64,000 nucleotides of DNA, from the NCBI GenBank assembly GCA_016793805.1, contig JAEUIZ010000029.1, positions 1 through 64,000 on the forward strand, read 5' to 3'. Position numbers and translations under genes: made by a program. Positions 1-64,000 of the stretch are shown here, piece after piece; position 1 is the first letter of the stretch, and each line of letters opens with the position of its first letter. This stretch comes from Phycisphaerae bacterium (GTDB taxonomy: Bacteria; Planctomycetota; Phycisphaerae; Phycisphaerales; UBA1924). Below the pieces are notes generated by a model that saw only the letters and a program-made list of their open reading frames with translations, ran no database searches and had not been told where the DNA came from.

Positions 1-1
1 C

Positions 2-2521
2 GGCACCGTCACCGTGGGCGGCAACGCCACCTTCACCACCGGCAACGCCAACGACGACATCACCCTCGACCAACTCGCCGTCACCGGCTCCATCGCCCTC
101 AACACCACCGGCGCCACCGGCCACGCCACCATCGTCAACGCCACGGGTATCGCGCTCGGCACCGGCACGGTCGGCGGGAACCTCTCCGCGACCGCAACGA
201 CAGGAGACATCACCGATGTCGGCCTCGTCAACGTCCTCGGCGGGGCGACCTTCACGACCAGCCAGGCCAACGCCGACATCACGCTCGACCAGTTGGTCAT
301 CGGCGGCGAGATCGGCCTGCACACCACGGGTGCCACTGGGCATGCCAGCATCACCAGTGGCACGTCGGTTGTGCTCGCGTCCAGCGCAGTGGGCGGGAAT
401 CTGTCGGTGACGGCCTTCACGGGCGACGTCACCGACTCCGGTACCGTCATCGTCGGCGGCAACGCCTCCTTCACCACCAGCAACACCAACGACGACATCA
501 CCCTCGACCAACTCGCCGTCAGCGGCACCGTGGCCCTCAACACCACCGGTGCCACGGGTCACGCCACCGTCGTCAACGCGTCAGCCCTCAACCTCGCGGC
601 ATCGACCATCGGCGGGAACCTCAGCGCGACGGCTGCCACCGGCAATGTCACCGACTCCGGCACGATCACCGTCGGCGGCAACGCATCCTTCACCGCCAGC
701 AACACCAACGACGACATCGTCGTCGACCAACTCGCCGTCGCCGGCACCGTTGCGGTCAATACCACCGGCAGCAGCGGGAACGCCTCTATCGTCAACGCCA
801 CGGCCCTCAACCTCGCGGCTTCCAACGTCGGCGGCAATCTCAGCGCAACCGCCACCACAGGCAACGTCACCGATGCCGGCACGATCACCGTGGGAGGTAA
901 CGCCGCGTTCAGCGCGAGCAACACCAACGACGACATCGTTGTCGATCAGATCGCCGTTGCCGGCGACATCTCCGTCAACACCACAGGCGCCACCGGTCAC
1001 GCCGTCGTCATCAACAACGGCGGGATCAACTTCGCTTCTTCCAACGTCGGCGGCAACCTCACCGTCACGGCGCTCGGCGGGGACATCACCGACTCGGGAG
1101 TCGTGACGGTCGGACAGACCGCTCGATTCACGACGAGCCAGGCCAATGCCGACATCGTTCTCGACCAACTCGCCACGGGCACCGCCGTAGGCGTCAACAC
1201 CACCGGCAGCACCGGGCACGCCACGATTGTCAACGCCTCGAGCGGCGGGCTCGTTGCCTCGAACGTCGGCGGGAACCTCTCGTTCACAGCCGCAAGCGGG
1301 AACATCACCAGCCTCGGACTCGTGAACGTCGGAGGCAACGCCTCGTTCGCCACCGGCGCAACCAATGCCACCATCTACCTCAATCAACTCGATGCGGGTG
1401 GCACGGTCGCTCTCTCCACCACAGGCTCGGGCGGTCACGCCACCGTCATCGAGGGATCAAGCCTCAACCTCGCCACCTCCAATGTCGGCGGCAACCTCAT
1501 CGCGCGAGCCACCACCGGCAACGTCTTCGACTCGGGCACCGTGACCGTCGGCGGGAGCGCGTCGTTCCGGACGCTGAACGCCGACGACGACATCGTCCTC
1601 GACCAACTGGCCGTCACCGGGCCGATCTCGGTCATGACCACGGGCGCAGGGGGCATGGCGATCCTTCGCAACGCCACCGCGGTCGATCTGGCGGCGGGCA
1701 GTGTCGGCGGCAACCTCCGCGTCAATGCGGCCTCCGGCAACATCACCGACTCCGGCACGGTCACGATCCTGGGCAACGCCTTCTTCACCACCGAGGCCGC
1801 CAACGCGCGAATCACCCTCGACCAGATCAACGCCACCCGCAACATCGCCCTGACCACCAGCGGCACGACGGGCCATGCGACGCTCATCAACACCAGCGGC
1901 ATCAACTTCGCCGCCACCGCGATCGGAGGAGACCTCATCGCGACTGCCCGCGCGGGCAACATCGTCGACCTCCAGACCGTGACTGTCGGCCGAAACGCCG
2001 TCTTCACCACACAGCAGGCCAATGGCAAGATCAACGTGGACCAGGTCGGGATCACCGGCTCGGCCTCGCTCAACACGACCGGCGTCTCTGGCAACGCGAC
2101 GATCGTCAACGCCGGCACGCTTCTGCTCGGGGCCTCCGACATCGGCGGCTCGCTCCTCGCTCGCGCCACCACCGGCAACCTCATCGACGTCGGCACCGTC
2201 CGCGTCGCGGGCAGCGCACGGTTCATCACCGCCCAACTCAATCGCACCATCAACGTCAACGAACTCGACGTGACCGGCGGCATCTCGCTCGCCACCTCGG
2301 GCGCCGGCGCCCACGCCGTCGTCGTCAACTCCCGAGCCGTCTTCCTCGGTGCCTCCAACGTGGGCGGCAACCTCTCCGTCACGGCGACCACCGGCGGGAT
2401 CACCGACACCGGCGCGATCAACGTCGGCGGCAGCGCCACCTTCCGCATCTTCCAGTCCGGCTCGTCGTTCAGCATCGATCAGGTCAACGCCGGCGGTGCG
2501 ATCGTCTTCATCGGGCCGTGA
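2..2521 (+). CDS. Giant tandem-repeat surface protein, C-terminal part (5' truncated)
   Basis: The frame is open from the left edge, so the true start lies outside the window; the visible 839 or so codons end in TGA at 2519-2521. Almost all of it is one 74-residue unit repeated about 11.3 times. Each unit carries VGGNASFTT, then DDIxLDQLAV, then LNTTGATGHATIVNA, then NLAAS-VGGNLSATATTG-ITD. The Gly/Asn/Thr/Ala richness, short beta-prone segments and absence of Cys fit a right-handed beta-helix or filamentous-haemagglutinin-like adhesin exported to the surface; this is inference from the repeat style. The last unit is cut half-way and ends FIGP with no visible membrane anchor. A terminator hairpin follows directly. 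No function can be named. Confidence 0.8.
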   Translation, partial: GTVTVGGNATFTTGNANDDITLDQLAVTGSIALNTTGATGHATIVNATGIALGTGTVGGNLSATATTGDITDVGLVNVLGGATFTTSQANADITLDQLVIGGEIGLHTTGATGHASITSGTSVVLASSAVGGNLSVTAFTGDVTDSGTVIVGGNASFTTSNTNDDITLDQLAVSGTVALNTTGATGHATVVNASALNLAASTIGGNLSATAATGNVTDSGTITVGGNASFTASNTNDDIVVDQLAVAGTVAVNTTGSSGNASIVNATALNLAASNVGGNLSATATTGNVTDAGTITVGGNAAFSASNTNDDIVVDQIAVAGDISVNTTGATGHAVVINNGGINFASSNVGGNLTVTALGGDITDSGVVTVGQTARFTTSQANADIVLDQLATGTAVGVNTTGSTGHATIVNASSGGLVASNVGGNLSFTAASGNITSLGLVNVGGNASFATGATNATIYLNQLDAGGTVALSTTGSGGHATVIEGSSLNLATSNVGGNLIARATTGNVFDSGTVTVGGSASFRTLNADDDIVLDQLAVTGPISVMTTGAGGMAILRNATAVDLAAGSVGGNLRVNAASGNITDSGTVTILGNAFFTTEAANARITLDQINATRNIALTTSGTTGHATLINTSGINFAATAIGGDLIATARAGNIVDLQTVTVGRNAVFTTQQANGKINVDQVGITGSASLNTTGVSGNATIVNAGTLLLGASDIGGSLLARATTGNLIDVGTVRVAGSARFITAQLNRTINVNELDVTGGISLATSGAGAHAVVVNSRAVFLGASNVGGNLSVTATTGGITDTGAINVGGSATFRIFQSGSSFSIDQVNAGGAIVFIGP
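17..2460 (+). repeat. 222-bp tandem repeat array (about 11 units)
   Basis: The motif encoding GGNA(T/S)F recurs every 222 bp (about 17, 239, 461 and onward), giving eleven 74-codon units in phase with the reading frame. The clearest similarity is among units 1 and 3-5 (roughly 1-1080), where long stretches match at the DNA level. Units after about 1100 are more diverged, which suggests the upstream copies were homogenised more recently. Confidence 0.85.
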
Positions 2522-2558
2522 TCGCTCCGCCCGCCCTCCTCGCCTCGCTGCTCACCCA

Positions 2559-2587
2559 GGGCCCGGCATCACGCCGGGCCCTTCTTC
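2559..2587 (+). terminator. Rho-independent terminator (possibly bidirectional)
   Basis: A perfect 9-bp stem, GGGCCCGGC (2559-2567) and GCCGGGCCC (2573-2581), closes a 5-nt loop and is followed by TTCTTC. It lies 38 bp after the stop of the repeat protein and just beyond the 3' end of the convergent gene, so it can serve both directions. Confidence 0.6.
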
Positions 2588-4742
2588 ATTTCGCGCTCGC
2601 AGCCGCGGGGACCTTCTGAACGGTGTAATACGCCACCGCGTGCAGCAACGGCTGTCCCTGCGCGTCGCGCACGCCCGGCATCGCCAGTTCATGCACGTAC
2701 CCCATGCCCCCGGAACGCATCCGATCCAGCCGCAACCGCACCGAGCGAGGACCCAACACCTCGACCGCCGTGATCGCCGGCCGCTGTGTCTCCATCTCGG
2801 CCGACCCATACTGCGGGTGGTACTCGTACGTGTAACTCGACATCGAGTACGAACTCGCCTGGCCCGCCAACGCGGGGTTCATGTCCCGCGTGAACGTCAG
2901 CACAAAGCCGTCCGGTGCGATTCGCATGGTCTTGACCTCGAACGGCACCTGGCCCGTCCACGCGATCCGTTGCAGCCCAAAGCGCAGCCGTCCCGTCGAT
3001 CCCCACCCGCGATCCGTCTGGCCCACGAACATCGACCCATCTCCGCCCCAGCAGAGCCGATTCACCCCGCTATCGAGCGCCTCACGGAATGGAAAGCACG
3101 CGCCCTGGTAGTGCCCGTCGACCTTCTCCAGGTCCACCCGCATCACCAGGCACAGCGTCTGATCCCCGACGAACACCTGCCCCTCGTACGGCCCAAACCT
3201 GCCCGCGCCCTCGCTCGTCGGCGGCGGGTACAGCAAGAAGTCCGCCGTCGATTGCCCCATCTTCTTGTACGGGAACCACACCGTCGCCGGCTGCATCGGC
3301 GGGTCCGCGTCGCCCTGCTTCCAGTCCGAGCGCCACCGCAGCGACGCCGGATGCCCGGCCCACGAGCCCCGCACCAACTCCGTCATCCGGTTCGTGCCCA
3401 CGAAGTCGCCCTGATTGTCGAGGTAGAACATCGCGCCGTCCGAATACTCCCCGATCCCGTTCGGCGAGCGCAGCCCGTCCGACCACGGCTCCATCGTTCC
3501 GTCCGGCGTCAGCCGCAACGCCCACCCGCGATACGGCACCACCGACTTCCCCAACGCGTCGCAGAACCCCACGTTCAGCGTGATCCACGCGTTGCCCGCT
3601 CGATCAAACTTCGGCCCGAACGCGAACTCGTGGTAGTTTCCCGAGACGCCCCACCCCGAGCACGCCGTCTCGTAGATGTCCGCCACGTCGTCGCCGTTCG
3701 TGTCCTCCAGCCGCGTGAGTTCCCCGCGCTGGACGCAGTAGACGCTCACGCGGTCCTTGCCCGCCGCGTCTTTCTCTCGCCGCACCGCCAGCCCCAGCGG
3801 CTCGTGCAGGCCGGACGCGAACCGCGTGAACCTCGCGTTGTACGCCGGCGACTCGTACGCCCCGTCCACGATCCACACCTCGCCGCGTCGCGTCGAGATG
3901 ATCGGCCGCGCCTCGCCCTTCGCGTTCGGGGGCAGCACGTCCAGCCCGCCCACCTCCAGCGCGATCGACGCCGGCACCGGGATCGTCGTCGCCGTGTAAT
4001 ACCGCTCCTCCTCCGTCGGCGGAAAGTCCCGATTCAGTTGGTATTGCAACTGCGCGTCGATCATCGGATTGAGCGTGGGCCGGTTGTTGATCTGGTACTC
4101 CCACGACCCCGCGCCCTGGATCACCTTCGCCAGGACGTGGTTCACACCCTTGACCAGGTCCAGCCGAACCGTGTGATCCTCGGGGTTCATCCCCCGCGGC
4201 ACGTCCGCATCCACCACGAGTTTCCCGTTGATCCAGAACCGCAGCCCATCGTCCGAGCCCATCTGCACCGTGTAACTCGTCGCCTTGGCCGCCGTGATCG
4301 TCGTGTAGAGGTACCCCGCCGCGTTCACGTTCAGGTCCGGGTCGTCGAACTCGTTGAACCGCACCGCTCGGTTCGACGCATCCCCGATCGCCCGCCACCT
4401 GGCCTTGAAGCCGCCCTTGCCCTCATATTCCGCCGCCAGATTCGGCCCCGGGCCGTTGGCCTGCATCCGCGCCAACTCGGCCTCGGGGGCCAGCACCGTC
4501 GCCAGGTCCTTCTTCCCGCTCCCCTTCGCGGGGAACGGCGCGAGGATGTACCACGAGCCCCACACCCCGGTGTCCGGATTCAGCAGGTTGATCATCCGCA
4601 GTTCGGTCGCCTGCCGCGTCCCCTGCTTCTCATACACCACTCCGCCGATCTTGATCGGCGCGCCCGGCCCCTGCCCCGCCGCCGACACGACAACCCCCGC
4701 CCACATCGCCAGTCCCAGCACGCCCGCTCGCACTCGACCCAT
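2586..4742 (-). CDS. Secreted PA14-like / sorbosone-dehydrogenase-type beta-propeller protein (paralogue 2)
   Basis: The 718-aa product has a signal peptide (about 1-23). A PA14-like carbohydrate-binding region covers roughly residues 95-225 and contains GSDDGLRFWINGK near 160. From about 260 to 640 it resembles the glucose/sorbosone dehydrogenase propeller (GGLDVLP, SGNYHEFAFGPK, DGLRSPNGIG, VWFPYKKMGQ, TDRGWGSTG). A short C-terminal beta domain begins SYTYEYHPQYG. It starts at ATG with GGAG upstream. It lies 6 bp after its paralogue, which has the same domain order, and downstream of a multihaem cytochrome c, so the three probably share one transcript. The family suggests oxidation or binding of a sugar-like ligand outside the cytoplasm; substrate and activity are unknown. 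Confidence 0.75.
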   Translation of the reverse strand: MGRVRAGVLGLAMWAGVVVSAAGQGPGAPIKIGGVVYEKQGTRQATELRMINLLNPDTGVWGSWYILAPFPAKGSGKKDLATVLAPEAELARMQANGPGPNLAAEYEGKGGFKARWRAIGDASNRAVRFNEFDDPDLNVNAAGYLYTTITAAKATSYTVQMGSDDGLRFWINGKLVVDADVPRGMNPEDHTVRLDLVKGVNHVLAKVIQGAGSWEYQINNRPTLNPMIDAQLQYQLNRDFPPTEEERYYTATTIPVPASIALEVGGLDVLPPNAKGEARPIISTRRGEVWIVDGAYESPAYNARFTRFASGLHEPLGLAVRREKDAAGKDRVSVYCVQRGELTRLEDTNGDDVADIYETACSGWGVSGNYHEFAFGPKFDRAGNAWITLNVGFCDALGKSVVPYRGWALRLTPDGTMEPWSDGLRSPNGIGEYSDGAMFYLDNQGDFVGTNRMTELVRGSWAGHPASLRWRSDWKQGDADPPMQPATVWFPYKKMGQSTADFLLYPPPTSEGAGRFGPYEGQVFVGDQTLCLVMRVDLEKVDGHYQGACFPFREALDSGVNRLCWGGDGSMFVGQTDRGWGSTGRLRFGLQRIAWTGQVPFEVKTMRIAPDGFVLTFTRDMNPALAGQASSYSMSSYTYEYHPQYGSAEMETQRPAITAVEVLGPRSVRLRLDRMRSGGMGYVHELAMPGVRDAQGQPLLHAVAYYTVQKVPAAASAK

Positions 4743-4748
4743 GGCCGT

Positions 4749-6899
4749 TCACTCCGGCAAACGCTGCACCGTGTAGTACGCCCGATCGTGGAGGAGCGCC
4801 TCGCCGTCCTCCGCCGCCACCCCGACCGCCTTCAACTCGTACACGTATCCCATCCCTCCGTGACGCATCTCGTCCAGCCGGAGCCGGACCGACCGCGGCC
4901 CCTCGCGCTCGACGGACGTGATCGCGTGCGTTCGCGTGTCCTTCTCTTCCGACCCATACTGCGGATGGTACTCGTACGTGTAACTCGACACCCCGAACGC
5001 CCCCGGCCGCAGCGCTCCCTCGCCCACGTCGCGCGTGAACTCCAGCACGAACCCGTCCCGCCGCACGCGCATCGCCAGGATCTCCATCGGAGTCCGCCCA
5101 GTCCAGATGATCCGCTGCAATCCCTCCCGCTTCGGCCCGGTCGATCCCCACCCCCGGTCCGTCATCCCAACGAACATCGACCCGTCCTTGCCCCACGCCA
5201 GCCGATGCACCCCCGATGCCAGCCCGCGACGGAACGGGAAACACGCACCCTGGTACTCGCCACCGACTCGCTCGAGGAACACGCGGAACACCTCGCAGGT
5301 CGTCTGGTCGCCCACGAACACCTGCCCCGCAAACGGCCCGAACGCGCCGCCGCGATCATCCAGCAGGATGTCACTCGCCGACTGCCCCATCTTCTTGTAC
5401 GGGAACCACACCGCCGGCCACGTCACCTCCGGCACCGGCTTGCCCTCCGCGCGCCAGTCCTTCCCATACCCCTCGCGGAACCTCAGGCTCGCCTGATGCC
5501 CGTAGAACGCGCCCTCCTTCAGGTGGCACAACTTGTTCGTTGCCACGTAGTCGCCCTGGTTGTCCGTGTAGAACATCTCCCCGTCCGGGCCCATCCCGAT
5601 CCCGTCCGGCGAACGCAGCCCGTCCGCCACCTTGGACATCCGCCCCGCGTCCGGCCCACGCAACGGAATCCGCACCGACCACCCGCGCGTCGGCACCGTC
5701 GTCCCCATCGTCGTCTCCGCGTCGATGTGCGCCAGGTTCAGATTCACCCGTGCCTCGCCCTGCGCATCCAGTTTCGGCCCGAACGCGTACTCGTGATAGT
5801 TCCCCGTGATCTGCCACCCGTCGCAGATCGTCTCGAACGCCACCGGCCCGCCAAGACCCCTAAACCCATCCGGCGAGACGATCCGCGTCAGTTCTCCGCG
5901 CTGCGCCACCACAAACTCCACTCCGTCGCGCCCCCCGATCACCCGCAGCCCCAGCGGCTCCTGCAACCCCCGCGCGATCCGACGCCAACTCGTACCGACC
6001 GCCGGCGTCTCATACGCCCCATCCACCACGTACACCTCGCCGCGCCGCGTGCTCAGCGCCGGGCTCCCGTCGGGCATCACGTCCAGCCCGCCGACCTCCG
6101 CCGAAACGTGCCGCGGATGTGGGATCGTCGCCAGCCGATAGAACCGCGACTCCTCGTCCGGGAAGTCCGCGTCGAGTTGCCAGTCCAGCGCCGCCTCGAC
6201 CGCCGAATCCAAACTCTCGTCCAGCGTCATCTGGATCGACCACTCCCCCTTCCCCTGCGTCACCTTGGCCAGGAAGTGGTTCACGCCCTTTCGCAGCCGA
6301 AGTGCCACACGGTGCTCGCCGGGGCTCAGCGCGCGTTCCACCGCCGCCTCCACGACGACCTGCCCGTTGAGCCACGCGCGCAGCCCGTCGTCGCTCCCCA
6401 GCCCGATCATCGCCGTCGTGTCCCGGTCTGCCTCGATCCGCCGATACGCATACGCCGCCGCGAACTCTGCGGCACCGCCTTCGAGCCCTTCGCGCAGATC
6501 GATCGGCCCCAGCCCGCCCGTGCCCCCGATTGCGTTCCGCTCCTCGACCCGTGTCCATCCGATCTCGCCCGACTTGCCCGTGTATCGCCGCGCGAGGTCC
6601 GGCCCCGGGCCGCCTGCCCGCATCCGCGACAACTCCCGCTCCGGCTCGTGCGCAAGGTCGATCCGCTTCGCCCCCTCCGGCTGGTCAAACGGCCGCAGCA
6701 CGAACCACGGCCCCCACACCACCCCGCTCCCCGTCAGCGACGCCACCATCGCCGCTCGTGTTTCGGCTCTCGTCGCCAGTTTTACATACAGCCGGCCGCC
6801 GATGGCCGCCAGCTCCTGCCCCGTCGCCGCGCCCGTCGTCGCCGCCAACGCAACCAGCGGCGCGCACGCCTGCCACAGCCGGGGCCGCTTCGCGTTCAC
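4749..6899 (-). CDS. Secreted PA14-like / sorbosone-dehydrogenase-type beta-propeller protein (paralogue 1)
   Basis: This 716-aa protein is a paralogue of the next gene downstream and shares its whole layout: signal peptide (about 1-27, ending ATGQ), a PA14-like region with GSDDGLRAWLNGQ near 168, propeller motifs (GGLDVMP, GNYHEYAFGPK, DGLRSPDGIG, VWFPYKKMGQ, TDRGWGSTG) and the C-terminal SYTYEYHPQYG block. The start is GTG at 6897-6899 and overlaps the stop of the cytochrome gene by four bases (GTGA), so translation is probably coupled. Two related propellers may bind different ligands or form a heterodimer that hands electrons to the cytochrome. That is inference; no cofactor site is certain from the sequence. 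Confidence 0.75.
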   Translation of the reverse strand: MNAKRPRLWQACAPLVALAATTGAATGQELAAIGGRLYVKLATRAETRAAMVASLTGSGVVWGPWFVLRPFDQPEGAKRIDLAHEPERELSRMRAGGPGPDLARRYTGKSGEIGWTRVEERNAIGGTGGLGPIDLREGLEGGAAEFAAAYAYRRIEADRDTTAMIGLGSDDGLRAWLNGQVVVEAAVERALSPGEHRVALRLRKGVNHFLAKVTQGKGEWSIQMTLDESLDSAVEAALDWQLDADFPDEESRFYRLATIPHPRHVSAEVGGLDVMPDGSPALSTRRGEVYVVDGAYETPAVGTSWRRIARGLQEPLGLRVIGGRDGVEFVVAQRGELTRIVSPDGFRGLGGPVAFETICDGWQITGNYHEYAFGPKLDAQGEARVNLNLAHIDAETTMGTTVPTRGWSVRIPLRGPDAGRMSKVADGLRSPDGIGMGPDGEMFYTDNQGDYVATNKLCHLKEGAFYGHQASLRFREGYGKDWRAEGKPVPEVTWPAVWFPYKKMGQSASDILLDDRGGAFGPFAGQVFVGDQTTCEVFRVFLERVGGEYQGACFPFRRGLASGVHRLAWGKDGSMFVGMTDRGWGSTGPKREGLQRIIWTGRTPMEILAMRVRRDGFVLEFTRDVGEGALRPGAFGVSSYTYEYHPQYGSEEKDTRTHAITSVEREGPRSVRLRLDEMRHGGMGYVYELKAVGVAAEDGEALLHDRAYYTVQRLPE

Positions 6900-9655
6900 G
6901 GCCGAATCTCGACGCTGAACGTCACCGCCGCCGCCGCATCTTTCGCTCGCACGCCGACCAGCCTCGTCTTGTCATCACCTGCCTCGATGACCTCAGCCAC
7001 GTTCTCGATCGCCGTGCTGCCCGCGGCCTTCTCGCCCGCGTTGACCCACACCGTCGCGCCCGCCGGCACGCCCCGCACCACGAACGTCCGACGGATCATC
7101 GCTCCCAACTCCGCCGGCTCGAATCGCTCCTCTACCGTCACGCCCTCGCCGATCTCGTACCGGAAACTCGGCACGCCCGCCTCGTCGAGCGAGTAGCCGC
7201 GGAACCGATACCCGGCGGGCGCTCCCGTCGCCCTCGGCCACTTCTCGGGCTTTGCCCCGATCACGAGCGCCGGGCCGCTCGGCGCCGTCCAGATCGTCGG
7301 CCCGCGTCCGCCCGTGATCGTCCCGCCCCGGCCCTTCCACGCCCCCGTCGCGTCGATGAACTCGCCCTTCCACGCCGACACCAGCCGAACGCCCTCGGCG
7401 TCGAACGCGAAATGCACGCCGCTCGGATACCCCACCGCGATCGCCCGGCTTCCCGCGTCCTTCAGGAAACTCCGGAACACCGTCGGCCGGTCCTCGATCG
7501 CCACAGGCAGCCCCGCGCCGCTCGGCAAGCCCTCCGGCGGCGCCGCCGCTTTCGCCGCGCACAAGTACGCCCACAACGCCTCGCTCTGCCGATTCGCGTC
7601 TCCGCCGAACACGTCCGCCACGGAGCCTCGACCCGTCTCAAAGAACGCCGTCATCCGCGTCCCGGGCTTGAATCGCTGCGGGTCCATGATGTACGGCCGC
7701 CACCACGAAGGGCGGATCCGCTCCGCCATCGCCGTCATCTCCGGCCCCGCCGTCCCCGCGCTCTTGCCCCCGAACGTGTGGCACGAGATGCAGTTCATAC
7801 CCTTCTCGCCCACCAATCGCCGCCCCGCCCGCACCAACTCGTCCGTCGGCTTGCTCGCTTCCGTCTCCTCCGCCGTCGTCACGCCCTCGGTCGCCGACAG
7901 CATCGCGTGGAGCCCGCCCACGACGCCCTCGCCGAACTGCGGCATCCGCGTCGCCATGTACGGCCTCGCCCGCCCGCCCTCCACCAGGACCCTCCGCAGC
8001 CAGTCCGCACGCAACTTCCCGCCCACGCCCGTCAGCCGCGGCGGGAATCGGCCCTCGTCGCCCAGTTCCGTCTCGTCCGTGGTGCGGAAGTACGCCTTCA
8101 ACTCGTCCGCTGGCCCGCCGAATCCCTCGTGCTCGTGACAGTTCCGGCACCCCAGCGCCGACACCAGCAACCGCGCCTCGTCCAGCGGCGCTCGCGCAGT
8201 CCGGCCCACCGCCGACAGCCCCGCACCTAGGTCCGCTCGCTCGCTCGTGGTCAGCGTGTATCTCGGCGTGGCCTTGTCGTTCGCGTCCAGACATCCCTTC
8301 CCCGCCGTCAGCCGCGACATCGGCTTGCCCGTCCCCTTCCAGCCCGGCTGCGTCGCCCCAAACTCGTGGCACGCCACGCACCCGCGCGCCGCGAACGCCG
8401 CTCGTCCCGCCGCCGCTTTCCCCTCGTCAGAGACGAACCCGCCGCCGGCCTTCCCCTCGCCCCATGTCTTCACCAGGTACACCGCGATCAGGTCCGCCTC
8501 TTCTGCGCTCAGCGACATCGACGGCATTCGTCCCGCCGGCCGCGACTTGAGCGGGTCCTGCAGAAACGCCGACAACTCCGTCGCTTTCCACTTCCCGGCG
8601 ATCGCGCCGAACGGATGCGCCGCCCTCCCTTGCGGCATCGCTCCGGGCGAGCCCTCTCCAAAGACGCTCGCCGCCGGCTCGAGCGCCCCGTGGCATGCCA
8701 CGCACCCAACCGTGTGATACAGCCGCCGACCCAGGTCCGCGCCCTGCGTCTCGGTCCCCAGCGGCTCCGTTTCCCACGGGCCGCCCATGCTCGCCAGGAA
8801 GTGCACGATCGCCTCTGCGTCCACTGCGTCCTTGGGCGTCTCCCCGATCACGTCCGGCATTCCGCACCCAGGCTTCATGCCCTGCGGATCCGTCACCCAT
8901 CGCCGCAAGAACTCCGGCGCCGCTCGCTTGCCGATCGTCGACAGGTCCGGGCCCATCCGCCGAAGAACCGCCGCGCTTGCCGAGCCCCCCGAGTCCGCCG
9001 AGTGGCAGTTCACGCACCCCAACTCGCTCAGCAGCACTCGCCCGCGCAGCGCCCGCTCGGCCTCCTCAACTCCCTTCATCCCGAACGGCGGGACGCTCGC
9101 CACGGCCATCGGGATCGGTTCCGGCCTGAATCCCGCCTTGCCAACACCCTCTTTCTCCCAGAACGTGCGCACACTCGCGGGCCCCGTTCCGGCGCGGGCC
9201 ATCGCGACCGCCACCGTCGACGACCCGACCGGCAGGTCGATCCAGCCCGTCCACCTCGTGCCGGACGCGCTCGAAACCTCGCCGGCTTTCGCGCTCCCCG
9301 CCCCGTACACCGTCAGGCGTGCCGTCCCGCCGGAGGCCTCGACTCCGAAGCGATACCGTCCAGCGGCCTCGATCGCCACTCGGGCCGTGTGCGTGGTCTG
9401 CTCCGCCGCGGGCGTCCCCGATGCCAGCACCTCGCGCTCACTCAGCACAAACGCCGCGTTCGCCGCGTGCAGTTTCGCCGTCTCTTTCCCGCCGACGGAG
9501 ACTTGCGCGTACCACCCCGGCACGCGCGGCTCGGGCTGCTTCGGCGGCTGCTGCCCCAGGGCCGACACCAGCCCAACCGTCCCCAGTCCGATCGCGCTCG
9601 CCAGACCCCACGCGACCCCCGCCCGACTCGACCACCGCCTCGGCGCACGCGACAT
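6896..9655 (-). CDS. Exported five-haem cytochrome c-type protein
   Basis: The 919-aa product has five CxxCH haem c sites: CVNCH (about 214), CVACH (318), CVACH (426), CRNCH (503) and CISCH (622). The N-terminus (MSRAPRRW, then a hydrophobic stretch ending ALGQQ) is a signal peptide or anchor. Residues 50-200 look beta-rich. The last 250 residues carry no haem motif and end in a beta domain. The ATG at 9655 was chosen because AAGGAG lies 7 bases upstream and because an earlier start would run into the neighbouring gene's end. It is the first gene of the operon with the two propeller proteins and is the likely electron acceptor or relay in the periplasm. Terminal partners are not in the window. 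Confidence 0.85.
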   Translation of the reverse strand: MSRAPRRWSSRAGVAWGLASAIGLGTVGLVSALGQQPPKQPEPRVPGWYAQVSVGGKETAKLHAANAAFVLSEREVLASGTPAAEQTTHTARVAIEAAGRYRFGVEASGGTARLTVYGAGSAKAGEVSSASGTRWTGWIDLPVGSSTVAVAMARAGTGPASVRTFWEKEGVGKAGFRPEPIPMAVASVPPFGMKGVEEAERALRGRVLLSELGCVNCHSADSGGSASAAVLRRMGPDLSTIGKRAAPEFLRRWVTDPQGMKPGCGMPDVIGETPKDAVDAEAIVHFLASMGGPWETEPLGTETQGADLGRRLYHTVGCVACHGALEPAASVFGEGSPGAMPQGRAAHPFGAIAGKWKATELSAFLQDPLKSRPAGRMPSMSLSAEEADLIAVYLVKTWGEGKAGGGFVSDEGKAAAGRAAFAARGCVACHEFGATQPGWKGTGKPMSRLTAGKGCLDANDKATPRYTLTTSERADLGAGLSAVGRTARAPLDEARLLVSALGCRNCHEHEGFGGPADELKAYFRTTDETELGDEGRFPPRLTGVGGKLRADWLRRVLVEGGRARPYMATRMPQFGEGVVGGLHAMLSATEGVTTAEETEASKPTDELVRAGRRLVGEKGMNCISCHTFGGKSAGTAGPEMTAMAERIRPSWWRPYIMDPQRFKPGTRMTAFFETGRGSVADVFGGDANRQSEALWAYLCAAKAAAPPEGLPSGAGLPVAIEDRPTVFRSFLKDAGSRAIAVGYPSGVHFAFDAEGVRLVSAWKGEFIDATGAWKGRGGTITGGRGPTIWTAPSGPALVIGAKPEKWPRATGAPAGYRFRGYSLDEAGVPSFRYEIGEGVTVEERFEPAELGAMIRRTFVVRGVPAGATVWVNAGEKAAGSTAIENVAEVIEAGDDKTRLVGVRAKDAAAAVTFSVEIRP

Positions 9656-9719
9656 GCTCGGACTCCTTGCAGAGCCCGACACGATACCAGACTGTTCCTC
9701 TTTCCGCGAGGCCCAGAGC

Positions 9720-11162
9720 CTACTTCGGCGGCTCGGCGGGCGTTTCGCTCGGCACCGTCGCCGTTGCCGCTGGCTCGAGCGTGTCCACACGCACCGGCGT
9801 GATGATGTTCAGGCTCTTGGTCGGATCGACCACCGTCTCCCCGATCACCCCGATCACCTGCCCGAGTTTCGAGTCCAGGTTCAGCCCAGGGCCGGGCTTG
9901 ATGTACGCCAGCGTGCGTGCCCCCGTGTTCGAGACCGTCTGCACGCGGTACATCAGCGGGAGCCGCTCCCCGTTGTAGATCGAACTCGCACTGAGCCTTC
10001 CGATGAACGTGTACTGCCGCGAGCGCTCGACCTCCGACATCCGATCGGCAAGCCTCTTCTCGTCCTCCGTGGCCGTGCGCATCGCGTCCGCCAACTTCCG
10101 GCGCTGGGCCTGGATGTCCTTCCAAAGGCGCAGGTACTCGATCCGCTGGTCCATCCGACCCGCCATCGTCCGATACGTGGGAGACGACGGATCAAGCCCG
10201 GCCCGCGCCGCCTCGAACTCGGCGAGCAGCGGCGTGAACTCCGCCGTCTCCGCGGGCTGCTTCCGCACCGCCTCGAACGCCAACTCCAACTTCTCGTACG
10301 GGCTCGGCTTGAGTTCAACCGTCCGCAGGTCGCCCGCCGCCGGCTGCACCCCAACGGCCTCGCTGCCGGGCGTGTTCCCGGGCTGCGCACCTGTCGGCGT
10401 CGCCGCGGTCGTCGCGGGCTTAGGTGTGCCCGAGTCCTTCGGCACCGCCATCGGGTCCGTCAGGTTCGCCGTCGTCGGCGTGCCGCCGGTCGGTGTTCCC
10501 TGTGGCGTGCCCTGGGGCGTCGCGGGCGCGGGCTTGGGCGGAGTCGCCGCGATCGGCTTGGGCTCCGCGCCGCGGGCCGCCAGGTACGCGTTGACCTGGT
10601 CCTGCGTCGCCCGCTGGATCGAACTCGCCTTGATGAACGCGCGTGCGCCCGCCGGCGCCGGCACCAGGTAGTTCACCCTCTTATCCGCCCCCGTCTCTTG
10701 TCCCAGGATCGTCACCTTCGTCCCCGTCGCCAACTGCTCCGGCGACGCCTGCGCCCAACTCCCGGCCCGCGTCTGCAGGTTGATCGCACGCAGTTTCACC
10801 GGCTTGGTGATCGTCCCCGTCGCCCCGCCGGGATCCAGCGTCACCGCGTCGCCCGACAGAAACACGCTCAGGCCCGCCGGATACTCGACGCGCAGCCACG
10901 ACTGCTTCGTTCCCGGGTTGACCGACTCCCCGTCGATCCGCAGCACCTGCCCCGCGTTCGGCCGGGCGATCACGTACATCGTGTCGCTGTCCCCCGCTCG
11001 AAGCACGGCATCCGCGCCTTGCACCACCCCGTAATACGGCGTCACCGCCGTCACAGGGCTTACCTGCGCACACACCTCCGACACGAGCGCGACCGGCGCG
11101 GCGACAAACGACGCCGTCGCCAGCGCGACCAGCAACGAGACTCGACGATTCTGGGTAGTCAT
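9720..11162 (-). CDS. Exported protein with bacterial SH3-like repeats
   Basis: The 480-aa product has a signal peptide (about 1-32). Two SH3-like stretches follow (about 35-105 and 105-185, the second ending YLVPAPAGARAFIKASSI), then a Pro/Thr/Gly-rich linker (about 200-290). Next is a helical, charged region (about 300-405) and a C-terminal beta segment (FIGRLSASSIYNGERLPLMY). Such SH3 modules usually bind peptidoglycan or other wall polymers, so a periplasmic structural role is likely; this is inference. AAGGAG lies 10 bases before the ATG. The 64-bp gap to the cytochrome gene shows no clear terminator, so read-through into that operon is possible. Confidence 0.6.
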   Translation of the reverse strand: MTTQNRRVSLLVALATASFVAAPVALVSEVCAQVSPVTAVTPYYGVVQGADAVLRAGDSDTMYVIARPNAGQVLRIDGESVNPGTKQSWLRVEYPAGLSVFLSGDAVTLDPGGATGTITKPVKLRAINLQTRAGSWAQASPEQLATGTKVTILGQETGADKRVNYLVPAPAGARAFIKASSIQRATQDQVNAYLAARGAEPKPIAATPPKPAPATPQGTPQGTPTGGTPTTANLTDPMAVPKDSGTPKPATTAATPTGAQPGNTPGSEAVGVQPAAGDLRTVELKPSPYEKLELAFEAVRKQPAETAEFTPLLAEFEAARAGLDPSSPTYRTMAGRMDQRIEYLRLWKDIQAQRRKLADAMRTATEDEKRLADRMSEVERSRQYTFIGRLSASSIYNGERLPLMYRVQTVSNTGARTLAYIKPGPGLNLDSKLGQVIGVIGETVVDPTKSLNIITPVRVDTLEPAATATVPSETPAEPPK

Positions 11163-11377
11163 GGGCTTCGTGCTCCTTCAAACAGCCCGCGGGCGGTGGG
11201 GGAGGCGTCTCCGGCCTCCCTCTCTTCATCGGCTGGCGACGGGGCCCTCCATCGCTCCCCATTCGCACGCCCAAGCGGGGGCTAGTGTATCCGCGGGCGT
11301 CCTTGCCGTGCGAACGCGGGCCTGTGGATTCCGTCCCGAGCCACGCCAATACTTCCCCTCTTTCCACGAGGTTCCTC

Positions 11378-11695
11378 ATGCTCGACTCGCTCAAGCCCGG
11401 ACAGGCCATCCGCTGCACCATCACCAAGTTGCCCCGCGCCGAGGCCGGCGTGGACACAATCCACCGCCTCATGCGTCAGCAGCAGGACATCAAGCGGGGC
11501 CTCCGCAAGGCCCAGCGCCGCCGCCGCCAAGGAATGGTCGTCTATAACCGCGGCAATCGCGACTGGTACAAGCGCGAGAAGTGCTCCAAACTCATCCATC
11601 CCGCCGCCGGCGCCGCGTGGACCATGACCTACTCCCTCCAGATCAAGCCCGAACTCGCTTCCCTCGACGGCTTCCTCAAGATCGAGCCGGCCTAG
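11378..11695 (+). CDS. Small basic conserved-type protein, function unknown
   Basis: The 105-aa protein begins MLDSLKPGQAIRCTITKLP and has a strongly basic centre (KRGLRKAQRRRRQG near 47-60). A compact C-terminal half with WYKREKCSKLIHP and WTMTYSLQIKPEL follows. The ATG at 11378 is preceded by GAGG at a 6-base distance, better than the upstream in-frame starts. There is no signal peptide or membrane segment, so it is cytoplasmic. The basic patch would suit nucleic-acid or ribosome binding, but I recognise no family. Confidence 0.6.
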   Translation: MLDSLKPGQAIRCTITKLPRAEAGVDTIHRLMRQQQDIKRGLRKAQRRRRQGMVVYNRGNRDWYKREKCSKLIHPAAGAAWTMTYSLQIKPELASLDGFLKIEPA

Positions 11696-11789
11696 TTCGC
11701 CCACGCCTTTGAGTGCAGATCCCGCCCGCGCGTCGCGGTGTGCGGCGTCGCTCTCGCTCGGTCATTGTGCGCCCTAGCCTTTGAGCATC

Positions 11790-12212
11790 ATGCGATACGC
11801 GCACCAAGTTGTCCTGTTCACGCTCGCCCTGCTTCTTGCCGGCTGCAACGACGGCAAGCCCGGGCCGTCTCTCCCGCCGCCCGATCAGGTCTACACCCTC
11901 CGCGGCAAAATCGAGACCCTCCCGGCCAAGGACAAGCCGCTCAGCGACCTCATCCTCCTCCACGAGCCGATCGACTCCTTTGTGGACATGAAGGGCAAGG
12001 TCGTCGGGATGGACTCGATGTCCATGCCCTTCACGCCCGACCGGTCGGTTGACCTCTCCCCCTTCGCCGTCGGTGACGTGGTCGAGTTCACGTTCGAGGT
12101 CCGCTGGAAGCAGGCCCCGCGTTCGTTGTTGACCAAGATGAAGAAACTGCCCGCGGGCACCACGATCAAACTCGGCAAGGCGGTTCCGCCTGCCGCGCCG
12201 AAGCCAGACTAG
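11790..12212 (+). CDS. Lipoprotein with CusF-like copper-binding domain
   Basis: The 140-aa product starts MRYAHQVVLFTLALLLAGC, a lipoprotein signal with lipobox LAGC. The body (about 35-115) matches the CusF/YdeI-type small beta-barrel: GMDSMSMPFTP, which carries the Met-rich metal site, followed by LSPFAVGDVVEFTFEVRW. In that family the Met pair plus a His/Trp binds Cu(I) or Ag(I). Here the domain stands alone on a lipid anchor instead of being part of an efflux operon. A TTG nine bases upstream is an alternative start. No other copper gene is visible nearby, so a role as a periplasmic metal carrier is inference. Confidence 0.7.
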   Translation: MRYAHQVVLFTLALLLAGCNDGKPGPSLPPPDQVYTLRGKIETLPAKDKPLSDLILLHEPIDSFVDMKGKVVGMDSMSMPFTPDRSVDLSPFAVGDVVEFTFEVRWKQAPRSLLTKMKKLPAGTTIKLGKAVPPAAPKPD

Positions 12213-12297
12213 CCCATCTTCGACGCGATAGGACGACAACCCCACTCCACTCGCGGGAGGAGTGTCCTGACGCACGTCACGGGCTTCAACGGGCGAT

Positions 12298-12313
12298 CGG
12301 CGGTCATCCGCCG
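12298..12313 (-). terminator. Short hairpin downstream of rpsP
   Basis: CGGCGG-TCAT-CCGCCG forms a 6-bp stem with a 4-nt loop 9 bases after the rpsP stop on the minus strand. There is no U tract, so termination is only suggested. Confidence 0.3.
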
Positions 12314-12321
12314 CAGGTGAC

Positions 12322-12681
12322 TCATCCCGCCTTGGGCGCGTCCTTCTTGCCCTCAGCAGGAGCGGCAGCGGCCGCGGCCTTCTGAGCCTCGACGACCTTC
12401 CTCTGCCGGCTCCGCTCCGCCTCCCAAGGTCCGCTCGGCAAGAGGCTCCGCTTGGCCAGCATGTCTCGAACCGTGTCCGACGGCTGCGCCCCGACGCTCA
12501 GCCAGTGCTTCGCGCGCGCCTCGTCGATCTTCAACTGCTTGGCCGGGTCCTTCGCGATCGGGTCGTACCACCCGATCTGCTCGATAAACGCCCCATCCCG
12601 GCGTTCACGCTTGTCCAGGACCTGAATCCGATAGAACGGGCGATTCTTCCGGCCGGCGCGAGTCATGCGAATACGAACCAC
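12322..12681 (-). CDS. rpsP: 30S ribosomal protein S16
   Basis: The 119-aa product begins MVRIRMTRAGRKNRPFYRI, and GAFIEQIGWYDP with the following QLKIDEARAKHWLSVGAQPSDTV is the classical S16 fold (residues 1-80). The C-terminal 40 residues are an Ala/Lys-rich tail common in this family. The start is GTG at 12679-12681 with GGAGG a few bases upstream. S16 assembles early into the 5' domain of the 30S subunit. In many bacteria rpsP sits with rimM, trmD and rplS; here it stands alone between unrelated genes. Confidence 0.95.
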   Translation of the reverse strand: MVRIRMTRAGRKNRPFYRIQVLDKRERRDGAFIEQIGWYDPIAKDPAKQLKIDEARAKHWLSVGAQPSDTVRDMLAKRSLLPSGPWEAERSRQRKVVEAQKAAAAAAPAEGKKDAPKAG

Positions 12682-12805
12682 TGCGGACCTCCGTCGCCGA
12701 CGCCCTTTCCGGACGCGGCAGGCATCTGTTCAACCTTAGGGGGCGAAGTCTAGGCAGGCCGGGGCACTTGCGGCGAGTGGTAGCATGCCCCAGAAAGGAC
12801 GCCCG

Positions 12806-14176
12806 ATGCGACTCCTGCTCCCCCTTGTCCTCGTCGCTTCCACACTCGTATCGCGGGCAGCAGCCCAGGATCTCTCCCTCCCTGGCCCCTACCTCGGCGC
12901 CTGGCGCTCGGTCACGGTCACCCGCGCCAACTCGTCCACCTTCACCGCTCGCCTCTACTACCCAGGCCAGTCCGCCGGTCAGAACGCACCCCTTGACCCC
13001 TCGGGCGCGCCCTACCCCGCCGTCTCCTTCGGGCACGGGTTCCTCCAGCCCGTCGATCGCTACCAGTCCACACTCCTGCACCTTGCCACCTGGGGGTACC
13101 TCGTCATCGCCAGCGATTCCGAGTCCGGCCTCTTCCCCAGCCACTCCAACTTCGCCCTCGACATGCGCCAGTGCTTGACCTTCCTCGAACAGTCCAACAC
13201 CGCGCCGGCGTCGTTTCTCTATCAGGCCGTCGATCCCACCCGCTTCGGCATGTCGGGCCACTCGATGGGCGGGGGCGCAAGCATCCTCGCCACTGCCGCC
13301 GACCCTCGGGTCAAGGCCCTCGCCAAACTGGCTGCCGCCGAGACCAATCCCTCCGCCGTCGCCCAGATGGCGGCCATCACGGCCCCGGTCTCCCTCATCA
13401 GCGGGAGTGCCGACTCCATCGTCCCAGTGGCCTCGAACGGCCTACTCATGTTCAACGCGGGCACCGCCCCGAAGTTGCTCCCAGTCATCCAGGGCGGCTG
13501 GCACTGCGGCTTCGAGGACGTCTCGACCTTCGGCTGCGACTCCGGCCCCCTCCCGCGCGCCGACCAACTCGCCCTCACCCGCCGCCTTCTCACCGCCTTC
13601 TTCAACCTCCACCTCAAGGGCGACCAGTCCGCGTGGCGTCACGTCTGGGGGCCCGAGCGAGACGCCGACCCGCGAGTCATCACGACAGCCGCCTCAGGAA
13701 TCACGATCACGCCCGCGAACCCGTCATCCGAGGCCGCCGGCGGCATGGTCGCCGAAGTCGAAGTCCGCGTCGCCAACACCGGGCCGCGAGCCTCGGCCTA
13801 TCGCGTTCTCGTCGAAGACGCCGCTTGGCCGACCAGCGCCTCCCCGGACCTCACGCCTGTGCTCTCGCCCGGCGCCGAGGCCGCCGTCCGCGTGACCACC
13901 CAGGTACCCTTCGGCTTCTCCTCGATCAGCACGACCGCGCTCCTGACCGCTCGTTCCGAGGCCGACGGCGCGACCCGCGCTCACACCATGCTCACCGTCC
14001 GTCGCAGGTGCCTCGCCGACATCGACCGCAACGGCACCCTGAGCATCAACGACTTCGTCGCCTTCCAGAACGCCTTCGCCGCCGGCAGCCCCGACGCCGA
14101 CGCCGACGCTAACGGCCTGCTCAACGTCAACGACTTCGTCGTCTTCATCAACGCCTTCGCCGCCGGCTGTTCGTGA
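12806..14176 (+). CDS. Secreted alpha/beta hydrolase with C-terminal dockerin-like EF-hand pair
   Basis: The 456-aa product has a signal peptide ending SRAAAQ. An alpha/beta-hydrolase domain follows whose nucleophile elbow is GHSMGGG (Ser153), with Asp203 in SGSADS and His233 in GGWHCG completing the triad. This resembles the cutinase/PET-hydrolase-like and dienelactone-hydrolase-like group of esterases. Residues 300-400 form a beta domain. The end (about 405-456) has two EF-hand loops (DIDRNGTLSIND, DADANGLLNVND) flanked by Cys, the GC-type dockerin tail typical of planctomycete exoproteins. ATG at 12806 follows AAAGGA by six bases. The natural ester substrate is unknown. Confidence 0.75.
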   Translation: MRLLLPLVLVASTLVSRAAAQDLSLPGPYLGAWRSVTVTRANSSTFTARLYYPGQSAGQNAPLDPSGAPYPAVSFGHGFLQPVDRYQSTLLHLATWGYLVIASDSESGLFPSHSNFALDMRQCLTFLEQSNTAPASFLYQAVDPTRFGMSGHSMGGGASILATAADPRVKALAKLAAAETNPSAVAQMAAITAPVSLISGSADSIVPVASNGLLMFNAGTAPKLLPVIQGGWHCGFEDVSTFGCDSGPLPRADQLALTRRLLTAFFNLHLKGDQSAWRHVWGPERDADPRVITTAASGITITPANPSSEAAGGMVAEVEVRVANTGPRASAYRVLVEDAAWPTSASPDLTPVLSPGAEAAVRVTTQVPFGFSSISTTALLTARSEADGATRAHTMLTVRRRCLADIDRNGTLSINDFVAFQNAFAAGSPDADADANGLLNVNDFVVFINAFAAGCS

Positions 14177-14183
14177 TCGCCGC

Positions 14184-14876
14184 TCACGACGCCTGCAACA
14201 CCGCCAACCATTCCGCGTTGCCGCGCTTGTTACCCTTGCCGGCCCCGCCCTCGATCGGTGAGCGAGTCACACCCAGAACCGTTGCACCAAGGCTCGGCAT
14301 CCGTTCCACCACCCGCCGAACCACCCGCTCCGCTTCCGATTCCTCCAGCACACCATCTCGCAGCAGCCCGCGCTCGTCGCGCTCCAACTCATAATGCGGC
14401 TTGATCAGCGTCACGATCCGCCCACTCCGACCGAGCCACCGCAGCCCCGCCGGCACAGCCAGGCGTTGCGGCGTCCAACCCATGTCCATCGCGACGAGCC
14501 CAACCCCCGCCTCACTCTCCCCCTCAACCCCGCCCGTCGCCCCGACAGGCAGCGGCGCGTGCAGCGCGTTCGTCCGCTCCATCACTACCACCCTCGGATC
14601 GGTCCGCAGTTTCCACGCCAGCATCCCGTACCCCGTGTCCACGGCATACACCCGCGCCGCCCCACGTCTCAGCAGGCAGTCCGTGAACCCCCCGACGTTG
14701 CATCCGAAGTCGGCGCACGCCGCGCCCTCGACGCCGATCCCGAACTCGTCCAGCGCGTGCGCCAGTTTCAGCGCCCCCCGTCCGACATACCCGTGCTCGC
14801 TCGACACCGCGCAGCATACCGCCCTCGCTCCGCCCCGTCGCTGGTCGATCAGCCTCGGCCCGTCTATCCTGTTCAC
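14184..14876 (-). CDS. TlyA/FtsJ-type rRNA 2'-O-methyltransferase lacking the S4 domain
   Basis: The 230-aa product matches the catalytic half of TlyA haemolysin-type methyltransferases: YVGRGALKL with Lys37, the SAM-binding ADFGCNVGGFTDCLLRRG (about 55-72), then YAVDTGYGMLAWKLRTDPRV and ERTN. It also has Asp131 in VAMDMGW, Lys159 in LIKPHYE, and SPIEGG-KGN near the end, giving the K-D-K-E set of FtsJ-like enzymes. Typical TlyA proteins start with an S4 RNA-binding domain, absent here, so target recognition must differ. The longest start is GTG at 14876, six bases from the tRNA gene on the other strand; an in-frame GTG near residue 24 is also possible. Confidence 0.75.
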   Translation of the reverse strand: MNRIDGPRLIDQRRGGARAVCCAVSSEHGYVGRGALKLAHALDEFGIGVEGAACADFGCNVGGFTDCLLRRGAARVYAVDTGYGMLAWKLRTDPRVVVMERTNALHAPLPVGATGGVEGESEAGVGLVAMDMGWTPQRLAVPAGLRWLGRSGRIVTLIKPHYELERDERGLLRDGVLEESEAERVVRRVVERMPSLGATVLGVTRSPIEGGAGKGNKRGNAEWLAVLQAS

Positions 14877-14881
14877 CCGCT

Positions 14882-14967
14882 GCGGCTGTGGCGGAACTGG
14901 CAGACGCGCTAGGTTCAGGTCCTAGTGGGATTAATACCCCGTGGAGGTTCGACTCCTCTCAGCCGCA
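14882..14967 (+). tRNA. tRNA-Leu (CAG)
   Basis: The 86-nt class II tRNA has a 7-bp acceptor stem GCGGCTG/CAGCCGC and anticodon stem CTAGG/CCTAG. The loop TTCAGGT places anticodon CAG at 14916-14918. A long variable arm (GGG...CCC) and the T arm GGAGG-TTCGACT-CCTCT complete it. CCA is not encoded. It reads CUG, a very frequent Leu codon at this GC content. Confidence 0.95.
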
Positions 14968-15023
14968 CTTCCCCGCACGCCCGCGCGGGCCGCCTTCACA
15001 GCGCTCCCGGGTACCATCTCCGC

Positions 15024-16058
15024 GTGCCCCTGGTCATCGCAGGCATCGACGAAGCCGGCTACGGCCCGACGCTCGGGCCGCTCTGTGTTGCCCTGGCCGT
15101 CTTTCGAGTCGAACGCTGGTCCCTCGGCCAGCCGGCCCCCAATCTCTGGCAACTCCTCAACGCCGCCGTCGCAGACGCCGCGTCGGGCGCGCGGCAACGC
15201 ATCCCCATCGCCGACTCCAAGCGCCTCAAACTCCCCAACGACTCTGCCGCGCGACACCCGCTCATCCACCTCGAACGCGGCGTCCTCGCCATGCTCGGCT
15301 CGGTTGGCCTCAAGCCCGACTCCGACGACGCGCTGCTTGCATCCCTCGACGCCGCGCACAGCGACGAGCCCTGGTGGCATGGCCCGCCGATCGCGCTCCC
15401 TCTGGCCCGCACCGCCGCCCAGCGAGACATCGACGCCGCCCTTCTCGCATCGACCATGGAGCGCGCCGGCGTCTCTCTGCTAGCCCTGCGATGCCGCGTC
15501 ATGGGCGTCGCCGAGTTCAACGACATCGTCGCCCGTACCGGATCCAAGGCCGAGGCCACCGCCGCGGCAGTGGGGGGGCTCCTTGCCCCGCTCCCTCTGC
15601 GGCACGCCGACGAACCCCTCCGCATCGTCTGCGACCAACTCGGCGGACGAACCCAATACGACGACCTCCTCAAGCGCTGGTTCCCCACCCTCCGTGCCGT
15701 TGCCATCGCCGAGTCCGAGTCCCGCTCGCGCTACCGCCTCGACGCGTCCGACGACACGCCGCCCGAGAGCGCAACGCCCGAGTCGCCGACCTTCGCCGGC
15801 GCGCACGCGAACCATCCGCGCCGCGCCATCCATTTCATGCCCGAGGCCGAATCCGCCCATCTTCCGGTCGCGCTCGCTTCCATGGCCGCCAAACTCGTCC
15901 GCGAACTCGCGATGATGCGCTTCAACCGCTACTGGTCCGACCGCGTCCCGGACCTCAAGCCCACCGCGGGGTACGCCCAGGACGCCCGCCGATGGCTCCG
16001 CGACACGCGCGACGCCATCGACGACGCCGACCGCGACGCCCTCGTGCGGCGTGCGTAG
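15024..16058 (+). CDS. RNase HII-like protein (enlarged)
   Basis: The 344-aa product opens with the RNase HII signature GIDEAGYGPTLGP (Asp9, Glu10). It continues with ADSKRL (Asp64), CDQLGGRTQYDDLL (Asp204) and VALASMAAKLVREL, which resembles the ASI.AK..R helix of that family. These would be the metal-binding acidic residues that cleave RNA in RNA-DNA hybrids. It is far longer than ordinary RnhB (about 200 aa), with inserts around 90-150 and 240-280, so it is a variant whose activity should not be assumed. The GTG at 15024 was chosen because earlier starts lie inside the tRNA. It is 8 bp upstream of ribD, probably in one operon. Confidence 0.7.
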   Translation: MPLVIAGIDEAGYGPTLGPLCVALAVFRVERWSLGQPAPNLWQLLNAAVADAASGARQRIPIADSKRLKLPNDSAARHPLIHLERGVLAMLGSVGLKPDSDDALLASLDAAHSDEPWWHGPPIALPLARTAAQRDIDAALLASTMERAGVSLLALRCRVMGVAEFNDIVARTGSKAEATAAAVGGLLAPLPLRHADEPLRIVCDQLGGRTQYDDLLKRWFPTLRAVAIAESESRSRYRLDASDDTPPESATPESPTFAGAHANHPRRAIHFMPEAESAHLPVALASMAAKLVRELAMMRFNRYWSDRVPDLKPTAGYAQDARRWLRDTRDAIDDADRDALVRRA

Positions 16059-16066
16059 CGTGCCCC

Positions 16067-17164
16067 ATGACCGACCGCGCTTTCCTCGACCTCGCCGCAC
16101 GCGCCGCTCTCCGGGCGATGGGCGATGTCGAGCCCAACCCGATGGTCGGCGCCGTCCTCGTCAAGGCCGGCGTGGTCATCGGCATCGGTCACCACAAACG
16201 CTTCGGCGGCCCGCACGCCGAACGCGAGGCCCTCGCCGACGCCCGCGCCCGCGGCCACGATCCCAATGGCTGCACCGCCTACGTCACCCTCGAACCTTGC
16301 TCCCACCACGGCAAGACCCCGCCCTGCACCGACGCCCTCATCGAGGCCGGCGTCGCCCGCGTCGTTGCCGCCAGGCCCGATCCCAACCCCGTCTCCGCCG
16401 GCGGCGCTCGCGTCCTCCGCGACGCGGGAATCCCCTGCGACTTCTGCGGCGACAGCGACCTCGCCCTCCACGTCGGTGATCCCTTCGTCAAGCGAACGAC
16501 CTCCGCGCTGCCCTTCCTCATCGCCAAGTGGGCCCAGTTCCACGACGGCCGCCTCGTCACACGCCCGGACGAGGACCGCTGGATCTCGGGCCCGACGGCC
16601 CGCCGACGTGTCCATCGCCTCCGCGCCCGTGTCGACGCCATCCTCACCGGCATCGGCACCGTCCTCGCCGACGATCCGCTCCTGACCGCCCGCGATGTCG
16701 CCCGTGTCCGCCGTGTGGCGCGCCGCGTCGTCCTCGACCCCTCGCTTCGCACGCCCTCTGACGCCGCGCTCGTGCGCACGGCCGGTGACACTCCGATCAT
16801 CATCGCATGCACCCGCACCGCCGATCCCGCGCGTGCCGCCGACCTCCGTTCCCGCGGCGTCGAGGTCGTCGAAGTCCGCTCCGATCCCCACGGCCTCGAC
16901 CTCGACGCCCTGCTCCGTTGGCTCGCCCGCGCGCATCACGTCACCACAATCTTGACCGAAGCCGGCCCGCGCCTGCTCGCCTCGCTCTTTGCTGCGCGTC
17001 TCGTCGATTTGGCGCTCATCCACACGGCGCCCGCGCCTGATCCGTGCGCGCGCCCGCTGCTCCCGGCCTTTGTGCCTCCGGGCTGGCGCACCGTCCGCGA
17101 GCGTGCGCTCGCAAGCGATACCGAGGGCGTGCTTGCGCCTCCACTGGGCTCAGCGATCGCCTGA
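16067..17164 (+). CDS. ribD: Bifunctional riboflavin biosynthesis protein RibD
   Basis: The 365-aa protein has an N-terminal cytidine-deaminase-like domain with the zinc site GGPHAEREAL (His50, Glu52) and EPCSHHGKTPPC (Cys78, Cys87). This deaminates the pyrimidinone intermediate of riboflavin synthesis. The C-terminal reductase domain (about 150-365) includes ILTGIGTVLADDPLL and an EAGPRL segment near the NADPH pocket. Length and order match standard RibD. It follows the RNase HII-like gene by 8 bp; no ribE/ribBA genes or FMN riboswitch are seen in the window. The last 15 bases overlap the convergent peptidase gene. Confidence 0.92.
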   Translation: MTDRAFLDLAARAALRAMGDVEPNPMVGAVLVKAGVVIGIGHHKRFGGPHAEREALADARARGHDPNGCTAYVTLEPCSHHGKTPPCTDALIEAGVARVVAARPDPNPVSAGGARVLRDAGIPCDFCGDSDLALHVGDPFVKRTTSALPFLIAKWAQFHDGRLVTRPDEDRWISGPTARRRVHRLRARVDAILTGIGTVLADDPLLTARDVARVRRVARRVVLDPSLRTPSDAALVRTAGDTPIIIACTRTADPARAADLRSRGVEVVEVRSDPHGLDLDALLRWLARAHHVTTILTEAGPRLLASLFAARLVDLALIHTAPAPDPCARPLLPAFVPPGWRTVRERALASDTEGVLAPPLGSAIA

Positions 17165-19303
17165 CACCGCCTCCGCCATCGCCTCGCTGAGCGTCTCGAG
17201 TTTCTTGAACGCCGCGATGAGTCGCCCCGCCGCCTCCTCCGCTGCCGCTGGGTCCTTCTGCTCGATCGCCCGCCGAAGGCCCGGGAGCATCCACGACGCG
17301 TACCCCGAGTCCTCGTCGTTGGCCACGAACAGCGATCGGAACCAGGGCCGTCCGGGCATCCCGTCCTCGTCGAGGAACGCCCGATCCCCCGCCATCAGCA
17401 GGCGATTCACGCCAGCCAAACCCTGGCCAGAGAGCCGTCCCGAATCGAGTGCCGCCAGCAGGTCGCCCCGCACCGCCAGCGCGCGCGCGCGATACGCCTC
17501 GGCCCGCGATCCGAGCCGAGCCATCCACGCCGGCTCGTTCTCCCGGGACCACAGCCCCAACTCCACCGCTCGCTTCCCCAGGTCCGACAGGTGCCGCTGC
17601 GCCTCGGGGCCATAGTCCGACGGGTCCAGCGGCAGCAGCGGCGCATACGCCAGCCGCGCCGCCGCCGCCGTCGTCATCCGTGTCACCAACAGCGCCGGCT
17701 CATAGTCCTCGCCCACCACCTTCCAGTACCACGGGAGCGTGTCGTACGTCGAGTGGTACGCGTTCCCGCGCGAGCCCCCGGCGCTGATCGACGCCGACGC
17801 CACCGAGACGTGGCACAGAAACCCGATGTGGTCCGACCCGCCGCCAAGGCTGCCGACCCTGGGCATCCCTGGGAACCGCTCATCCGCGGCTCGAGACAAC
17901 CAGTCGTCCAGCACGGTCCTCGGCGCCTTCGCCCGCGCCTGCGGGACCACTCCCGCGGCCGCGAATAGCACCCGCCGGAGCGACGGCGACCCGCTCGCCG
18001 CGAAGTTCGGCCCCATCGACGCCATGTCCAGGTTGAAATAGGCCACCCCGTGCGCGATCAGGTTGTCCCTGTTCGCCTCGACCCACTCCGTGGACCCGAT
18101 GATCCCGAACTCCTCTGCGCCCCACGCCGCGAACACCAGCGTCCGCCGCGGACGGTGCCCTGCCTTGGCCGCCTCGGCGAACGCCCGCGCGCTCTCCATC
18201 AGCGCGATCGTCCCGGCCAGCGGGTCCGCCGCCCCGCACCCCCACGCATCGTGGTGGCATCCGATCACCACTTTCTTGTCCGCTTCCGTCGTCCCTCGCA
18301 GCGTCGCGATCACGTTCGCCGTCGGAACGATCGCCCGCGTCTGCTCCACCTTCAGCCGCACGCGCAGCCCATCGCCGCCGGTCAGCCGATATGCGAACGG
18401 CAACCCCCCCTGCCAACCCTCCGGGACGCCCGCGCCGGTCATTCGTTCCATGATCTTCGCCGCCGACCCGTACCCGATCGGCTGCACCGGGATCCTCGGC
18501 AGATCGATCTCGCGCTCATCGAGCCGTTTGGCGTCGCGCGTCGCCTCCACCCCCGGCGTCAGCGGGTCGCCCGCGTACCCCAGCGTGCTCAGCGATCCGC
18601 GCTCGATGCACGACGAGTTCGAGTACCCGCCCTCGGGATACGGGATCCCCTTGGCGTACCCGCTGTCCGCCGGATCGGTGTAGATGATGAGCCCGACGCA
18701 CCCCGCCGCCTCGGCGAACTTCGCCTTGTACCCACGGAAGTTCCCGCCATACCGCGCGATCGCGATCCGCCCCGTCGTCTCGACGCCCATCGCTCGCAGG
18801 CGAGCAAAGTCCGCCTTCGTCCCATAGTTCACGTACACCACCTCGGCCTCGACCTCGCCCGAGCCCGAGTACGCGTTCCAGCCGAAGTTCTGGTTCGGGT
18901 GCCGAGAGGGGGCATCCTGCATCAGCATGTCCTCACGCACCGAGAGCCGCACCGGCGGCGTGCCGACGATCTCGAGTTCCGCCGCGACGGGCTTGGCCAG
19001 CAGGGCCCAGAACTCGTGCCGCTGGACCTCCAGCCCCATCTCGCGGAACGCGTTCTCGATCTTCTCGATCACGCGGGCGTCGCCCTCGCTCCCCGCGACG
19101 TGCGGCTCCTCGCCGAGCAACTGGTGCCACGCCAGGAGCCGATCCGCGCGAGGCGTCTCGACCAGCGTCCTGTCCAGCGCCGCGAACGCCGCTCGTTCCG
19201 CCGGGGGCCAGTGCTCGAGTCCATCTCGCGGCGAGGCGGGCTGGGCGATCGCCGCGGAACACGCCGCGAGCGCGGCAACGATAACGACACTACGACGCCG
19301 CAT
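17150..19303 (-). CDS. Secreted M28B-family metallopeptidase (PSMA/transferrin-receptor-like)
   Basis: The 717-aa product has a signal peptide ending AAIAQ. It then shows the glutamate-carboxypeptidase II layout: protease-associated domain (about 130-290), co-catalytic zinc domain and C-terminal helical dimerisation domain. The metal ligands line up: His350 in GCHHDAW, Asp360 in AADPLAGT, the Glu pair of WGAEEFGIIGSTEW, Asp of YFNLDMA and His of AYHSTYDT. The ATG at 19303 has a perfect AGGAGG seven bases upstream and lies inside the end of cstA (14-bp overlap), so the two are translationally coupled. It likely trims extracellular or periplasmic peptides for uptake; the exact specificity is unknown. 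Confidence 0.88.
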   Translation of the reverse strand: MRRRSVVIVAALAACSAAIAQPASPRDGLEHWPPAERAAFAALDRTLVETPRADRLLAWHQLLGEEPHVAGSEGDARVIEKIENAFREMGLEVQRHEFWALLAKPVAAELEIVGTPPVRLSVREDMLMQDAPSRHPNQNFGWNAYSGSGEVEAEVVYVNYGTKADFARLRAMGVETTGRIAIARYGGNFRGYKAKFAEAAGCVGLIIYTDPADSGYAKGIPYPEGGYSNSSCIERGSLSTLGYAGDPLTPGVEATRDAKRLDEREIDLPRIPVQPIGYGSAAKIMERMTGAGVPEGWQGGLPFAYRLTGGDGLRVRLKVEQTRAIVPTANVIATLRGTTEADKKVVIGCHHDAWGCGAADPLAGTIALMESARAFAEAAKAGHRPRRTLVFAAWGAEEFGIIGSTEWVEANRDNLIAHGVAYFNLDMASMGPNFAASGSPSLRRVLFAAAGVVPQARAKAPRTVLDDWLSRAADERFPGMPRVGSLGGGSDHIGFLCHVSVASASISAGGSRGNAYHSTYDTLPWYWKVVGEDYEPALLVTRMTTAAAARLAYAPLLPLDPSDYGPEAQRHLSDLGKRAVELGLWSRENEPAWMARLGSRAEAYRARALAVRGDLLAALDSGRLSGQGLAGVNRLLMAGDRAFLDEDGMPGRPWFRSLFVANDEDSGYASWMLPGLRRAIEQKDPAAAEEAAGRLIAAFKKLETLSEAMAEAVSGDR

Positions 19304-21044
19304 GGCCCGACCTCCTGGGCGTGCGGACCGCACGCACCGCCTCAACCATAAACACCACGGCCAGCGCCAGGAGCGCCACCGCGACGACGCCGTTGAGGAT
19401 CGCCGGATTGAACTCGCCCTTGGGCGTGCGCCAGGCCCCGTCCGCCGCGTCGCGCACCCCGACGCCGATCTGCAGCGCCAGCGCCCAGAGGGTGATCGTG
19501 AGCACGAAGAGCATGGGCAAGAACACGTACCAGCACCGCCGGCCGCTGCGCCACATCCACACGCACACGCCGATGAGCGTCAGCGCCGCCAGCAACTGGT
19601 TCGACGTGCCGAAGAGCGTCCAATACAGCCGATACGCGTCGGGATCGCTCGACGCCAGGAGGATCACCAGCGGGATCCCCGCCGTCGCGCCCGCGGCGAG
19701 CACCCCGGCCACTCGGCCCGGCGCGTCGAACAACTCCTGGAGCAGGTACCGCCCCAGCCTCGTGCTCACGTCGAGCGTGTCAAAGACGAACGTGCTGAAC
19801 GCCATCGCCCCGAACGTCGCGCAGAACACGAACGCGTCCTTGCCGATGAGCCCCGTCAGGAACATCGCCAGGCCGTCACCGTAGATCCTCGCCGGCGGCT
19901 GCCCCCTGGCCTGCTCGGGCGAGAGGATCATCACCGTCGAGAGCGCGATCACCGCCACCAGCCCCTCGAGCAGCATCGCGCCGAACGCCACGGGCCGGCA
20001 GTGCGACTCCTTGGCCACCTGCTTGCTCGTCGTGCCCCCGCAGATCAGCCCGTGGAACCCGGAACACGCCCCGCACGCGATCGTCACGAACAGGAACGGC
20101 AGCACGAGCCCCGTCATCGCGATCGGGTTCTCGCCAAAGAGCCGCGCGCCCGCCAGCGGATCCAGCGTCTGCCGCGTCGCCTCCGTCACCATCGGCTGCT
20201 TGATCTCGAAGCCGCCAAACACGATCCCCAGCAGCCCGACGCCGATCGCCAGGTACAGCACGAACCCGCCGAGGTATCCCCGCGGCTGCTGCAACAGCCA
20301 CATCGGGAGCATCGACGCCACCAGGCAGTACGCCAGGATGATCGCGTACCACCACGACGCGGGGAGGCTCAGCACCTCGTCCATCCGCGTGCCCAGGTAC
20401 ACGCACCCCAGCGTCGCGGGCACGAAGATGAGCGTCACCAGCCACATCGGCGGCCGCAGCAACCGCTGCACCACGCCCATCACCAGCGCGAGGGTCAGGT
20501 ACAGCGTGCTCGCCGCCGCCACCGCGCCGCCCTTGTTGAACGTCGTGCTCAGGCCCTCGAGTTCCTCGGCCTTTCCGACGAACGAGCCCGCCGTGATCTG
20601 CGTGAACGCCACGATCACGTACAGCAGCGCCAGCCAGATGAACCCGATCAGCACCAGCCAGGCCCGACGGCCCAGGTTCTCCTTCGCGATCTCCGCGATC
20701 GAGTGCGCCCCGTGCCGGACCGACGCCACCAGCGCCGAGAAATCATGCACCGCCCCGATGAAGACCACGCCCAGCAGGATCCACAGCACGCACGGGAGCC
20801 ACCCGAAGGCCACGCACGCCAGGATCGGCCCGGCGATCGGGCCCGCCGCCGCGATCGCCGAGAAGTGCTGCCCCAACAGGTAGAACGGCCGCGCCGGGAC
20901 GAAGTCCACGCCATCGTTCTTCGTGGTCGCGGGCGTGGGGCGGGCGTCGTCCAGCCGGAACTGCCGCGCGATGAACGACCCGTACAGCAGGTACCCCGCC
21001 GCGAGCACCGCCATCACCACCAGCGACAACGCCGTCAGGCTCAT
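19290..21044 (-). CDS. cstA: Carbon starvation protein CstA-type peptide/pyruvate transporter
   Basis: The 584-aa integral membrane protein shows the CstA core: VPARPFYLLGQHFSAIAAAGPIAGPI, then GAVHDFSALVASVRHGAHSIAEIAKE, and later CGACSGFHGLICGGTTSKQ and FVFDTLDVSTRLGRYLLQE. It has about 15 hydrophobic segments. Family members import peptides or pyruvate when carbon is scarce. Start ATG at 21044 (MSLTALSLV) is preferred; the frame extends eight codons further. It follows adk by 40 bp, and its stop overlaps the start of the M28 peptidase gene. That pairing suggests peptide breakdown coupled to transport. Confidence 0.92.
   Translation of the reverse strand: MSLTALSLVVMAVLAAGYLLYGSFIARQFRLDDARPTPATTKNDGVDFVPARPFYLLGQHFSAIAAAGPIAGPILACVAFGWLPCVLWILLGVVFIGAVHDFSALVASVRHGAHSIAEIAKENLGRRAWLVLIGFIWLALLYVIVAFTQITAGSFVGKAEELEGLSTTFNKGGAVAAASTLYLTLALVMGVVQRLLRPPMWLVTLIFVPATLGCVYLGTRMDEVLSLPASWWYAIILAYCLVASMLPMWLLQQPRGYLGGFVLYLAIGVGLLGIVFGGFEIKQPMVTEATRQTLDPLAGARLFGENPIAMTGLVLPFLFVTIACGACSGFHGLICGGTTSKQVAKESHCRPVAFGAMLLEGLVAVIALSTVMILSPEQARGQPPARIYGDGLAMFLTGLIGKDAFVFCATFGAMAFSTFVFDTLDVSTRLGRYLLQELFDAPGRVAGVLAAGATAGIPLVILLASSDPDAYRLYWTLFGTSNQLLAALTLIGVCVWMWRSGRRCWYVFLPMLFVLTITLWALALQIGVGVRDAADGAWRTPKGEFNPAILNGVVAVALLALAVVFMVEAVRAVRTPRRSGHAAS
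19311..19316 (-). promoter_or_regulatory. Shine-Dalgarno of the M28 peptidase inside cstA
   Basis: AGGAGG on the minus strand (CCTCCT on +) lies within the last codons of cstA, seven bases before the peptidase ATG. It fixes the start at 19303 and indicates translational coupling. Confidence 0.8.
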
Positions 21045-21084
21045 GCGGGCCGCAGTGTACAGCCCCATCGGGCCGAGTGCGGGC

Positions 21085-21717
21085 CTACTTCTCGCGCTCC
21101 CCGGTCACCGGGTTGTTGAAGTGCGACTCCTGCACCGGCACCACCGCCTCCAAGACATGCTGGAGCACGCGCCCGGGCGACCCGATCGCGTCCACCTCGC
21201 GGATGATCCCCTTCGGATAGTGCGCCAGCACCGGGTAGGTCTCTTCCTCGTACACGTCCCAGCGACGCCGGATCACGTCCTCGCGCGCGTCGTCGGCCCG
21301 GTTCTCCTTCAAGGCCCGCCGACGTAGCCGCTTGATCATCTCTTCCTTGTCCCGGCAGACCAGGTGAACCACCAGCAGCACGCTCAGGTGCTTGTCCAGG
21401 AGCCTCGCCTGGTTCACGTTCCGAGGGATCCCGTCGAGCACGAGCAGGTCCGCGTGCGGCTTGAACCGCGACAGCACCGTCTGCGCGTGCATGTTCTGCT
21501 GCCACATCTTCACCGTCACGTCATCGGGAACGAGTTCGCCCCGCGACGAGTACTCATAGAACGTCTTGCCCAACTCCGAGTGCAGGTCCAGCGTGCGAAA
21601 GACCTCCCCGCACGACAAGTGGTAGAACCCCGGGACCGAGCCCAGGATCTTGCCCTGCGTCCCTTTGCCCGCACCGGGCGCGCCAAAGAGAAGCACCGTC
21701 TGGTACCGCTGACTCAT
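21085..21717 (-). CDS. adk: Adenylate kinase-type nucleoside monophosphate kinase
   Basis: The 210-aa protein has the P-loop FGAPGAGKGTQ (11-21), the NMP-binding LDGIPRNVNQ (near 88) and the Arg-rich ENRADDAREDVIRRR segment that closes over ATP. It phosphorylates AMP (or a related NMP) with ATP. The region between about 120 and 155 is short and has no Cys4 LID, so this is a short-lid form. The DGFPR motif is changed to DGIPR. ATG at 21717 (MSQRYQTVLL) with GGGAG upstream is preferred over a long unconserved N-terminal extension. It is followed by cstA after 40 bp. Confidence 0.85.
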   Translation of the reverse strand: MSQRYQTVLLFGAPGAGKGTQGKILGSVPGFYHLSCGEVFRTLDLHSELGKTFYEYSSRGELVPDDVTVKMWQQNMHAQTVLSRFKPHADLLVLDGIPRNVNQARLLDKHLSVLLVVHLVCRDKEEMIKRLRRRALKENRADDAREDVIRRRWDVYEEETYPVLAHYPKGIIREVDAIGSPGRVLQHVLEAVVPVQESHFNNPVTGEREK

Positions 21718-21850
21718 CACCGCGCTCCCCGCGGGGACGAGAGCCCCGCTACCGACCAACTTACGCCCGGAATCCGCACGAGGCAACCCGCGGCGACGAT
21801 TCCGCGACCCACGCCTCGCCGCCCGCCTGCGCGAACGGATCGAGGTCGGG

Positions 21851-23614
21851 TTATCGGCTCGGCATCGACACGCCCTCCGTCCCCTGCGAATCCCGCATGA
21901 ACTCGATCGGCGCAAACGCCATCACCAGGGCCAGGATCGTCAGCGTGATCGTCAGCGCGATGCTCGCCCCATACGCCACCACCGCACGCACCCAGGTCAC
22001 GCCGAACACCCGCCGGATCGCCCCCGGATGCACCACCAGGCAGATCACGCCGAGCACCGCCGACTCCACCGACGTCGGCGGCCGCGCCGCCCGCCCGGCG
22101 AGCGCGCTCAGGAACATCAGCAGCCCCACGCTCGCCCAGATCCCCGCCGCCATCGCGACTTTCTTGTGGGCCGCGCCCGCGATGACGGCCACCCGCTCGG
22201 TCACGACCAGGAACACCCCGCACGCGATCAGCGTGATCGGGATGAAGAACAGCACCGACGCCAGCGGCGAGGCCGTGATGTCCGCTCCACCCGTCGGACG
22301 CTTCACCGCCTCCGCCACCACCGCCGCCGTCGGCATCAGCAGGAACCCCACCGCGATCAACGATCCCGCGGCCACCACCCGGTGCTGGTCCAGCGCCTTC
22401 CGCGCCCGATACAGCCGCGACTCCGGGCCCGCCTCCAGCGGCTTGCCCTCCAGGTATCGCCGGACATCATCACCCAGTTGCTTCGCCGTCGCGTACCGCT
22501 CCGTGCGGTCCTTGCGCATCGCCTTCAGCGGGATCCAGTCCAACTCGCGGCGCAACTCCCGGTCCAGGTCCTCGGGCGTCGTCCGTCGATGGTCCGCGAT
22601 CTCCCCGCGCCGATAGTCCGCCTTCGCGAACCGCTCGCTGGGCTTGGGCGGCTGCTCGTCGCGGATGATCCGGCACGCCTCCAGGTATCCGCGAAGCCGC
22701 AGCCGCTCCGAGTCGAACGGCAGCAGCCCGCACACGAGTTCGTACAGCACCACCCCCAGGCAATACACGTCGCTCCTCGTGTCGATGTCCACCTGTCCCA
22801 TCGCCGCCTGCTCCGGGCTCATGTACTCCGGCGTCCCCACAAACTGCCCGGCCTCCGTCAGGTTCGCCATCCCCGTGATCGCCTGGTTCACCGCCTTCGC
22901 CACGCCGAAGTCGATCACCTTCGGCACCGGCTTCCCATCCCGCACCGCCACCAGGATGTTCGATGACTTCAAGTCCCGGTGCACGATCCCCTTGCTGTGC
23001 GCGTGCTGGATCGCCTCGCACACGGGGATGAACAGTTCCAGCCGCTCGCGCAGCGTCAGCCCCTGCTTGTCGCAATACGCGCTCAGCGCCTGCCCCTGCA
23101 CGTACTCCATCACGAAGAACGGGCGTCCGTGCTCGGTCGTCCCCGCGTCAAAGACCTTCGCCACGCTCGGATGGTCCAGCACCGCCAGCGCCTGCCGCTC
23201 GTGCTCGAACCGCGCCACCGCCCCGCCCTCCAGCCCTCGACGGAGCACCTTCACCGCCACCCGCTGCACGAACGGCTTCCGCCGCTCCGCCAGGAACACC
23301 ACCCCGAACCCGCCCTCGCCCAGCACGCTCATGATGTGGTATGGCCCGATCGCCTCCGGGATCACCTCCGGCGCAGGCGTCGCCAGCACCTGGGTCGGCA
23401 TGAGCGCGAACGACGACCCCAGCGCCGGCTCGTCCATGAACCTCGACAGGCTCGGCGCGTTCGAGAGCAGCGACTCCACCTCCGCCCGCAGCGCCGGGTC
23501 GCCCCCGCACTTCTCCTCCAGGAATGCCGCGCGCTCCGACTCTCCAAGCCGCCGGGCCTCCGGCAGCAACTCCTGCACCCGCTGGAACTGCTCGGGGGTC
23601 ATCTCCACGGACAT
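21851..23614 (-). CDS. Ser/Thr protein kinase with C-terminal multi-pass membrane region
   Basis: The 587-aa protein contains a full Hanks-type kinase: GEGGFG loop (99-104), Lys122 in VAVKVL, catalytic HRDLKSSN (Asp214), DFG (Asp235) and the activation-segment GTPEYMSPEQ. The first 85 residues (MTPEQFQRVQELLPEA) resemble the helical leader of planctomycete kinases. After a short linker, four to five hydrophobic helices (about 395-580) anchor it in the membrane. There are no extracellular sensor domains. The ATG at 23614 has GGAAG upstream. It diverges from a pseudopilin gene across only 30 bp and lies 133 bp before adk. The substrate is unknown. Confidence 0.88.
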   Translation of the reverse strand: MSVEMTPEQFQRVQELLPEARRLGESERAAFLEEKCGGDPALRAEVESLLSNAPSLSRFMDEPALGSSFALMPTQVLATPAPEVIPEAIGPYHIMSVLGEGGFGVVFLAERRKPFVQRVAVKVLRRGLEGGAVARFEHERQALAVLDHPSVAKVFDAGTTEHGRPFFVMEYVQGQALSAYCDKQGLTLRERLELFIPVCEAIQHAHSKGIVHRDLKSSNILVAVRDGKPVPKVIDFGVAKAVNQAITGMANLTEAGQFVGTPEYMSPEQAAMGQVDIDTRSDVYCLGVVLYELVCGLLPFDSERLRLRGYLEACRIIRDEQPPKPSERFAKADYRRGEIADHRRTTPEDLDRELRRELDWIPLKAMRKDRTERYATAKQLGDDVRRYLEGKPLEAGPESRLYRARKALDQHRVVAAGSLIAVGFLLMPTAAVVAEAVKRPTGGADITASPLASVLFFIPITLIACGVFLVVTERVAVIAGAAHKKVAMAAGIWASVGLLMFLSALAGRAARPPTSVESAVLGVICLVVHPGAIRRVFGVTWVRAVVAYGASIALTITLTILALVMAFAPIEFMRDSQGTEGVSMPSR

Positions 23615-23644
23615 GCTACCAAACTTCCGGGTATCCTCTTGGCA

Positions 23645-24433
23645 ATGCCTCGTCGAGCCGCCTTCTCGCTCCTCGAACTCCTCGTCGTGATCGCCACCAT
23701 CGCGATCCTTGTCGCCATCCTTCTCCCCAGCCTCGCGGGCGTGCGGGGCGTCGCTCGCTCCACGCTCTGCGGCAGCCGCATCATGGGCCTCGGCCGCGGG
23801 CTCGCCCTCTACATGAACGACTACGACCAGACCCTCCCCCAAGCCGTCAATCCCGGAGCCTCCTCACGAACCGACGAGCCCCTCTTCCCCGGTCCGCTCT
23901 TCGGCGGCACCAAGGGCCGGCTTCCCATCTGGGGCCTCGATCGCCTCGGCGCCGCATCGCGACCCCTCAACGCCTACCTCTCGCTCCCCGATCCCCCACC
24001 CGACGCCGCACCAGGCCGCGCTGACCTCGACGCCTTCCGTTCCCCTTGCGACAAGGGCGTCGAGGAAACCTACCTCGGCATCCAGGGCTTCGAACGCCTC
24101 GATTCCTCGTACGACGGCTACGGATCGAGTTACGTCATCAACGACCACGACCTCGACGGCGACCAGCACCGAACCCTCATCCCCGCCCGCGGCGGCAAGA
24201 TGCCGCCCATCGCCGACCCGTCCAAGACCTGGGTCCTTGCCTCCGCGCCCATCTATGCCTTCCAGCAGGACAGCGACCGAGGCCAACGTTGGTACCACCC
24301 CGATCGTACCGAGGCCAACATCCTGTTCGTCGACCTCCACATTCGCCTGGTGGTGCCGATTCCGAACGAGTGGTGCGTCGTCGAGAACACCACGCCCGAC
24401 TACACCTTCCACGCCGTCCCGCGCATCCCGTAG
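23645..24433 (+). CDS. Type II pseudopilin-like protein with prepilin cleavage motif
   Basis: The 262-aa protein begins MPRRAAFSLLELLVVIATIAI. Cleavage is expected after Ala6, leaving F at +1 and Glu at +5, followed by a 20-residue hydrophobic helix, as in type IV pilin/type II secretion pseudopilins. The globular part has RSTLCGSRIMGLGRGLALYMNDYDQTLP and a WYHPDRTEANILFVDLHI segment near the end. That layout is typical of the large prepilin-like families expanded in planctomycetes. It is a single gene without assembly genes nearby. The role (fibre subunit or anchored exoprotein) is unclear. Confidence 0.75.
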   Translation: MPRRAAFSLLELLVVIATIAILVAILLPSLAGVRGVARSTLCGSRIMGLGRGLALYMNDYDQTLPQAVNPGASSRTDEPLFPGPLFGGTKGRLPIWGLDRLGAASRPLNAYLSLPDPPPDAAPGRADLDAFRSPCDKGVEETYLGIQGFERLDSSYDGYGSSYVINDHDLDGDQHRTLIPARGGKMPPIADPSKTWVLASAPIYAFQQDSDRGQRWYHPDRTEANILFVDLHIRLVVPIPNEWCVVENTTPDYTFHAVPRIP

Positions 24434-24506
24434 CGTCGCGCGGCGAGCGATCCGCGGGGCCATTGCGTCAACGCAGCGGGGATGACCCATCCGCCGCGTG
24501 CCGGCC

Positions 24507-26609
24507 TCATGCCGCCCGATTCGCCTTCCACGCGTCGGCCTGCTTGAGCGTCTCCTCGAGCGCTCGATCGACGTTCTCCGCCTCATCCAGACGCACCTTC
24601 GCCGCCGACATCCGCCGCCACACCACAGCGCCAACCAGGTTCGCCAGCCCGAAACTCACCAGGAACGTCGCCGCTGCATAGAGCGGGCGTCGGTCGCTGA
24701 TGGGGCCGGTCTTCGTGTTCACCGGCTCAGCGAGGACCGTCCCCAAACCATCGGCCCTGCGCTCCTTCGTCGCGTTCGCCTGGCTCGCCAGCGCCGTCAC
24801 GATCGTGTCCAGCACACGCGTCGTCGGGCCCTCGCCCTCCCCGCGCAGTTCCACCGAGATCCGCCCCGGCTGCGGCGACTCGTGAACCAGGTCGCGCTTC
24901 ATCCTCTCCTGCACCTGCCCCGGCGTCGAGAGCGACGCGATTCCCCGACGCCCCATCCGCTCCGCGATCAGTTCGATCGTCGCCGGATCGGTGAACTGCG
25001 CCTCCTGGAACGCCTGCCACTCCGCGAGTTGCGCCTCCGTCGCCGTCGCCCCACCCGCGTCCGCCGACAGCACGGCCCGTGCCGCATACGGAGGCACGAC
25101 CAGCGCCCCCGCAACCCCCCAACTCAACGCCGCCAGCGCCAGCGCCGTCCCCGAGAGGTAGAACACCAGTGCCGAGGCCCGTCCGCGAGCCGCCCGCGCT
25201 TGCAGCCGCTCCAACTTCTTCTGTCCTTCTGCCAGGTCTGCTCGCGCCCGTGCCAGCGCCTCGCGCTGCGACAGGACCTGCTCGCACTGCTCATACCGCT
25301 GCCTCAGTGCCTCCCCGGCCTGCGTCACCTTCTCCTGCTGCTCCCGGATCAGCCGCCGAAGCACTCGCAGCCGGCTCCAACGCTGCGCCACCGCCCGCCC
25401 GACTTCCTCGGGAACCACACGCCCGCCCGCGGACCGCGCCGCCAGGCGCGCGTTCTCACGCTCCAGCCGCTCGATCGCCGCGTGCAGTTCGTCCGTGTCT
25501 TCCGACGGCTCCCCGCCCGCGGCCAGTTGCTCCTCGAGCGCCTCGATCCGCGCCGCCTGCGACCGAAGCCGCGACGCCGCCCCCTCCAACTCCTGGGTGA
25601 GCCGTGACACCTCTTCCGCCGAGACACCCGACGATTCGTCCCCGGACTCCGCCTCCGCCGCGAGCGACTCGACTCGCGCCGACAACTCCGCGATCCGTGC
25701 CTCGCGGGCCTCCGCCTCGCGCGTCATCTCCGCGATCCGCGCCGCCTGCGCCTCGAGCCGCCGCGCCGACTCTGCCGCCTCTGTGCGCTTCGCGTCCAGC
25801 CCCGCGCGCTCGCTGTTCATCGCCGCCGTCGCTTCCGCGAGTTGCGCCGCCAGCGCCTCGACGCTCGACGCCATCCGCTCTTCCTCGGCCTTCGCCTCTC
25901 GCTCCGCGGCCTCGCTCCGCGCCTCCAACTCCCGCGCCCGTCGCTCCATCTCCGCCAGTGACGACCGAGCCTGCGCGAGGTCCTGCTCCGCCTGTGCCGC
26001 GGCCTGCTCGCTCGCCTTCCGCACCTCCGCGAGCGATCGTTCCAGGTCCGCCGCGTGTCCCGCGAGCCGTGCTCGCTCCTGCTCGGCCTGCTCCGCCCGC
26101 GCCATCGCCTGTTCCGCGGCCCGCTCGCGCTCCGCGAGCCTCGCCGCTGCCTCGTCCAACTTCGCCCGCCGCGACGCGATCTCGGACTGCATCTCCGACA
26201 GCCGCCGCTCACGCTCGGCGAACTGGATCTCCCGCGCAGCACGCTCCGACTCCGCGATCGCCAGCCCTTCCTCCAGACGCTTGCGCCCTGCCTCGACCGC
26301 CTCTACCTCGCGATCCAGGTGCTGCCCGCGCTGCGCGAGTTCGGCCCGCAGCGACTCCAACGCCCCAGCACGGCTCGCCAGTTCCTGCTCCGCCGCTGAC
26401 GCCCGTTGCTCGCGCCGCTCCACGTCCTCGCGCGCCAGCGCGAGCGCCGCCTCGCGCTCCGTCATCTCCAGGATCACCTGCTCGCGTTCCAGGCTCGCGC
26501 GGCGCAACTCCGCCAGTTGCTGGCCCATCTGCTCGATGACCGACGCGAGCCCCCGGCCCTCCGCTTTCCCGGCCGTCGATCCTGTCCGCGGTTCTTCCTG
26601 CTGCGCCAT
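24507..26609 (-). CDS. Long coiled-coil protein with C-terminal Wzz-like two-helix membrane domain
   Basis: The 700-aa protein starts MAQQEEPRTG (ATG at 26609, GGAGAG upstream). Residues about 20-470 are almost pure coiled coil, rich in Glu, Ala, Arg and Gln. A first membrane helix lies near 482-507 (LSGTALALAALSWGVAG). Then comes a small alpha/beta region (about 510-640) with STPGQVQERMKRDLV, and a second helix near 643-666. Two helices flanking such a segment recall Wzz/GumC chain-length regulators, but here the coiled coil is N-terminal and predicted cytoplasmic instead of periplasmic. The protein may organise polysaccharide export or envelope structure; this is inference. No Walker motif or BY-kinase tail is visible. 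Confidence 0.65.
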   Translation of the reverse strand: MAQQEEPRTGSTAGKAEGRGLASVIEQMGQQLAELRRASLEREQVILEMTEREAALALAREDVERREQRASAAEQELASRAGALESLRAELAQRGQHLDREVEAVEAGRKRLEEGLAIAESERAAREIQFAERERRLSEMQSEIASRRAKLDEAAARLAERERAAEQAMARAEQAEQERARLAGHAADLERSLAEVRKASEQAAAQAEQDLAQARSSLAEMERRARELEARSEAAEREAKAEEERMASSVEALAAQLAEATAAMNSERAGLDAKRTEAAESARRLEAQAARIAEMTREAEAREARIAELSARVESLAAEAESGDESSGVSAEEVSRLTQELEGAASRLRSQAARIEALEEQLAAGGEPSEDTDELHAAIERLERENARLAARSAGGRVVPEEVGRAVAQRWSRLRVLRRLIREQQEKVTQAGEALRQRYEQCEQVLSQREALARARADLAEGQKKLERLQARAARGRASALVFYLSGTALALAALSWGVAGALVVPPYAARAVLSADAGGATATEAQLAEWQAFQEAQFTDPATIELIAERMGRRGIASLSTPGQVQERMKRDLVHESPQPGRISVELRGEGEGPTTRVLDTIVTALASQANATKERRADGLGTVLAEPVNTKTGPISDRRPLYAAATFLVSFGLANLVGAVVWRRMSAAKVRLDEAENVDRALEETLKQADAWKANRAA

Positions 26610-26766
26610 GGCGCTCTCCAGTTCTCGGACCTGCCAGCCCCGGACGCGCTCCGTCCTCCTCCCCCTATCGGCACCTCGCTTCCCACCCTGAACGACACCC
26701 CAGCGCTTCCCGATACTCCCTCCATCACACCTTCGCTTTTTTGGCCTTCTCCACCGAACCACGGTC

Positions 26767-26789
26767 CGCGGATTGGGGTACAATCCGCG
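26767..26789. promoter_or_regulatory. Perfect 9-5-9 inverted repeat, operator or leader hairpin
   Basis: CGCGGATTG (26767-26775) and CAATCCGCG (26781-26789) are exact reverse complements separated by GGGTA. The repeat lies 43 bp before the ATG of the Cys-rich protein, and TACAAT (26779-26784), a fair -10 box, sits in its middle. It could be the binding site of a dimeric repressor covering the promoter, or a hairpin in the 5' leader. Confidence 0.5.
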
Positions 26790-26832
26790 AACAACCGCAC
26801 GCCCCCGGGGGGCGGGCACATAGGAGTTCACC

Positions 26833-27360
26833 ATGCGTTGTCGCTGCGGCTCGTCGTACCTCATCCCCATCCTCTGCGTCGCCGGCATTGCTGCCGTGGG
26901 CGCCGCCGGGTTCCGCGCCCTCACGGGCGGCTGCGGCTCGTGCGACACCGAGGCCGCCAAGCCCGCGGCCACGCTCGTCTCCACCTCCTCCGAGAAGCAC
27001 TGCGCTCTCTGCCCCGACTCGGCAACGCCCGAGTGCTCCGAGGCCATGAAGACCGCATGCGCCGAGAGCGGCGGCTGCTCGGAGGCCAAGATGGCGGCCT
27101 GCTCCGAGGCCAAGAAGGCCGCCTGCTCGGAGAGCAAGACCGCCTGCTCCGACGCGAAGGTCGCCTGCGACAGCGCCAAGACCGACGCCAAGGTCCAGAC
27201 CGTCGCCGCCGAGGCCAAGGGCTGCTGCAAGGCCAACGCCGAGCCCGCCTGCAAGGAGGGCAAGGACGGCTGCACCGGCAACGGCGAGAATGGTTGCTGC
27301 GGCAAATGCGCCGACAAGATCGCGGCCGAGAAGGTCGCGCAGTCCGGCGACAAGAAGTAA
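26833..27360 (+). CDS. Small membrane-anchored Cys-rich protein
   Basis: The 175-aa protein has 21 cysteines (12 %). An N-terminal hydrophobic stretch (about 9-28) is a signal anchor or signal peptide. Then come GGCGSCD, HCALCPD and a block (about 63-115) in which Cys recurs every 6-8 residues in a (C)SEAK-type repeat: ACSEAKKAACSESKTACSDAK. The end has KGCCKAN and GCCGKCADK. Start is well defined (GGAG seven bases before ATG 26833). The pattern suits a metal-binding or multi-disulfide envelope protein; no known family is recognised. A strong terminator follows and a palindrome precedes it, so it is a single-gene unit. Confidence 0.75.
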   Translation: MRCRCGSSYLIPILCVAGIAAVGAAGFRALTGGCGSCDTEAAKPAATLVSTSSEKHCALCPDSATPECSEAMKTACAESGGCSEAKMAACSEAKKAACSESKTACSDAKVACDSAKTDAKVQTVAAEAKGCCKANAEPACKEGKDGCTGNGENGCCGKCADKIAAEKVAQSGDKK

Positions 27361-27382
27361 TCCGCGAGCCCGATCGCATTTC

Positions 27383-27417
27383 GACAGCGTGACGCCCCGA
27401 GGCGCCGCGCTGTCTTT
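27383..27417 (+). terminator. Rho-independent terminator after the Cys-rich gene
   Basis: GACAGCG (27383-27389) pairs with CGCTGTC (27408-27414). The inner arms extend the stem with a mismatch around a CCGA loop, and TTT follows. It lies 22 bp beyond the stop. Confidence 0.55.
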
Positions 27418-27469
27418 GCGCGCGCACCTTCCCTTCGCCCCGTTCTCGCTTCCGGGTCAATCATCCCCC

Positions 27470-27907
27470 ATGCCCACGTACCTCCTCAAGACCGAGCCCG
27501 ACGACTACTCCTTCGCCGATCTCGTCCGAGACAAGCGGACGACTTGGACGGGCGTGTCCAACCCCGCCGCACGAATCCACCTCCGTTCGATGCGGAAGGG
27601 CGACGACGCCTTCATCTACCACACCGGCGACGACAAGGCCATCGTCGGCCTCGCGCGAGTCGTCTCCGACCCCCGTGCAGATCCCGCCAAGCCCGGCCTC
27701 AACGACCGAGGCGAGATCGCCTTCCCCGTCGTCGACCTCGAACCCATCGCGCCCCTGCCCATGCCCGTCGCGCTCACGGCCATCAAGGCTGATCCACGCT
27801 TCGCGTCATTCCTGCTCGTGACCAACTCGCGTCTGAGCGTCATGCCGGTGCCGCCTGCGCTCGTCGTCGCGATCCGTGGCATGGGTCGGCTCGCCAAGAA
27901 GCGCTGA
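27470..27907 (+). CDS. EVE (PUA-like) domain protein
   Basis: The 145-aa product MPTYLLKTEPDDYSFADLVRD matches the EVE fold over its entire length: TTWTGVSNPAARIHLRSMRKGD (the ligand-cage W and N), DDAFIYHTGDDKAIVGLARVV, DP and a C-terminal SFLLVTNSRLSVMPVP. Family members bind modified bases or are thought to act on nucleic acids (YTH/PUA relatives), often cited as thymocyte-nuclear-protein-1-like. It precedes nuoH by 25 bp, which may only be chance adjacency. The ATG at 27470 is a clean N-terminus; no Shine-Dalgarno is evident. Confidence 0.85.
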   Translation: MPTYLLKTEPDDYSFADLVRDKRTTWTGVSNPAARIHLRSMRKGDDAFIYHTGDDKAIVGLARVVSDPRADPAKPGLNDRGEIAFPVVDLEPIAPLPMPVALTAIKADPRFASFLLVTNSRLSVMPVPPALVVAIRGMGRLAKKR

Positions 27908-27932
27908 TCCGGCGCGAGTACACTCCCGCCTC

Positions 27933-29273
27933 ATGGAAGCACCGTCCTTCATCACGGCCCAGTTCATCGTCTCCGCCGCCGTCCTGCTCATCGTCGTCCA
28001 CGTCATCCTCATCGGCGTCGCCTACTCCATCTACCTCGAACGAAAGATCTCCGCCTACATCCAGGACCGCATCGGGCCCAACCGTGTCGGCTTCGACTTC
28101 GGCCTTCCCGTCCTCCAGAAACTCTTCCGAGGGTTCGGCTTCTGGGGCCTGGGCCAGCCGCTCGCCGACGGCATCAAGTTCCTCCTCAAAGAGGACTACA
28201 CGCCCCCGCGTGCCGACAAGGTCCTCTTCACGCTCGCCCCCATGGTCATCGTCATCCCCGCCCTCATCGGCTTTGCCATCATCCCCTGGGGCGGCGTCTG
28301 GAACGTCCCCGACTTCACCATCCCGGTGCTCGACTGGCACATCAAGGGCGGACCGGTGCACGTCGCCGGCGCTGCCGTCAACGTCGGCATCATCTACATC
28401 CTCGCCGTCGCCGCGCTCGGGGTCTACGGCGTCACCCTCGGGGGCTGGGCCAGCAACAACAAGTACTCCTTCCTCGGCGGGCTCCGCGCCACCGCCCAGA
28501 TGCTCGCGTATGAGATCCCGCTCGGCCTCTCGCTGCTGGCGGCGCTCCTCGTCGTCGGCTCCGTCTGGCCCGAGACCATCATCCGCCACCAGGTCGACCA
28601 CGGTTGGCTCATCCTCGCCCAGCCCTTGCCCGCGGTCTTGTTCTACATCGCCATCCTCGCCGAGGCCAACCGCGCCCCGTTCGACAACGCCGAGGCCGAG
28701 CAGGAACTCGTCGGCGGCTACCACACCGAGTACTCCTCGATGCGCTTCGCGCTCTTCTTCCTCGCCGAATACTCGCACATGGTCACCAGTTCCGCCTTCT
28801 TCGTGCTCCTCTTCATGGGCGGGTACCACCTCCCGCTCATCCCCTGGCTCAGCCCCGAGTCCACGGGCCTGGCCGCCGTCCTGCTGAAGTTCCTTGTCTA
28901 CTTCGGCAAGGTCATGCTCTCGGTCTGCTTCATGATGGTCATCCGCTGGACGCTCCCGCGCATGCGCTACGACCAGGTCATGATGATGGCCTGGCAGGCC
29001 GCCATCCCCATCGCCCTCGCCTGCGTCGTCCTGACCAGCCTCATGGTCTACGCCGATCTGCGCGGCACGATCCCGCTGCTCCTCTCCAACATCGCGCTCG
29101 CGGGCGCCATCCTCGCCGTCTACCCCTTCTTCCCCAAAGCCGACCCCAACCGCCGCGTCCCGCTCTACGGCTCGCGCTTCAACCCCATGCCCGGCGAGGT
29201 CGTCAGCCACGCTCCGGTCCACGCCATGGCCCGCGAAGATCGGCCCGTCCAGGGCACCGCGCCGGCGAGGTAA
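27933..29273 (+). CDS. nuoH: NADH-quinone oxidoreductase subunit H
   Basis: The 446-aa membrane protein carries the NuoH signatures YLERKISAYIQDRIGPNRVG (about 32-51), LADGIKFLLKED, and EANRAPFDNAEAEQELVGGYHTEYS with the conserved acidic residues of the quinone chamber. It also has the MRYDQVM motif near the end of the last helices. It has about eight or nine helices, as expected. The start ATG at 27933 lies 25 bp after the EVE gene. The rest of complex I is not here, so this subunit gene is separated from its usual operon. The 25-residue soluble tail after the last helix is longer than usual. Confidence 0.95.
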   Translation: MEAPSFITAQFIVSAAVLLIVVHVILIGVAYSIYLERKISAYIQDRIGPNRVGFDFGLPVLQKLFRGFGFWGLGQPLADGIKFLLKEDYTPPRADKVLFTLAPMVIVIPALIGFAIIPWGGVWNVPDFTIPVLDWHIKGGPVHVAGAAVNVGIIYILAVAALGVYGVTLGGWASNNKYSFLGGLRATAQMLAYEIPLGLSLLAALLVVGSVWPETIIRHQVDHGWLILAQPLPAVLFYIAILAEANRAPFDNAEAEQELVGGYHTEYSSMRFALFFLAEYSHMVTSSAFFVLLFMGGYHLPLIPWLSPESTGLAAVLLKFLVYFGKVMLSVCFMMVIRWTLPRMRYDQVMMMAWQAAIPIALACVVLTSLMVYADLRGTIPLLLSNIALAGAILAVYPFFPKADPNRRVPLYGSRFNPMPGEVVSHAPVHAMAREDRPVQGTAPAR

Positions 29274-29364
29274 GCCGACACACCGCGAGGTTCGGAGGGA
29301 GCGCAGGCGTCCGGCCCGTGCGATCCAGCACCGCCCGACCCGATCGGCCGACTCGTCTACTCCG

Positions 29365-30369
29365 CTACCGCGCCGTGACCTCCGCCGTCGGGAGCAGCCG
29401 GAACATCGTCACGAGCAGGTAGTTCTGCTCGCGGTACATCGTCACCCGCCCCGTCACCTCCACCGCCCCGCCCTCGCCCACGGTCCCGGCCCACGAGTCC
29501 AGCCGCTGCAGGTTCGCGCAAGGCAACAGCGTCAGCGGCGCATCCCCCTTCGCGTCCGGCGTGCTGTCCATCGCGAACATCCAGTCCCCTTCGTTCCCTC
29601 GAACCAGCCGCCCCTTCCGCTTCACGATCATCCGCCCCTCGGGCAGCACGTCCAGAGACTCGTTCGACGCGCGCGGCCGGTCCTCCCGGCGTGCGTCCGA
29701 GCGCTCGATCGTCCGCGGCCTCTCCCGCTGCCACGCCAACCGACGCACCAGGTCCTGCACCGATGGATCATCGGTCAGCACGCCGGGCACGGGCGACGCC
29801 TCGGCCCGTGGCGCAGGGTCCGGGCTCTCTCGAGTTGCGGCGCTCTCCGCCGGCGTCCCGACGTCCGTCGTGCCGCTGGTTGCCGGCTCGGGCGCCAGCA
29901 TCGACGCCTCGCTCACCAGCACGTAGTTCACGCCCGCGTACACGAGCACCTGCCCGGTGAGCACGAACCCCGCCGTCCGACCCGCTCCACCGGCCGACTG
30001 CTCCATCCGCTGCAGCGCCTGATTCGGCAGCAGCACCATCGGCCGATCCGACTTCCCCTCGGCGTCCCGTGCGAACACAAACGCGACCTCGCCCCCCGGC
30101 AGCCGCGCCATCACGCCCCGCGCCCGCACCAGAAAGGTCCCCTCGCGGCGGAGCGGAACCCCGGGTGATCCGCCTGTCTCCAGCCGCGCCAGATCCCCCG
30201 GCCCCGGCCCGGGCGACGCCGGCACGACCCCCGGCGCTCGCGTCTGTGTCGGGCTGATCGGCCTCGGGTCGGCCGCCGGCCGCTCCTGCCCCATGGCGAT
30301 CGGCGACACCACAGCCACCAAGAACTTGCCCACACAGACCCGACTTCGCATCGCGCCGTTCCTGGCCAT
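29365..30369 (-). CDS. Exported protein with a duplicated ~80-residue domain of unknown type
   Basis: The 334-aa product has a short N-terminal hydrophobic segment ending IAMGQ (signal peptide) and two copies of one domain, about 77-158 and 246-326. Both copies share a basic RxRG/KRKGR strand, a FVFARD/FAMD strand, the pattern LLPxxxLQR, and TGxVxxYxxxNYxLV at the end. A Pro/Ser/Arg-rich linker (160-245) joins them. I know no family name; an SH3- or OB-like beta barrel is plausible from the strand spacing. It starts 8 bp after the zinc-ribbon membrane protein, so both are likely co-transcribed. ATG at 30351 is an alternative start. Confidence 0.65.
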   Translation of the reverse strand: MARNGAMRSRVCVGKFLVAVVSPIAMGQERPAADPRPISPTQTRAPGVVPASPGPGPGDLARLETGGSPGVPLRREGTFLVRARGVMARLPGGEVAFVFARDAEGKSDRPMVLLPNQALQRMEQSAGGAGRTAGFVLTGQVLVYAGVNYVLVSEASMLAPEPATSGTTDVGTPAESAATRESPDPAPRAEASPVPGVLTDDPSVQDLVRRLAWQRERPRTIERSDARREDRPRASNESLDVLPEGRMIVKRKGRLVRGNEGDWMFAMDSTPDAKGDAPLTLLPCANLQRLDSWAGTVGEGGAVEVTGRVTMYREQNYLLVTMFRLLPTAEVTAR

Positions 30370-30377
30370 GCCAAACC

Positions 30378-31082
30378 CTAGGCCGAGGGCTGCGGGAACA
30401 TCTCCACGAACAGCGTCCACTTCAGGATCAGTTTCGCCAGGTACGTCCCCAGCCCAACAAACACCGCGTCCGGCATGTCCAGTTCCAGGCTGCTCGACAC
30501 GCACCCGCAATACGTCACGAACGCCGCCGTCCACGCCAGCGTCGGGATCAACGTGTAGTGCAGCGCGTGCTGCACCAAGTCGGCCCCCGCCAGCGCCGCC
30601 GCGATCGAGAGCGCGGTCACCACCAGCGGCCCGGAGTAATCCACGAACGTGAGCGCCGCCACCGCGAACACCAAGATCGCGACCGCCAGGGTGATCCCAT
30701 ACCGCACCAGGTAGCCCGCCGCCTCGTCGCCACCGTGCATCCCATACTTCCACAGCGCCGTCGAACCCAGCAGCACCAGCATCAGCACCATCGGCTTGCG
30801 ATACGGCCTGAGCCCCGCGTCGGGATTCCGGGCATGCACCTGAAACCTTGGCGGTGGGGGCGGCAAACGCTCTACGCCCTGCTTCGTCCGCGCCTGGCCC
30901 CCGGTCTCCGCGATGTGCCCGCACCGCACGCACACCTTCGCCGACGTCTCCACCGGATGTCCGCAACCGGCGCACGGCCTCGTCGCGACCGGTGCCGGAG
31001 CCGACGTTCCGGCGTCGAGGCTGTACGGCGTGCTGCGCTCGGGGTTCGGTGTCGGCATCGCTCGCTTCGATGTTGGTCGCAC
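30378..31082 (-). CDS. Zinc-ribbon membrane protein
   Basis: The 234-aa protein has an N-terminal zinc ribbon CAGCGHPVETSAKVCVRCGH (Cys37, Cys40, Cys51, Cys54), a Pro-rich linker, then four to five hydrophobic helices (about 95-225) with few charges. This is a common planctomycete arrangement of a cytoplasmic zinc ribbon on a membrane bundle; the function is not known. The start is GTG at 31080-31082, supported by GAGG just upstream; ATG at 31058 is an alternative. It is followed after 8 bp by the duplicated-domain exported protein. Confidence 0.7.
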   Translation of the reverse strand: MRPTSKRAMPTPNPERSTPYSLDAGTSAPAPVATRPCAGCGHPVETSAKVCVRCGHIAETGGQARTKQGVERLPPPPPRFQVHARNPDAGLRPYRKPMVLMLVLLGSTALWKYGMHGGDEAAGYLVRYGITLAVAILVFAVAALTFVDYSGPLVVTALSIAAALAGADLVQHALHYTLIPTLAWTAAFVTYCGCVSSSLELDMPDAVFVGLGTYLAKLILKWTLFVEMFPQPSA

Positions 31083-31164
31083 GATCCTCGTACCACCTGA
31101 CGCCTGATCGGTTGCACCAGCCCTTGCGCCGGCCGCCCCGATGCGCTCGCCAGCCGCACTCGAT

Positions 31165-31920
31165 CTACTTGTGCCCGACGAGCGCCGCCACGCTCGTCCC
31201 GGTTCGCTCCCCGAACAGCCCCGCCGCGAACTCGTACAACTCCATGTCCAGGGCGTTCGTCTCGCGGATCAGCGAGATCGTCGGCTCGGGGATCTGCTCC
31301 AGCCGCGGCCGATCCGCGGTCGCGTTTCGTCGCTCCACCTCGCCCCGCTCCCACCCGAACCGCTCGCAGAAGTGCTCCAGCGACTCGTCGAACCGCTCCG
31401 CCAGTCCGAACGCCGCGACCCGTTCCGCAAGGTTGTGCTTCGCCTCCTCGAGCATCTGCCGAGTCACACGACCCGGCCCCACCTCCAGGTGCGGCACCGT
31501 GTTCAGCCACCGCACCTGGTCGTTGTCCACCTCGAAGCACATCCGATCACGAACGAACTCGTGCAGGCTCGCCCCGCTTGCGCGCAGCGTCGCGTGCAGG
31601 TGGTGCTCCGGGCTGCGCAACACGTAGTAGTAGTACGACACCACCCGCTCCACCGGGTCGCGCAGCATCGTCACGTACGTCGTCGGCTCTTCCAGCCAGA
31701 CATGAACCCCGAATCGCACGTGCCCGGTGAACAGGTCGATGGTGCCCCGCTCCGCCGCCGACATCCCGCGAAACTCGCGGAAGTTCTCGAGGTCGCCCGT
31801 GAACCGGAACCACCGCCCGCCGGCATAGTGCCCGCAGATGAACGCCTCGAGCGTCGAGCCCGCCGCCTTGGGGACGTGCAGGAAGATCAGCGGCCGGGGA
31901 TGGAACCCTTGCCCGCTCAC
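31165..31920 (-). CDS. Sulfotransferase (Sulfotransfer_2-like), second of a coupled pair
   Basis: The 251-aa protein has the PAPS-binding loop FLHVPKAAGST (13-23) and the 3'-phosphate site TMLRDPVERVVSYYYYV (near 84-100), as in membrane-type carbohydrate sulfotransferases such as heparan-sulfate 2-O enzymes. It transfers sulfate from PAPS to a hydroxyl of an unknown glycan. GTG at 31918-31920 overlaps the stop of the preceding sulfotransferase gene by four bases. There is no signal peptide, so the protein is likely cytosolic and may act on glycan precursors. It is a clear paralogue of its upstream neighbour. Confidence 0.85.
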   Translation of the reverse strand: MSGQGFHPRPLIFLHVPKAAGSTLEAFICGHYAGGRWFRFTGDLENFREFRGMSAAERGTIDLFTGHVRFGVHVWLEEPTTYVTMLRDPVERVVSYYYYVLRSPEHHLHATLRASGASLHEFVRDRMCFEVDNDQVRWLNTVPHLEVGPGRVTRQMLEEAKHNLAERVAAFGLAERFDESLEHFCERFGWERGEVERRNATADRPRLEQIPEPTISLIRETNALDMELYEFAAGLFGERTGTSVAALVGHK

Positions 31921-32675
31921 GCCACGCCATCCCTCGGCGCCCGCTCCTCAAACAGCGCCGCCGCAAACTCGTACAACTCCACGTCGTACGGGTTCGCCTC
32001 GCGGATCGTCTCGACCGTCTCGGGCGACAAGTCAGCCAGCGCGGGACGGTGGCGCGTCCGGTTCTGCCGCTCCGGGACCGCGACCTCGCCCCACCGCAAC
32101 TCGCGCGCGATCCACCGCACGCTCCTCGCGAACTGCTCCGTCAGCCCGAACGCCGCGAACCCGTTCGCGAGGTTCCACTTCGCCTCCTCGACGAGCGCCC
32201 GCGAGACCTTCCCCACCGGCACGTCGAAGTGGTGCGGCGTCGAGAGCCACCGCACCTGGTCGTTGTCCAACTCGTGCGACGCCCGCCGAGTCGCGTACTC
32301 CGCCAGCGTGCTCTCCGCCGCGATCGGATGCAGGTAGTGGTCGGGGTGCTCGCGCACGAAGTAGTAGTGCGACACGATCCGATCGACCGGATCCCGCAGC
32401 ATCGTCACGTACTGCGCCGGCCGCGCCAGGTGCTCGTGCACGCCGAAATGCACATGCCCGTACACCAGGTCGTACGCGTTGCGGTCTACCGCGGGGAGCC
32501 GCTTGAACGCCTCCCATTCCTCCGTGTCCCCGCTGAGGCGGAACCGTCGCGGGTACCTCGCCTCGACCAACTGCTGGAACGTCGTTCCCGCCGCCTTCGG
32601 GATGTGCAGGAAGATCAGCGCCGGCCGTTCCGTCGGCGCGATGCTCGTGACCGCCGCCGAGCCGCCCGTCCGCAT
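31917..32675 (-). CDS. Sulfotransferase (Sulfotransfer_2-like), first of a coupled pair
   Basis: The 252-aa protein has FLHIPKAAGTTF (PAPS 5'-phosphosulfate loop, near 22-33) and TMLRDPVDRIVSHYYFV (3'-phosphate site). The rest aligns with the next gene: NDQVRWLSTP, then VEEAKWNLANGFAAFGLTE and YDVELYEFAAALFEER. ATG at 32675 is used; there is no good Shine-Dalgarno and the frame stays open upstream, so the start is uncertain by some residues. It lies 53 bp after the third sulfotransferase gene. The pair probably arose by tandem duplication and sulfates related positions. Confidence 0.82.
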   Translation of the reverse strand: MRTGGSAAVTSIAPTERPALIFLHIPKAAGTTFQQLVEARYPRRFRLSGDTEEWEAFKRLPAVDRNAYDLVYGHVHFGVHEHLARPAQYVTMLRDPVDRIVSHYYFVREHPDHYLHPIAAESTLAEYATRRASHELDNDQVRWLSTPHHFDVPVGKVSRALVEEAKWNLANGFAAFGLTEQFARSVRWIARELRWGEVAVPERQNRTRHRPALADLSPETVETIREANPYDVELYEFAAALFEERAPRDGVA

Positions 32676-32728
32676 CTCGACGCGCGACGCGGCCGCCCCC
32701 GTGCCGTTCACCCGGCCTGCCGCGGCGA

Positions 32729-33460
32729 TCACCACGAATCGTCCCTCTCGTATCCTGTGCTCACGAGCAACGCCCCGAACCGCTCCTTGAACGCCGCCTT
32801 GGTCGTCTCGTCGAAATGCTCGCGCCAGTCCCCCGCGACGCCCTTGCGATAGTGCGCCCCGCGCGATTCCTCCCCACGCTTCCGGCCGCCCGTCAGCCGC
32901 TCGAACGTGCAGGCCTCGACGATCTGCCGCAACTCCGCGTCCCCGATCGCGATCTCGCAATGGTCGCACACCCGGCGGAACGCCCCGAACTCGTCCGCGA
33001 TCATGTCCTCATAGCGCAGCACCAGTTCGCCCGGGCGCAGCCAGTCCCGTTGCACCCCCGCCATGTCCGCCAGCCGCTCCCGGATCAGGTACCGCAGCCC
33101 CTCGCCCTCCTCCATCTTCGAGAGGTCCGTCCGGACATCCCGCACGACCCCGTTCGTTTCCGTCCCGTGCGAGCCCTTCAGGCTGAAGTACCACGACACC
33201 AGCGAGTCCCGCAGGTCCCGGATCACCACGAACCGCTTGTGCGGGACCTTCACCGCCCCCTCGAACGCCGCCCGCCTCATGTACACCGGCGAGTACACCC
33301 CGTCCGGACGGATCGCTTCCTTCAACACGTGCGAGTGGTCCGCTCGCTGTTCCACGTAGCGTGCCGGCGCGACCCGCTGCATCACTTTCTGCACCCACTG
33401 CGACCCGGCCTTCCAATGGGTAATGTGGAACACGGCAAGCGTGGCGGTCTCGGTCGTCAT
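32729..33460 (-). CDS. Sulfotransferase (Sulfotransfer_1-like)
   Basis: The 243-aa protein belongs to the cytosolic-type family: a variant phosphosulfate loop HWKAGSQWVQKVM, the 3'-phosphate site VIRDLRDSLVSWYFS, and the C-terminal RKGVAGDWREHF signature (near 212-223) that binds the adenine nucleotide. The usual KSGTTW loop is changed to KAGSQW, keeping the essential Lys. ATG at 33460 has GGAG eight bases upstream. It heads the three-sulfotransferase run and diverges from a GT4 glycosyltransferase gene across 107 bp, so the four genes may build and decorate one sulfated surface glycan. Confidence 0.85.
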   Translation of the reverse strand: MTTETATLAVFHITHWKAGSQWVQKVMQRVAPARYVEQRADHSHVLKEAIRPDGVYSPVYMRRAAFEGAVKVPHKRFVVIRDLRDSLVSWYFSLKGSHGTETNGVVRDVRTDLSKMEEGEGLRYLIRERLADMAGVQRDWLRPGELVLRYEDMIADEFGAFRRVCDHCEIAIGDAELRQIVEACTFERLTGGRKRGEESRGAHYRKGVAGDWREHFDETTKAAFKERFGALLVSTGYERDDSW

Positions 33461-33567
33461 GCACAATCTCCGCGGACAAACGCTCCGACACCCTAGCACG
33501 GCTCCGCCCTCGGCACAACAATGACCCCCGCCCACCAGAGCCCTCCGACGACCGGCCCGTACCCGCC

Positions 33568-35469
33568 ATGAACCTCTGCCTCATCTCCCGAGAGTTCCCA
33601 CCCTTCCACGGCGGTGGCATCGCCACCTACACCCTCCAGTGGGCCCGAGCCCTCGTCGCCCAAGGCCACCGACCCGTCGTCATTACCATCTCCGACACCG
33701 GCGCCGAGGCCCGCGAGGAGATGGACGGCTTCACCGTCGTCCGTCTGCCCTTCATCCGCGGGAACGACTGGTCCGGCCCGCACCCCTCCATCGCCACTCC
33801 CGAGCACGTCGCCGCGTTCCGCGCTTTCTCCCCGGTTGCCGTCTTTGCCGCCCTTGCCGCCCGACGCGTGGTCGAACTCCACGCCGAGTTCGCCTTCGAC
33901 GCCGTCGAGGTCCCCGACACCGGCGCCCTGGGCTGGTTCCTGCTCAACGCCCGTCGGACCCTCGGCTGGTGGCACGATTCCCCTGTGCCGATCATCGCCA
34001 CGATCCACTCGCCCACCGAGTGGATCGCCTTCGGGAACCGCTCGCCCCTCGCCACGCGCCAGGACCGCGCCCTGGCCCGCATGGAGCAAGACTGCATCGC
34101 CCTCGCCGACGGCCTCGTCTGCCCCTCCGACGCCCTCGCGCAGTGGTGCCAGCGCCACTGGTCCCTGCCCCATCGCGCCATCGAGGTCGTTCCCTACGCC
34201 CTCGGCTCGCTCGAGCGCCACGCCGATGCGATCCTCGCCCAGCCCCCGGTGCCCGCCACGCTACCGATCGCCGACCGACCGCCGGGCGATCCCTCGGTGA
34301 GTTCTTCGCCCGCATCTCCTATCCGCTTCCTCTACATCGGTCGCCTCGAACCCCGGAAAGGCATCGACACGCTCCTGGCCGGCTTTGCCATCGCCTGCGC
34401 GCGCGGGCTGGACCTCGAACTCGACCTCGTCGGCGAGGACATCTGGCACCCCGAGACCGCCGGGCCGTTCGGCGCTGCGTGCGTCGAACGCCTCATCCCG
34501 CCGTCCGCGCGCGCACGAATCCGGCTCCACGGCAAGGTCACGCCCGACCGTCTCGCCAGCCTCCGCGCCAACGCCCGCGCCGTCCTCATCCCGTCGCCGA
34601 CGGACAACTTTCCTTTCACATGTGTCGAGGCGATGGCCGAGGGTCGGCTGGTCGTCGCGGCCCGCGCGGGCGGGATGGCCGAGATGATCCGGGAGAACGT
34701 CGAGGGCGTCATGTTCACGCCCGCGAGCGCCGAGCAGGCCGCCAACGCCCTGCACCGCGCCGCCGCGATGAGCCCGGACGCGGTCGTGCGCATGGGACGT
34801 GCCGCTGCCGCTCGCATCCGGGACTACTGCGGCAACGCGCGGGTCGTCGCCCGCCGACTCGAGCACCTCGAGCGCGCCCGCGCCGCGCGCCTCTCTCGCC
34901 TTGCCCCGCCGCGCCCCACCCGACCCGTTGTGGTCATCAACTCCCCTTCCAAGCCGCCCGACGGCTTCGATCGCCTTGTCCAGACCGTCGCGCAGGGTCA
35001 CGCCGACTTTGCGCACGGGTGGACGAGGCCCGCGCCGGACGCCGCGGCGGTGTTCGACACCCCGAGCCTGGAGGGCCTGGCCGACGGCGCACGCACGATC
35101 GGGCCCATGGTTGTCTCGGCCGACGCCGCGACGTCGATCACCGCCCGGGTGCGCACAACCCCGACCGACGCTCCGACGGAGGTGGCGGTCGCGACCTCGC
35201 CGAGCACCTGGGCCGTGGCCGTCGAGTTGGTCGCGTCGGGGCGCACGGGCGTGGTCATTCCCGAGGTGGTGTGCCCCGTGCCCGCGCCGGAACTCGACCC
35301 CGCCGAGACAGAAGCGGCCAGCGCGCCGGCTCGGCATCGGCTCGCCGACGCGGAGCGTGCGAGAGACGCGGCGCTCGCCGAACTGCGCACCATCCACGCG
35401 AGCCGCGGGTGGCGGTGGCTGCAGCGGGTCTATCGCCTGCTCCGCCTCATCCGCCATGGTCGGCGTTAG
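33568..35469 (+). CDS. GT4-family glycosyltransferase with C-terminal extension
   Basis: The 633-aa protein has a GT-B fold. The N-terminal Rossmann half starts CLISREFPPFHGGGIATY with the Gly-rich acceptor loop. The donor half has FLYIGRLEPRKGIDTLLAGF (about 251-270) and the EX7E-like EAMAEGRLVVAARAGGMAE (near 353-371). This retaining family uses nucleotide-sugars for glycan and lipopolysaccharide synthesis. Residues about 440-600 are an extra domain without recognisable motif, and the end (LRTIHASRGWRWLQRVYRLL) resembles the basic membrane-associating tail of other glycosyltransferases. It faces the sulfotransferase genes. ATG at 33568 lacks a good Shine-Dalgarno. Confidence 0.85.
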   Translation: MNLCLISREFPPFHGGGIATYTLQWARALVAQGHRPVVITISDTGAEAREEMDGFTVVRLPFIRGNDWSGPHPSIATPEHVAAFRAFSPVAVFAALAARRVVELHAEFAFDAVEVPDTGALGWFLLNARRTLGWWHDSPVPIIATIHSPTEWIAFGNRSPLATRQDRALARMEQDCIALADGLVCPSDALAQWCQRHWSLPHRAIEVVPYALGSLERHADAILAQPPVPATLPIADRPPGDPSVSSSPASPIRFLYIGRLEPRKGIDTLLAGFAIACARGLDLELDLVGEDIWHPETAGPFGAACVERLIPPSARARIRLHGKVTPDRLASLRANARAVLIPSPTDNFPFTCVEAMAEGRLVVAARAGGMAEMIRENVEGVMFTPASAEQAANALHRAAAMSPDAVVRMGRAAAARIRDYCGNARVVARRLEHLERARAARLSRLAPPRPTRPVVVINSPSKPPDGFDRLVQTVAQGHADFAHGWTRPAPDAAAVFDTPSLEGLADGARTIGPMVVSADAATSITARVRTTPTDAPTEVAVATSPSTWAVAVELVASGRTGVVIPEVVCPVPAPELDPAETEAASAPARHRLADAERARDAALAELRTIHASRGWRWLQRVYRLLRLIRHGRR

Positions 35470-35511
35470 GTCGCGGCGTCTGGCAACCGCGAACGCGTGC
35501 CGATCGACGGA

Positions 35512-38154
<2,643 letters not shown>

Positions 38155-38247
38155 TCAACGCCAAACATGAGCCCGCACACAGGCCCCGCATCGACCGTTG
38201 TTGCTGCACTCCTGCTCGCTCGATCACCCCTCCAAAACCGGCATGGA

Positions 38248-38253
38248 ATCATA
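38248..38253 (-). promoter_or_regulatory. Candidate -10 box of gyrB
   Basis: TATGAT on the minus strand lies about 124 bp before the gyrB ATG in the 213-bp divergent spacer with ruvX. No convincing -35 hexamer is found at 16-18 bp, so this is a weak call. Confidence 0.25.
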
Positions 38254-38337
38254 GGCAAAACCAACCCCTGATGCTCGACTGGCGAGGCCGATTTCCGTCC
38301 GCAATTCCAAGCCGCTTTCTGACTCCTACCCTCTCTC

Positions 38338-38802
38338 GTGCGCTATCTCGCGCTCGATCTTGGCGATCGTCGCACCGGGCTCGCGCTGGGCGATCGGCAG
38401 ACTCGTGTCATCTCGCCCCTGCCGCCCATTGAAGTCCCGCTTGCCGCCCGCGATGGGAGTGACCTGATCGAGGCGATCGCCAGGGCCGTGGGCGATGCCG
38501 TGGGCGGCTCGCCCGCGACCATCGTGATGGGGCTTCCATTGAACATGGACGGCACCGAGGGCCCGCGCGCCCGGATCACTCGAGCCTTCGCGCAGCGCCT
38601 CTCGGCACGACTGCATCGGCCGATCATGCTCCATGACGAGCGGCTCACGTCCAGCGACGCCGAGTGGACCCTTGCCGGTTCGGGGCTCACCCACGGGCAG
38701 AAGAAGCAGCGGCGCGACGGGCTGGCCGCGGCCGCGCTCCTCTCCGACTTCCTCGCCTCCCTCGGGCCCATCGACGCCTCGCCCGCCCCAGGATGGACCT
38801 GA
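38338..38802 (+). CDS. ruvX: Putative pre-16S rRNA nuclease / Holliday-junction resolvase-like protein
   Basis: The 154-aa protein is a YqgF-fold RNase H-like enzyme: LALDLGDRRTGLALGD at the N-terminus with the catalytic Asp, VMGLPLNMDGTEGPRA in the middle, DERLTS, and a C-terminal DGLAAAALLSDFL helix with Asp. E. coli YqgF matures the 5' end of 16S rRNA. The start is GTG at 38338; no nearer ATG keeps the first strand. It diverges from gyrB (213-bp spacer) and is followed after 37 bp by the LolA-like gene. Confidence 0.9.
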   Translation: MRYLALDLGDRRTGLALGDRQTRVISPLPPIEVPLAARDGSDLIEAIARAVGDAVGGSPATIVMGLPLNMDGTEGPRARITRAFAQRLSARLHRPIMLHDERLTSSDAEWTLAGSGLTHGQKKQRRDGLAAAALLSDFLASLGPIDASPAPGWT

Positions 38803-38839
38803 CACCCGCCGCCATTCCTGCCGATACTCTCCTGGGACC

Positions 38840-39748
38840 ATGACCATGCCAATCCTCAAGGCGCTGCTCCTCCTCGCGTGCGTGCCGTCGAGCGCCCCGG
38901 CCATGCAGCCGCAGCCGCCGCAAGTGCAGGTTCTGCCCGACCGATCGACAGAAGCGGCGAAGTTCCTGGACGAACTCGAACGCGCCGACGCTGGGCTCCG
39001 GCGACTCGTGGGCGAGATCAAGTACCAGCGCACGTTCGACCTCGTCGGCGACCGCCAGACCCGCTATGGACGGATCGCGTACACCGCCGAGCCCGCCTCA
39101 GAAGGTGCGCCGCCCGCGCGCAAGTTCGCGGTCCTCTTCGACCGCTTCGAGATCGGGAGCGTGGTCCGCAACGAGGAGAAGGCGTACATCTTCGACGGGC
39201 AATGGCTCGTCGAACGCATCCCGGGTGAGAAACTCTTCAAGAAGCACGAGGTCGTGCCGCCGGGCGAGAAGTTCGACCCGCTCCGCCTCGGCCAAGGCCC
39301 GTTCCCCATTCCGATCGGGCAGCGCCGCGCCGACATCCTGGAGCGATTCACAGCCGACCTGGCGCCCGCCGAGTCCGGGCTGGAGCCGGGCGACGCGCTC
39401 TCGGAGGCCGATGCCTCTGCCGTGCGCGATTTCGTCTCGGGCACGACGCAGATCAAACTGGTCCCGCGCGACGGAGTACCCGAGGCCGAGGACTTCCGCG
39501 AGGTTCGGCTGTGGTACACCCGCGACGCCAGCGGACGTTGGCTGCCCCGCCTCGCTCGGACCATCAACCCTTCCGGGGACTCCACGCTCGTGTTTCTCAT
39601 CAACGTTCGCACGCTCCACGCCGGCGAGACGCCCACCGCCGAGACCTCTATCCCCGCCTCGATGCTCGACACGACGACGCCCGGGGAGGGCTGGGACGTG
39701 AGCATCCAGCGCTGGGCGGGCAAGGCCGAGCCCTTCGGCGGCCCCTGA
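38840..39748 (+). CDS. Exported LolA/outer-membrane-lipoprotein-sorting-like protein
   Basis: The 302-aa protein has a signal peptide ending APAMQ. Its beta-rich body resembles the LolA/LolB half-barrel family in its planctomycete form: LRRLVGEIKYQRTFDLVGD, RKFAVLFDRFEIG, EKAYIFDGQWLVERIPGEK, FPIPIGQRRADIL and LVPRDG. This family carries lipophilic molecules across the periplasm or is an exported relative of unknown cargo. It lies 37 bp after ruvX and 19 bp before the TPR peptidase gene, so it is likely co-transcribed with the latter. The start was chosen for the signal peptide; no clear Shine-Dalgarno is seen. Confidence 0.65.
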   Translation: MTMPILKALLLLACVPSSAPAMQPQPPQVQVLPDRSTEAAKFLDELERADAGLRRLVGEIKYQRTFDLVGDRQTRYGRIAYTAEPASEGAPPARKFAVLFDRFEIGSVVRNEEKAYIFDGQWLVERIPGEKLFKKHEVVPPGEKFDPLRLGQGPFPIPIGQRRADILERFTADLAPAESGLEPGDALSEADASAVRDFVSGTTQIKLVPRDGVPEAEDFREVRLWYTRDASGRWLPRLARTINPSGDSTLVFLINVRTLHAGETPTAETSIPASMLDTTTPGEGWDVSIQRWAGKAEPFGGP

Positions 39749-39767
39749 ATCAATCGCGGAGCCACGG

Positions 39768-42464
39768 ATGCGCCCCACACGACTCTGCTCCACGCTCGCC
39801 GCACTCGCGCTCGCCGTCGCCTCACCGGCGCAGGTGTGGATGGACGCGCCGCGTCCCGCGCGCATCGCCGAGCCCCCGCCGACCTCTGATTCCGTGACCG
39901 CGCTGCTCAACGCCGCCTACCTCCGCGACGACGAGGCCAAGGACCTGCGCATCTTCCACGGGCTATGGACCGCCGCGGACCTCGACACGCCCGCCCGCCG
40001 CGCCCGCGCTGCGCTCCTCGACGCCCGATTCGACGATGCGTCGCTCGGATCCCCAGACGCCGACGACACCGACCGTGCGGCGGCGCTCCTGGCCCTCGGT
40101 AGGCCAGCCGACGCCCAGGCGCTCCTCCGCGAGGAGGGGTCTGCGCGTGCCCGCCGCCTCCGCGCCGAGGCGCACGAGGCGATGGGCGAGCGTGACCGCG
40201 CCATCGCCGAGGCCGAGGTGCTCGCCTCCGACCTGGTCGCGGGCAAACTGCAAGCCCCCGCCGATGCCGTCGAGGGGGTCGCGGCACTCCGCTTGCTGGC
40301 CCGCCTCAAGCCGCAGCAGCAGCCCGCCGGGGGTGACTATCGACACATGATGTCCTCGCTTGGCCTGGCCCGCGAGCGCGGAGGCCGGCTCGACTGGCGT
40401 ATCCCGCTCGCCGAGGCCGAGATCCTCTTTGAGAAGCACAACCGCGCCGAGGCCGCCCAGGCCGTCACCCGCGCGCTGGCGCTGAACCCGCGTCTCGTTC
40501 GTGCGTGGGCTCTCGTCGGGCGAGCGGCCGCGGAGGGCTTCGATTTCGCCAACGCCGAAGCCATCGCCCGAAGGATCGACACGATCGCGGGGGCTCCATC
40601 GCTGGCCAGCGTGGGCGTGCTCGTGCGGGCGAGGCTCAAGCAGAACGACCCCGATGGCGCCGACGAGGCCCTCGCGCCGCTGGCCGAGAGCGCCGTCGCC
40701 GAGGCGATCTCGCTCCGCGCGTGCATCGCCGCCGCCCGCTACGACCTCGACGCCGTCGAGGCGCTGCTGGCGCGGCACGACGCCGTCGCCCCGGGCTCCG
40801 CCGCGGCGCTGCTCGAGGTCGGTCGAACGCTGAGCGACGCGCGGCAGTACGAGATGGCGGCCGCGTTCCTCCGCCGCGCCGCCGAGCGCGCCCCCTTCCA
40901 GGCCGAGCCCGTCGCCGAACTCGGCCTGATGGGCCTCCAATCCGGCGACGACCAGCAAGCGATCGACAACCTCGCGCGAGCCGCCGCGCTCGACCCGTTC
41001 GACCTGCGCGTCGAGAACTCGCTGAAACTCGCCCGCGAACTCCAGACCTACGCGCGCCTCGAGACCCCGCACTTCATCGTCCGCTTCAAGCCGGGCGTCG
41101 ATCAGGCCCTCGCGGACCTGATGCCCGACGCGCTCGAGGGGATGCACCGCCGCGTCACCGGGCCAGACGGGATCGATCACGAGCCGGCCCGCAGGACCGT
41201 GATCGACCTCATGCCCGACCACCGCTGGTTCTCCGTCCGCATCGCGGGCGTGACTCAGATCCACACGATGGCCGCCTCCACGGGCCCGACGATCGCCATG
41301 GAAACGCCTCGCGAGGGGCCCGGGCACAGCATCGGCGCCTACGACTGGCTCCGCGTGGTACGCCACGAGTACACGCACACGGTCACGCTCTCGCGCACGC
41401 GCAACCGCATTCCGCACTGGTTCACCGAGGCCGCCGCGGTCTACATGGAGGACTCCCCGCGCGACATCACGACCTGCCGGCTGCTCGAGTCCGCCCTCGA
41501 CGCCGGGCAACTCTTCGACCTCACCGCGATCAACGTGGCGTTCGTGCGCCCGCGCCGGCCCACCGACCGCTCCCTCGCCTACGCCCAGGGCCATTGGATG
41601 TACGAGTACATCGTTCGGCGGTGGGGGGGGCGCGCGCCGCTGGACCTCATGGATCGCTACGCCGCGGGCGATCGCGAGCAGCAAGCCTTCCCCGCCGTGC
41701 TTGGGATCTCGACCGACCAGTTCCTCGCCGACTTCAAGGTCTGGGCCCGCGAGCAACTCGTGGCGTGGGGCCTCGGGCAGCGACCGGGCGAGCCGACGAT
41801 CGCCCAGATCCTCCTGGCCGAATCCGCCGCTGACGATCCCGACGCGCTGGCGCACGACCTCGCCTCGTTCGTCGATGAGGTCGGCACGTCCGCCGCCGCG
41901 GGCGCCGCGGCGAATCGCGAGTGGGACCACGACGTGCCCGCGCCGTCGGAAGCGATGGCCCTGCGATGGCTCGAGCGATTCCCCAAGCACCCGGACCTGC
42001 TCGAGGCCGCCGTCAAATACGCCCTTGAGGCCGCGGGGCAAAAGGCGACCGCGGAGTTGGTCCCGCTGCTGCGTCGCTACGCCGACGCGAGGCCCGTGGA
42101 CCCGCTCCCGCACCAGAAACTGGCCCAACTGGGCATGGCGAACCCCGAGACGATGGACCCGATCCAGCACCTTCGCTACCTCGACGCTCGCGAGCAGAAC
42201 TCGCCGGTGTACGCGGCGGAACTGGCTCGCCGCGCCGCGGCCGCGGGCGACTGGACGAGCGCCTTGGCATCGGCCGCGCGCGCCGTGACCGTCTCGCCGT
42301 ACGACCCCCCCATGCGCGAACTCGCCGCCCGCATCGCGATCCAGGCCCGCGACCTGGCCGTCGCCCGTCGGCACCTCGTCGCGCTCACGCTCATCGAGCC
42401 GTCGCAGGCCAAACGCCACCGGCAGCGGCTCGACGCCCTCGACCGCATGATCCAGGGCAAGTGA
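39768..42464 (+). CDS. Exported TPR protein with gluzincin-type metallopeptidase domain
   Basis: The 898-aa protein has a signal peptide (ending ASPAQ). A long TPR-like helical region follows (about 100-440: ARERGG, ALNPRLVRAWALVGRAA, AAALDPFDLRVENSLKLARE). Then comes a Peptidase_MA-like domain with the zinc motif HEYTH (533-537) and a third-ligand Glu554 in HWFTEAAAVYMED, 17 residues beyond the last His. More helical repeats fill 680-890. The design suggests a periplasmic protease or processing factor that selects substrates through TPRs. It follows the LolA-like gene by 19 bp. The substrate is unknown. Confidence 0.8.
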   Translation: MRPTRLCSTLAALALAVASPAQVWMDAPRPARIAEPPPTSDSVTALLNAAYLRDDEAKDLRIFHGLWTAADLDTPARRARAALLDARFDDASLGSPDADDTDRAAALLALGRPADAQALLREEGSARARRLRAEAHEAMGERDRAIAEAEVLASDLVAGKLQAPADAVEGVAALRLLARLKPQQQPAGGDYRHMMSSLGLARERGGRLDWRIPLAEAEILFEKHNRAEAAQAVTRALALNPRLVRAWALVGRAAAEGFDFANAEAIARRIDTIAGAPSLASVGVLVRARLKQNDPDGADEALAPLAESAVAEAISLRACIAAARYDLDAVEALLARHDAVAPGSAAALLEVGRTLSDARQYEMAAAFLRRAAERAPFQAEPVAELGLMGLQSGDDQQAIDNLARAAALDPFDLRVENSLKLARELQTYARLETPHFIVRFKPGVDQALADLMPDALEGMHRRVTGPDGIDHEPARRTVIDLMPDHRWFSVRIAGVTQIHTMAASTGPTIAMETPREGPGHSIGAYDWLRVVRHEYTHTVTLSRTRNRIPHWFTEAAAVYMEDSPRDITTCRLLESALDAGQLFDLTAINVAFVRPRRPTDRSLAYAQGHWMYEYIVRRWGGRAPLDLMDRYAAGDREQQAFPAVLGISTDQFLADFKVWAREQLVAWGLGQRPGEPTIAQILLAESAADDPDALAHDLASFVDEVGTSAAAGAAANREWDHDVPAPSEAMALRWLERFPKHPDLLEAAVKYALEAAGQKATAELVPLLRRYADARPVDPLPHQKLAQLGMANPETMDPIQHLRYLDAREQNSPVYAAELARRAAAAGDWTSALASAARAVTVSPYDPPMRELAARIAIQARDLAVARRHLVALTLIEPSQAKRHRQRLDALDRMIQGK

Positions 42465-42485
42465 AGCGCGCCCGCCGGCTCGGTC

Positions 42486-43178
42486 CTATCGCAGCCACTC
42501 GCGGAACCTCGCCTCTAACTCCGCGGCGAGTTCCTTCGCGCTCAGCCCATCGCTTGGCTTGTAGATCGGATGGAACCGCACCACCGATCGGCTTGGGCGC
42601 ACCAGGCTGCCCCAGGCCGTGCGAGCGTCGGGCGTCCCGCCGATCGTCACCCCAAGCACCGGGGCCCGCGAGCGAGACAGGATCAACCCCACGCCGGGTT
42701 GGAATGGCATGAGCACGCCCCGAGGCCGCTCGATCCCGCCCTCTGGAAAGATGCCCAGCACCCCGCCGTCGGCCAGATGCCGGATCGCCTCGCGGGCGCC
42801 GGTCGCCTCGCCTTTGATCCGATCCACGAAGATCACCCGGGCCCAGCGCCAGAACCACTCCCCGGCGGGGTGCCGCATGTCCGTGGCCATGACGAAGCGA
42901 ATCTCAAACCAGCACGCCGCCTGCACCAGCAACGGGTCCACGCCCGCGGTGTGGTTCATCACGACCACCAGCGGCCCCGGGCTCCGCCCGCCGGGCAGGT
43001 GCTCCTCGCCCTCGACACGGAGCCGATGCACGACGCGCGCATACAGGCGCAGGAACCGCCACGCGAGCCCGGCCTCGACATCTCCGCGCGGCCCAGCAAG
43101 CAACCAGCGGCAGATCGCCGCCCATGCCACGAGCCCGATCAGAATCAGCCCGGCCCAGATCACGGGCCGATCGTACAC
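42486..43178 (-). CDS. 1-acyl-sn-glycerol-3-phosphate acyltransferase-like
   Basis: The 230-aa protein has an N-terminal membrane helix (6-27), the acyltransferase motif NHTAGVDP (His76-x4-Asp81), FPEGGIERPRG (144-154) and a later P-V-GVTIGG segment, all of the PlsC family. It esterifies lysophosphatidic acid or a related lysolipid with an acyl chain. The start is GTG at 43176-43178, 15 bp after the stop of the upstream secretin-N-like gene, so the two probably share a transcript. Without other lipid genes nearby the true acceptor is uncertain. Confidence 0.85.
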   Translation of the reverse strand: MYDRPVIWAGLILIGLVAWAAICRWLLAGPRGDVEAGLAWRFLRLYARVVHRLRVEGEEHLPGGRSPGPLVVVMNHTAGVDPLLVQAACWFEIRFVMATDMRHPAGEWFWRWARVIFVDRIKGEATGAREAIRHLADGGVLGIFPEGGIERPRGVLMPFQPGVGLILSRSRAPVLGVTIGGTPDARTAWGSLVRPSRSVVRFHPIYKPSDGLSAKELAAELEARFREWLR

Positions 43179-43193
43179 GCGCGGGGCGCGGGG

Positions 43194-44138
43194 CTACTTC
43201 CGCGAACCCCCGCCGCCTCCACCCCCGCCGCCTCCACCACCCGCGCCGCTGCCGCCGCCGCCACCGACCGCGGTGACCGGCGCCTTGCCATAGCCGGCGA
43301 CGCGCGAGAGCCCGGCGTCTGAGTTGATCGAGACGTACCGCTTGCCGTCCACCATCCTCGCGGTCGTGGAACGGCTGGGCCAGAAGCGATAGCCGTTGAT
43401 CCCGCGGTGCATGTAGTCCGGCGCGTTCACCAGGATGCTGTTCTGGTAGTAGGTCATCGTCCCGCCGGAACCGCCGTTCTCGCCCCACTGCTCCGTCTCG
43501 ACGATCGAACGGATGAGGTCCATGATCTCAATGGCGCGGTCCTGCCGCTCCTTCCGCTCCAGGTTCTCGTCCCGCTCTTGCTCCTGGCGGAAGGGGCTCC
43601 GGCCGGAGCCGCCCTGGGCCGATTGCAGCGCTTGCTGGAGGTCGATCCGCGGGACCTCGCGATAGTCCTGCAACTCGAGGAGCAGGTCGCTGATGTCGTA
43701 GATCTCGATCCGCTTGGTCTGATTGAGCCGCGAGCGAGGGCCGATCTGCAGCGTGCCGGTCTCGGTGAGTTGCCAGGTGTTCGTGCTCGTGTCCGTGCGC
43801 GCCTGGTCGAGGACCTTCTCGATGAGCGCGAGCACGGAGAGGTTGTTGGCCTTGACCGAGATCGTCTTGTCCTTCTCCAGCCCGTCGCTGCTCCGGTCGT
43901 CGAGCCACAGCGGTTCCAGGTCCAATCCGCTGAAGTCGCGGATGAAGGAGATCACGTCCTCGAGCCGCTTGTCGGCGAAGTCCACCGTGATCGTCCGCGA
44001 GGTCGCGCGGATCAGCGTGTCACGGCGCGGGTCACCCGTCGAGACCACCGTCGATCCCGAGTCGGACTGGGCGACTGCCGCCGACGCCATGCCCACAAGC
44101 ACACCCGCCGCCACCACGCACACCGCTGTCTTCCTCAT
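43194..44138 (-). CDS. Exported secretin-N (STN)-like protein with polyglycine tail
   Basis: The 314-aa protein has a signal peptide (ending AAVAQ). Residues 45-110 (TITVDFADKRLEDVISFIRDF, then DKTISVKANNLSVLALIEKVL) resemble the STN/secretin N-domain that binds pilus or secretion partners. Residues 130-235 are helical and charged. The C-terminal 30 residues are a glycine-dominated, disordered tail ending GSRK. There is no secretin barrel, so it cannot form the pore itself. ATG at 44138 has AAGGAG a few bases upstream. It is the first gene before the acyltransferase; a link to type II secretion or pseudopilins is only suggested. Confidence 0.6.
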   Translation of the reverse strand: MRKTAVCVVAAGVLVGMASAAVAQSDSGSTVVSTGDPRRDTLIRATSRTITVDFADKRLEDVISFIRDFSGLDLEPLWLDDRSSDGLEKDKTISVKANNLSVLALIEKVLDQARTDTSTNTWQLTETGTLQIGPRSRLNQTKRIEIYDISDLLLELQDYREVPRIDLQQALQSAQGGSGRSPFRQEQERDENLERKERQDRAIEIMDLIRSIVETEQWGENGGSGGTMTYYQNSILVNAPDYMHRGINGYRFWPSRSTTARMVDGKRYVSINSDAGLSRVAGYGKAPVTAVGGGGGSGAGGGGGGGGGGGGSRK

Positions 44139-44536
44139 GGCCTTCTCCTTCGGAGGACTCCATCCGGCACGGGCCGATTCGGCCCACGCCACCACGGGTT
44201 GGACCCGCACGCCGACCAACAACCATAGGTCCGACGCTCGGGCTTCAGACGGGTTCCCCAATCATCGGCCCAAACCCGGGGCCCCCCTTCCGTGCGCTCT
44301 CTTTCGGCGATTCCGCCCGACAAGCCAAAGTTGGCCCCCGGACCGGTCGATAACTCCCGCGCGACCGCTCGGCGCGGCCGCTGCCACCGATGCCCAAACG
44401 CAGAAAGGCCTCGGATTCGTCGGCCAAACGACCCCAGCGTCGTTCCCGACGCCGCACAGGAGGGGCGAGTTCCGTCGCTCCCGAGCGATGCCCGTGTTGG
44501 GCCTGGCTCGATGCACAGACACCAAAAGGAGATCGC
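44139..44536. other. 398-bp divergent spacer
   Basis: This spacer separates the STN-like gene and the Asn/Phe/Pro-rich gene. It must hold two promoters, but I find no good -35/-10 pairs, DnaA-like boxes or strong hairpins. The frame of the + strand gene stays open upstream to 44390, with a very basic sequence, yet the AAGGAG at 44526-44531 argues that translation begins at 44537. Confidence 0.4.
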
Positions 44537-45292
44537 ATGTCCACCACGTTCACCAACGGCACCACGTACCCCTTCCCCACCAACACCGGATTCAACCCCA
44601 ACGCCGGGCCCTACGGCTGGGGCACCTGCCAGACTACCGGCAACTTGTACCCCATCCCCACCGGCACCAACCCCAACTTCACCAACCCCAACTTCTCCAA
44701 CCCCAACTTCAACCCGTCCGGCGGCACCTCGTTCAACACCTTCAACCCATTCGCCAACTGGACCAACCCGATCTTCGGCTCGCCCACGCCGGCCTACATC
44801 CCGACCTTCAACTCGTCGTTCAACTCGCCCACCAACCCCTACGCGGGCAACTTCAACCCCTTCGTGAACACGCTCGGCGGCCCCACCTTCATCCCGACGC
44901 CGTGGGGCTTCGTCCCCTCGTTCCCGACGAACGCCTGGTTCAACCCCTCCAACGGGTTCGGTTCGACCAACTGGTCCAATCCTTGGAACTGGACCAACTC
45001 GTTCTGGGGCAACACCACGCCGACCAACTTCGGCTATTCCCGCGGCATCCCCTTCAACGGCTTCGTCCCCTCCTTCAACCCGGGCTTCGCCAATCCCAAC
45101 TTCGGCAACAGCCAGGGCATCTTCGGCACCTCCATGTTCCACGGCTTCCCCGGCTTCCCCACCTCCTGGTTCAACCCCGGGCCCTTCGGCTACGCCGGCA
45201 TGCCCACGCCCAACTTCAGCAACCCCACGAACACCACCTACCAGAACGGCACCGACAAGACCGGCTCGTGCTGCGTCGGTCTGGCCGCCTGA
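44537..45292 (+). CDS. Low-complexity Asn/Phe/Pro/Gly/Thr-rich protein
   Basis: The 251-aa protein is built almost entirely of N, P, F, G, T, S and W, with NPNF repeats (NPNFTNPNFSNPNFNP near 46-61) and NPFxN/NWTN spacers. It has only three Cys (one near 31, two in the C-terminal GSCCVGLAA) and almost no charged residues. It has no signal peptide and no transmembrane segment. Such composition suits a phase-separating, structural or shell-forming protein; this is speculation. AAAAGGAG five bases before the ATG at 44537 and a strong terminator after the stop argue that it is a highly expressed single gene. No homologue is recognised. Confidence 0.65.
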   Translation: MSTTFTNGTTYPFPTNTGFNPNAGPYGWGTCQTTGNLYPIPTGTNPNFTNPNFSNPNFNPSGGTSFNTFNPFANWTNPIFGSPTPAYIPTFNSSFNSPTNPYAGNFNPFVNTLGGPTFIPTPWGFVPSFPTNAWFNPSNGFGSTNWSNPWNWTNSFWGNTTPTNFGYSRGIPFNGFVPSFNPGFANPNFGNSQGIFGTSMFHGFPGFPTSWFNPGPFGYAGMPTPNFSNPTNTTYQNGTDKTGSCCVGLAA

Positions 45293-45302
45293 GTCCCAGG
45301 GC

Positions 45303-45321
45303 AGCCGCGCTCGCCGCGGCT
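45303..45321 (+). terminator. Perfect 7-bp hairpin after the NPNF gene
   Basis: AGCCGCG-CTCGC-CGCGGCT forms a compact GC stem 10 bp beyond the stop. It has no U tract and may stabilise the mRNA 3' end ahead of the true terminator. Confidence 0.4.
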
Positions 45322-45351
45322 TGCTCGGCTAGGACTTCCCGAGATTTGTGC

Positions 45352-45385
45352 AAAGGGCCACGCCATGGAAGGCTGGCCCTTTCTT
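45352..45385 (+). terminator. Rho-independent terminator
   Basis: AAAGGGCCA (45352-45360) pairs perfectly with TGGCCCTTT (45374-45382) across a 13-nt loop and is followed by CTT. It ends the transcript of the NPNF-rich protein gene. Confidence 0.65.
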
Positions 45386-45454
45386 GCGCGCACGCGCGAC
45401 GGCTCCTCGATCAGCGTGCGCAGGCCGGAAAGGGAATCGCTGCGTCGGCGACGA

Positions 45455-46105
45455 CTACCGCATCACCCATCGGCGATCGAACGGCAGGATCGGGTCCACC
45501 GATGAGACGTTCAACTCGCCCGGAATCCGGTAGCGCAACTCCAGCGTCTTGCGCAGCACCTTCTTCTCCAGATGACCCGCGGCGTTGGGCACCTCGACCG
45601 TCACCGTCTCGCCGCTGAAGCCGGCGCAGTAGACCGTCAACTCCGAGAGCAGCGTCGTCGGGACGGGCCAGATCGCGAGGCTCTCCTTGGCGTTCTCCTC
45701 GCCCCGCAGCAGCGTCCCGACCACGCCGATCTGGTCCTCGAGCAGCGGGTTGGAGAGGAGTTGCATGAGTTGCTTGGCCGCCGCCACCGGCACGTCTCGC
45801 CCGGAGCGGAGCACCTGGCCCTCGTCCGTGGCGAGATCAAACGACGGGGCGAAGAGCAGGTCGATCCCGCTGTTGTTGGTCACGGTGTAGGTCAGGTACA
45901 GGAACGCCGTCGGGCCCGAGCCGGGCACGTCCAGGACGATGACCCGCAGCGGCGAGGGCTCGATCTCGAGTTGCCAGCGCTTGGGGATAGGCGAGGGCTC
46001 CGGCGCGGGGACGGGCACGAGCGACCACGCGGGCGAGGCGGCCGCCACCGCGACCGAGGCCACCAGGGTTCGTACGACTCGCAACGCGCGGGAGGGTGAG
46101 GGCAT
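45455..46105 (-). CDS. Exported protein of unknown function
   Basis: The 216-aa product has a signal peptide (ending SPAWS) and a beta-rich body. Residues 60-90 (TAFLYLTYTVTNNSGIDLLFAPSF) look like an immunoglobulin-type strand pair. Residues 100-190 contain a conserved-looking ELTVYCAGFSGETVTVEVPN stretch and end RRWVMR. No catalytic motif is seen. GGAG precedes the ATG at 46105. It diverges from the GNAT gene across 73 bp. Confidence 0.55.
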   Translation of the reverse strand: MPSPSRALRVVRTLVASVAVAAASPAWSLVPVPAPEPSPIPKRWQLEIEPSPLRVIVLDVPGSGPTAFLYLTYTVTNNSGIDLLFAPSFDLATDEGQVLRSGRDVPVAAAKQLMQLLSNPLLEDQIGVVGTLLRGEENAKESLAIWPVPTTLLSELTVYCAGFSGETVTVEVPNAAGHLEKKVLRKTLELRYRIPGELNVSSVDPILPFDRRWVMR

Positions 46106-46178
46106 CAGCAGGCTCCGGGTCCGAGGTGAAGTCTACAGTCGTCGCGTCCCGCGTCAAACCCAGCACGCCGCTTCTCCG

Positions 46179-47195
46179 ATGAGCGACCCCCGCACGTCTG
46201 CCGCCCGAGGCCCGGATCCCGCCACTCCGGTTCGGATTCCGTTGCACCTTCGCGCGACGGCCGCCGCTCGACTGGTGCAGGCCTCCAAGCCGTCGCGGCT
46301 GCAGGCCGCCAAGCGCATGCTCGCCGCCGCCGCCTCGCACGGGCTGGACATGTCGATGATGTGGGGCACGGTCACGCCCGGCCCGTCCGCGTCGGATGCC
46401 CAGGTCGGGGAGGTCTGCCTCGCCGTCCCGGGGGCGGGCCGCAGCGCGACTCTGCTGGTCTCGGGGCCGGAGCCTGACTCGCCTCCGGCGATTAGTGGAC
46501 CCGGGCCAAGGAGCGCGTGCGTGCGGGCGGCCTGCGAGGGACTTGCAAGCCTCCCGCCGAGCCAGCGCGTGGTGCTTGCCCAGGCCCTTCCCGAGCCCAA
46601 CCAGCGGGACGTGATCCAGGCCCTCAACCAGGGAGGGTTCATCACGGTCGCCACGCTCGCCTACCTGCAACGCCCGGCCATCGCTCCCCCGCCCGCGATT
46701 GCCTGGCCCGCGGGCGTGACGGTGCGACCCGTCGTCGGCGTCGGCCCGGGTCAACCCGACCGCGAGGCGATGATCCGCGCTCTGGAGGCGTCCTACGAGC
46801 GGACCCTGGATTGCCCGGAGTTGTGCGGGATGCGAACCACGAGCGACATCCTGGACTCGCACCGGGCCGCCGGAGTCTTCGACCCCAATCTGTGGTGGCT
46901 CGTGTTTCACGACGACCAACCCGCCGGGTGCCTGCTCCTGAGTGCGAGCCCGGAGCACGACACGGTGGAACTGGTCTACCTCGGGCTCGCGCCGCGCGTG
47001 CGCGGGATCGGGCTCGGGCGTGCGCTGCTCTCGGCCGGCCTGCGACACTTGCACGAGCGCCGTGAGACCACGATAGGGTGCGCGGTGGACCTGCGCAACG
47101 CGCCGGCGATCCGGCTCTATCGCTCGCTGGATTTCCGCGAGATCTCGCGGCGAATCGCGATGGTTCGGCCGCTGCGGGACCCGACGCTCCCATGA
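46179..47195 (+). CDS. GNAT-family N-acetyltransferase
   Basis: The 338-aa protein has a C-terminal GNAT domain (about 185-330). Its acetyl-CoA motif is VYLGLAPRVRGIGLGRALL, and AVDLRNAPAIRLYRSLDF is the typical last helix/strand. The N-terminal 180 residues may hold a degenerate second GNAT domain, as in mycothiol-synthase-like double-GNAT proteins, but this is uncertain. It transfers acetyl from acetyl-CoA to an unknown amine. It precedes dnaA by a 404-bp gap. Confidence 0.75.
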   Translation: MSDPRTSAARGPDPATPVRIPLHLRATAAARLVQASKPSRLQAAKRMLAAAASHGLDMSMMWGTVTPGPSASDAQVGEVCLAVPGAGRSATLLVSGPEPDSPPAISGPGPRSACVRAACEGLASLPPSQRVVLAQALPEPNQRDVIQALNQGGFITVATLAYLQRPAIAPPPAIAWPAGVTVRPVVGVGPGQPDREAMIRALEASYERTLDCPELCGMRTTSDILDSHRAAGVFDPNLWWLVFHDDQPAGCLLLSASPEHDTVELVYLGLAPRVRGIGLGRALLSAGLRHLHERRETTIGCAVDLRNAPAIRLYRSLDFREISRRIAMVRPLRDPTLP

Positions 47196-47599
47196 GCGCG
47201 GGAGCGACGCGCCAACTTGTGCACCGTTCATGCGCAGCGCCGTGCGAGAGCATCCGAAAAATATTTTCGCAGCGCTAAGCCCTTGAAAACTAGGCCCGAC
47301 CTCTCGCGCCCCGATCGGGTCGGGTCTCGACCGGATTGCGTTCCTCGGCGCGAGCGGCTAATCTTCGCCCCGCTCGGCCAGGGAACTCGGCCGGGCGACA
47401 GTTCCGAACCTTGTCGCCGGCTCGCCGGCGCTCCACACACTTCGAATCGTTGCGCCTCTCACCGCGCGGTGGGTGCGCGCCGCTGTCGCCGCTGGATGGA
47501 CCCTTCCACAACCCGTCATTCGTCCGCCACTTGCGGGCTCGGTCCGCACAGGGATAGTGGCGGCCTCGACCCACGCTGTTGCCCAGGAAGGTGCGCACC
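47196..47599. other. 404-bp spacer upstream of dnaA
   Basis: The spacer contains an A/T-rich hairpin CGAAAA-ATA-TTTTCG (47255-47269), a 7-bp stem CCCGACC/GGTCGGG (47295-47324), and a candidate promoter. No array of canonical DnaA boxes (TTATNCACA) is found; the nearest match is TTGTGCACC near 47218. It may hold the dnaA leader and promoter, but origin function cannot be shown. Confidence 0.4.
47336..47364 (+). promoter_or_regulatory. Candidate dnaA promoter
   Basis: TTGCGT (47336-47341) and TAATCT (47359-47364) are 17 bp apart. Matches to consensus are modest (about three of six in each), and the start codon is 236 bp downstream, so the call is weak. Confidence 0.25.
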
Positions 47600-49174
47600 G
47601 TGACCCACGCAGCCTCGCCCCGTGAACGCGCCCGCCCCATCACCGCCCGCAACCCGGAGGATCGCATCCTCGCCCGGCTCCACGATGAGTTGCGCGATCC
47701 CGCGCTCGATCGGTTCTTCCCGCGCCAGGCCAGGCTGCGGCTCCACGACGACCGCCTCGACGTGACGGTCCCCACCGGGTACCTCGCCGAGGTCATCAGC
47801 CAGAAGTTCGGCGCCACGCTGCAGCGGGCCGCCGAGGCCGAGTCCGGCTCGCGCGATCGCGCCGGCCGCGTGCAACTGAGTTTCCGGGTGGACAAGTCGG
47901 CGTTCGTCGATTCGAGTGCCGCCGACGCCGCGAATGACGGGGTGCGACCCGCGCGCGCGCCGGCCGCCACTCGCGCCACACCCCGACGCCTTCGGCTGGA
48001 CGACTTTGTCATCGGCGCGTCCAATGAAATCGCCTTCGCCGCAGCCTCTCGTGCAGCCGACCTCAGTGCGCCCATGCCGGGGCCGCTCTTCATCCACGGC
48101 CCATGCGGACTTGGCAAGACCCACCTCCTCCAGGGAATCGAGGACGCCTGTCGCCGCAAGCACCCGTCCGCGAAGGTCGTCTACACGACCGCCGAGGCGT
48201 TCACCAACGAGTTCGTCGCGGCCTGCCGGGCGAATCGCGTGGACGGGTTCCGTCGTGCCTATCGCGCGGCCGCGGTGCTCTGCATCGACGACGTGCACTT
48301 CCTCTCGAGCAAGGACGCGACGCAGGGCGAGTTGCTCCACACCTTCGACGCCCTCGGGCAGTTCGGTGGTCGGCTCGTGCTCGCCTCCGACGAGCACCCG
48401 CGCCGCGTCCGGAGTTTCTCGGCGGCGCTCGTCTCGCGTTTCATGTCCGGCGCGGTCGTCGAGTTGCGCTCGCCCGATGCCGCGCTGCGGGCCCGCCTCG
48501 TGGAATCGCTGGCGCGGCGGCGAGGGCTGACGCTCGGCGAGGGCGCCGTGGCCGCGATCTCGTCCGCGAACGCCAGCGGATCGGTTCGAGACCTCGAGGG
48601 TGCGCTCGCACGCGTCGAGGCCGCGTACCGCCTCGCGGGCGGATTGGGCGCGATCGGCGCGTTGCTGGCACGCCGGGCACTGGAGCCCGCGTCCCCCGAC
48701 GCCCCCCGGCCCGTCCGTCCGGAGCGGATCATCACGAGGGTCTGCGAGGTGCTGCGGGTCGCGGACGCCGAACTGCGCGGGACCGGCCGTCACCCGCGAG
48801 TCGTCCTCGCGCGCGGGCTCATCGTCCACCTCTGCCGAGCCTTGACCACGCTCAGTTTCCCCGAGATCGCGCGGGCGATGGGTCGGCCGAATCACTCGTC
48901 CGTGGTGACCTCCGGCAAGCGGCTCGCCGCTCTCCTGGAGCAGCCCGAATCACCCTTGCCCGAACTCGCAGGGCTCGAGCCGATCGCGGGGCTCTCGCTC
49001 GCGGGCCTGCGAGATCACCTCCGCCGTGATCTGGCGTCAGGGGGCACGGCACGCCCGAATCGGGAGGCCCCTGAAGCATCACACGCCAGCACGGGCGACG
49101 GGATCGGCCGCGTCACGCCCGCGCCACCCACGCTCAACGGAAGTAGTCCGGCTCGTTCCCCGGCTTCCACTTGA
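47600..49174 (+). CDS. dnaA: Chromosomal replication initiator DnaA
   Basis: The 524-aa protein has the domain I-type start (RILARLHDELRDPALDRFF). The AAA+ core carries Walker A GPCGLGKTHLL (167-177) and Walker B CIDDVHF (near 230), plus the initiator-specific SRFMSGAVVEL. Domain IV has MGRPNHSSVVTSGKRL (near 427-442). The usual GGRDHTTV box-recognition motif is altered to GRPNHSSV, which may change DnaA-box preference. A Pro/Ser/Ala-rich tail of about 60 residues follows. GTG at 47600 is the start (AGGAAGG eight bases upstream). The gene is not next to dnaN, and its end overlaps the convergent thioredoxin gene by 41 bp. Confidence 0.93.
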   Translation: MTHAASPRERARPITARNPEDRILARLHDELRDPALDRFFPRQARLRLHDDRLDVTVPTGYLAEVISQKFGATLQRAAEAESGSRDRAGRVQLSFRVDKSAFVDSSAADAANDGVRPARAPAATRATPRRLRLDDFVIGASNEIAFAAASRAADLSAPMPGPLFIHGPCGLGKTHLLQGIEDACRRKHPSAKVVYTTAEAFTNEFVAACRANRVDGFRRAYRAAAVLCIDDVHFLSSKDATQGELLHTFDALGQFGGRLVLASDEHPRRVRSFSAALVSRFMSGAVVELRSPDAALRARLVESLARRRGLTLGEGAVAAISSANASGSVRDLEGALARVEAAYRLAGGLGAIGALLARRALEPASPDAPRPVRPERIITRVCEVLRVADAELRGTGRHPRVVLARGLIVHLCRALTTLSFPEIARAMGRPNHSSVVTSGKRLAALLEQPESPLPELAGLEPIAGLSLAGLRDHLRRDLASGGTARPNREAPEASHASTGDGIGRVTPAPPTLNGSSPARSPAST

Positions 49175-49724
49175 TGTTGCACCCGATGCTCGGCATCTGC
49201 TTCGCGGCCACGGGCTTGCCGGCGAGCACCGCGGCGAGGGCCGCGCGCAGGTCCGCGCCGGTCACGGGCACGGGCGTCGCGCCGCCCTTGGGCGGGCGGC
49301 TGTCGTCGAGTTGTCCGCGGTACACCAGCCGTCGCGCGCCGTCGAAGACGTAGAAATCGGGCGTGCACGCCGCGCGATACGCCTTCGCGACTTCCTGCGT
49401 CTCGTCGAACACATACGGGAACGTGTAGCCCGCGGCCCGGGCCTCTTCGGCCATCTTCGCGGGCGAGTCGTCGGGGTACTTCTCGATGTCATTCGCGCTG
49501 ATCGCGACGATCCCCACGCCGCGCTCCGCGTAGTCGCGCCCGAGGCGTGCCAGTTCGGCGCGGACGTGCTTGACGAACGGGCAGTGGTTGCAGAGGAACA
49601 TGACCAGCAGCGCTCGCGACCCGGCGAAGTCGTCCAGCGACCAGACCCGCCCCGACGGATCGGGCAGGCGGAACGCGGGCGCGGGCGTGCCGAGCGGGAG
49701 CATCGTGGATGGAACGGCGGCCAT
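49134..49724 (-). CDS. Thioredoxin-fold (AhpC/TSA-type) redox protein
   Basis: The 196-aa protein has a peroxiredoxin-like start (LGTPAPAFRLPDPSGRVWSLDDF) and a CNHCPF site (Cys45, Cys48) after the first strand, a CxxC redox pair. It ends with the tail IGCNIKWKPGNEPDYFR found in this group. It has no signal peptide, so it probably acts on cytosolic partners. AAAGGAG five bases before the ATG at 49724 fixes the start. The 3' end overlaps dnaA by 41 bp in convergent orientation, which limits changes to either C-terminus. Confidence 0.85.
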   Translation of the reverse strand: MAAVPSTMLPLGTPAPAFRLPDPSGRVWSLDDFAGSRALLVMFLCNHCPFVKHVRAELARLGRDYAERGVGIVAISANDIEKYPDDSPAKMAEEARAAGYTFPYVFDETQEVAKAYRAACTPDFYVFDGARRLVYRGQLDDSRPPKGGATPVPVTGADLRAALAAVLAGKPVAAKQMPSIGCNIKWKPGNEPDYFR

Positions 49725-49807
49725 GCGGGCTCCTTTGCCGGGAGCATACGCGCTGCCCGAGGGCTCGTGGAAATGCGAGATCGCGCGGCGGCTCGCGCGG
49801 GGCGCCG

Positions 49808-50314
49808 CTACCGCACCGCCAGGCGGAGCGAGGCGAGCACGCGGCGCGTGGCCTCCTTCGCATCGTCCGCAAGGAGTTGGGCCTCCTGCTCGAGCGGGCA
49901 CTCGGCGTCGGCCACGCCGCGGAGCGCCGACGCGACGGAGAACCCGGCGTCATAGGAGGATCCCCACGCGGGCGCCCGGGGCTTGGGCCATGAGTAGACC
50001 GGGCCTCCCATCCACCACGCCCGGTGCATTGGCGCGTGGTGATCAACGAGCGTGGTGAGCGTCATCGGATCGGAGGGCGCCGGCACATGGGGCGAGGCTG
50101 GCGGCCCACCGAGCCACGCCACCAGCGCGACCGCAGCGGCCAGAGCCAGCGTCGAGAGCGCTAGGCGCCACGGCGAGGAGCGCGTCGCGGGCGGGGCCGA
50201 GGGCGTACCGTCGATTCGGGCCAGCACGTCGGCGGCGATCGAGCGCGGGGGCGTGTGCAGACCGCGCGGCGCTTCCGCGCTGAGCCTGCGGGCAATGGAT
50301 CCATGCCGGTTCAT
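49808..50314 (-). CDS. Single-pass membrane protein, probable anti-sigma factor
   Basis: The 168-aa protein has a basic cytoplasmic N-terminal part (SIARRLSAEAPRGLHTPPRSIAADVLARIDG), one membrane helix (about 50-68) and an extracytoplasmic tail. This is the usual layout of anti-sigma factors. No HXXXCXXC zinc motif is present, so it is not a typical ZAS type. Its ATG overlaps the stop of the ECF sigma gene (TGATG), implying coupled and balanced synthesis. The pairing with a sigma gene is the main reason for this call; without it the protein would be hypothetical. Confidence 0.6.
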   Translation of the reverse strand: MNRHGSIARRLSAEAPRGLHTPPRSIAADVLARIDGTPSAPPATRSSPWRLALSTLALAAAVALVAWLGGPPASPHVPAPSDPMTLTTLVDHHAPMHRAWWMGGPVYSWPKPRAPAWGSSYDAGFSVASALRGVADAECPLEQEAQLLADDAKEATRRVLASLRLAVR

Positions 50315-50913
50315 CACGATCCTCCTCGTACAACAGCCAAAGGAACGCTCGGAACGGCCGGGCTGCCGTCGGGCTCGATGTGCCTCGCCAGCGCGCCCCT
50401 GGCGCGATGCAGCATGACGCGGACGCCGCCCTCAGTCTTGCCCAGCACACGGGCGATCTCCGCAGCCTCCATGCCCTCGCCATACTTCAGCCAGAGTGCC
50501 GCCGCGGACTCGCCCGAGAGTTCACGATCCACGAGCGTCCAGATCGACGAGTCCACGCCGGGGGGCGGCGTCGCGGGCGAGGGCTCCGCGCTGGACAGAG
50601 CGGCGGTGGGCCGACGCGTGCGGGCGCGGCTGATCGCGATCCGGCCCGCGATCGTGAACAGCCACGTCGAGAACCGCCACTTCGGGTGGTACGTCGAGAG
50701 CCGCTCCCACGCGCGGATGAACGCCTCCTGGCACACGTCCTCGGCCTCGTGCGGGCAGCCCGTGCGACGAACGATGAAACTGTGCAACCGCGCGTGCATC
50801 GCTTCCACCAACGCCGCAAACGCGTCGCGAGAGCCACGCTGGGCGCGCACGGCCAGCGCTTCGGGCGAATCCTCCCGCAGCGGCCGTACCGTGTCCGACG
50901 TCCGTTCGCTCAC
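50314..50913 (-). CDS. ECF-family RNA polymerase sigma factor
   Basis: The 199-aa protein has region 2 (ALVEAMHARLHSFIVRRTG, then EAEDVCQEAFIRAWERL with the -10-binding helix YHPKWRFSTWLFTIAGRIAI). Region 4 (AALWLKYGEGMEAAEIARVL, then GGVRVMLHRARGAL) reads the -35. It lacks regions 1 and 3, as expected. The start is GTG at 50911-50913, 18 bp after the preceding gene, with GGAG upstream. Followed by a coupled membrane protein, it forms a cell-envelope signalling unit whose signal is unknown. Confidence 0.88.
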   Translation of the reverse strand: MSERTSDTVRPLREDSPEALAVRAQRGSRDAFAALVEAMHARLHSFIVRRTGCPHEAEDVCQEAFIRAWERLSTYHPKWRFSTWLFTIAGRIAISRARTRRPTAALSSAEPSPATPPPGVDSSIWTLVDRELSGESAAALWLKYGEGMEAAEIARVLGKTEGGVRVMLHRARGALARHIEPDGSPAVPSVPLAVVRGGS

Positions 50914-50931
50914 GCTCCGCTCCGACTCGCG

Positions 50932-51984
50932 CTACTTCTCCCGCTCCGAGGGATTCGCCTCGAGAACATGATCGACTCGCAGCGACCGCCGACCCGGCGT
51001 CGCCTCGTCCGGGACAAGGCTCACTCGCAGTCGCCGCGCCAGCGGCGCTGCGGCCTCGTAGAGGCTCTCCACGGGCAGCGAGAACTCGGCGGTCAGCAAC
51101 GAGCCGATCGCGCCGATCCGTACGGCGTTGAGCATCGCGGACGCGGCGTGCGCCGGCGAGTCACGCTCCGTGCCCATCGCCAGCCGCGCCATCGCGAGCA
51201 TCCCCTGCGCCATCTGCACGCTGCTGGTGGCGGCCTCGGGCGATTCCATCATCGCCGCGACCCGCCCATAGACCTGGCCCTCGCGCTCCCCCATGTCCAT
51301 GCACACCGCCGTCGCCGTCCGCAGCATCACCGAGTTCATCGCGGGGTCACCGAACGCGGCCCGCGTGTCCCCGACCGCGACGAACACGACCGACCCCGCC
51401 GTGGGCGACTCGACCGTCGCGCCGCTCCCCGCCTGCGCGAGCGACCGGTCCGCGGCATCGAGCACGCCCACGGCCCGCTCCAGCCCGGTGCGACTGTCGG
51501 ACAGCACCACGAGCCGCGAGTCGTCGGCGGTCTTGATCACCGAGCAATACCGGCGCGCGTCGTCCTCGTCGAACGAGAACGCCGGCCGCGACCCAACCTC
51601 GAACCGCTCGACCCGGCGCTGGAGTTTGTCGACGTGCGCCGCCAGCCCATCGACCGCGGTGGTCGTCGAGAGCAGGACCGTCACCGGCTCCCCGATCGCA
51701 CCCGTGCCATAGATCGTCACCCCCTTGATGTCCGTCGAGGGGTCCAGGCCCAACTCCGCCCGAGCGGTCGCGATCACCGTCTCGCGACCACTGACCGAGT
51801 CCATCAACCGGCGAAACACGGACCGTCCGCCGGCCTCCATGTCCAGATGAACCAGCCATATCGCGTCCCGTGAGATCCACGTCCGCTCGAGTGGCCCAAA
51901 CCGGCCCGCCAACGCCGGCGTCGCGCCCGCTCCGCCGATCGCCGCCACGCCCGCCCAAATCGCCCCCTGCCACGCGTGCCTCAT
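50932..51984 (-). CDS. Exported protein upstream of the ECF sigma gene
   Basis: The 350-aa protein has a signal peptide (ending TPALAG). Its body has alternating helices and strands, with a recurring kind of segment found in planctomycete secreted proteins (DIKGVTIYGTG, then RRLMDSVSGRETVI). No enzymatic motif is visible. AGGAG precedes the ATG at 51984. It lies 18 bp before the ECF sigma gene and is transcribed with it, so it may be the periplasmic sensor or the main target of that system. I know no name for this family. Confidence 0.6.
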   Translation of the reverse strand: MRHAWQGAIWAGVAAIGGAGATPALAGRFGPLERTWISRDAIWLVHLDMEAGGRSVFRRLMDSVSGRETVIATARAELGLDPSTDIKGVTIYGTGAIGEPVTVLLSTTTAVDGLAAHVDKLQRRVERFEVGSRPAFSFDEDDARRYCSVIKTADDSRLVVLSDSRTGLERAVGVLDAADRSLAQAGSGATVESPTAGSVVFVAVGDTRAAFGDPAMNSVMLRTATAVCMDMGEREGQVYGRVAAMMESPEAATSSVQMAQGMLAMARLAMGTERDSPAHAASAMLNAVRIGAIGSLLTAEFSLPVESLYEAAAPLARRLRVSLVPDEATPGRRSLRVDHVLEANPSEREK

Positions 51985-52082
51985 CACGATACTCCTGCCT
52001 CGCCGCACCATACCTCTTATACCCGCCCGGGCAAGCCCGTTACCGCCGATTGGGCCGTTATTGGACGCCCCGGGGTGCACGC

Positions 52083-52634
52083 CTAGACCTCCAAGCGCAC
52101 CGTCTCGACCGTTGCGTGGTCCGCGCCCTCCCGCCGCAGAACGCTCCGTACCAGCACGATCTCGCCCACTTCCCAGCCCGGGATCGAAACGGGCCATTCG
52201 CCCGCCGTTGGGTTCGCGCTCGGATTGAATCGGCACAGCGTGACATGTGGCAGGAAGTGGTCGCGCCCCCGCCCCGGGCGGGCGAGCCGATGCACGAGCC
52301 GGCGGTGGACCTCCATCAGTCTGGGCGGGGCATCGGTTTCAAGGGCGATGAGCCTCGGTCGGCCGCGCTCCGGGAGTGTCCGGAGCCTGGTCGGCCTGAG
52401 CGAGAACGGCGAGAGTCCCGAGGTCGATCGGCGGACCGACTCGATCACCTCGTCGAGTTGCCGCGGGTCGGTGTCCCCGATGAAGTGGGCCGTCATGTGG
52501 ACCTGCTCTACTGGCGTGACGCGGTGCCGAGGGTCCGGCGGAGGATCCAGGTCCTTGATCGCGCGCACCATCGCTCGCCGCGTTTCGAGCGGCGGATAGA
52601 TCGCGACAAAGAGCCGGAGCGGGTCGTGCGGCAT
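52083..52634 (-). CDS. thpR: RNA 2',3'-cyclic phosphodiesterase (2H family)
   Basis: The 183-aa protein has both 2H motifs: HMTAHF (His46, Thr48) and HVTLCRF (His130, Thr132), spaced as in LigT/ThpR enzymes. These hydrolyse 2',3'-cyclic phosphates on RNA or cyclic nucleotides. It starts at ATG 52634, overlapping the stop of the upstream oxidase gene by one base (TGATG), so it is translationally coupled. The link to an amine oxidase is unexplained. Confidence 0.88.
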   Translation of the reverse strand: MPHDPLRLFVAIYPPLETRRAMVRAIKDLDPPPDPRHRVTPVEQVHMTAHFIGDTDPRQLDEVIESVRRSTSGLSPFSLRPTRLRTLPERGRPRLIALETDAPPRLMEVHRRLVHRLARPGRGRDHFLPHVTLCRFNPSANPTAGEWPVSIPGWEVGEIVLVRSVLRREGADHATVETVRLEV

Positions 52635-53776
52635 CACGCAGCCCCGAACCTCTGGAGCGACAGGAACGACGCCGGGCGCGACGTGCGACCCTCGAGGGCC
52701 AGATCGGCCAGGATCTCCCCGATGACCGGCGCGAACTTGAATCCGTGCCCGCTGAAGCCACACGCGATCGCCGCCCGAGCGCCGATGCGGTCCACGATGA
52801 AGTGCCCGTCCGGGCTGTTGGTATACGTGCAGACCGCGGCACCGAGGAGTGGGCCGTCCGCTGTGGGCATGTGCTCGGCAAGGAACCGCCGGAGCGGATC
52901 AAGGTCGGCCGCGTGTATGCCGCGATCGACCAGGTCCGGGTCCGTGGGCCGACCCGTGGCGTGCGCGCCAACCTTGATCCCCGGCGAACTGGGCAAGATC
53001 GGGATACCATAGAAGAACTCGCGCGATTGGCTTTCGAACGCCCAGCACGGGAACGCGCCGAGGTCGAACGCCGCGGGTTCGCCAGGGCCGAACCATGCCA
53101 CCGGCTGGCGAGTGACGTGGAGTCGATGGCCCAGATCGTGCGCGAGCCGGCTCGTCCACGCGCCGCAGCAGAAGATGATGGAGCGGGCCTCGATCTCGTA
53201 CTCTTGGCCGTCGGGGTCGCGCCGCGCGCGCACAAGGACGGATGTGCCGGTGTCGCGCCAGTCAAGGACGCGTTCGTGCGCGCGCAGTTGTCCGCCGTGA
53301 CGGATGGCCTCGCTCGCGAGGGTGGCGACGGCCAGTTCCGGGAGGACGAGCCCCGCATGGGGCTCGAGGAGAGCGGCAAAGCCCGGCGGGACCCGGAAGG
53401 CCGGGAAGCGATCGGCGAGCGTCTCGGGGGCGAGGGTTTCGCAGGGCACGTCGTGCGCACGGGCTGAGGCAAGCGTGCGCGGGACGAGTTCGCCCTCCTC
53501 GTGGCCCACGTACAGGACGCCCGTGACGAGCAGCAGTCGGCGCGCGGTTCGGCGTTCGAGGTCCTGCCAGAGGTCGAAGGCCTCGCGCAGCAGCGGCACG
53601 TAGTCGGGGTGCTCGAAGTACGCGGTGCGGAAGAGGCGAGAATGCCCGTGGTGGGCGCCCAGGGCGTGGGGGATGTCAAACTGCTCGAGCCCGAGGACCG
53701 AGGCGCCGCGGCGTGCGAGGGCGTCGCACGTTGCCGCGCCCATGGTTCCGACTCCGACGACGATCGCGTCGAGCAT
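52634..53776 (-). CDS. Sarcosine/N-methyl-tryptophan oxidase-like flavoprotein
   Basis: The 380-aa protein has the FAD motif VVGVGTMGAATCDALARRG (7-25) and FIVDRIG near the end. It also has CTYTNSPDGHFIVD, where Cys316 corresponds to the residue that covalently holds FAD in monomeric sarcosine oxidase (SoxA/SolA family). GFSGHGFKFAPVIGEILADL is the conserved C-terminal FAD loop. It oxidises an N-methylated amino acid or related amine, releasing peroxide and formaldehyde. Its stop overlaps the thpR start. The gene is divergent from rarA across 64 bp. Confidence 0.85.
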   Translation of the reverse strand: MLDAIVVGVGTMGAATCDALARRGASVLGLEQFDIPHALGAHHGHSRLFRTAYFEHPDYVPLLREAFDLWQDLERRTARRLLLVTGVLYVGHEEGELVPRTLASARAHDVPCETLAPETLADRFPAFRVPPGFAALLEPHAGLVLPELAVATLASEAIRHGGQLRAHERVLDWRDTGTSVLVRARRDPDGQEYEIEARSIIFCCGAWTSRLAHDLGHRLHVTRQPVAWFGPGEPAAFDLGAFPCWAFESQSREFFYGIPILPSSPGIKVGAHATGRPTDPDLVDRGIHAADLDPLRRFLAEHMPTADGPLLGAAVCTYTNSPDGHFIVDRIGARAAIACGFSGHGFKFAPVIGEILADLALEGRTSRPASFLSLQRFGAA

Positions 53777-53840
53777 GGGAGGAGCCTACGCGGGTGGTGA
53801 GTCACCGTGACGGACCCTTCCGCCTCCCTACCATGCACCG

Positions 53841-55223
53841 ATGGCGGACCTGTGGGTCGAATCGAGGGCGCGGTCGGACGGCGCGGTGGCGCCGCTGGCG
53901 GTGCGGATGCGTCCGCGGACGCTGGCGGAGTTTGCCGGGCAGGAGCACATCCTGGGTGAAGGGAAACTGCTCCGGCGGATGCTCCAGGCCGACGCGATCA
54001 CGTCGCTGATCCTGCACGGGCCGCCCGGGACGGGCAAGACGACGCTGGCGGAACTGGTGGCGTCGCACTCGCGGCGGCACTTTGAACGCGAGAACGCCGC
54101 CTCGGTCGGGGTCAAGCGCGTCCGCGAGATCATCGACGAGGCGTCGCTGCGCTTGCAGAGCAAGGGGCAGCGGACCATCCTCTTTCTTGATGAGATCCAC
54201 CGCTTCACGCGGGCGCAGCAGGACGTGCTGCTGGGGGACGTGGAGCGGGGCGTGCTGACGCTGATCGGAGCGACGACGGAGAACCCCATCTTCGCGTGCA
54301 ACTCGGCGCTGGTGAGCCGGAGCACGCTCTTCAGGCTCGAGCCGCTCGGCGAGCGGGAGATCGTGCGGGTCGTGCGGGCGGCGATCGCGGACGCGGAGCG
54401 GGGGTATGGCGCGCTGGACGTGCGCGTGAGCGATGAGGCACTGCGGGTGTGGGCGATCAAGTGCGACGGCGACGCCCGGCGCGCCCTGACGGCCCTGGAA
54501 GTCGCCGTGCTCAGTTCCCAGGCGAGTCTCGGCGGGAGCGACGGAGGAAAGCGGCAAGCGATCGTGATCGACCGGCGGGTCGCAGAGGACAGCATCCAGC
54601 AGAAGGCGGCGGCGTACGACGCCGGCGGGGACGAGCACTTCGACACGATCAGCGCGATGATCAAGAGCATCCGCGGGAGCGACCCGGACGCGGCGGTGTA
54701 TTGGATCGCGCGGATGCTTGAGGCCGGTGAGGACCCCCGGTACATCGCGCGGCGTCTGGCGATTCTGGCGAGCGAGGACATCGGGAACGCCGACCCGCGG
54801 GCGATCATGGTGGCCTCGGCGGCGTGGGAACTGGTCGAGCGGATCGGGATGCCCGAGGCGCGGATCACGTTGGCGCAGGCGGCGACGTACCTCGCTGTGG
54901 CGCCCAAGAGCAACGCGGCGTACGTGGCGATCGACGAGGCGCTCGCGGACGTGCGAGACTCGCGAACCCTGCCCGTGCCGGTGTACCTGCGCGACAAGAA
55001 CTCGTCGCCAGTGGCGGACGCGGAGGGCAAGGGCGTGCGTGTGAAGGAGTCGGGCGGCGAGTCGTACGTCTACAGCCACGACGTGCCGGGCGCGATCACG
55101 GGTCAGGGGTACCTCGGCGTGGACAAGCGATACTACAGGCCGGGCGACGCGGGCTCGGAGCGGGCGATCGCGGAGCGACTGGAGGCGATCCGGCGGTTGC
55201 GGCGGCAGGGGAGAGACGGATGA
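53841..55223 (+). CDS. rarA: Replication-associated recombination protein A
   Basis: The 460-aa AAA+ protein has Walker A LHGPPGTGKTTLAEL (58-72), Walker B FLDEIHRF and the sensor segment LIGATTENPIF with an SRSTLF turn. The C-terminal RarA domain (about 250-430) has RGSDPDAAVYWIARMLEAGEDP and ASEDIGNADPRA. MgsA/RarA acts at stalled forks on DNA ends. It is shortened at the N-terminus compared with forms carrying a UBZ finger. The stop overlaps the next gene by four bases (ATGA). Confidence 0.95.
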   Translation: MADLWVESRARSDGAVAPLAVRMRPRTLAEFAGQEHILGEGKLLRRMLQADAITSLILHGPPGTGKTTLAELVASHSRRHFERENAASVGVKRVREIIDEASLRLQSKGQRTILFLDEIHRFTRAQQDVLLGDVERGVLTLIGATTENPIFACNSALVSRSTLFRLEPLGEREIVRVVRAAIADAERGYGALDVRVSDEALRVWAIKCDGDARRALTALEVAVLSSQASLGGSDGGKRQAIVIDRRVAEDSIQQKAAAYDAGGDEHFDTISAMIKSIRGSDPDAAVYWIARMLEAGEDPRYIARRLAILASEDIGNADPRAIMVASAAWELVERIGMPEARITLAQAATYLAVAPKSNAAYVAIDEALADVRDSRTLPVPVYLRDKNSSPVADAEGKGVRVKESGGESYVYSHDVPGAITGQGYLGVDKRYYRPGDAGSERAIAERLEAIRRLRRQGRDG

Positions 55224-55807
55224 ACCCGGCAGATGGTTCGGCCTCGGCGAGTGCCGCGCAGAAGCGGACGATCCGCGCCGAGATGCGGGCCCGCCTCGGG
55301 GCGATGAGCACGGCCGAGCGACAAGCCGCATCGGGGGCGATCCGGGACGCGCTGCGGGCGTGGCTCGGCGGGGCTCGGAGCGTGGTCTTGTTTGCGCCGA
55401 TGCCGACGGAGCCGGACTTGATGCCTCTGGCGCAGGAGTTGCTCGATCGCGGAGTCGTCATTGGGTTTCCGCGAGTGGATTGGGAGTCGGGCGAGATGGC
55501 GGCACGAGTGGTGCAAACGCTCGCGGAGTTGGATGCCTCTCGCGGCGGGGTGCGGGAGCCGTCGGCGGACGCGGCGGTCTTGCGCGCGCCCGACGCGGTG
55601 CTGGTGCCGGGCGTGGCGTTCGACGACAGGGGGGTGAGACTGGGTCGGGGCGGGGGCCACTATGACCGGTACCTCTCGGGGATAGGCGGGGCGAGGACGT
55701 GCGGCGTCGCGTTCGGCGTGCAGCGTGTGGAACGGCTGCCGCGGGAGACTTGGGATGTCGCGGTCGGGGCGCTGGCGACGGAGCGCGGGGTGACGAGTTT
55801 TTCGTGA
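55220..55807 (+). CDS. 5-formyltetrahydrofolate cyclo-ligase
   Basis: The 195-aa protein has the family's helix KRTIRAEMRARLGAM near the start, LVPGVAFDDRGVRLGRGGGHYDRYL (about 131-155, ATP/folate loop) and a C-terminal GVAFGVQ stretch. It converts 5-formyl-THF to methenyl-THF using ATP, returning folate to the pool. GGGGAG lies just before the ATG at 55220, which overlaps the rarA stop, so the genes are coupled. Confidence 0.9.
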   Translation: MNPADGSASASAAQKRTIRAEMRARLGAMSTAERQAASGAIRDALRAWLGGARSVVLFAPMPTEPDLMPLAQELLDRGVVIGFPRVDWESGEMAARVVQTLAELDASRGGVREPSADAAVLRAPDAVLVPGVAFDDRGVRLGRGGGHYDRYLSGIGGARTCGVAFGVQRVERLPRETWDVAVGALATERGVTSFS

Positions 55808-55906
55808 GGGTGCTGCCGTAATCGCTCGCCCTCGCCCGGGCGACTTGCCGATCCAAGAATGCCGCTCGCCGGGACGGAGCCCGGAGACTGACCACGGAGG
55901 AGTTCC

Positions 55907-57055
55907 ATGCCGCTGCCCTCGCAGTCCGCGCGTTCCGCCTCACCCGGGCACGTCGCGATGTATCGGAAGTCACGGTTGAGCCTGAGGCCGATCGGCCTGG
56001 TGGCGGTGGTGGTGCTGCTGGTGGTGGGCGTGTGGCTGGCGCTGCGCTCGCCTCCGGCGCGGCAGATCGGGAGCGGGGAGCCGACCAAACCGACGGCGAG
56101 CGAGCCGGGTCGCGTGACGCCCAGCGACGGCACGCCCGGGGCGATCCTGGCGACGAACCCGCCGATCTCGAAGCCGGAACCGAAGCGGGACCCGAGGCAG
56201 CAGCCCGCCGATCCGCCGACAGTGGCGGAGGCGCCCAAGCCCCAGCCGGAACCCACGCGGACGCCCGAGCCCGCGGCCGTCGTGCCGCGCGGGAGCGAGA
56301 CGCCGAGCCTCGGCGAGACGCCCGCGGACCCGGTGGTGGCGCGGGTGGAACTGAGCCGAAGGCTGGCATCGCCCGCTCTGAGCGCGGCGAGCGCGGCGGC
56401 GATCCGAGCGGAACTCTCGGCGATCAACGAGGACCTGGTCTTCTCGCCGCGGGTCGTCCCGAGCGATCCGTACTCGGCGGCGTACGTCGTGCAGGCGAAC
56501 GACTCGCTCGTGCGGATCGCGCAGAAGGAGAAACTGGCGACGGACTGGCGGCTCATCCAGCGCGTGAACCGGATGTCGAACCCGCATCGGCTCTCGGTGG
56601 GCCAGCGATTGAAACTGGTCCGCGGGCCGTTCCACGCCATGGTGAGCAAGTCGGCGTATCGGCTGGACCTCTACATGGGCCCGCAGGACAGGCCCACCGA
56701 CTGGGTGTACGTGCGGAGTTTCAACGTCGGGCTGGGTGAGGGGAACTCGACCCCCCTGGGGACGTTTGTCGTCAAGGCGAACTCGAAACTGATCGACCCG
56801 CACTGGGTGAACCCGCGCACGGGCGAGCGATTCGACAGCAGCGACCCGAAGAACCCGATCGGGGAGCACTGGATCGGGCTCGAGGGCCTGGGCGATGCCT
56901 CGGCGTTCGTGGGCTACGGCGTGCACGGGACGATCGACCCGGGCAGCATCGGGCGACAGATGTCGATGGGCTGCGTGCGGCTGTCGGCCGACGACATCGC
57001 GCTGCTCTACGAGTTGCTCGGGGAACGGGTGAGTCTGGTGCGGATCGTGCCGTAG
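55907..57055 (+). CDS. LysM and L,D-transpeptidase (YkuD) domain protein
   Basis: The 382-aa protein is anchored by one helix near 28-45. A Pro-rich linker (about 50-140) leads to a LysM domain (YVVQANDSLVRIAQKEKLAT, about 192-240) and a YkuD domain (250-382) with HGTID (His340) and SMGCVRL, whose Cys356 is the catalytic nucleophile. It should cross-link peptidoglycan or attach proteins to it through meso-diaminopimelate. GGAGGAG six bases before the ATG makes the start sure. It supports a peptidoglycan wall in this organism. Confidence 0.9.
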   Translation: MPLPSQSARSASPGHVAMYRKSRLSLRPIGLVAVVVLLVVGVWLALRSPPARQIGSGEPTKPTASEPGRVTPSDGTPGAILATNPPISKPEPKRDPRQQPADPPTVAEAPKPQPEPTRTPEPAAVVPRGSETPSLGETPADPVVARVELSRRLASPALSAASAAAIRAELSAINEDLVFSPRVVPSDPYSAAYVVQANDSLVRIAQKEKLATDWRLIQRVNRMSNPHRLSVGQRLKLVRGPFHAMVSKSAYRLDLYMGPQDRPTDWVYVRSFNVGLGEGNSTPLGTFVVKANSKLIDPHWVNPRTGERFDSSDPKNPIGEHWIGLEGLGDASAFVGYGVHGTIDPGSIGRQMSMGCVRLSADDIALLYELLGERVSLVRIVP

Positions 57056-57067
57056 TCGCGGCGTCGG

Positions 57068-57826
57068 CTACTCGTTGAGCAGGCGGAGTTCGTTGCGGAG
57101 AATCGCGGCGAGTTCGTAGTTCTCCTGCTCGATCGCGCGGGCGAGGCGGGCCTTGAGTTCCGTCTTCTGGCTCACCGGGAGTTTGGGAACGAGCGAGTCG
57201 CGCATCCCGCGGAGCATCTGGACCTCGCCGGACTGCTCGAAGAGGTCGGGCTCGCCCGCATCGGCGAAGCACTTGCGCAGGGCCTCGAGCCCCTCGTCGA
57301 TCGCGAGGATGGCGGCCTTTGGCTCGCTGTCCTTGAGTGCCTGGCTGGCCAGCGCGCGGGCCCGCATCATCGTGATGTACGGGCGAAACTGCTCCAGGGC
57401 TTCGCGGTCGGCCTCGGTCTCGGCGTGAGCGGCACAGAGGTCAAGGACACGGAGGTTCCGGGTCGTGTCGCGGACCACGGCCTCAAAGTCCTCGAGCACC
57501 ATGAGGGCCATGTAGCGGTGGTAATACTGCACGGCCTCGGCCCGCAGCGCCTCGCAGTCGTCCTCGGAGAGCGAGAACTTGGGCTGCGACTCGTCCGCGG
57601 TCGGCTCGACGACCTGATCGAGTTTGGTCTCAAAATACTCGAGCAAACTGGGATAGCCGAACGGGCGCGTGCCGTCGGGACGTCCATCTACGAACATTTG
57701 CAGAACGCCGAGGTCAAGGCGGACCTGAATCCTGGGCTCGCCGTCGTCGCCGTCAATAAGGCGTACGGTGAGTTTGCCGGGCTCGTAGGGCCAATCGCTG
57801 AGGAGGCGTGACAAATCCTTGGACAT
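57068..57826 (-). CDS. UVR-motif protein of unknown function
   Basis: The 252-aa protein is largely helical. Residues 1-110 have an acidic and aromatic pattern (SRLLSDWPYEPGKLTVRLID, LGVLQMFVDGRPDGTRPFGYPSLLEYFE). Its last 35 residues (KTELKARLARAIEQENYELAA, then ILRNELRLL) match the UVR motif of UvrB/UvrC and McsA-type proteins. The motif alone does not make it a repair protein; a stress-response adaptor is as likely. ATG at 57826 is chosen, with AAGAGGG about 10 bases upstream; the frame stays open further upstream. Confidence 0.6.
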   Translation of the reverse strand: MSKDLSRLLSDWPYEPGKLTVRLIDGDDGEPRIQVRLDLGVLQMFVDGRPDGTRPFGYPSLLEYFETKLDQVVEPTADESQPKFSLSEDDCEALRAEAVQYYHRYMALMVLEDFEAVVRDTTRNLRVLDLCAAHAETEADREALEQFRPYITMMRARALASQALKDSEPKAAILAIDEGLEALRKCFADAGEPDLFEQSGEVQMLRGMRDSLVPKLPVSQKTELKARLARAIEQENYELAAILRNELRLLNE

Positions 57827-58128
57827 TCGCTTCGAAACCCTCTTCCATTTCTCGCCAGAGTGAGTATACTCCGAACTGTCGCGTCGGTCCTGTTCGTTTG
57901 ATATCGGCGGCTTTGGCGGCTTGATAGCGGACGAAACAGGCGAACCAGTCGGCCGAGTCGGCTGGTGGCCCAGGTCAGGATGGCCTGGAAACTCGACGGG
58001 CGTCAAGGATACGTGGGTCAGCGTCGATGAAACCCTCGCATCGGGTAGTGCGAAGGGTACTTTGGCCGAACGGGTAACGGCCAGAGTGGAGACTCGCGGA
58101 GCGATCCGCGAGGGAGGGTGGATAGAGC
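57827..58128. other. 302-bp divergent spacer
   Basis: The spacer lies between the UVR-motif gene and the sigma-factor gene. AGTATACT (57863-57870) is a perfect palindrome that gives TATACT, a good -10, on both strands. No clear -35 is found at 17 bp on either side. The rest is GC-rich leader. A long 5' leader for the sigma gene (about 260 nt) would follow. Confidence 0.4.
57863..57870. promoter_or_regulatory. Candidate bidirectional -10 box
   Basis: AGTATACT reads TATACT in either direction and lies 37 bp from the UVR-gene ATG. Absence of convincing -35 hexamers makes it a weak call. Confidence 0.3.
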
Positions 58129-59094
58129 ATGAGTGCGAAGTACGCGCGGAGTGCGCCTGCGGGGCGAGAGGTCCAAACGGACATCCAGCTCTACTTGCGC
58201 GCGATCAACGAGACACCCCTGCTTTCCGCCGACGACGAGCGGGAGTTGGGATGGGCGATCGTCAACGACAACTGTCCGCTGGCGCGGGAACGGATGATCC
58301 GCGCGAACCTGCGGCTGGTGGTGGCGATCGCGAAGAACTACACCAACCGCGGGCTCCCGCTGACCGACCTCATCGAGGAAGGCAACATCGGGCTCCTGCG
58401 CGCGGTGGAGGGGTATGACCCGGCCCAGGGGGCGCGGTTCAGCACCTATGCCTCGTGGTGGATCAAGCAGGCGATCAAGCGGGCCCTGATCAACGCGAGC
58501 CAGCCGGTGCACGTGCCCGCGTACATGGTCGAGTTGATCGCGAAGTGGAAGGACGCCTCGCGGAAACTGGAGGCGCAGTTGGGCGTGCCGCCCACGCTGC
58601 AGCAGTTGGCGGACTTCATGCAGTTGCCGGTGCGGAAGGTGCGGATCATCCGCCGGGCGGTCCGCGCGTTCCAATCGCCCACGACGGCGACGGACGCGGA
58701 GGGTGACCTGGTGGCGATGGGGGACCTGATCGCGGACGCGAAGGCCGGTCCGCCTTCCGAGGGCGTTTTCCGCAACGAGGAACTGATGACGCTGAACCGG
58801 CTCCTCGACTCGATCGACCAGCGCGAGGCGCAGGTGCTGCGGCTTCGGTTCGGGATGGACGGGCAGGAGCCGATGACGCTCAAGGAAATCTCCGACGCCG
58901 TCGGGATCAGCCGCGAGCGGGTCCGGCAACTCGTGGACGAGGCGCTCACGAAACTCAACGCTCAGATTCAGGACGAGCGTCCGAGCCGCTTCTTCCGCGA
59001 GAACCTGACCCGCAGCGGCGAGGTGCTCTCCCCGGACCGGGCGCGGCGAGCGGCGATGCGCCGCGCCGCCCGAGATCGCGCGACCAGGGCGTAA
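58129..59094 (+). CDS. RpoD/SigA-type sigma factor, short form (group 2)
   Basis: The 321-aa protein lacks region 1.1. It begins with region 1.2 ([21 protein letters not shown]) and has a full region 2 ([54 protein letters not shown]). Regions 3 and 4 follow ([19 protein letters not shown], then EALTKL). Such short primary-like factors are alternative group 2 sigmas or the main sigma of some planctomycetes. The basic tail ([15 protein letters not shown]) is unusual. A GGAGG stretch precedes the ATG at about ten bases. Confidence 0.9.
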
Positions 59095-59125
59095 ACTCCA
59101 TCGAGTGCGCGAGTCGCGCTCCGAA

Positions 59126-59151
59126 GCGATCGCGCGTTCACGCGCGCTCGG
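59126..59151. terminator. GC-rich hairpin between convergent genes
   Basis: CGCGCG-TTCA-CGCGCG (59131-59146) with further pairing outside one mismatch lies between the sigma-factor stop and the end of the beta-helix gene, and may terminate both. Confidence 0.4.
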
Positions 59152-59152
59152 A

Positions 59153-61444
59153 CTAGTTCGGAGGTAGCGGCTCGAACTCGACCTCGAGGACGGCGAAGCC
59201 GCCGATCTCGAAGTACTCAACGGTGATATCAACCGTGCGTGCCTTGTCGATGGTGAAGTCGGCCTGGTCGCGGGTCGGGCCGTGGTGCGTCCAGTTCTCG
59301 AGCACGGTCTTGCCGTCGATCATGACGCGGATGCCGTCGTCGCTGAAGGTGCGGACGCGCCAGGTCCCGGCGGCGAGGGGAACCGTGGACGCGGCGATCA
59401 CGCCAAAGAGGTCCTTGGGGAATCCGGCTTCGTCGAGTTCCCGGGCGAGTTTCAGGTCGCTCGGCCCGCCGTGACCGAAGCGAAACGCGAGCGAGGGCGC
59501 ACGCACGAGCATCGACTTCTTGACGGTTTCGCCCGATCCCTCGTTGCGCCATGCGGCGAGGTCCGCTGGAGGCGCAGGGGGGTTGGTCGATCCGGTCCAG
59601 GTGAAGAAGAGGACTCGCCAGTTGTTCTGGGCGAGGACGCCTCGGGCGGTGGCGCGGGAGTCGCCGTCGGCGATGGTGAGTCGATAGGGGAAGTACCCAG
59701 ACTCGGAGGCCATGACGGTGTAGGAGGGGGGGGAAGTAGTGGCGTGAAGGTCGCCGCGCGGTGCCCTGGACCAAGGCAGACCTGGGAGGGGTTCGAGGGT
59801 GATCTTGGGATCCTTGCCAAATCCGAGGAGGTGGTACTCGTGCCTGCCCGTGGTGGTCTGCGTGGGCCGGAGGAGCGGGGACCTGTGGTCCCACGGCCCC
59901 CACTCGGTCATGATGATGTTCTGTCGGCCTGCGAGGTGCGAGCGAGCGCCGACGGGCCGAGTCTTGCCGACAAGTTCATAGGTGGGAAGGGCGTACATGG
60001 GCGCATCGCCAGTGGTGACGACGTCGATGCCCTCGGCATCGGTGGCCTTGGCGACCTCGGCGGTGCGATTGGCGACGAAGGCGGTGTTGCGGACCTTGTC
60101 CTTCGGGGCGCTCGCGTCGCGGAGGTGGAGCGCGAGGGGGAGGTTCTCGAACGAGTTGTCGGCGATGGTGTTATCGCTGACGCCGCGGTCGTTGGCGGCG
60201 ACACCGGGGAGTTTGAGCAGGTCGGCGTCGTTGTCCCACCACAAATGGACGCCGACGGCATCGGCGATGAAGGTGTTTCCGGCGATGAGGTTGTTGGACC
60301 CGTGCTCGATGTTGATGCCCCCGCGTTCGAGGCCGTAGCCCGATTGCCCGTTGCGCTCGAAGCGGTTCTCGACGATCAGGAACTCGTTGGAGTAGCCGCC
60401 CCAGATCCCGCAGATGGCGTTCTCGACGAAGCGATTCCGCGCGACGAAGTTGCCGTGGCTGAAGGTCATCTCGAGCCCGTGCGCGGCGGCATAGGAGAGA
60501 TCGTTGTCGGCGATGATGTTGTCGTTGTTGCCGCGGCGTTTGGGGTTGGCAGCGAGGGCCGGGGTCTTGCCGATGGCCTCGTTGCCACCGAATCCGAAGA
60601 TGCCGTCGCCCCCGTGCGTGACGGAGTTCTCGGCGATGAGGTTCTGGGAACACTGCTCGAACATGAGGATGCCGGCGGAATCCTGGCCTCGGTTGTAGAC
60701 GCCGTGGGAATAGCCGCGGATGCAGAAGTCGAAGGCGTTTCGGCAGATGAGGTTGCCGCGGGAACGCCACATCGCCAGGCCCCACCCGGAGAGGAACGAG
60801 CAGTCGTTGTCGTAGACGCGGGATTGCTCGACGCGGTCGAGGATGATGCCGTTCTGACCGCGATGGACGCGGACGCCGGCGATGGTGACCTTGGCGCCTC
60901 CCTTGATCCAGATGGCGGCGCCGTGCTGCGTGGCCCACTGGTCGGCGTCGTTGTCGTGCGGATAGAGCCAGTCGGAGGCATCCTCGGCAGCGGGCGTGGA
61001 GCGGAGTCGCTGGCGGTAGTTGTCGGAGAGGTCGCCGGCATCGATCGTCAGCCCGGGGCAGTTGTGGGCGACCAGGGCGGTCTTGTACCCGCTGGCGCGC
61101 GCACCGAGGATCGTCACGCCGGATCGGCCTTCGAGTCGGATCGCGGTGCCGGCGAAGGTGTCGGGGTCGGCGTCGCGCGCCGAGCCCCGCAGCGAGGCGC
61201 CGGCGAAGTCGATGGTGATGTTGTCGGCGACGACGTGGATGACCCCGTTGCCGTCGGCGTCGGCGATCAGCGGGTTCGGGATGGACAGCCGGCAGGAGCG
61301 GTCGATGACGGTGTTGTCGGCGAGGACCTCGACGACGGGGAGGGGTTGGTCCGAGGCCGCGGGTGCCGGCGCGGGCACGGCGGGCGGCTGGGCGACGGCG
61401 GGAAGCGCGACGGCGATCGCGCACGCGATGGAGCGATGGAGCAT
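59153..61444 (-). CDS. Secreted parallel beta-helix protein with C-terminal PA14 domain
   Basis: The 763-aa protein has a signal peptide (ending PAVAQ). A right-handed beta-helix (about 40-440) follows with repeating units of the NosD/PbH1 type: NNLIAGNTFI, DNTIADNSF, SRVYDNDCSF, NLICRNAFDF. The C-terminal part (about 560-763) has FFTWTGSTNPPAP and the PA14 pattern GTWRVRTFSDDGIRVMIDGK. It probably binds or cleaves a polysaccharide outside the cell; no lyase residues can be assigned. It follows tatA by 19 bp. The signal peptide has no twin-Arg motif, so Tat export is not implied. The start is uncertain, with no Shine-Dalgarno. Confidence 0.7.
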   Translation of the reverse strand: MLHRSIACAIAVALPAVAQPPAVPAPAPAASDQPLPVVEVLADNTVIDRSCRLSIPNPLIADADGNGVIHVVADNITIDFAGASLRGSARDADPDTFAGTAIRLEGRSGVTILGARASGYKTALVAHNCPGLTIDAGDLSDNYRQRLRSTPAAEDASDWLYPHDNDADQWATQHGAAIWIKGGAKVTIAGVRVHRGQNGIILDRVEQSRVYDNDCSFLSGWGLAMWRSRGNLICRNAFDFCIRGYSHGVYNRGQDSAGILMFEQCSQNLIAENSVTHGGDGIFGFGGNEAIGKTPALAANPKRRGNNDNIIADNDLSYAAAHGLEMTFSHGNFVARNRFVENAICGIWGGYSNEFLIVENRFERNGQSGYGLERGGINIEHGSNNLIAGNTFIADAVGVHLWWDNDADLLKLPGVAANDRGVSDNTIADNSFENLPLALHLRDASAPKDKVRNTAFVANRTAEVAKATDAEGIDVVTTGDAPMYALPTYELVGKTRPVGARSHLAGRQNIIMTEWGPWDHRSPLLRPTQTTTGRHEYHLLGFGKDPKITLEPLPGLPWSRAPRGDLHATTSPPSYTVMASESGYFPYRLTIADGDSRATARGVLAQNNWRVLFFTWTGSTNPPAPPADLAAWRNEGSGETVKKSMLVRAPSLAFRFGHGGPSDLKLARELDEAGFPKDLFGVIAASTVPLAAGTWRVRTFSDDGIRVMIDGKTVLENWTHHGPTRDQADFTIDKARTVDITVEYFEIGGFAVLEVEFEPLPPN

Positions 61445-61463
61445 GGACCGATGGTAAGAGGGA

Positions 61464-61754
61464 TCAGCCGGCGGCGCTGTCGCCATGCACGGCGGGAGCG
61501 CGGCTGACGCGGGCATCCTCGCCGGCCGAGTTGACCGGAGGCCGAGCGGCCTCGGGAAGCGGGCGTTCGGGCTGCTTGGCGGCCTCGTCGATCTCGGTGG
61601 AAACGCCGGAGAGCCCGCGGCGGAACTCGACGATGCCCTTGCCGAGGCTGCGGCCGACCTCGGGGAGCCGCCGCCCAAAGATGAGCAACGCCACCGCGAG
61701 GATGATCAGGGCCTCCATGTTGCCGATTGGGCCGATCAGGGCGAGACTGGGCAT
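61464..61754 (-). CDS. tatA: Sec-independent translocase TatA-type subunit
   Basis: The 96-aa protein has a short membrane helix (NMEALIILAVALLIFG, about 12-27) then the FG turn and amphipathic helix RRLPEVGRSLGKGIVEFRRGL, the TatA hallmark. A charged, Pro-rich tail follows. With TatC it moves folded, cofactor-bearing proteins across the membrane. ATG at 61754 has AAGGAAG five bases upstream. tatC is not nearby. TatB is an alternative, but the length and the tail suit TatA. Confidence 0.88.
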   Translation of the reverse strand: MPSLALIGPIGNMEALIILAVALLIFGRRLPEVGRSLGKGIVEFRRGLSGVSTEIDEAAKQPERPLPEAARPPVNSAGEDARVSRAPAVHGDSAAG

Positions 61755-61906
61755 GCGCGCTTCCTTGGCAGGGACCGGAACAATGGAAGCGGCCCCGGCC
61801 GGAAGAGTCAACGTGCGGCAGGGTCAGGGATTGCCCGACGGGTTGCGAACGGAGTGCTGACGGGACGGCCACGGAGTCCTAGGTCGGGTTGCGGCGGGGA
61901 TGCCCC

Positions 61907-61934
61907 TTGCGTTTGGCGCAAAACTCGGCACAAT
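61907..61934 (+). promoter_or_regulatory. Candidate promoter with inverted repeat
   Basis: TTGCGT (61907-61912) and CACAAT (61929-61934) are 16 bp apart upstream of the Cys-rich repeat gene. TTGCG-TTTGG-CGCAA forms a 5-bp inverted repeat across the -35 (61907-61921). The consensus match is weak. Confidence 0.3.
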
Positions 61935-62004
61935 GGTGGATGAGGCTTCGCGTCGTGCCGCGGCATGTCGAATCGCGGGGGCACGTTCAGCAAGGAGTAT
62001 CGAC

Positions 62005-64000
62005 ATGAAGGCATTCATCAGGATCGCAATGGCATCAATGGTCGCGCTCGGCGCGGCAAGCGCGTCGCTCGCGCAGACGGGCGCGTGCTGCGTGCCCGGC
62101 CCGGCGGGGATCACCTGCCAGGTGCTGACGCAGCAGCAGTGTGCGGCGGCGGGCGGGGTTTACCAGGGCAACGGGACGGCCTGTGCCGGCACCACATGTG
62201 CCAATACGTCGCTCACCGGGGCGTGCTGCGTGACGACGAGCACCGGGGGCACGACGTGCCATCAGGTCTCGCCCGCCCAGTGCCTGCAACTCGGCGGCGT
62301 GTTTCGCGGGCTGGGCACCAGTTGCAGCACCGCGGGGATCTGCCCGATCCAGACGGGCGTGGGTGCGTGCTGCCTGCCGAGCGGCTTCTGCACGACGCTC
62401 TCTCAGGCCGAGTGCACCGGCATCGGCGGGACGTGGCAGGGGAATGGGACGTTCTGCACCGCCACAACATGCCCGCAGCCGACGGGGGCCTGCTGCCTGA
62501 CGAGCCCGGCGGGCGTGACGTGCCAGCAAACGACGCAGCAGCAGTGCGCGAGCCTGGGCGGGACGTGGCGAGGGCTGAACACGAGTTGTAACACGCCGGG
62601 AGTCTGCCCGACGCCCACGCCGACGGGCGCGTGCTGCATCCAGGCGGTCGGGGCGATCACCTGCGTGATCCGCACCGAGGCCGAGTGCGCGGCGCTCAAC
62701 GGCGTGTACAAGGGCAACGGCGTGCCCTGCACGAACACGACCTGCGCCCCGAGCACCGGGCGCTGCTGCCTGCCCAACGGGTTCTGCGCGGTGACGACGC
62801 AAGCGCAGTGCGCGGCCGCCGGCGGGGTCTATGGCGGCAACGGGACGGTCTGCGCATCGACGGCGTGCCCGCAGCCCGCGGGGGCCTGCTGCCTGCCCGA
62901 CGGCTCGTGCGTCATCGCGACGCAGATGGTCTGCACGGGTCAAGGCGGCGTGTGGCGCGGCCCGGGGAGCATGTGCGGCAACACGACGTGCGCCCCACAC
63001 ACGGGCGCGTGCTGCCTGCCCAGTCCGACACCTGGCACGCCCGCGTGCATCCAGACCACGGAGGCCAACTGCCTCGCGCACGGCGGGACCTATCGCGGGA
63101 ACGGGACGACCTGTGCGACCGCGGCCTGCGCCAACACGGCCGGCGCGTGCTGCCTGCCCAATGGCAGTTGCACGCTCCTGACGCAATCGGCCTGCACCGG
63201 CGCGGGCGGGATCTGGCGCGGCCCGGGCACGCTGTGCGCGGGCACCACCTGCGCGACGGCCACCGGCGCGTGCTGCCTCGCCGGCAGCCCGGCTCCGACG
63301 CCCACGAACTGCGTGCAGACCACCGAGTCCAACTGCATGACCCTCGGCGGGACGTATAGCGGAAACGGGAGCACCTGCGCCACGGCGAACTGCCCCACGC
63401 CTGATCGGGGCGCGTGCTGCCTGCCCAACGGAACGTGCGTGGTTGTCACGCCCGCGTATTGCACGCAACTCAACGGGACGTACAACGGGAACGGGACATT
63501 GTGCGCGGCGAACCTGTGCCCGAGGCCGATGGGGGCGTGCTGCCTCCCCGGCGGGACGTGCGAGATTCGGACGCGGGATGCCTGCCAGATGGCCGGCGGG
63601 ATCTATCGCGGGAACGGGACGCAGTGCACGGCCACGTCGTGCCCTGCGCCCACGCCCACGGGCCGCTGCTGTCTTCCCAACGGCGGGTGCGTCGTGGTGG
63701 GCCAGACCCGCTGCAACGAACTCGGCGGGGTGTACGGGGGCAACGGCACGGCCTGCACGGGGACCGTCTGCCCGAGCCAGCCCACGGGGGCGTGCTGCCT
63801 CGCGGGCGGTCCGGCCGGCACGGCGGGCTTCTGCATCCAGACGACCGAGGCCCACTGTTCGTCGCTTAACGGGACGTATCGCGGGAACGGCACGACGTGC
63901 CAGACCGCCAACTGCCCGGCCCCCACCGGGGCGTGCTGCCTACCGGACGGGTCGTGCACCGTTGTGACGGCCCAGGCCTGCGCGATGGCGATGGGAGTCT
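62005..64000 (+). CDS. Secreted 6-Cys GACC-repeat protein (3' truncated)
   Basis: The frame runs open to the right edge (665 codons). A signal peptide ends SASLAQ. The rest is a tandem array of 40-50-residue modules, each starting GACC: GACCLPNGSC, then about 8 residues to Cys, GGxYxGNGTxC, a spacer and a last Cys. Fourteen complete modules plus part of a fifteenth are visible, with six Cys per module. Three disulfides each would give a rigid rod. This module is a planctomycete-type extracellular repeat with no assigned role, possibly in surface attachment or matrix; that is inference. AAGGAG seven bases before the ATG at 62005 makes the start sure. Confidence 0.85.
   Translation, partial: MKAFIRIAMASMVALGAASASLAQTGACCVPGPAGITCQVLTQQQCAAAGGVYQGNGTACAGTTCANTSLTGACCVTTSTGGTTCHQVSPAQCLQLGGVFRGLGTSCSTAGICPIQTGVGACCLPSGFCTTLSQAECTGIGGTWQGNGTFCTATTCPQPTGACCLTSPAGVTCQQTTQQQCASLGGTWRGLNTSCNTPGVCPTPTPTGACCIQAVGAITCVIRTEAECAALNGVYKGNGVPCTNTTCAPSTGRCCLPNGFCAVTTQAQCAAAGGVYGGNGTVCASTACPQPAGACCLPDGSCVIATQMVCTGQGGVWRGPGSMCGNTTCAPHTGACCLPSPTPGTPACIQTTEANCLAHGGTYRGNGTTCATAACANTAGACCLPNGSCTLLTQSACTGAGGIWRGPGTLCAGTTCATATGACCLAGSPAPTPTNCVQTTESNCMTLGGTYSGNGSTCATANCPTPDRGACCLPNGTCVVVTPAYCTQLNGTYNGNGTLCAANLCPRPMGACCLPGGTCEIRTRDACQMAGGIYRGNGTQCTATSCPAPTPTGRCCLPNGGCVVVGQTRCNELGGVYGGNGTACTGTVCPSQPTGACCLAGGPAGTAGFCIQTTEAHCSSLNGTYRGNGTTCQTANCPAPTGACCLPDGSCTVVTAQACAMAMGV
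62077..64000 (+). repeat. Six-Cys tandem module array
   Basis: GACC/GRCC modules recur about every 120-150 bp, each coding 6 Cys. The unit length varies through indels between Cys pairs, unlike the exact 222-bp array at the left edge. Confidence 0.8.

Follow-up and report, generated by a model that had tools for sequence, protein, structure and literature searches.

Several described systems resemble the one considered here. The PQQ aldose sugar dehydrogenases and soluble glucose dehydrogenases (GDH) of family PF07995 (3das, 2g8s, 1c9u) share its six-bladed fold, an aligned catalytic His and an aligned 'RN'-motif Arg; neither this fold nor the notion that a sugar dehydrogenase passes electrons to cytochromes is new. 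Bacteroidota encode ThuA-GSDH-PKD-cytochrome c proteins, which likewise join a propeller to cytochrome c and ThuA, but in these a true PF07995 propeller (144.9 bits) forms part of a single polypeptide. One such protein, with an additional CBM6 domain, directly follows the fused propeller-cytochrome gene of our module in Chitinophaga alhagiae (L143:9847-13281), so that two propeller redox proteins lie side by side. The DUF7133 (PF23500) and TIGR02604 families of PVC bacteria combine a related propeller with a link to c-haem; here, by contrast, the haems reside on a separate five-haem protein, and TIGR02604 scores reach 19-22 bits against a cut-off of 122. The lactose 3-dehydrogenase LacABC is a different dehydrogenase, and not a propeller protein. 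Together with a DUF1080 hydrolase it offers a parallel of another sort, periplasmic sugar oxidation beside a putative 3-ketoglycoside hydrolase (PMC9007349). Finally, the planctomycete-specific cytochromes PSCyt1-3 come from PVC phyla, have CBM/PA14 domains and sulfatase neighbours, and have no assigned function, but were described with PSD domains rather than with a propeller pair (PMC5615132); TIGR02603, the only PSCyt-related profile compared, gives 31 bits with the present operon (cut-off 68.15).

The operon lies in a window of 64,000 nucleotides, the whole stretch analysed, from a Phycisphaerae bacterium (contig JAEUIZ010000029.1). Three neighbouring genes run head to tail on the minus strand: P0001 (6896..9655), a predicted exported five-haem c-type cytochrome of 919 aa with a PA14 domain, five cytochrome c domains and a DUF6797-like C-terminal domain; then P0002 (4749..6899; 716 aa) and P0003 (2586..4742; 718 aa), predicted exported proteins with a PA14-like region followed by a propeller. 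P0002 starts with the GTG at 6899, overlapping the P0001 stop by four bases (GTGA), and P0003 starts six bases past the P0002 stop. By eye, a signal-peptide-like stretch opens each of the three, and P0002 and P0003 share 50% identity across 725 columns. The original prediction had described this layout, the five CxxCH sites of the first gene (exactly five are counted) and the two paralogous secreted proteins, and in these respects it was accurate. We read the locus, with a probability of about 0.55, as an exported two-part sugar dehydrogenase module that feeds electrons to c-haem or copper carriers.

A chance neighbourhood is excluded, because the adjacency of propeller and multihaem cytochrome is conserved. 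Of 392 genomes of the phylum, 169 contain a P0003 homologue; the named set spans Planctomycetota, Verrucomicrobiota, Bacteroidota and one Acidobacteriota MAG. A multihaem P0001-like gene adjoins the propeller at 83 of 120 loci, upstream of it in all 81 with scored order; Planctomycetota and Verrucomicrobiota both conserve the five-haem cytochrome-propeller pair. The complete order of cytochrome, P0002-type and P0003-type is found again in L074 and L075, two further MAGs of the Phycisphaerales, while relatives of the same family pair the cytochrome with a single type, P0002-type in L160 and P0003-type in L161 and L162. In the tree the two types form separate supported clades, and the window has one copy in each. 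Since both are kept in the window, L074 and L075 and only one in the other relatives, the duplication predates these species, and copies have since been lost or transferred; a recent local duplication is rejected on the same grounds. The proposed three-gene order thus does recur elsewhere, but the notion of a system with duplicated propellers needs amending: a single propeller is the rule among relatives, and what is widespread is the pair. A literature search combining sorbosone dehydrogenase and Verrucomicrobia found nothing.

The partner of the propeller is exchangeable. Propellers that lack the five-haem partner usually have a cupredoxin or a monohaem cytochrome fused to them, or a separate carrier encoded next to them. 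A C-terminal cupredoxin is fused to 9 of the 120 propellers and a monohaem cytochrome c to 3; in all twelve the upstream gene retains the C-terminal region of P0001, without haem. Of 18 loci scored as having none, three (L038, L041, L083) are artefacts of the overlap rule, with five haems adjacent, and a one- or two-haem cytochrome is adjacent in further loci (L067, L068, L070, L073, L123, L129); about 8 of the 120 have no carrier nearby. Small copper proteins and cytochromes have little in common apart from single-electron transfer; their interchange leads us to infer that a redox enzyme is formed by the propeller, alone or together with DUF6797. This swapping of carriers, the conserved order and the fold each support the part of the original prediction that saw a dedicated oxidation system with a cytochrome as carrier; the PQQ that it also invoked fares worse (below). 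In one genome of the same class a separate cupredoxin gene (L064:9110-10225) immediately precedes the propeller gene, where the five-haem cytochrome would otherwise stand.

The propeller had been called sorbosone-dehydrogenase-type, a description that survives for the fold and not for the sequence family. PF07995 has no match in P0002 or P0003 at E<=1 in Pfam, and in the window's own genome it finds other genes only. DUF7133 gives 26.1 bits with P0003 (cut-off 27), and passes the cut-off in homologues (L143, 38.2; L139, 50.8; L119, 34.4 bits); in NCBIfam the two propellers have only TIGR02604 (PVC-type heme-binding CxxCH), at 21.9 and 18.7 bits against its cut-off of 122.2. Searched directly by sequence, the PDB offered nothing beyond PA14 and fragments of designed propellers. 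P0003 was modelled with AlphaFold2 from 72 sequences (mean pLDDT 92.9); the model gives residues 244-598 (2949..4013, minus strand) a predicted aldose sugar dehydrogenase fold, that is, a six-bladed propeller of the quinoprotein type. PQQ sugar dehydrogenases resemble it most closely (3a9g at Z 30.0, with 3.1 A over 304 residues; 2ism, 29.6; 3das, 28.4), with E. coli Asd at 27.9 and Acinetobacter GDH at 24.7. Other six-bladed propellers score lower, lactonases and DFPase at ~24.5; against the enzyme reading, lactonases and binding proteins share the architecture at a Z only about 5 lower. The PA14-like region claimed for both propeller proteins stays below the Pfam cut-off of 24 bits (P0003, 21.2; P0002, 13.9); a PA14 fold is modelled at the N-terminus of P0001.

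Active-site residues were compared with a profile of eleven true sugar dehydrogenases from related genomes, to which the propeller family aligns with a probability of 97.4 (E 1.6e-11). Tyr370-His371-Glu372 of P0003 (3627..3635, minus strand) is invariant in 72/72 homologues, and in the alignment His371 corresponds to the catalytic His of the PQQ sugar dehydrogenases. Arg425 (3468..3470, minus strand), equally invariant, aligns with the conserved 'RN'-motif Arg (Arg228 of Acinetobacter GDH); the Asn of that motif (Asn229) is replaced by Ser in 71 of 72. The RxR pair that anchors PQQ (Arg406/Arg408 of Acinetobacter GDH) never varies among the true sugar dehydrogenases of the related genomes, but aligns with G559 and N561 of P0003 and is not Arg in the family: among the 72 homologues the first position holds Gly (63) or Ala (8), the second a mix of Leu, Asn, Val and His. 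A look for PQQ-binding residues yields a divided answer, with His and Arg kept and the anchors lost.

One way to accommodate the shared fold and the retained His and Arg is to suppose a PQQ-dependent sugar dehydrogenase that scavenges its cofactor and uses the cytochrome as acceptor. We consider this quite improbable: beside the replaced Arg pair, which is Arg without exception in the true enzymes, and the change of Asn229 to Ser, PqqC exceeds its cut-off in just 2 of the 392 phylum genomes and was not found in the window's genome (83% complete). On these grounds PQQ is unlikely to be the cofactor of the propeller, contrary to the original prediction, and the cofactor is probably not self-made PQQ. 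The system is set apart from the PF07995 enzymes by these losses, and by its five-haem partner.

The loss of the PQQ anchors may also mean that the fold has lost catalysis altogether. A second perspective supposes that the propeller is a non-catalytic carbohydrate-binding device, which docks the multihaem cytochrome on a polysaccharide or outer acceptor, with the haem protein performing catalysis or extracellular electron transfer. PA14 domains in these proteins are in keeping with such a role, and Hedgehog-interacting protein, among the fold matches of P0003, demonstrates that a GSDH-type propeller can be purely a binder. Yet Tyr-His-Glu and Arg are invariant over several phyla, which suggests a conserved active site, and Bacteroidota replace the five-haem protein by small single-site carriers; we judge the binding account unlikely, and retain the oxidoreductase reading.

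P0001 itself has, judged from its sequence, the features of a multihaem c-type cytochrome: predicted export, and CxxCH sites at residues 214, 318, 426, 503 and 622 within cytochrome c domains (PF00034, 78 bits over four stretches). Four haems have a likely Met as sixth ligand, conserved wherever the region aligns among 45 cytochromes: site 1 (CVNCH, 9002..9016) with Met266, site 2 (CVACH, 8690..8704) with Met377, site 4 (CRNCH, 8135..8149) with Met571 and site 5 (CISCH, 7778..7792) with Met668, all on the minus strand. Site 3 (CVACH, 8366..8380, minus strand) keeps its Cys and His in 45/45 but has no conserved Met, M446 being present in only 4/45; Cys455 (8291..8293, minus strand) is invariant (45/45), has no conserved disulfide partner in the same 45 sequences, and is a candidate axial ligand. 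His/Cys ligation of haem 3 by this lone Cys is plausible. The SoxX profile TIGR04485 of NCBIfam scores 80.3 bits (cut-off 61), a sum over stretches of a five-haem protein, and for that reason the match was not read as an indication of function.

The rest of P0001 flanks the haem region. In the model (mean pLDDT 87.9), residues 40-195 (9071..9538, minus strand) adopt a predicted PA14-type carbohydrate-binding fold, with Z 17.6 to RsgI3 PA14 and 12.7 to the sugar-bound PA14 of MpAFP; this is the best-matching portion, and PA14 matches fill the fold list. The C-terminal domain (6899..7528, minus strand) is DUF6797-like (PF20601, 19.8 bits; cut-off 24.9) and is the sole part of P0001 retained in Bacteroidota. 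Even where the haems are lost, DUF6797 and the propeller stay together, and it could be argued that DUF6797 is the catalytic partner, with the propeller merely completing the site. We think this very unlikely: neither a fold nor a cofactor site was identified for DUF6797 in the search with the whole P0001 model, where the best match lies in PA14. A literature search on DUF6797 found nothing.

Sugars, which the original prediction had named for the propeller family, are supported as substrates by the genomic context of relatives, which points to carbohydrates. DUF1080 is a proposed 3-ketoglycoside hydrolase found beside a periplasmic sugar 3-dehydrogenase (PMC9007349); as a caution, Planctomycetes have an unusual abundance of it, and an endo-xanthanase has been reported among its members (PMC5673643, PMC9007349). 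Annotated as 3-keto-disaccharide hydrolase, it is fused to the propeller in L036, L139, L067 and L068. In L044 it is joined, along with ThuA, to the five-haem cytochrome, and in Bacteroidota to the DUF6797 protein. Among genes directly adjacent to the module, the top domains are ThuA (5/98) and DUF1080, sugar isomerase-like, sulfatase and GFO/IDH/MocA (4/98 each), and in control genes 4-5 positions away none of the five reaches 2/103. The Mariniflexile module clusters with GH29 and GH95 (fucosidases), a GH141-like beta-helix and a sulfatase, that of Chitinophaga with SusD, GH20, GH97 and sulfatases. Beside the window's own operon there are no carbohydrate genes, and its genome has two DUF1080 genes elsewhere. 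The module possibly oxidizes sugars at C3, a lead rather than a result; DUF1080 may serve as a sugar-binding domain only.

In the mechanism we propose, the propeller would bind sugar with the help of the PA14 domains, and His371 would act as base, as in glucose dehydrogenase. Electrons would then pass to the five-haem chain of P0001 (or elsewhere to a cupredoxin or monohaem cytochrome), and from there enter the respiratory chain. The product in relatives would probably be a keto-sugar, perhaps a 3-keto-sugar, handled by the fused or neighbouring DUF1080 and ThuA domains. P0002 and P0003, as old paralogues, would probably act on different substrates and share one cytochrome.

A further and bolder generalization, which we offer tentatively and would expect to fail at some point, is a widespread class of sugar dehydrogenases with a quinoprotein propeller fold and no PQQ, with interchangeable haem and copper carriers (one haem perhaps His/Cys), opening glycosides by way of keto-sugars for DUF1080 hydrolases. 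The papers found in the literature searches describe neither the lost PQQ anchors nor the swapped carriers. Planctomycetes and Verrucomicrobia are rich in secreted cytochromes and propellers without assigned function that are tied to polysaccharide use; the swapping of carriers makes the claim for one such family, that of a sugar oxidoreductase, concrete and testable, with residues and partner proteins named. Should its cofactor be other than PQQ, a well-known enzyme fold would be working with something different.

Two other genes of the window may be mentioned. Convergent with the operon, an 835-aa ORF on the plus strand (14-2521) has a repeated unit 'GGNLSATATTGDVTDSGT...' and resembles a filamentous or autotransporter-type passenger. 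A putative secreted alpha/beta hydrolase (12785-14176, plus strand) ends in a double 'NVNDFVVFINAFAAGC' motif; the same type of tail, which may be a sorting or dockerin-like tail and which the operon proteins lack, terminates the PF07995 protein of L001, another locus of this genome.
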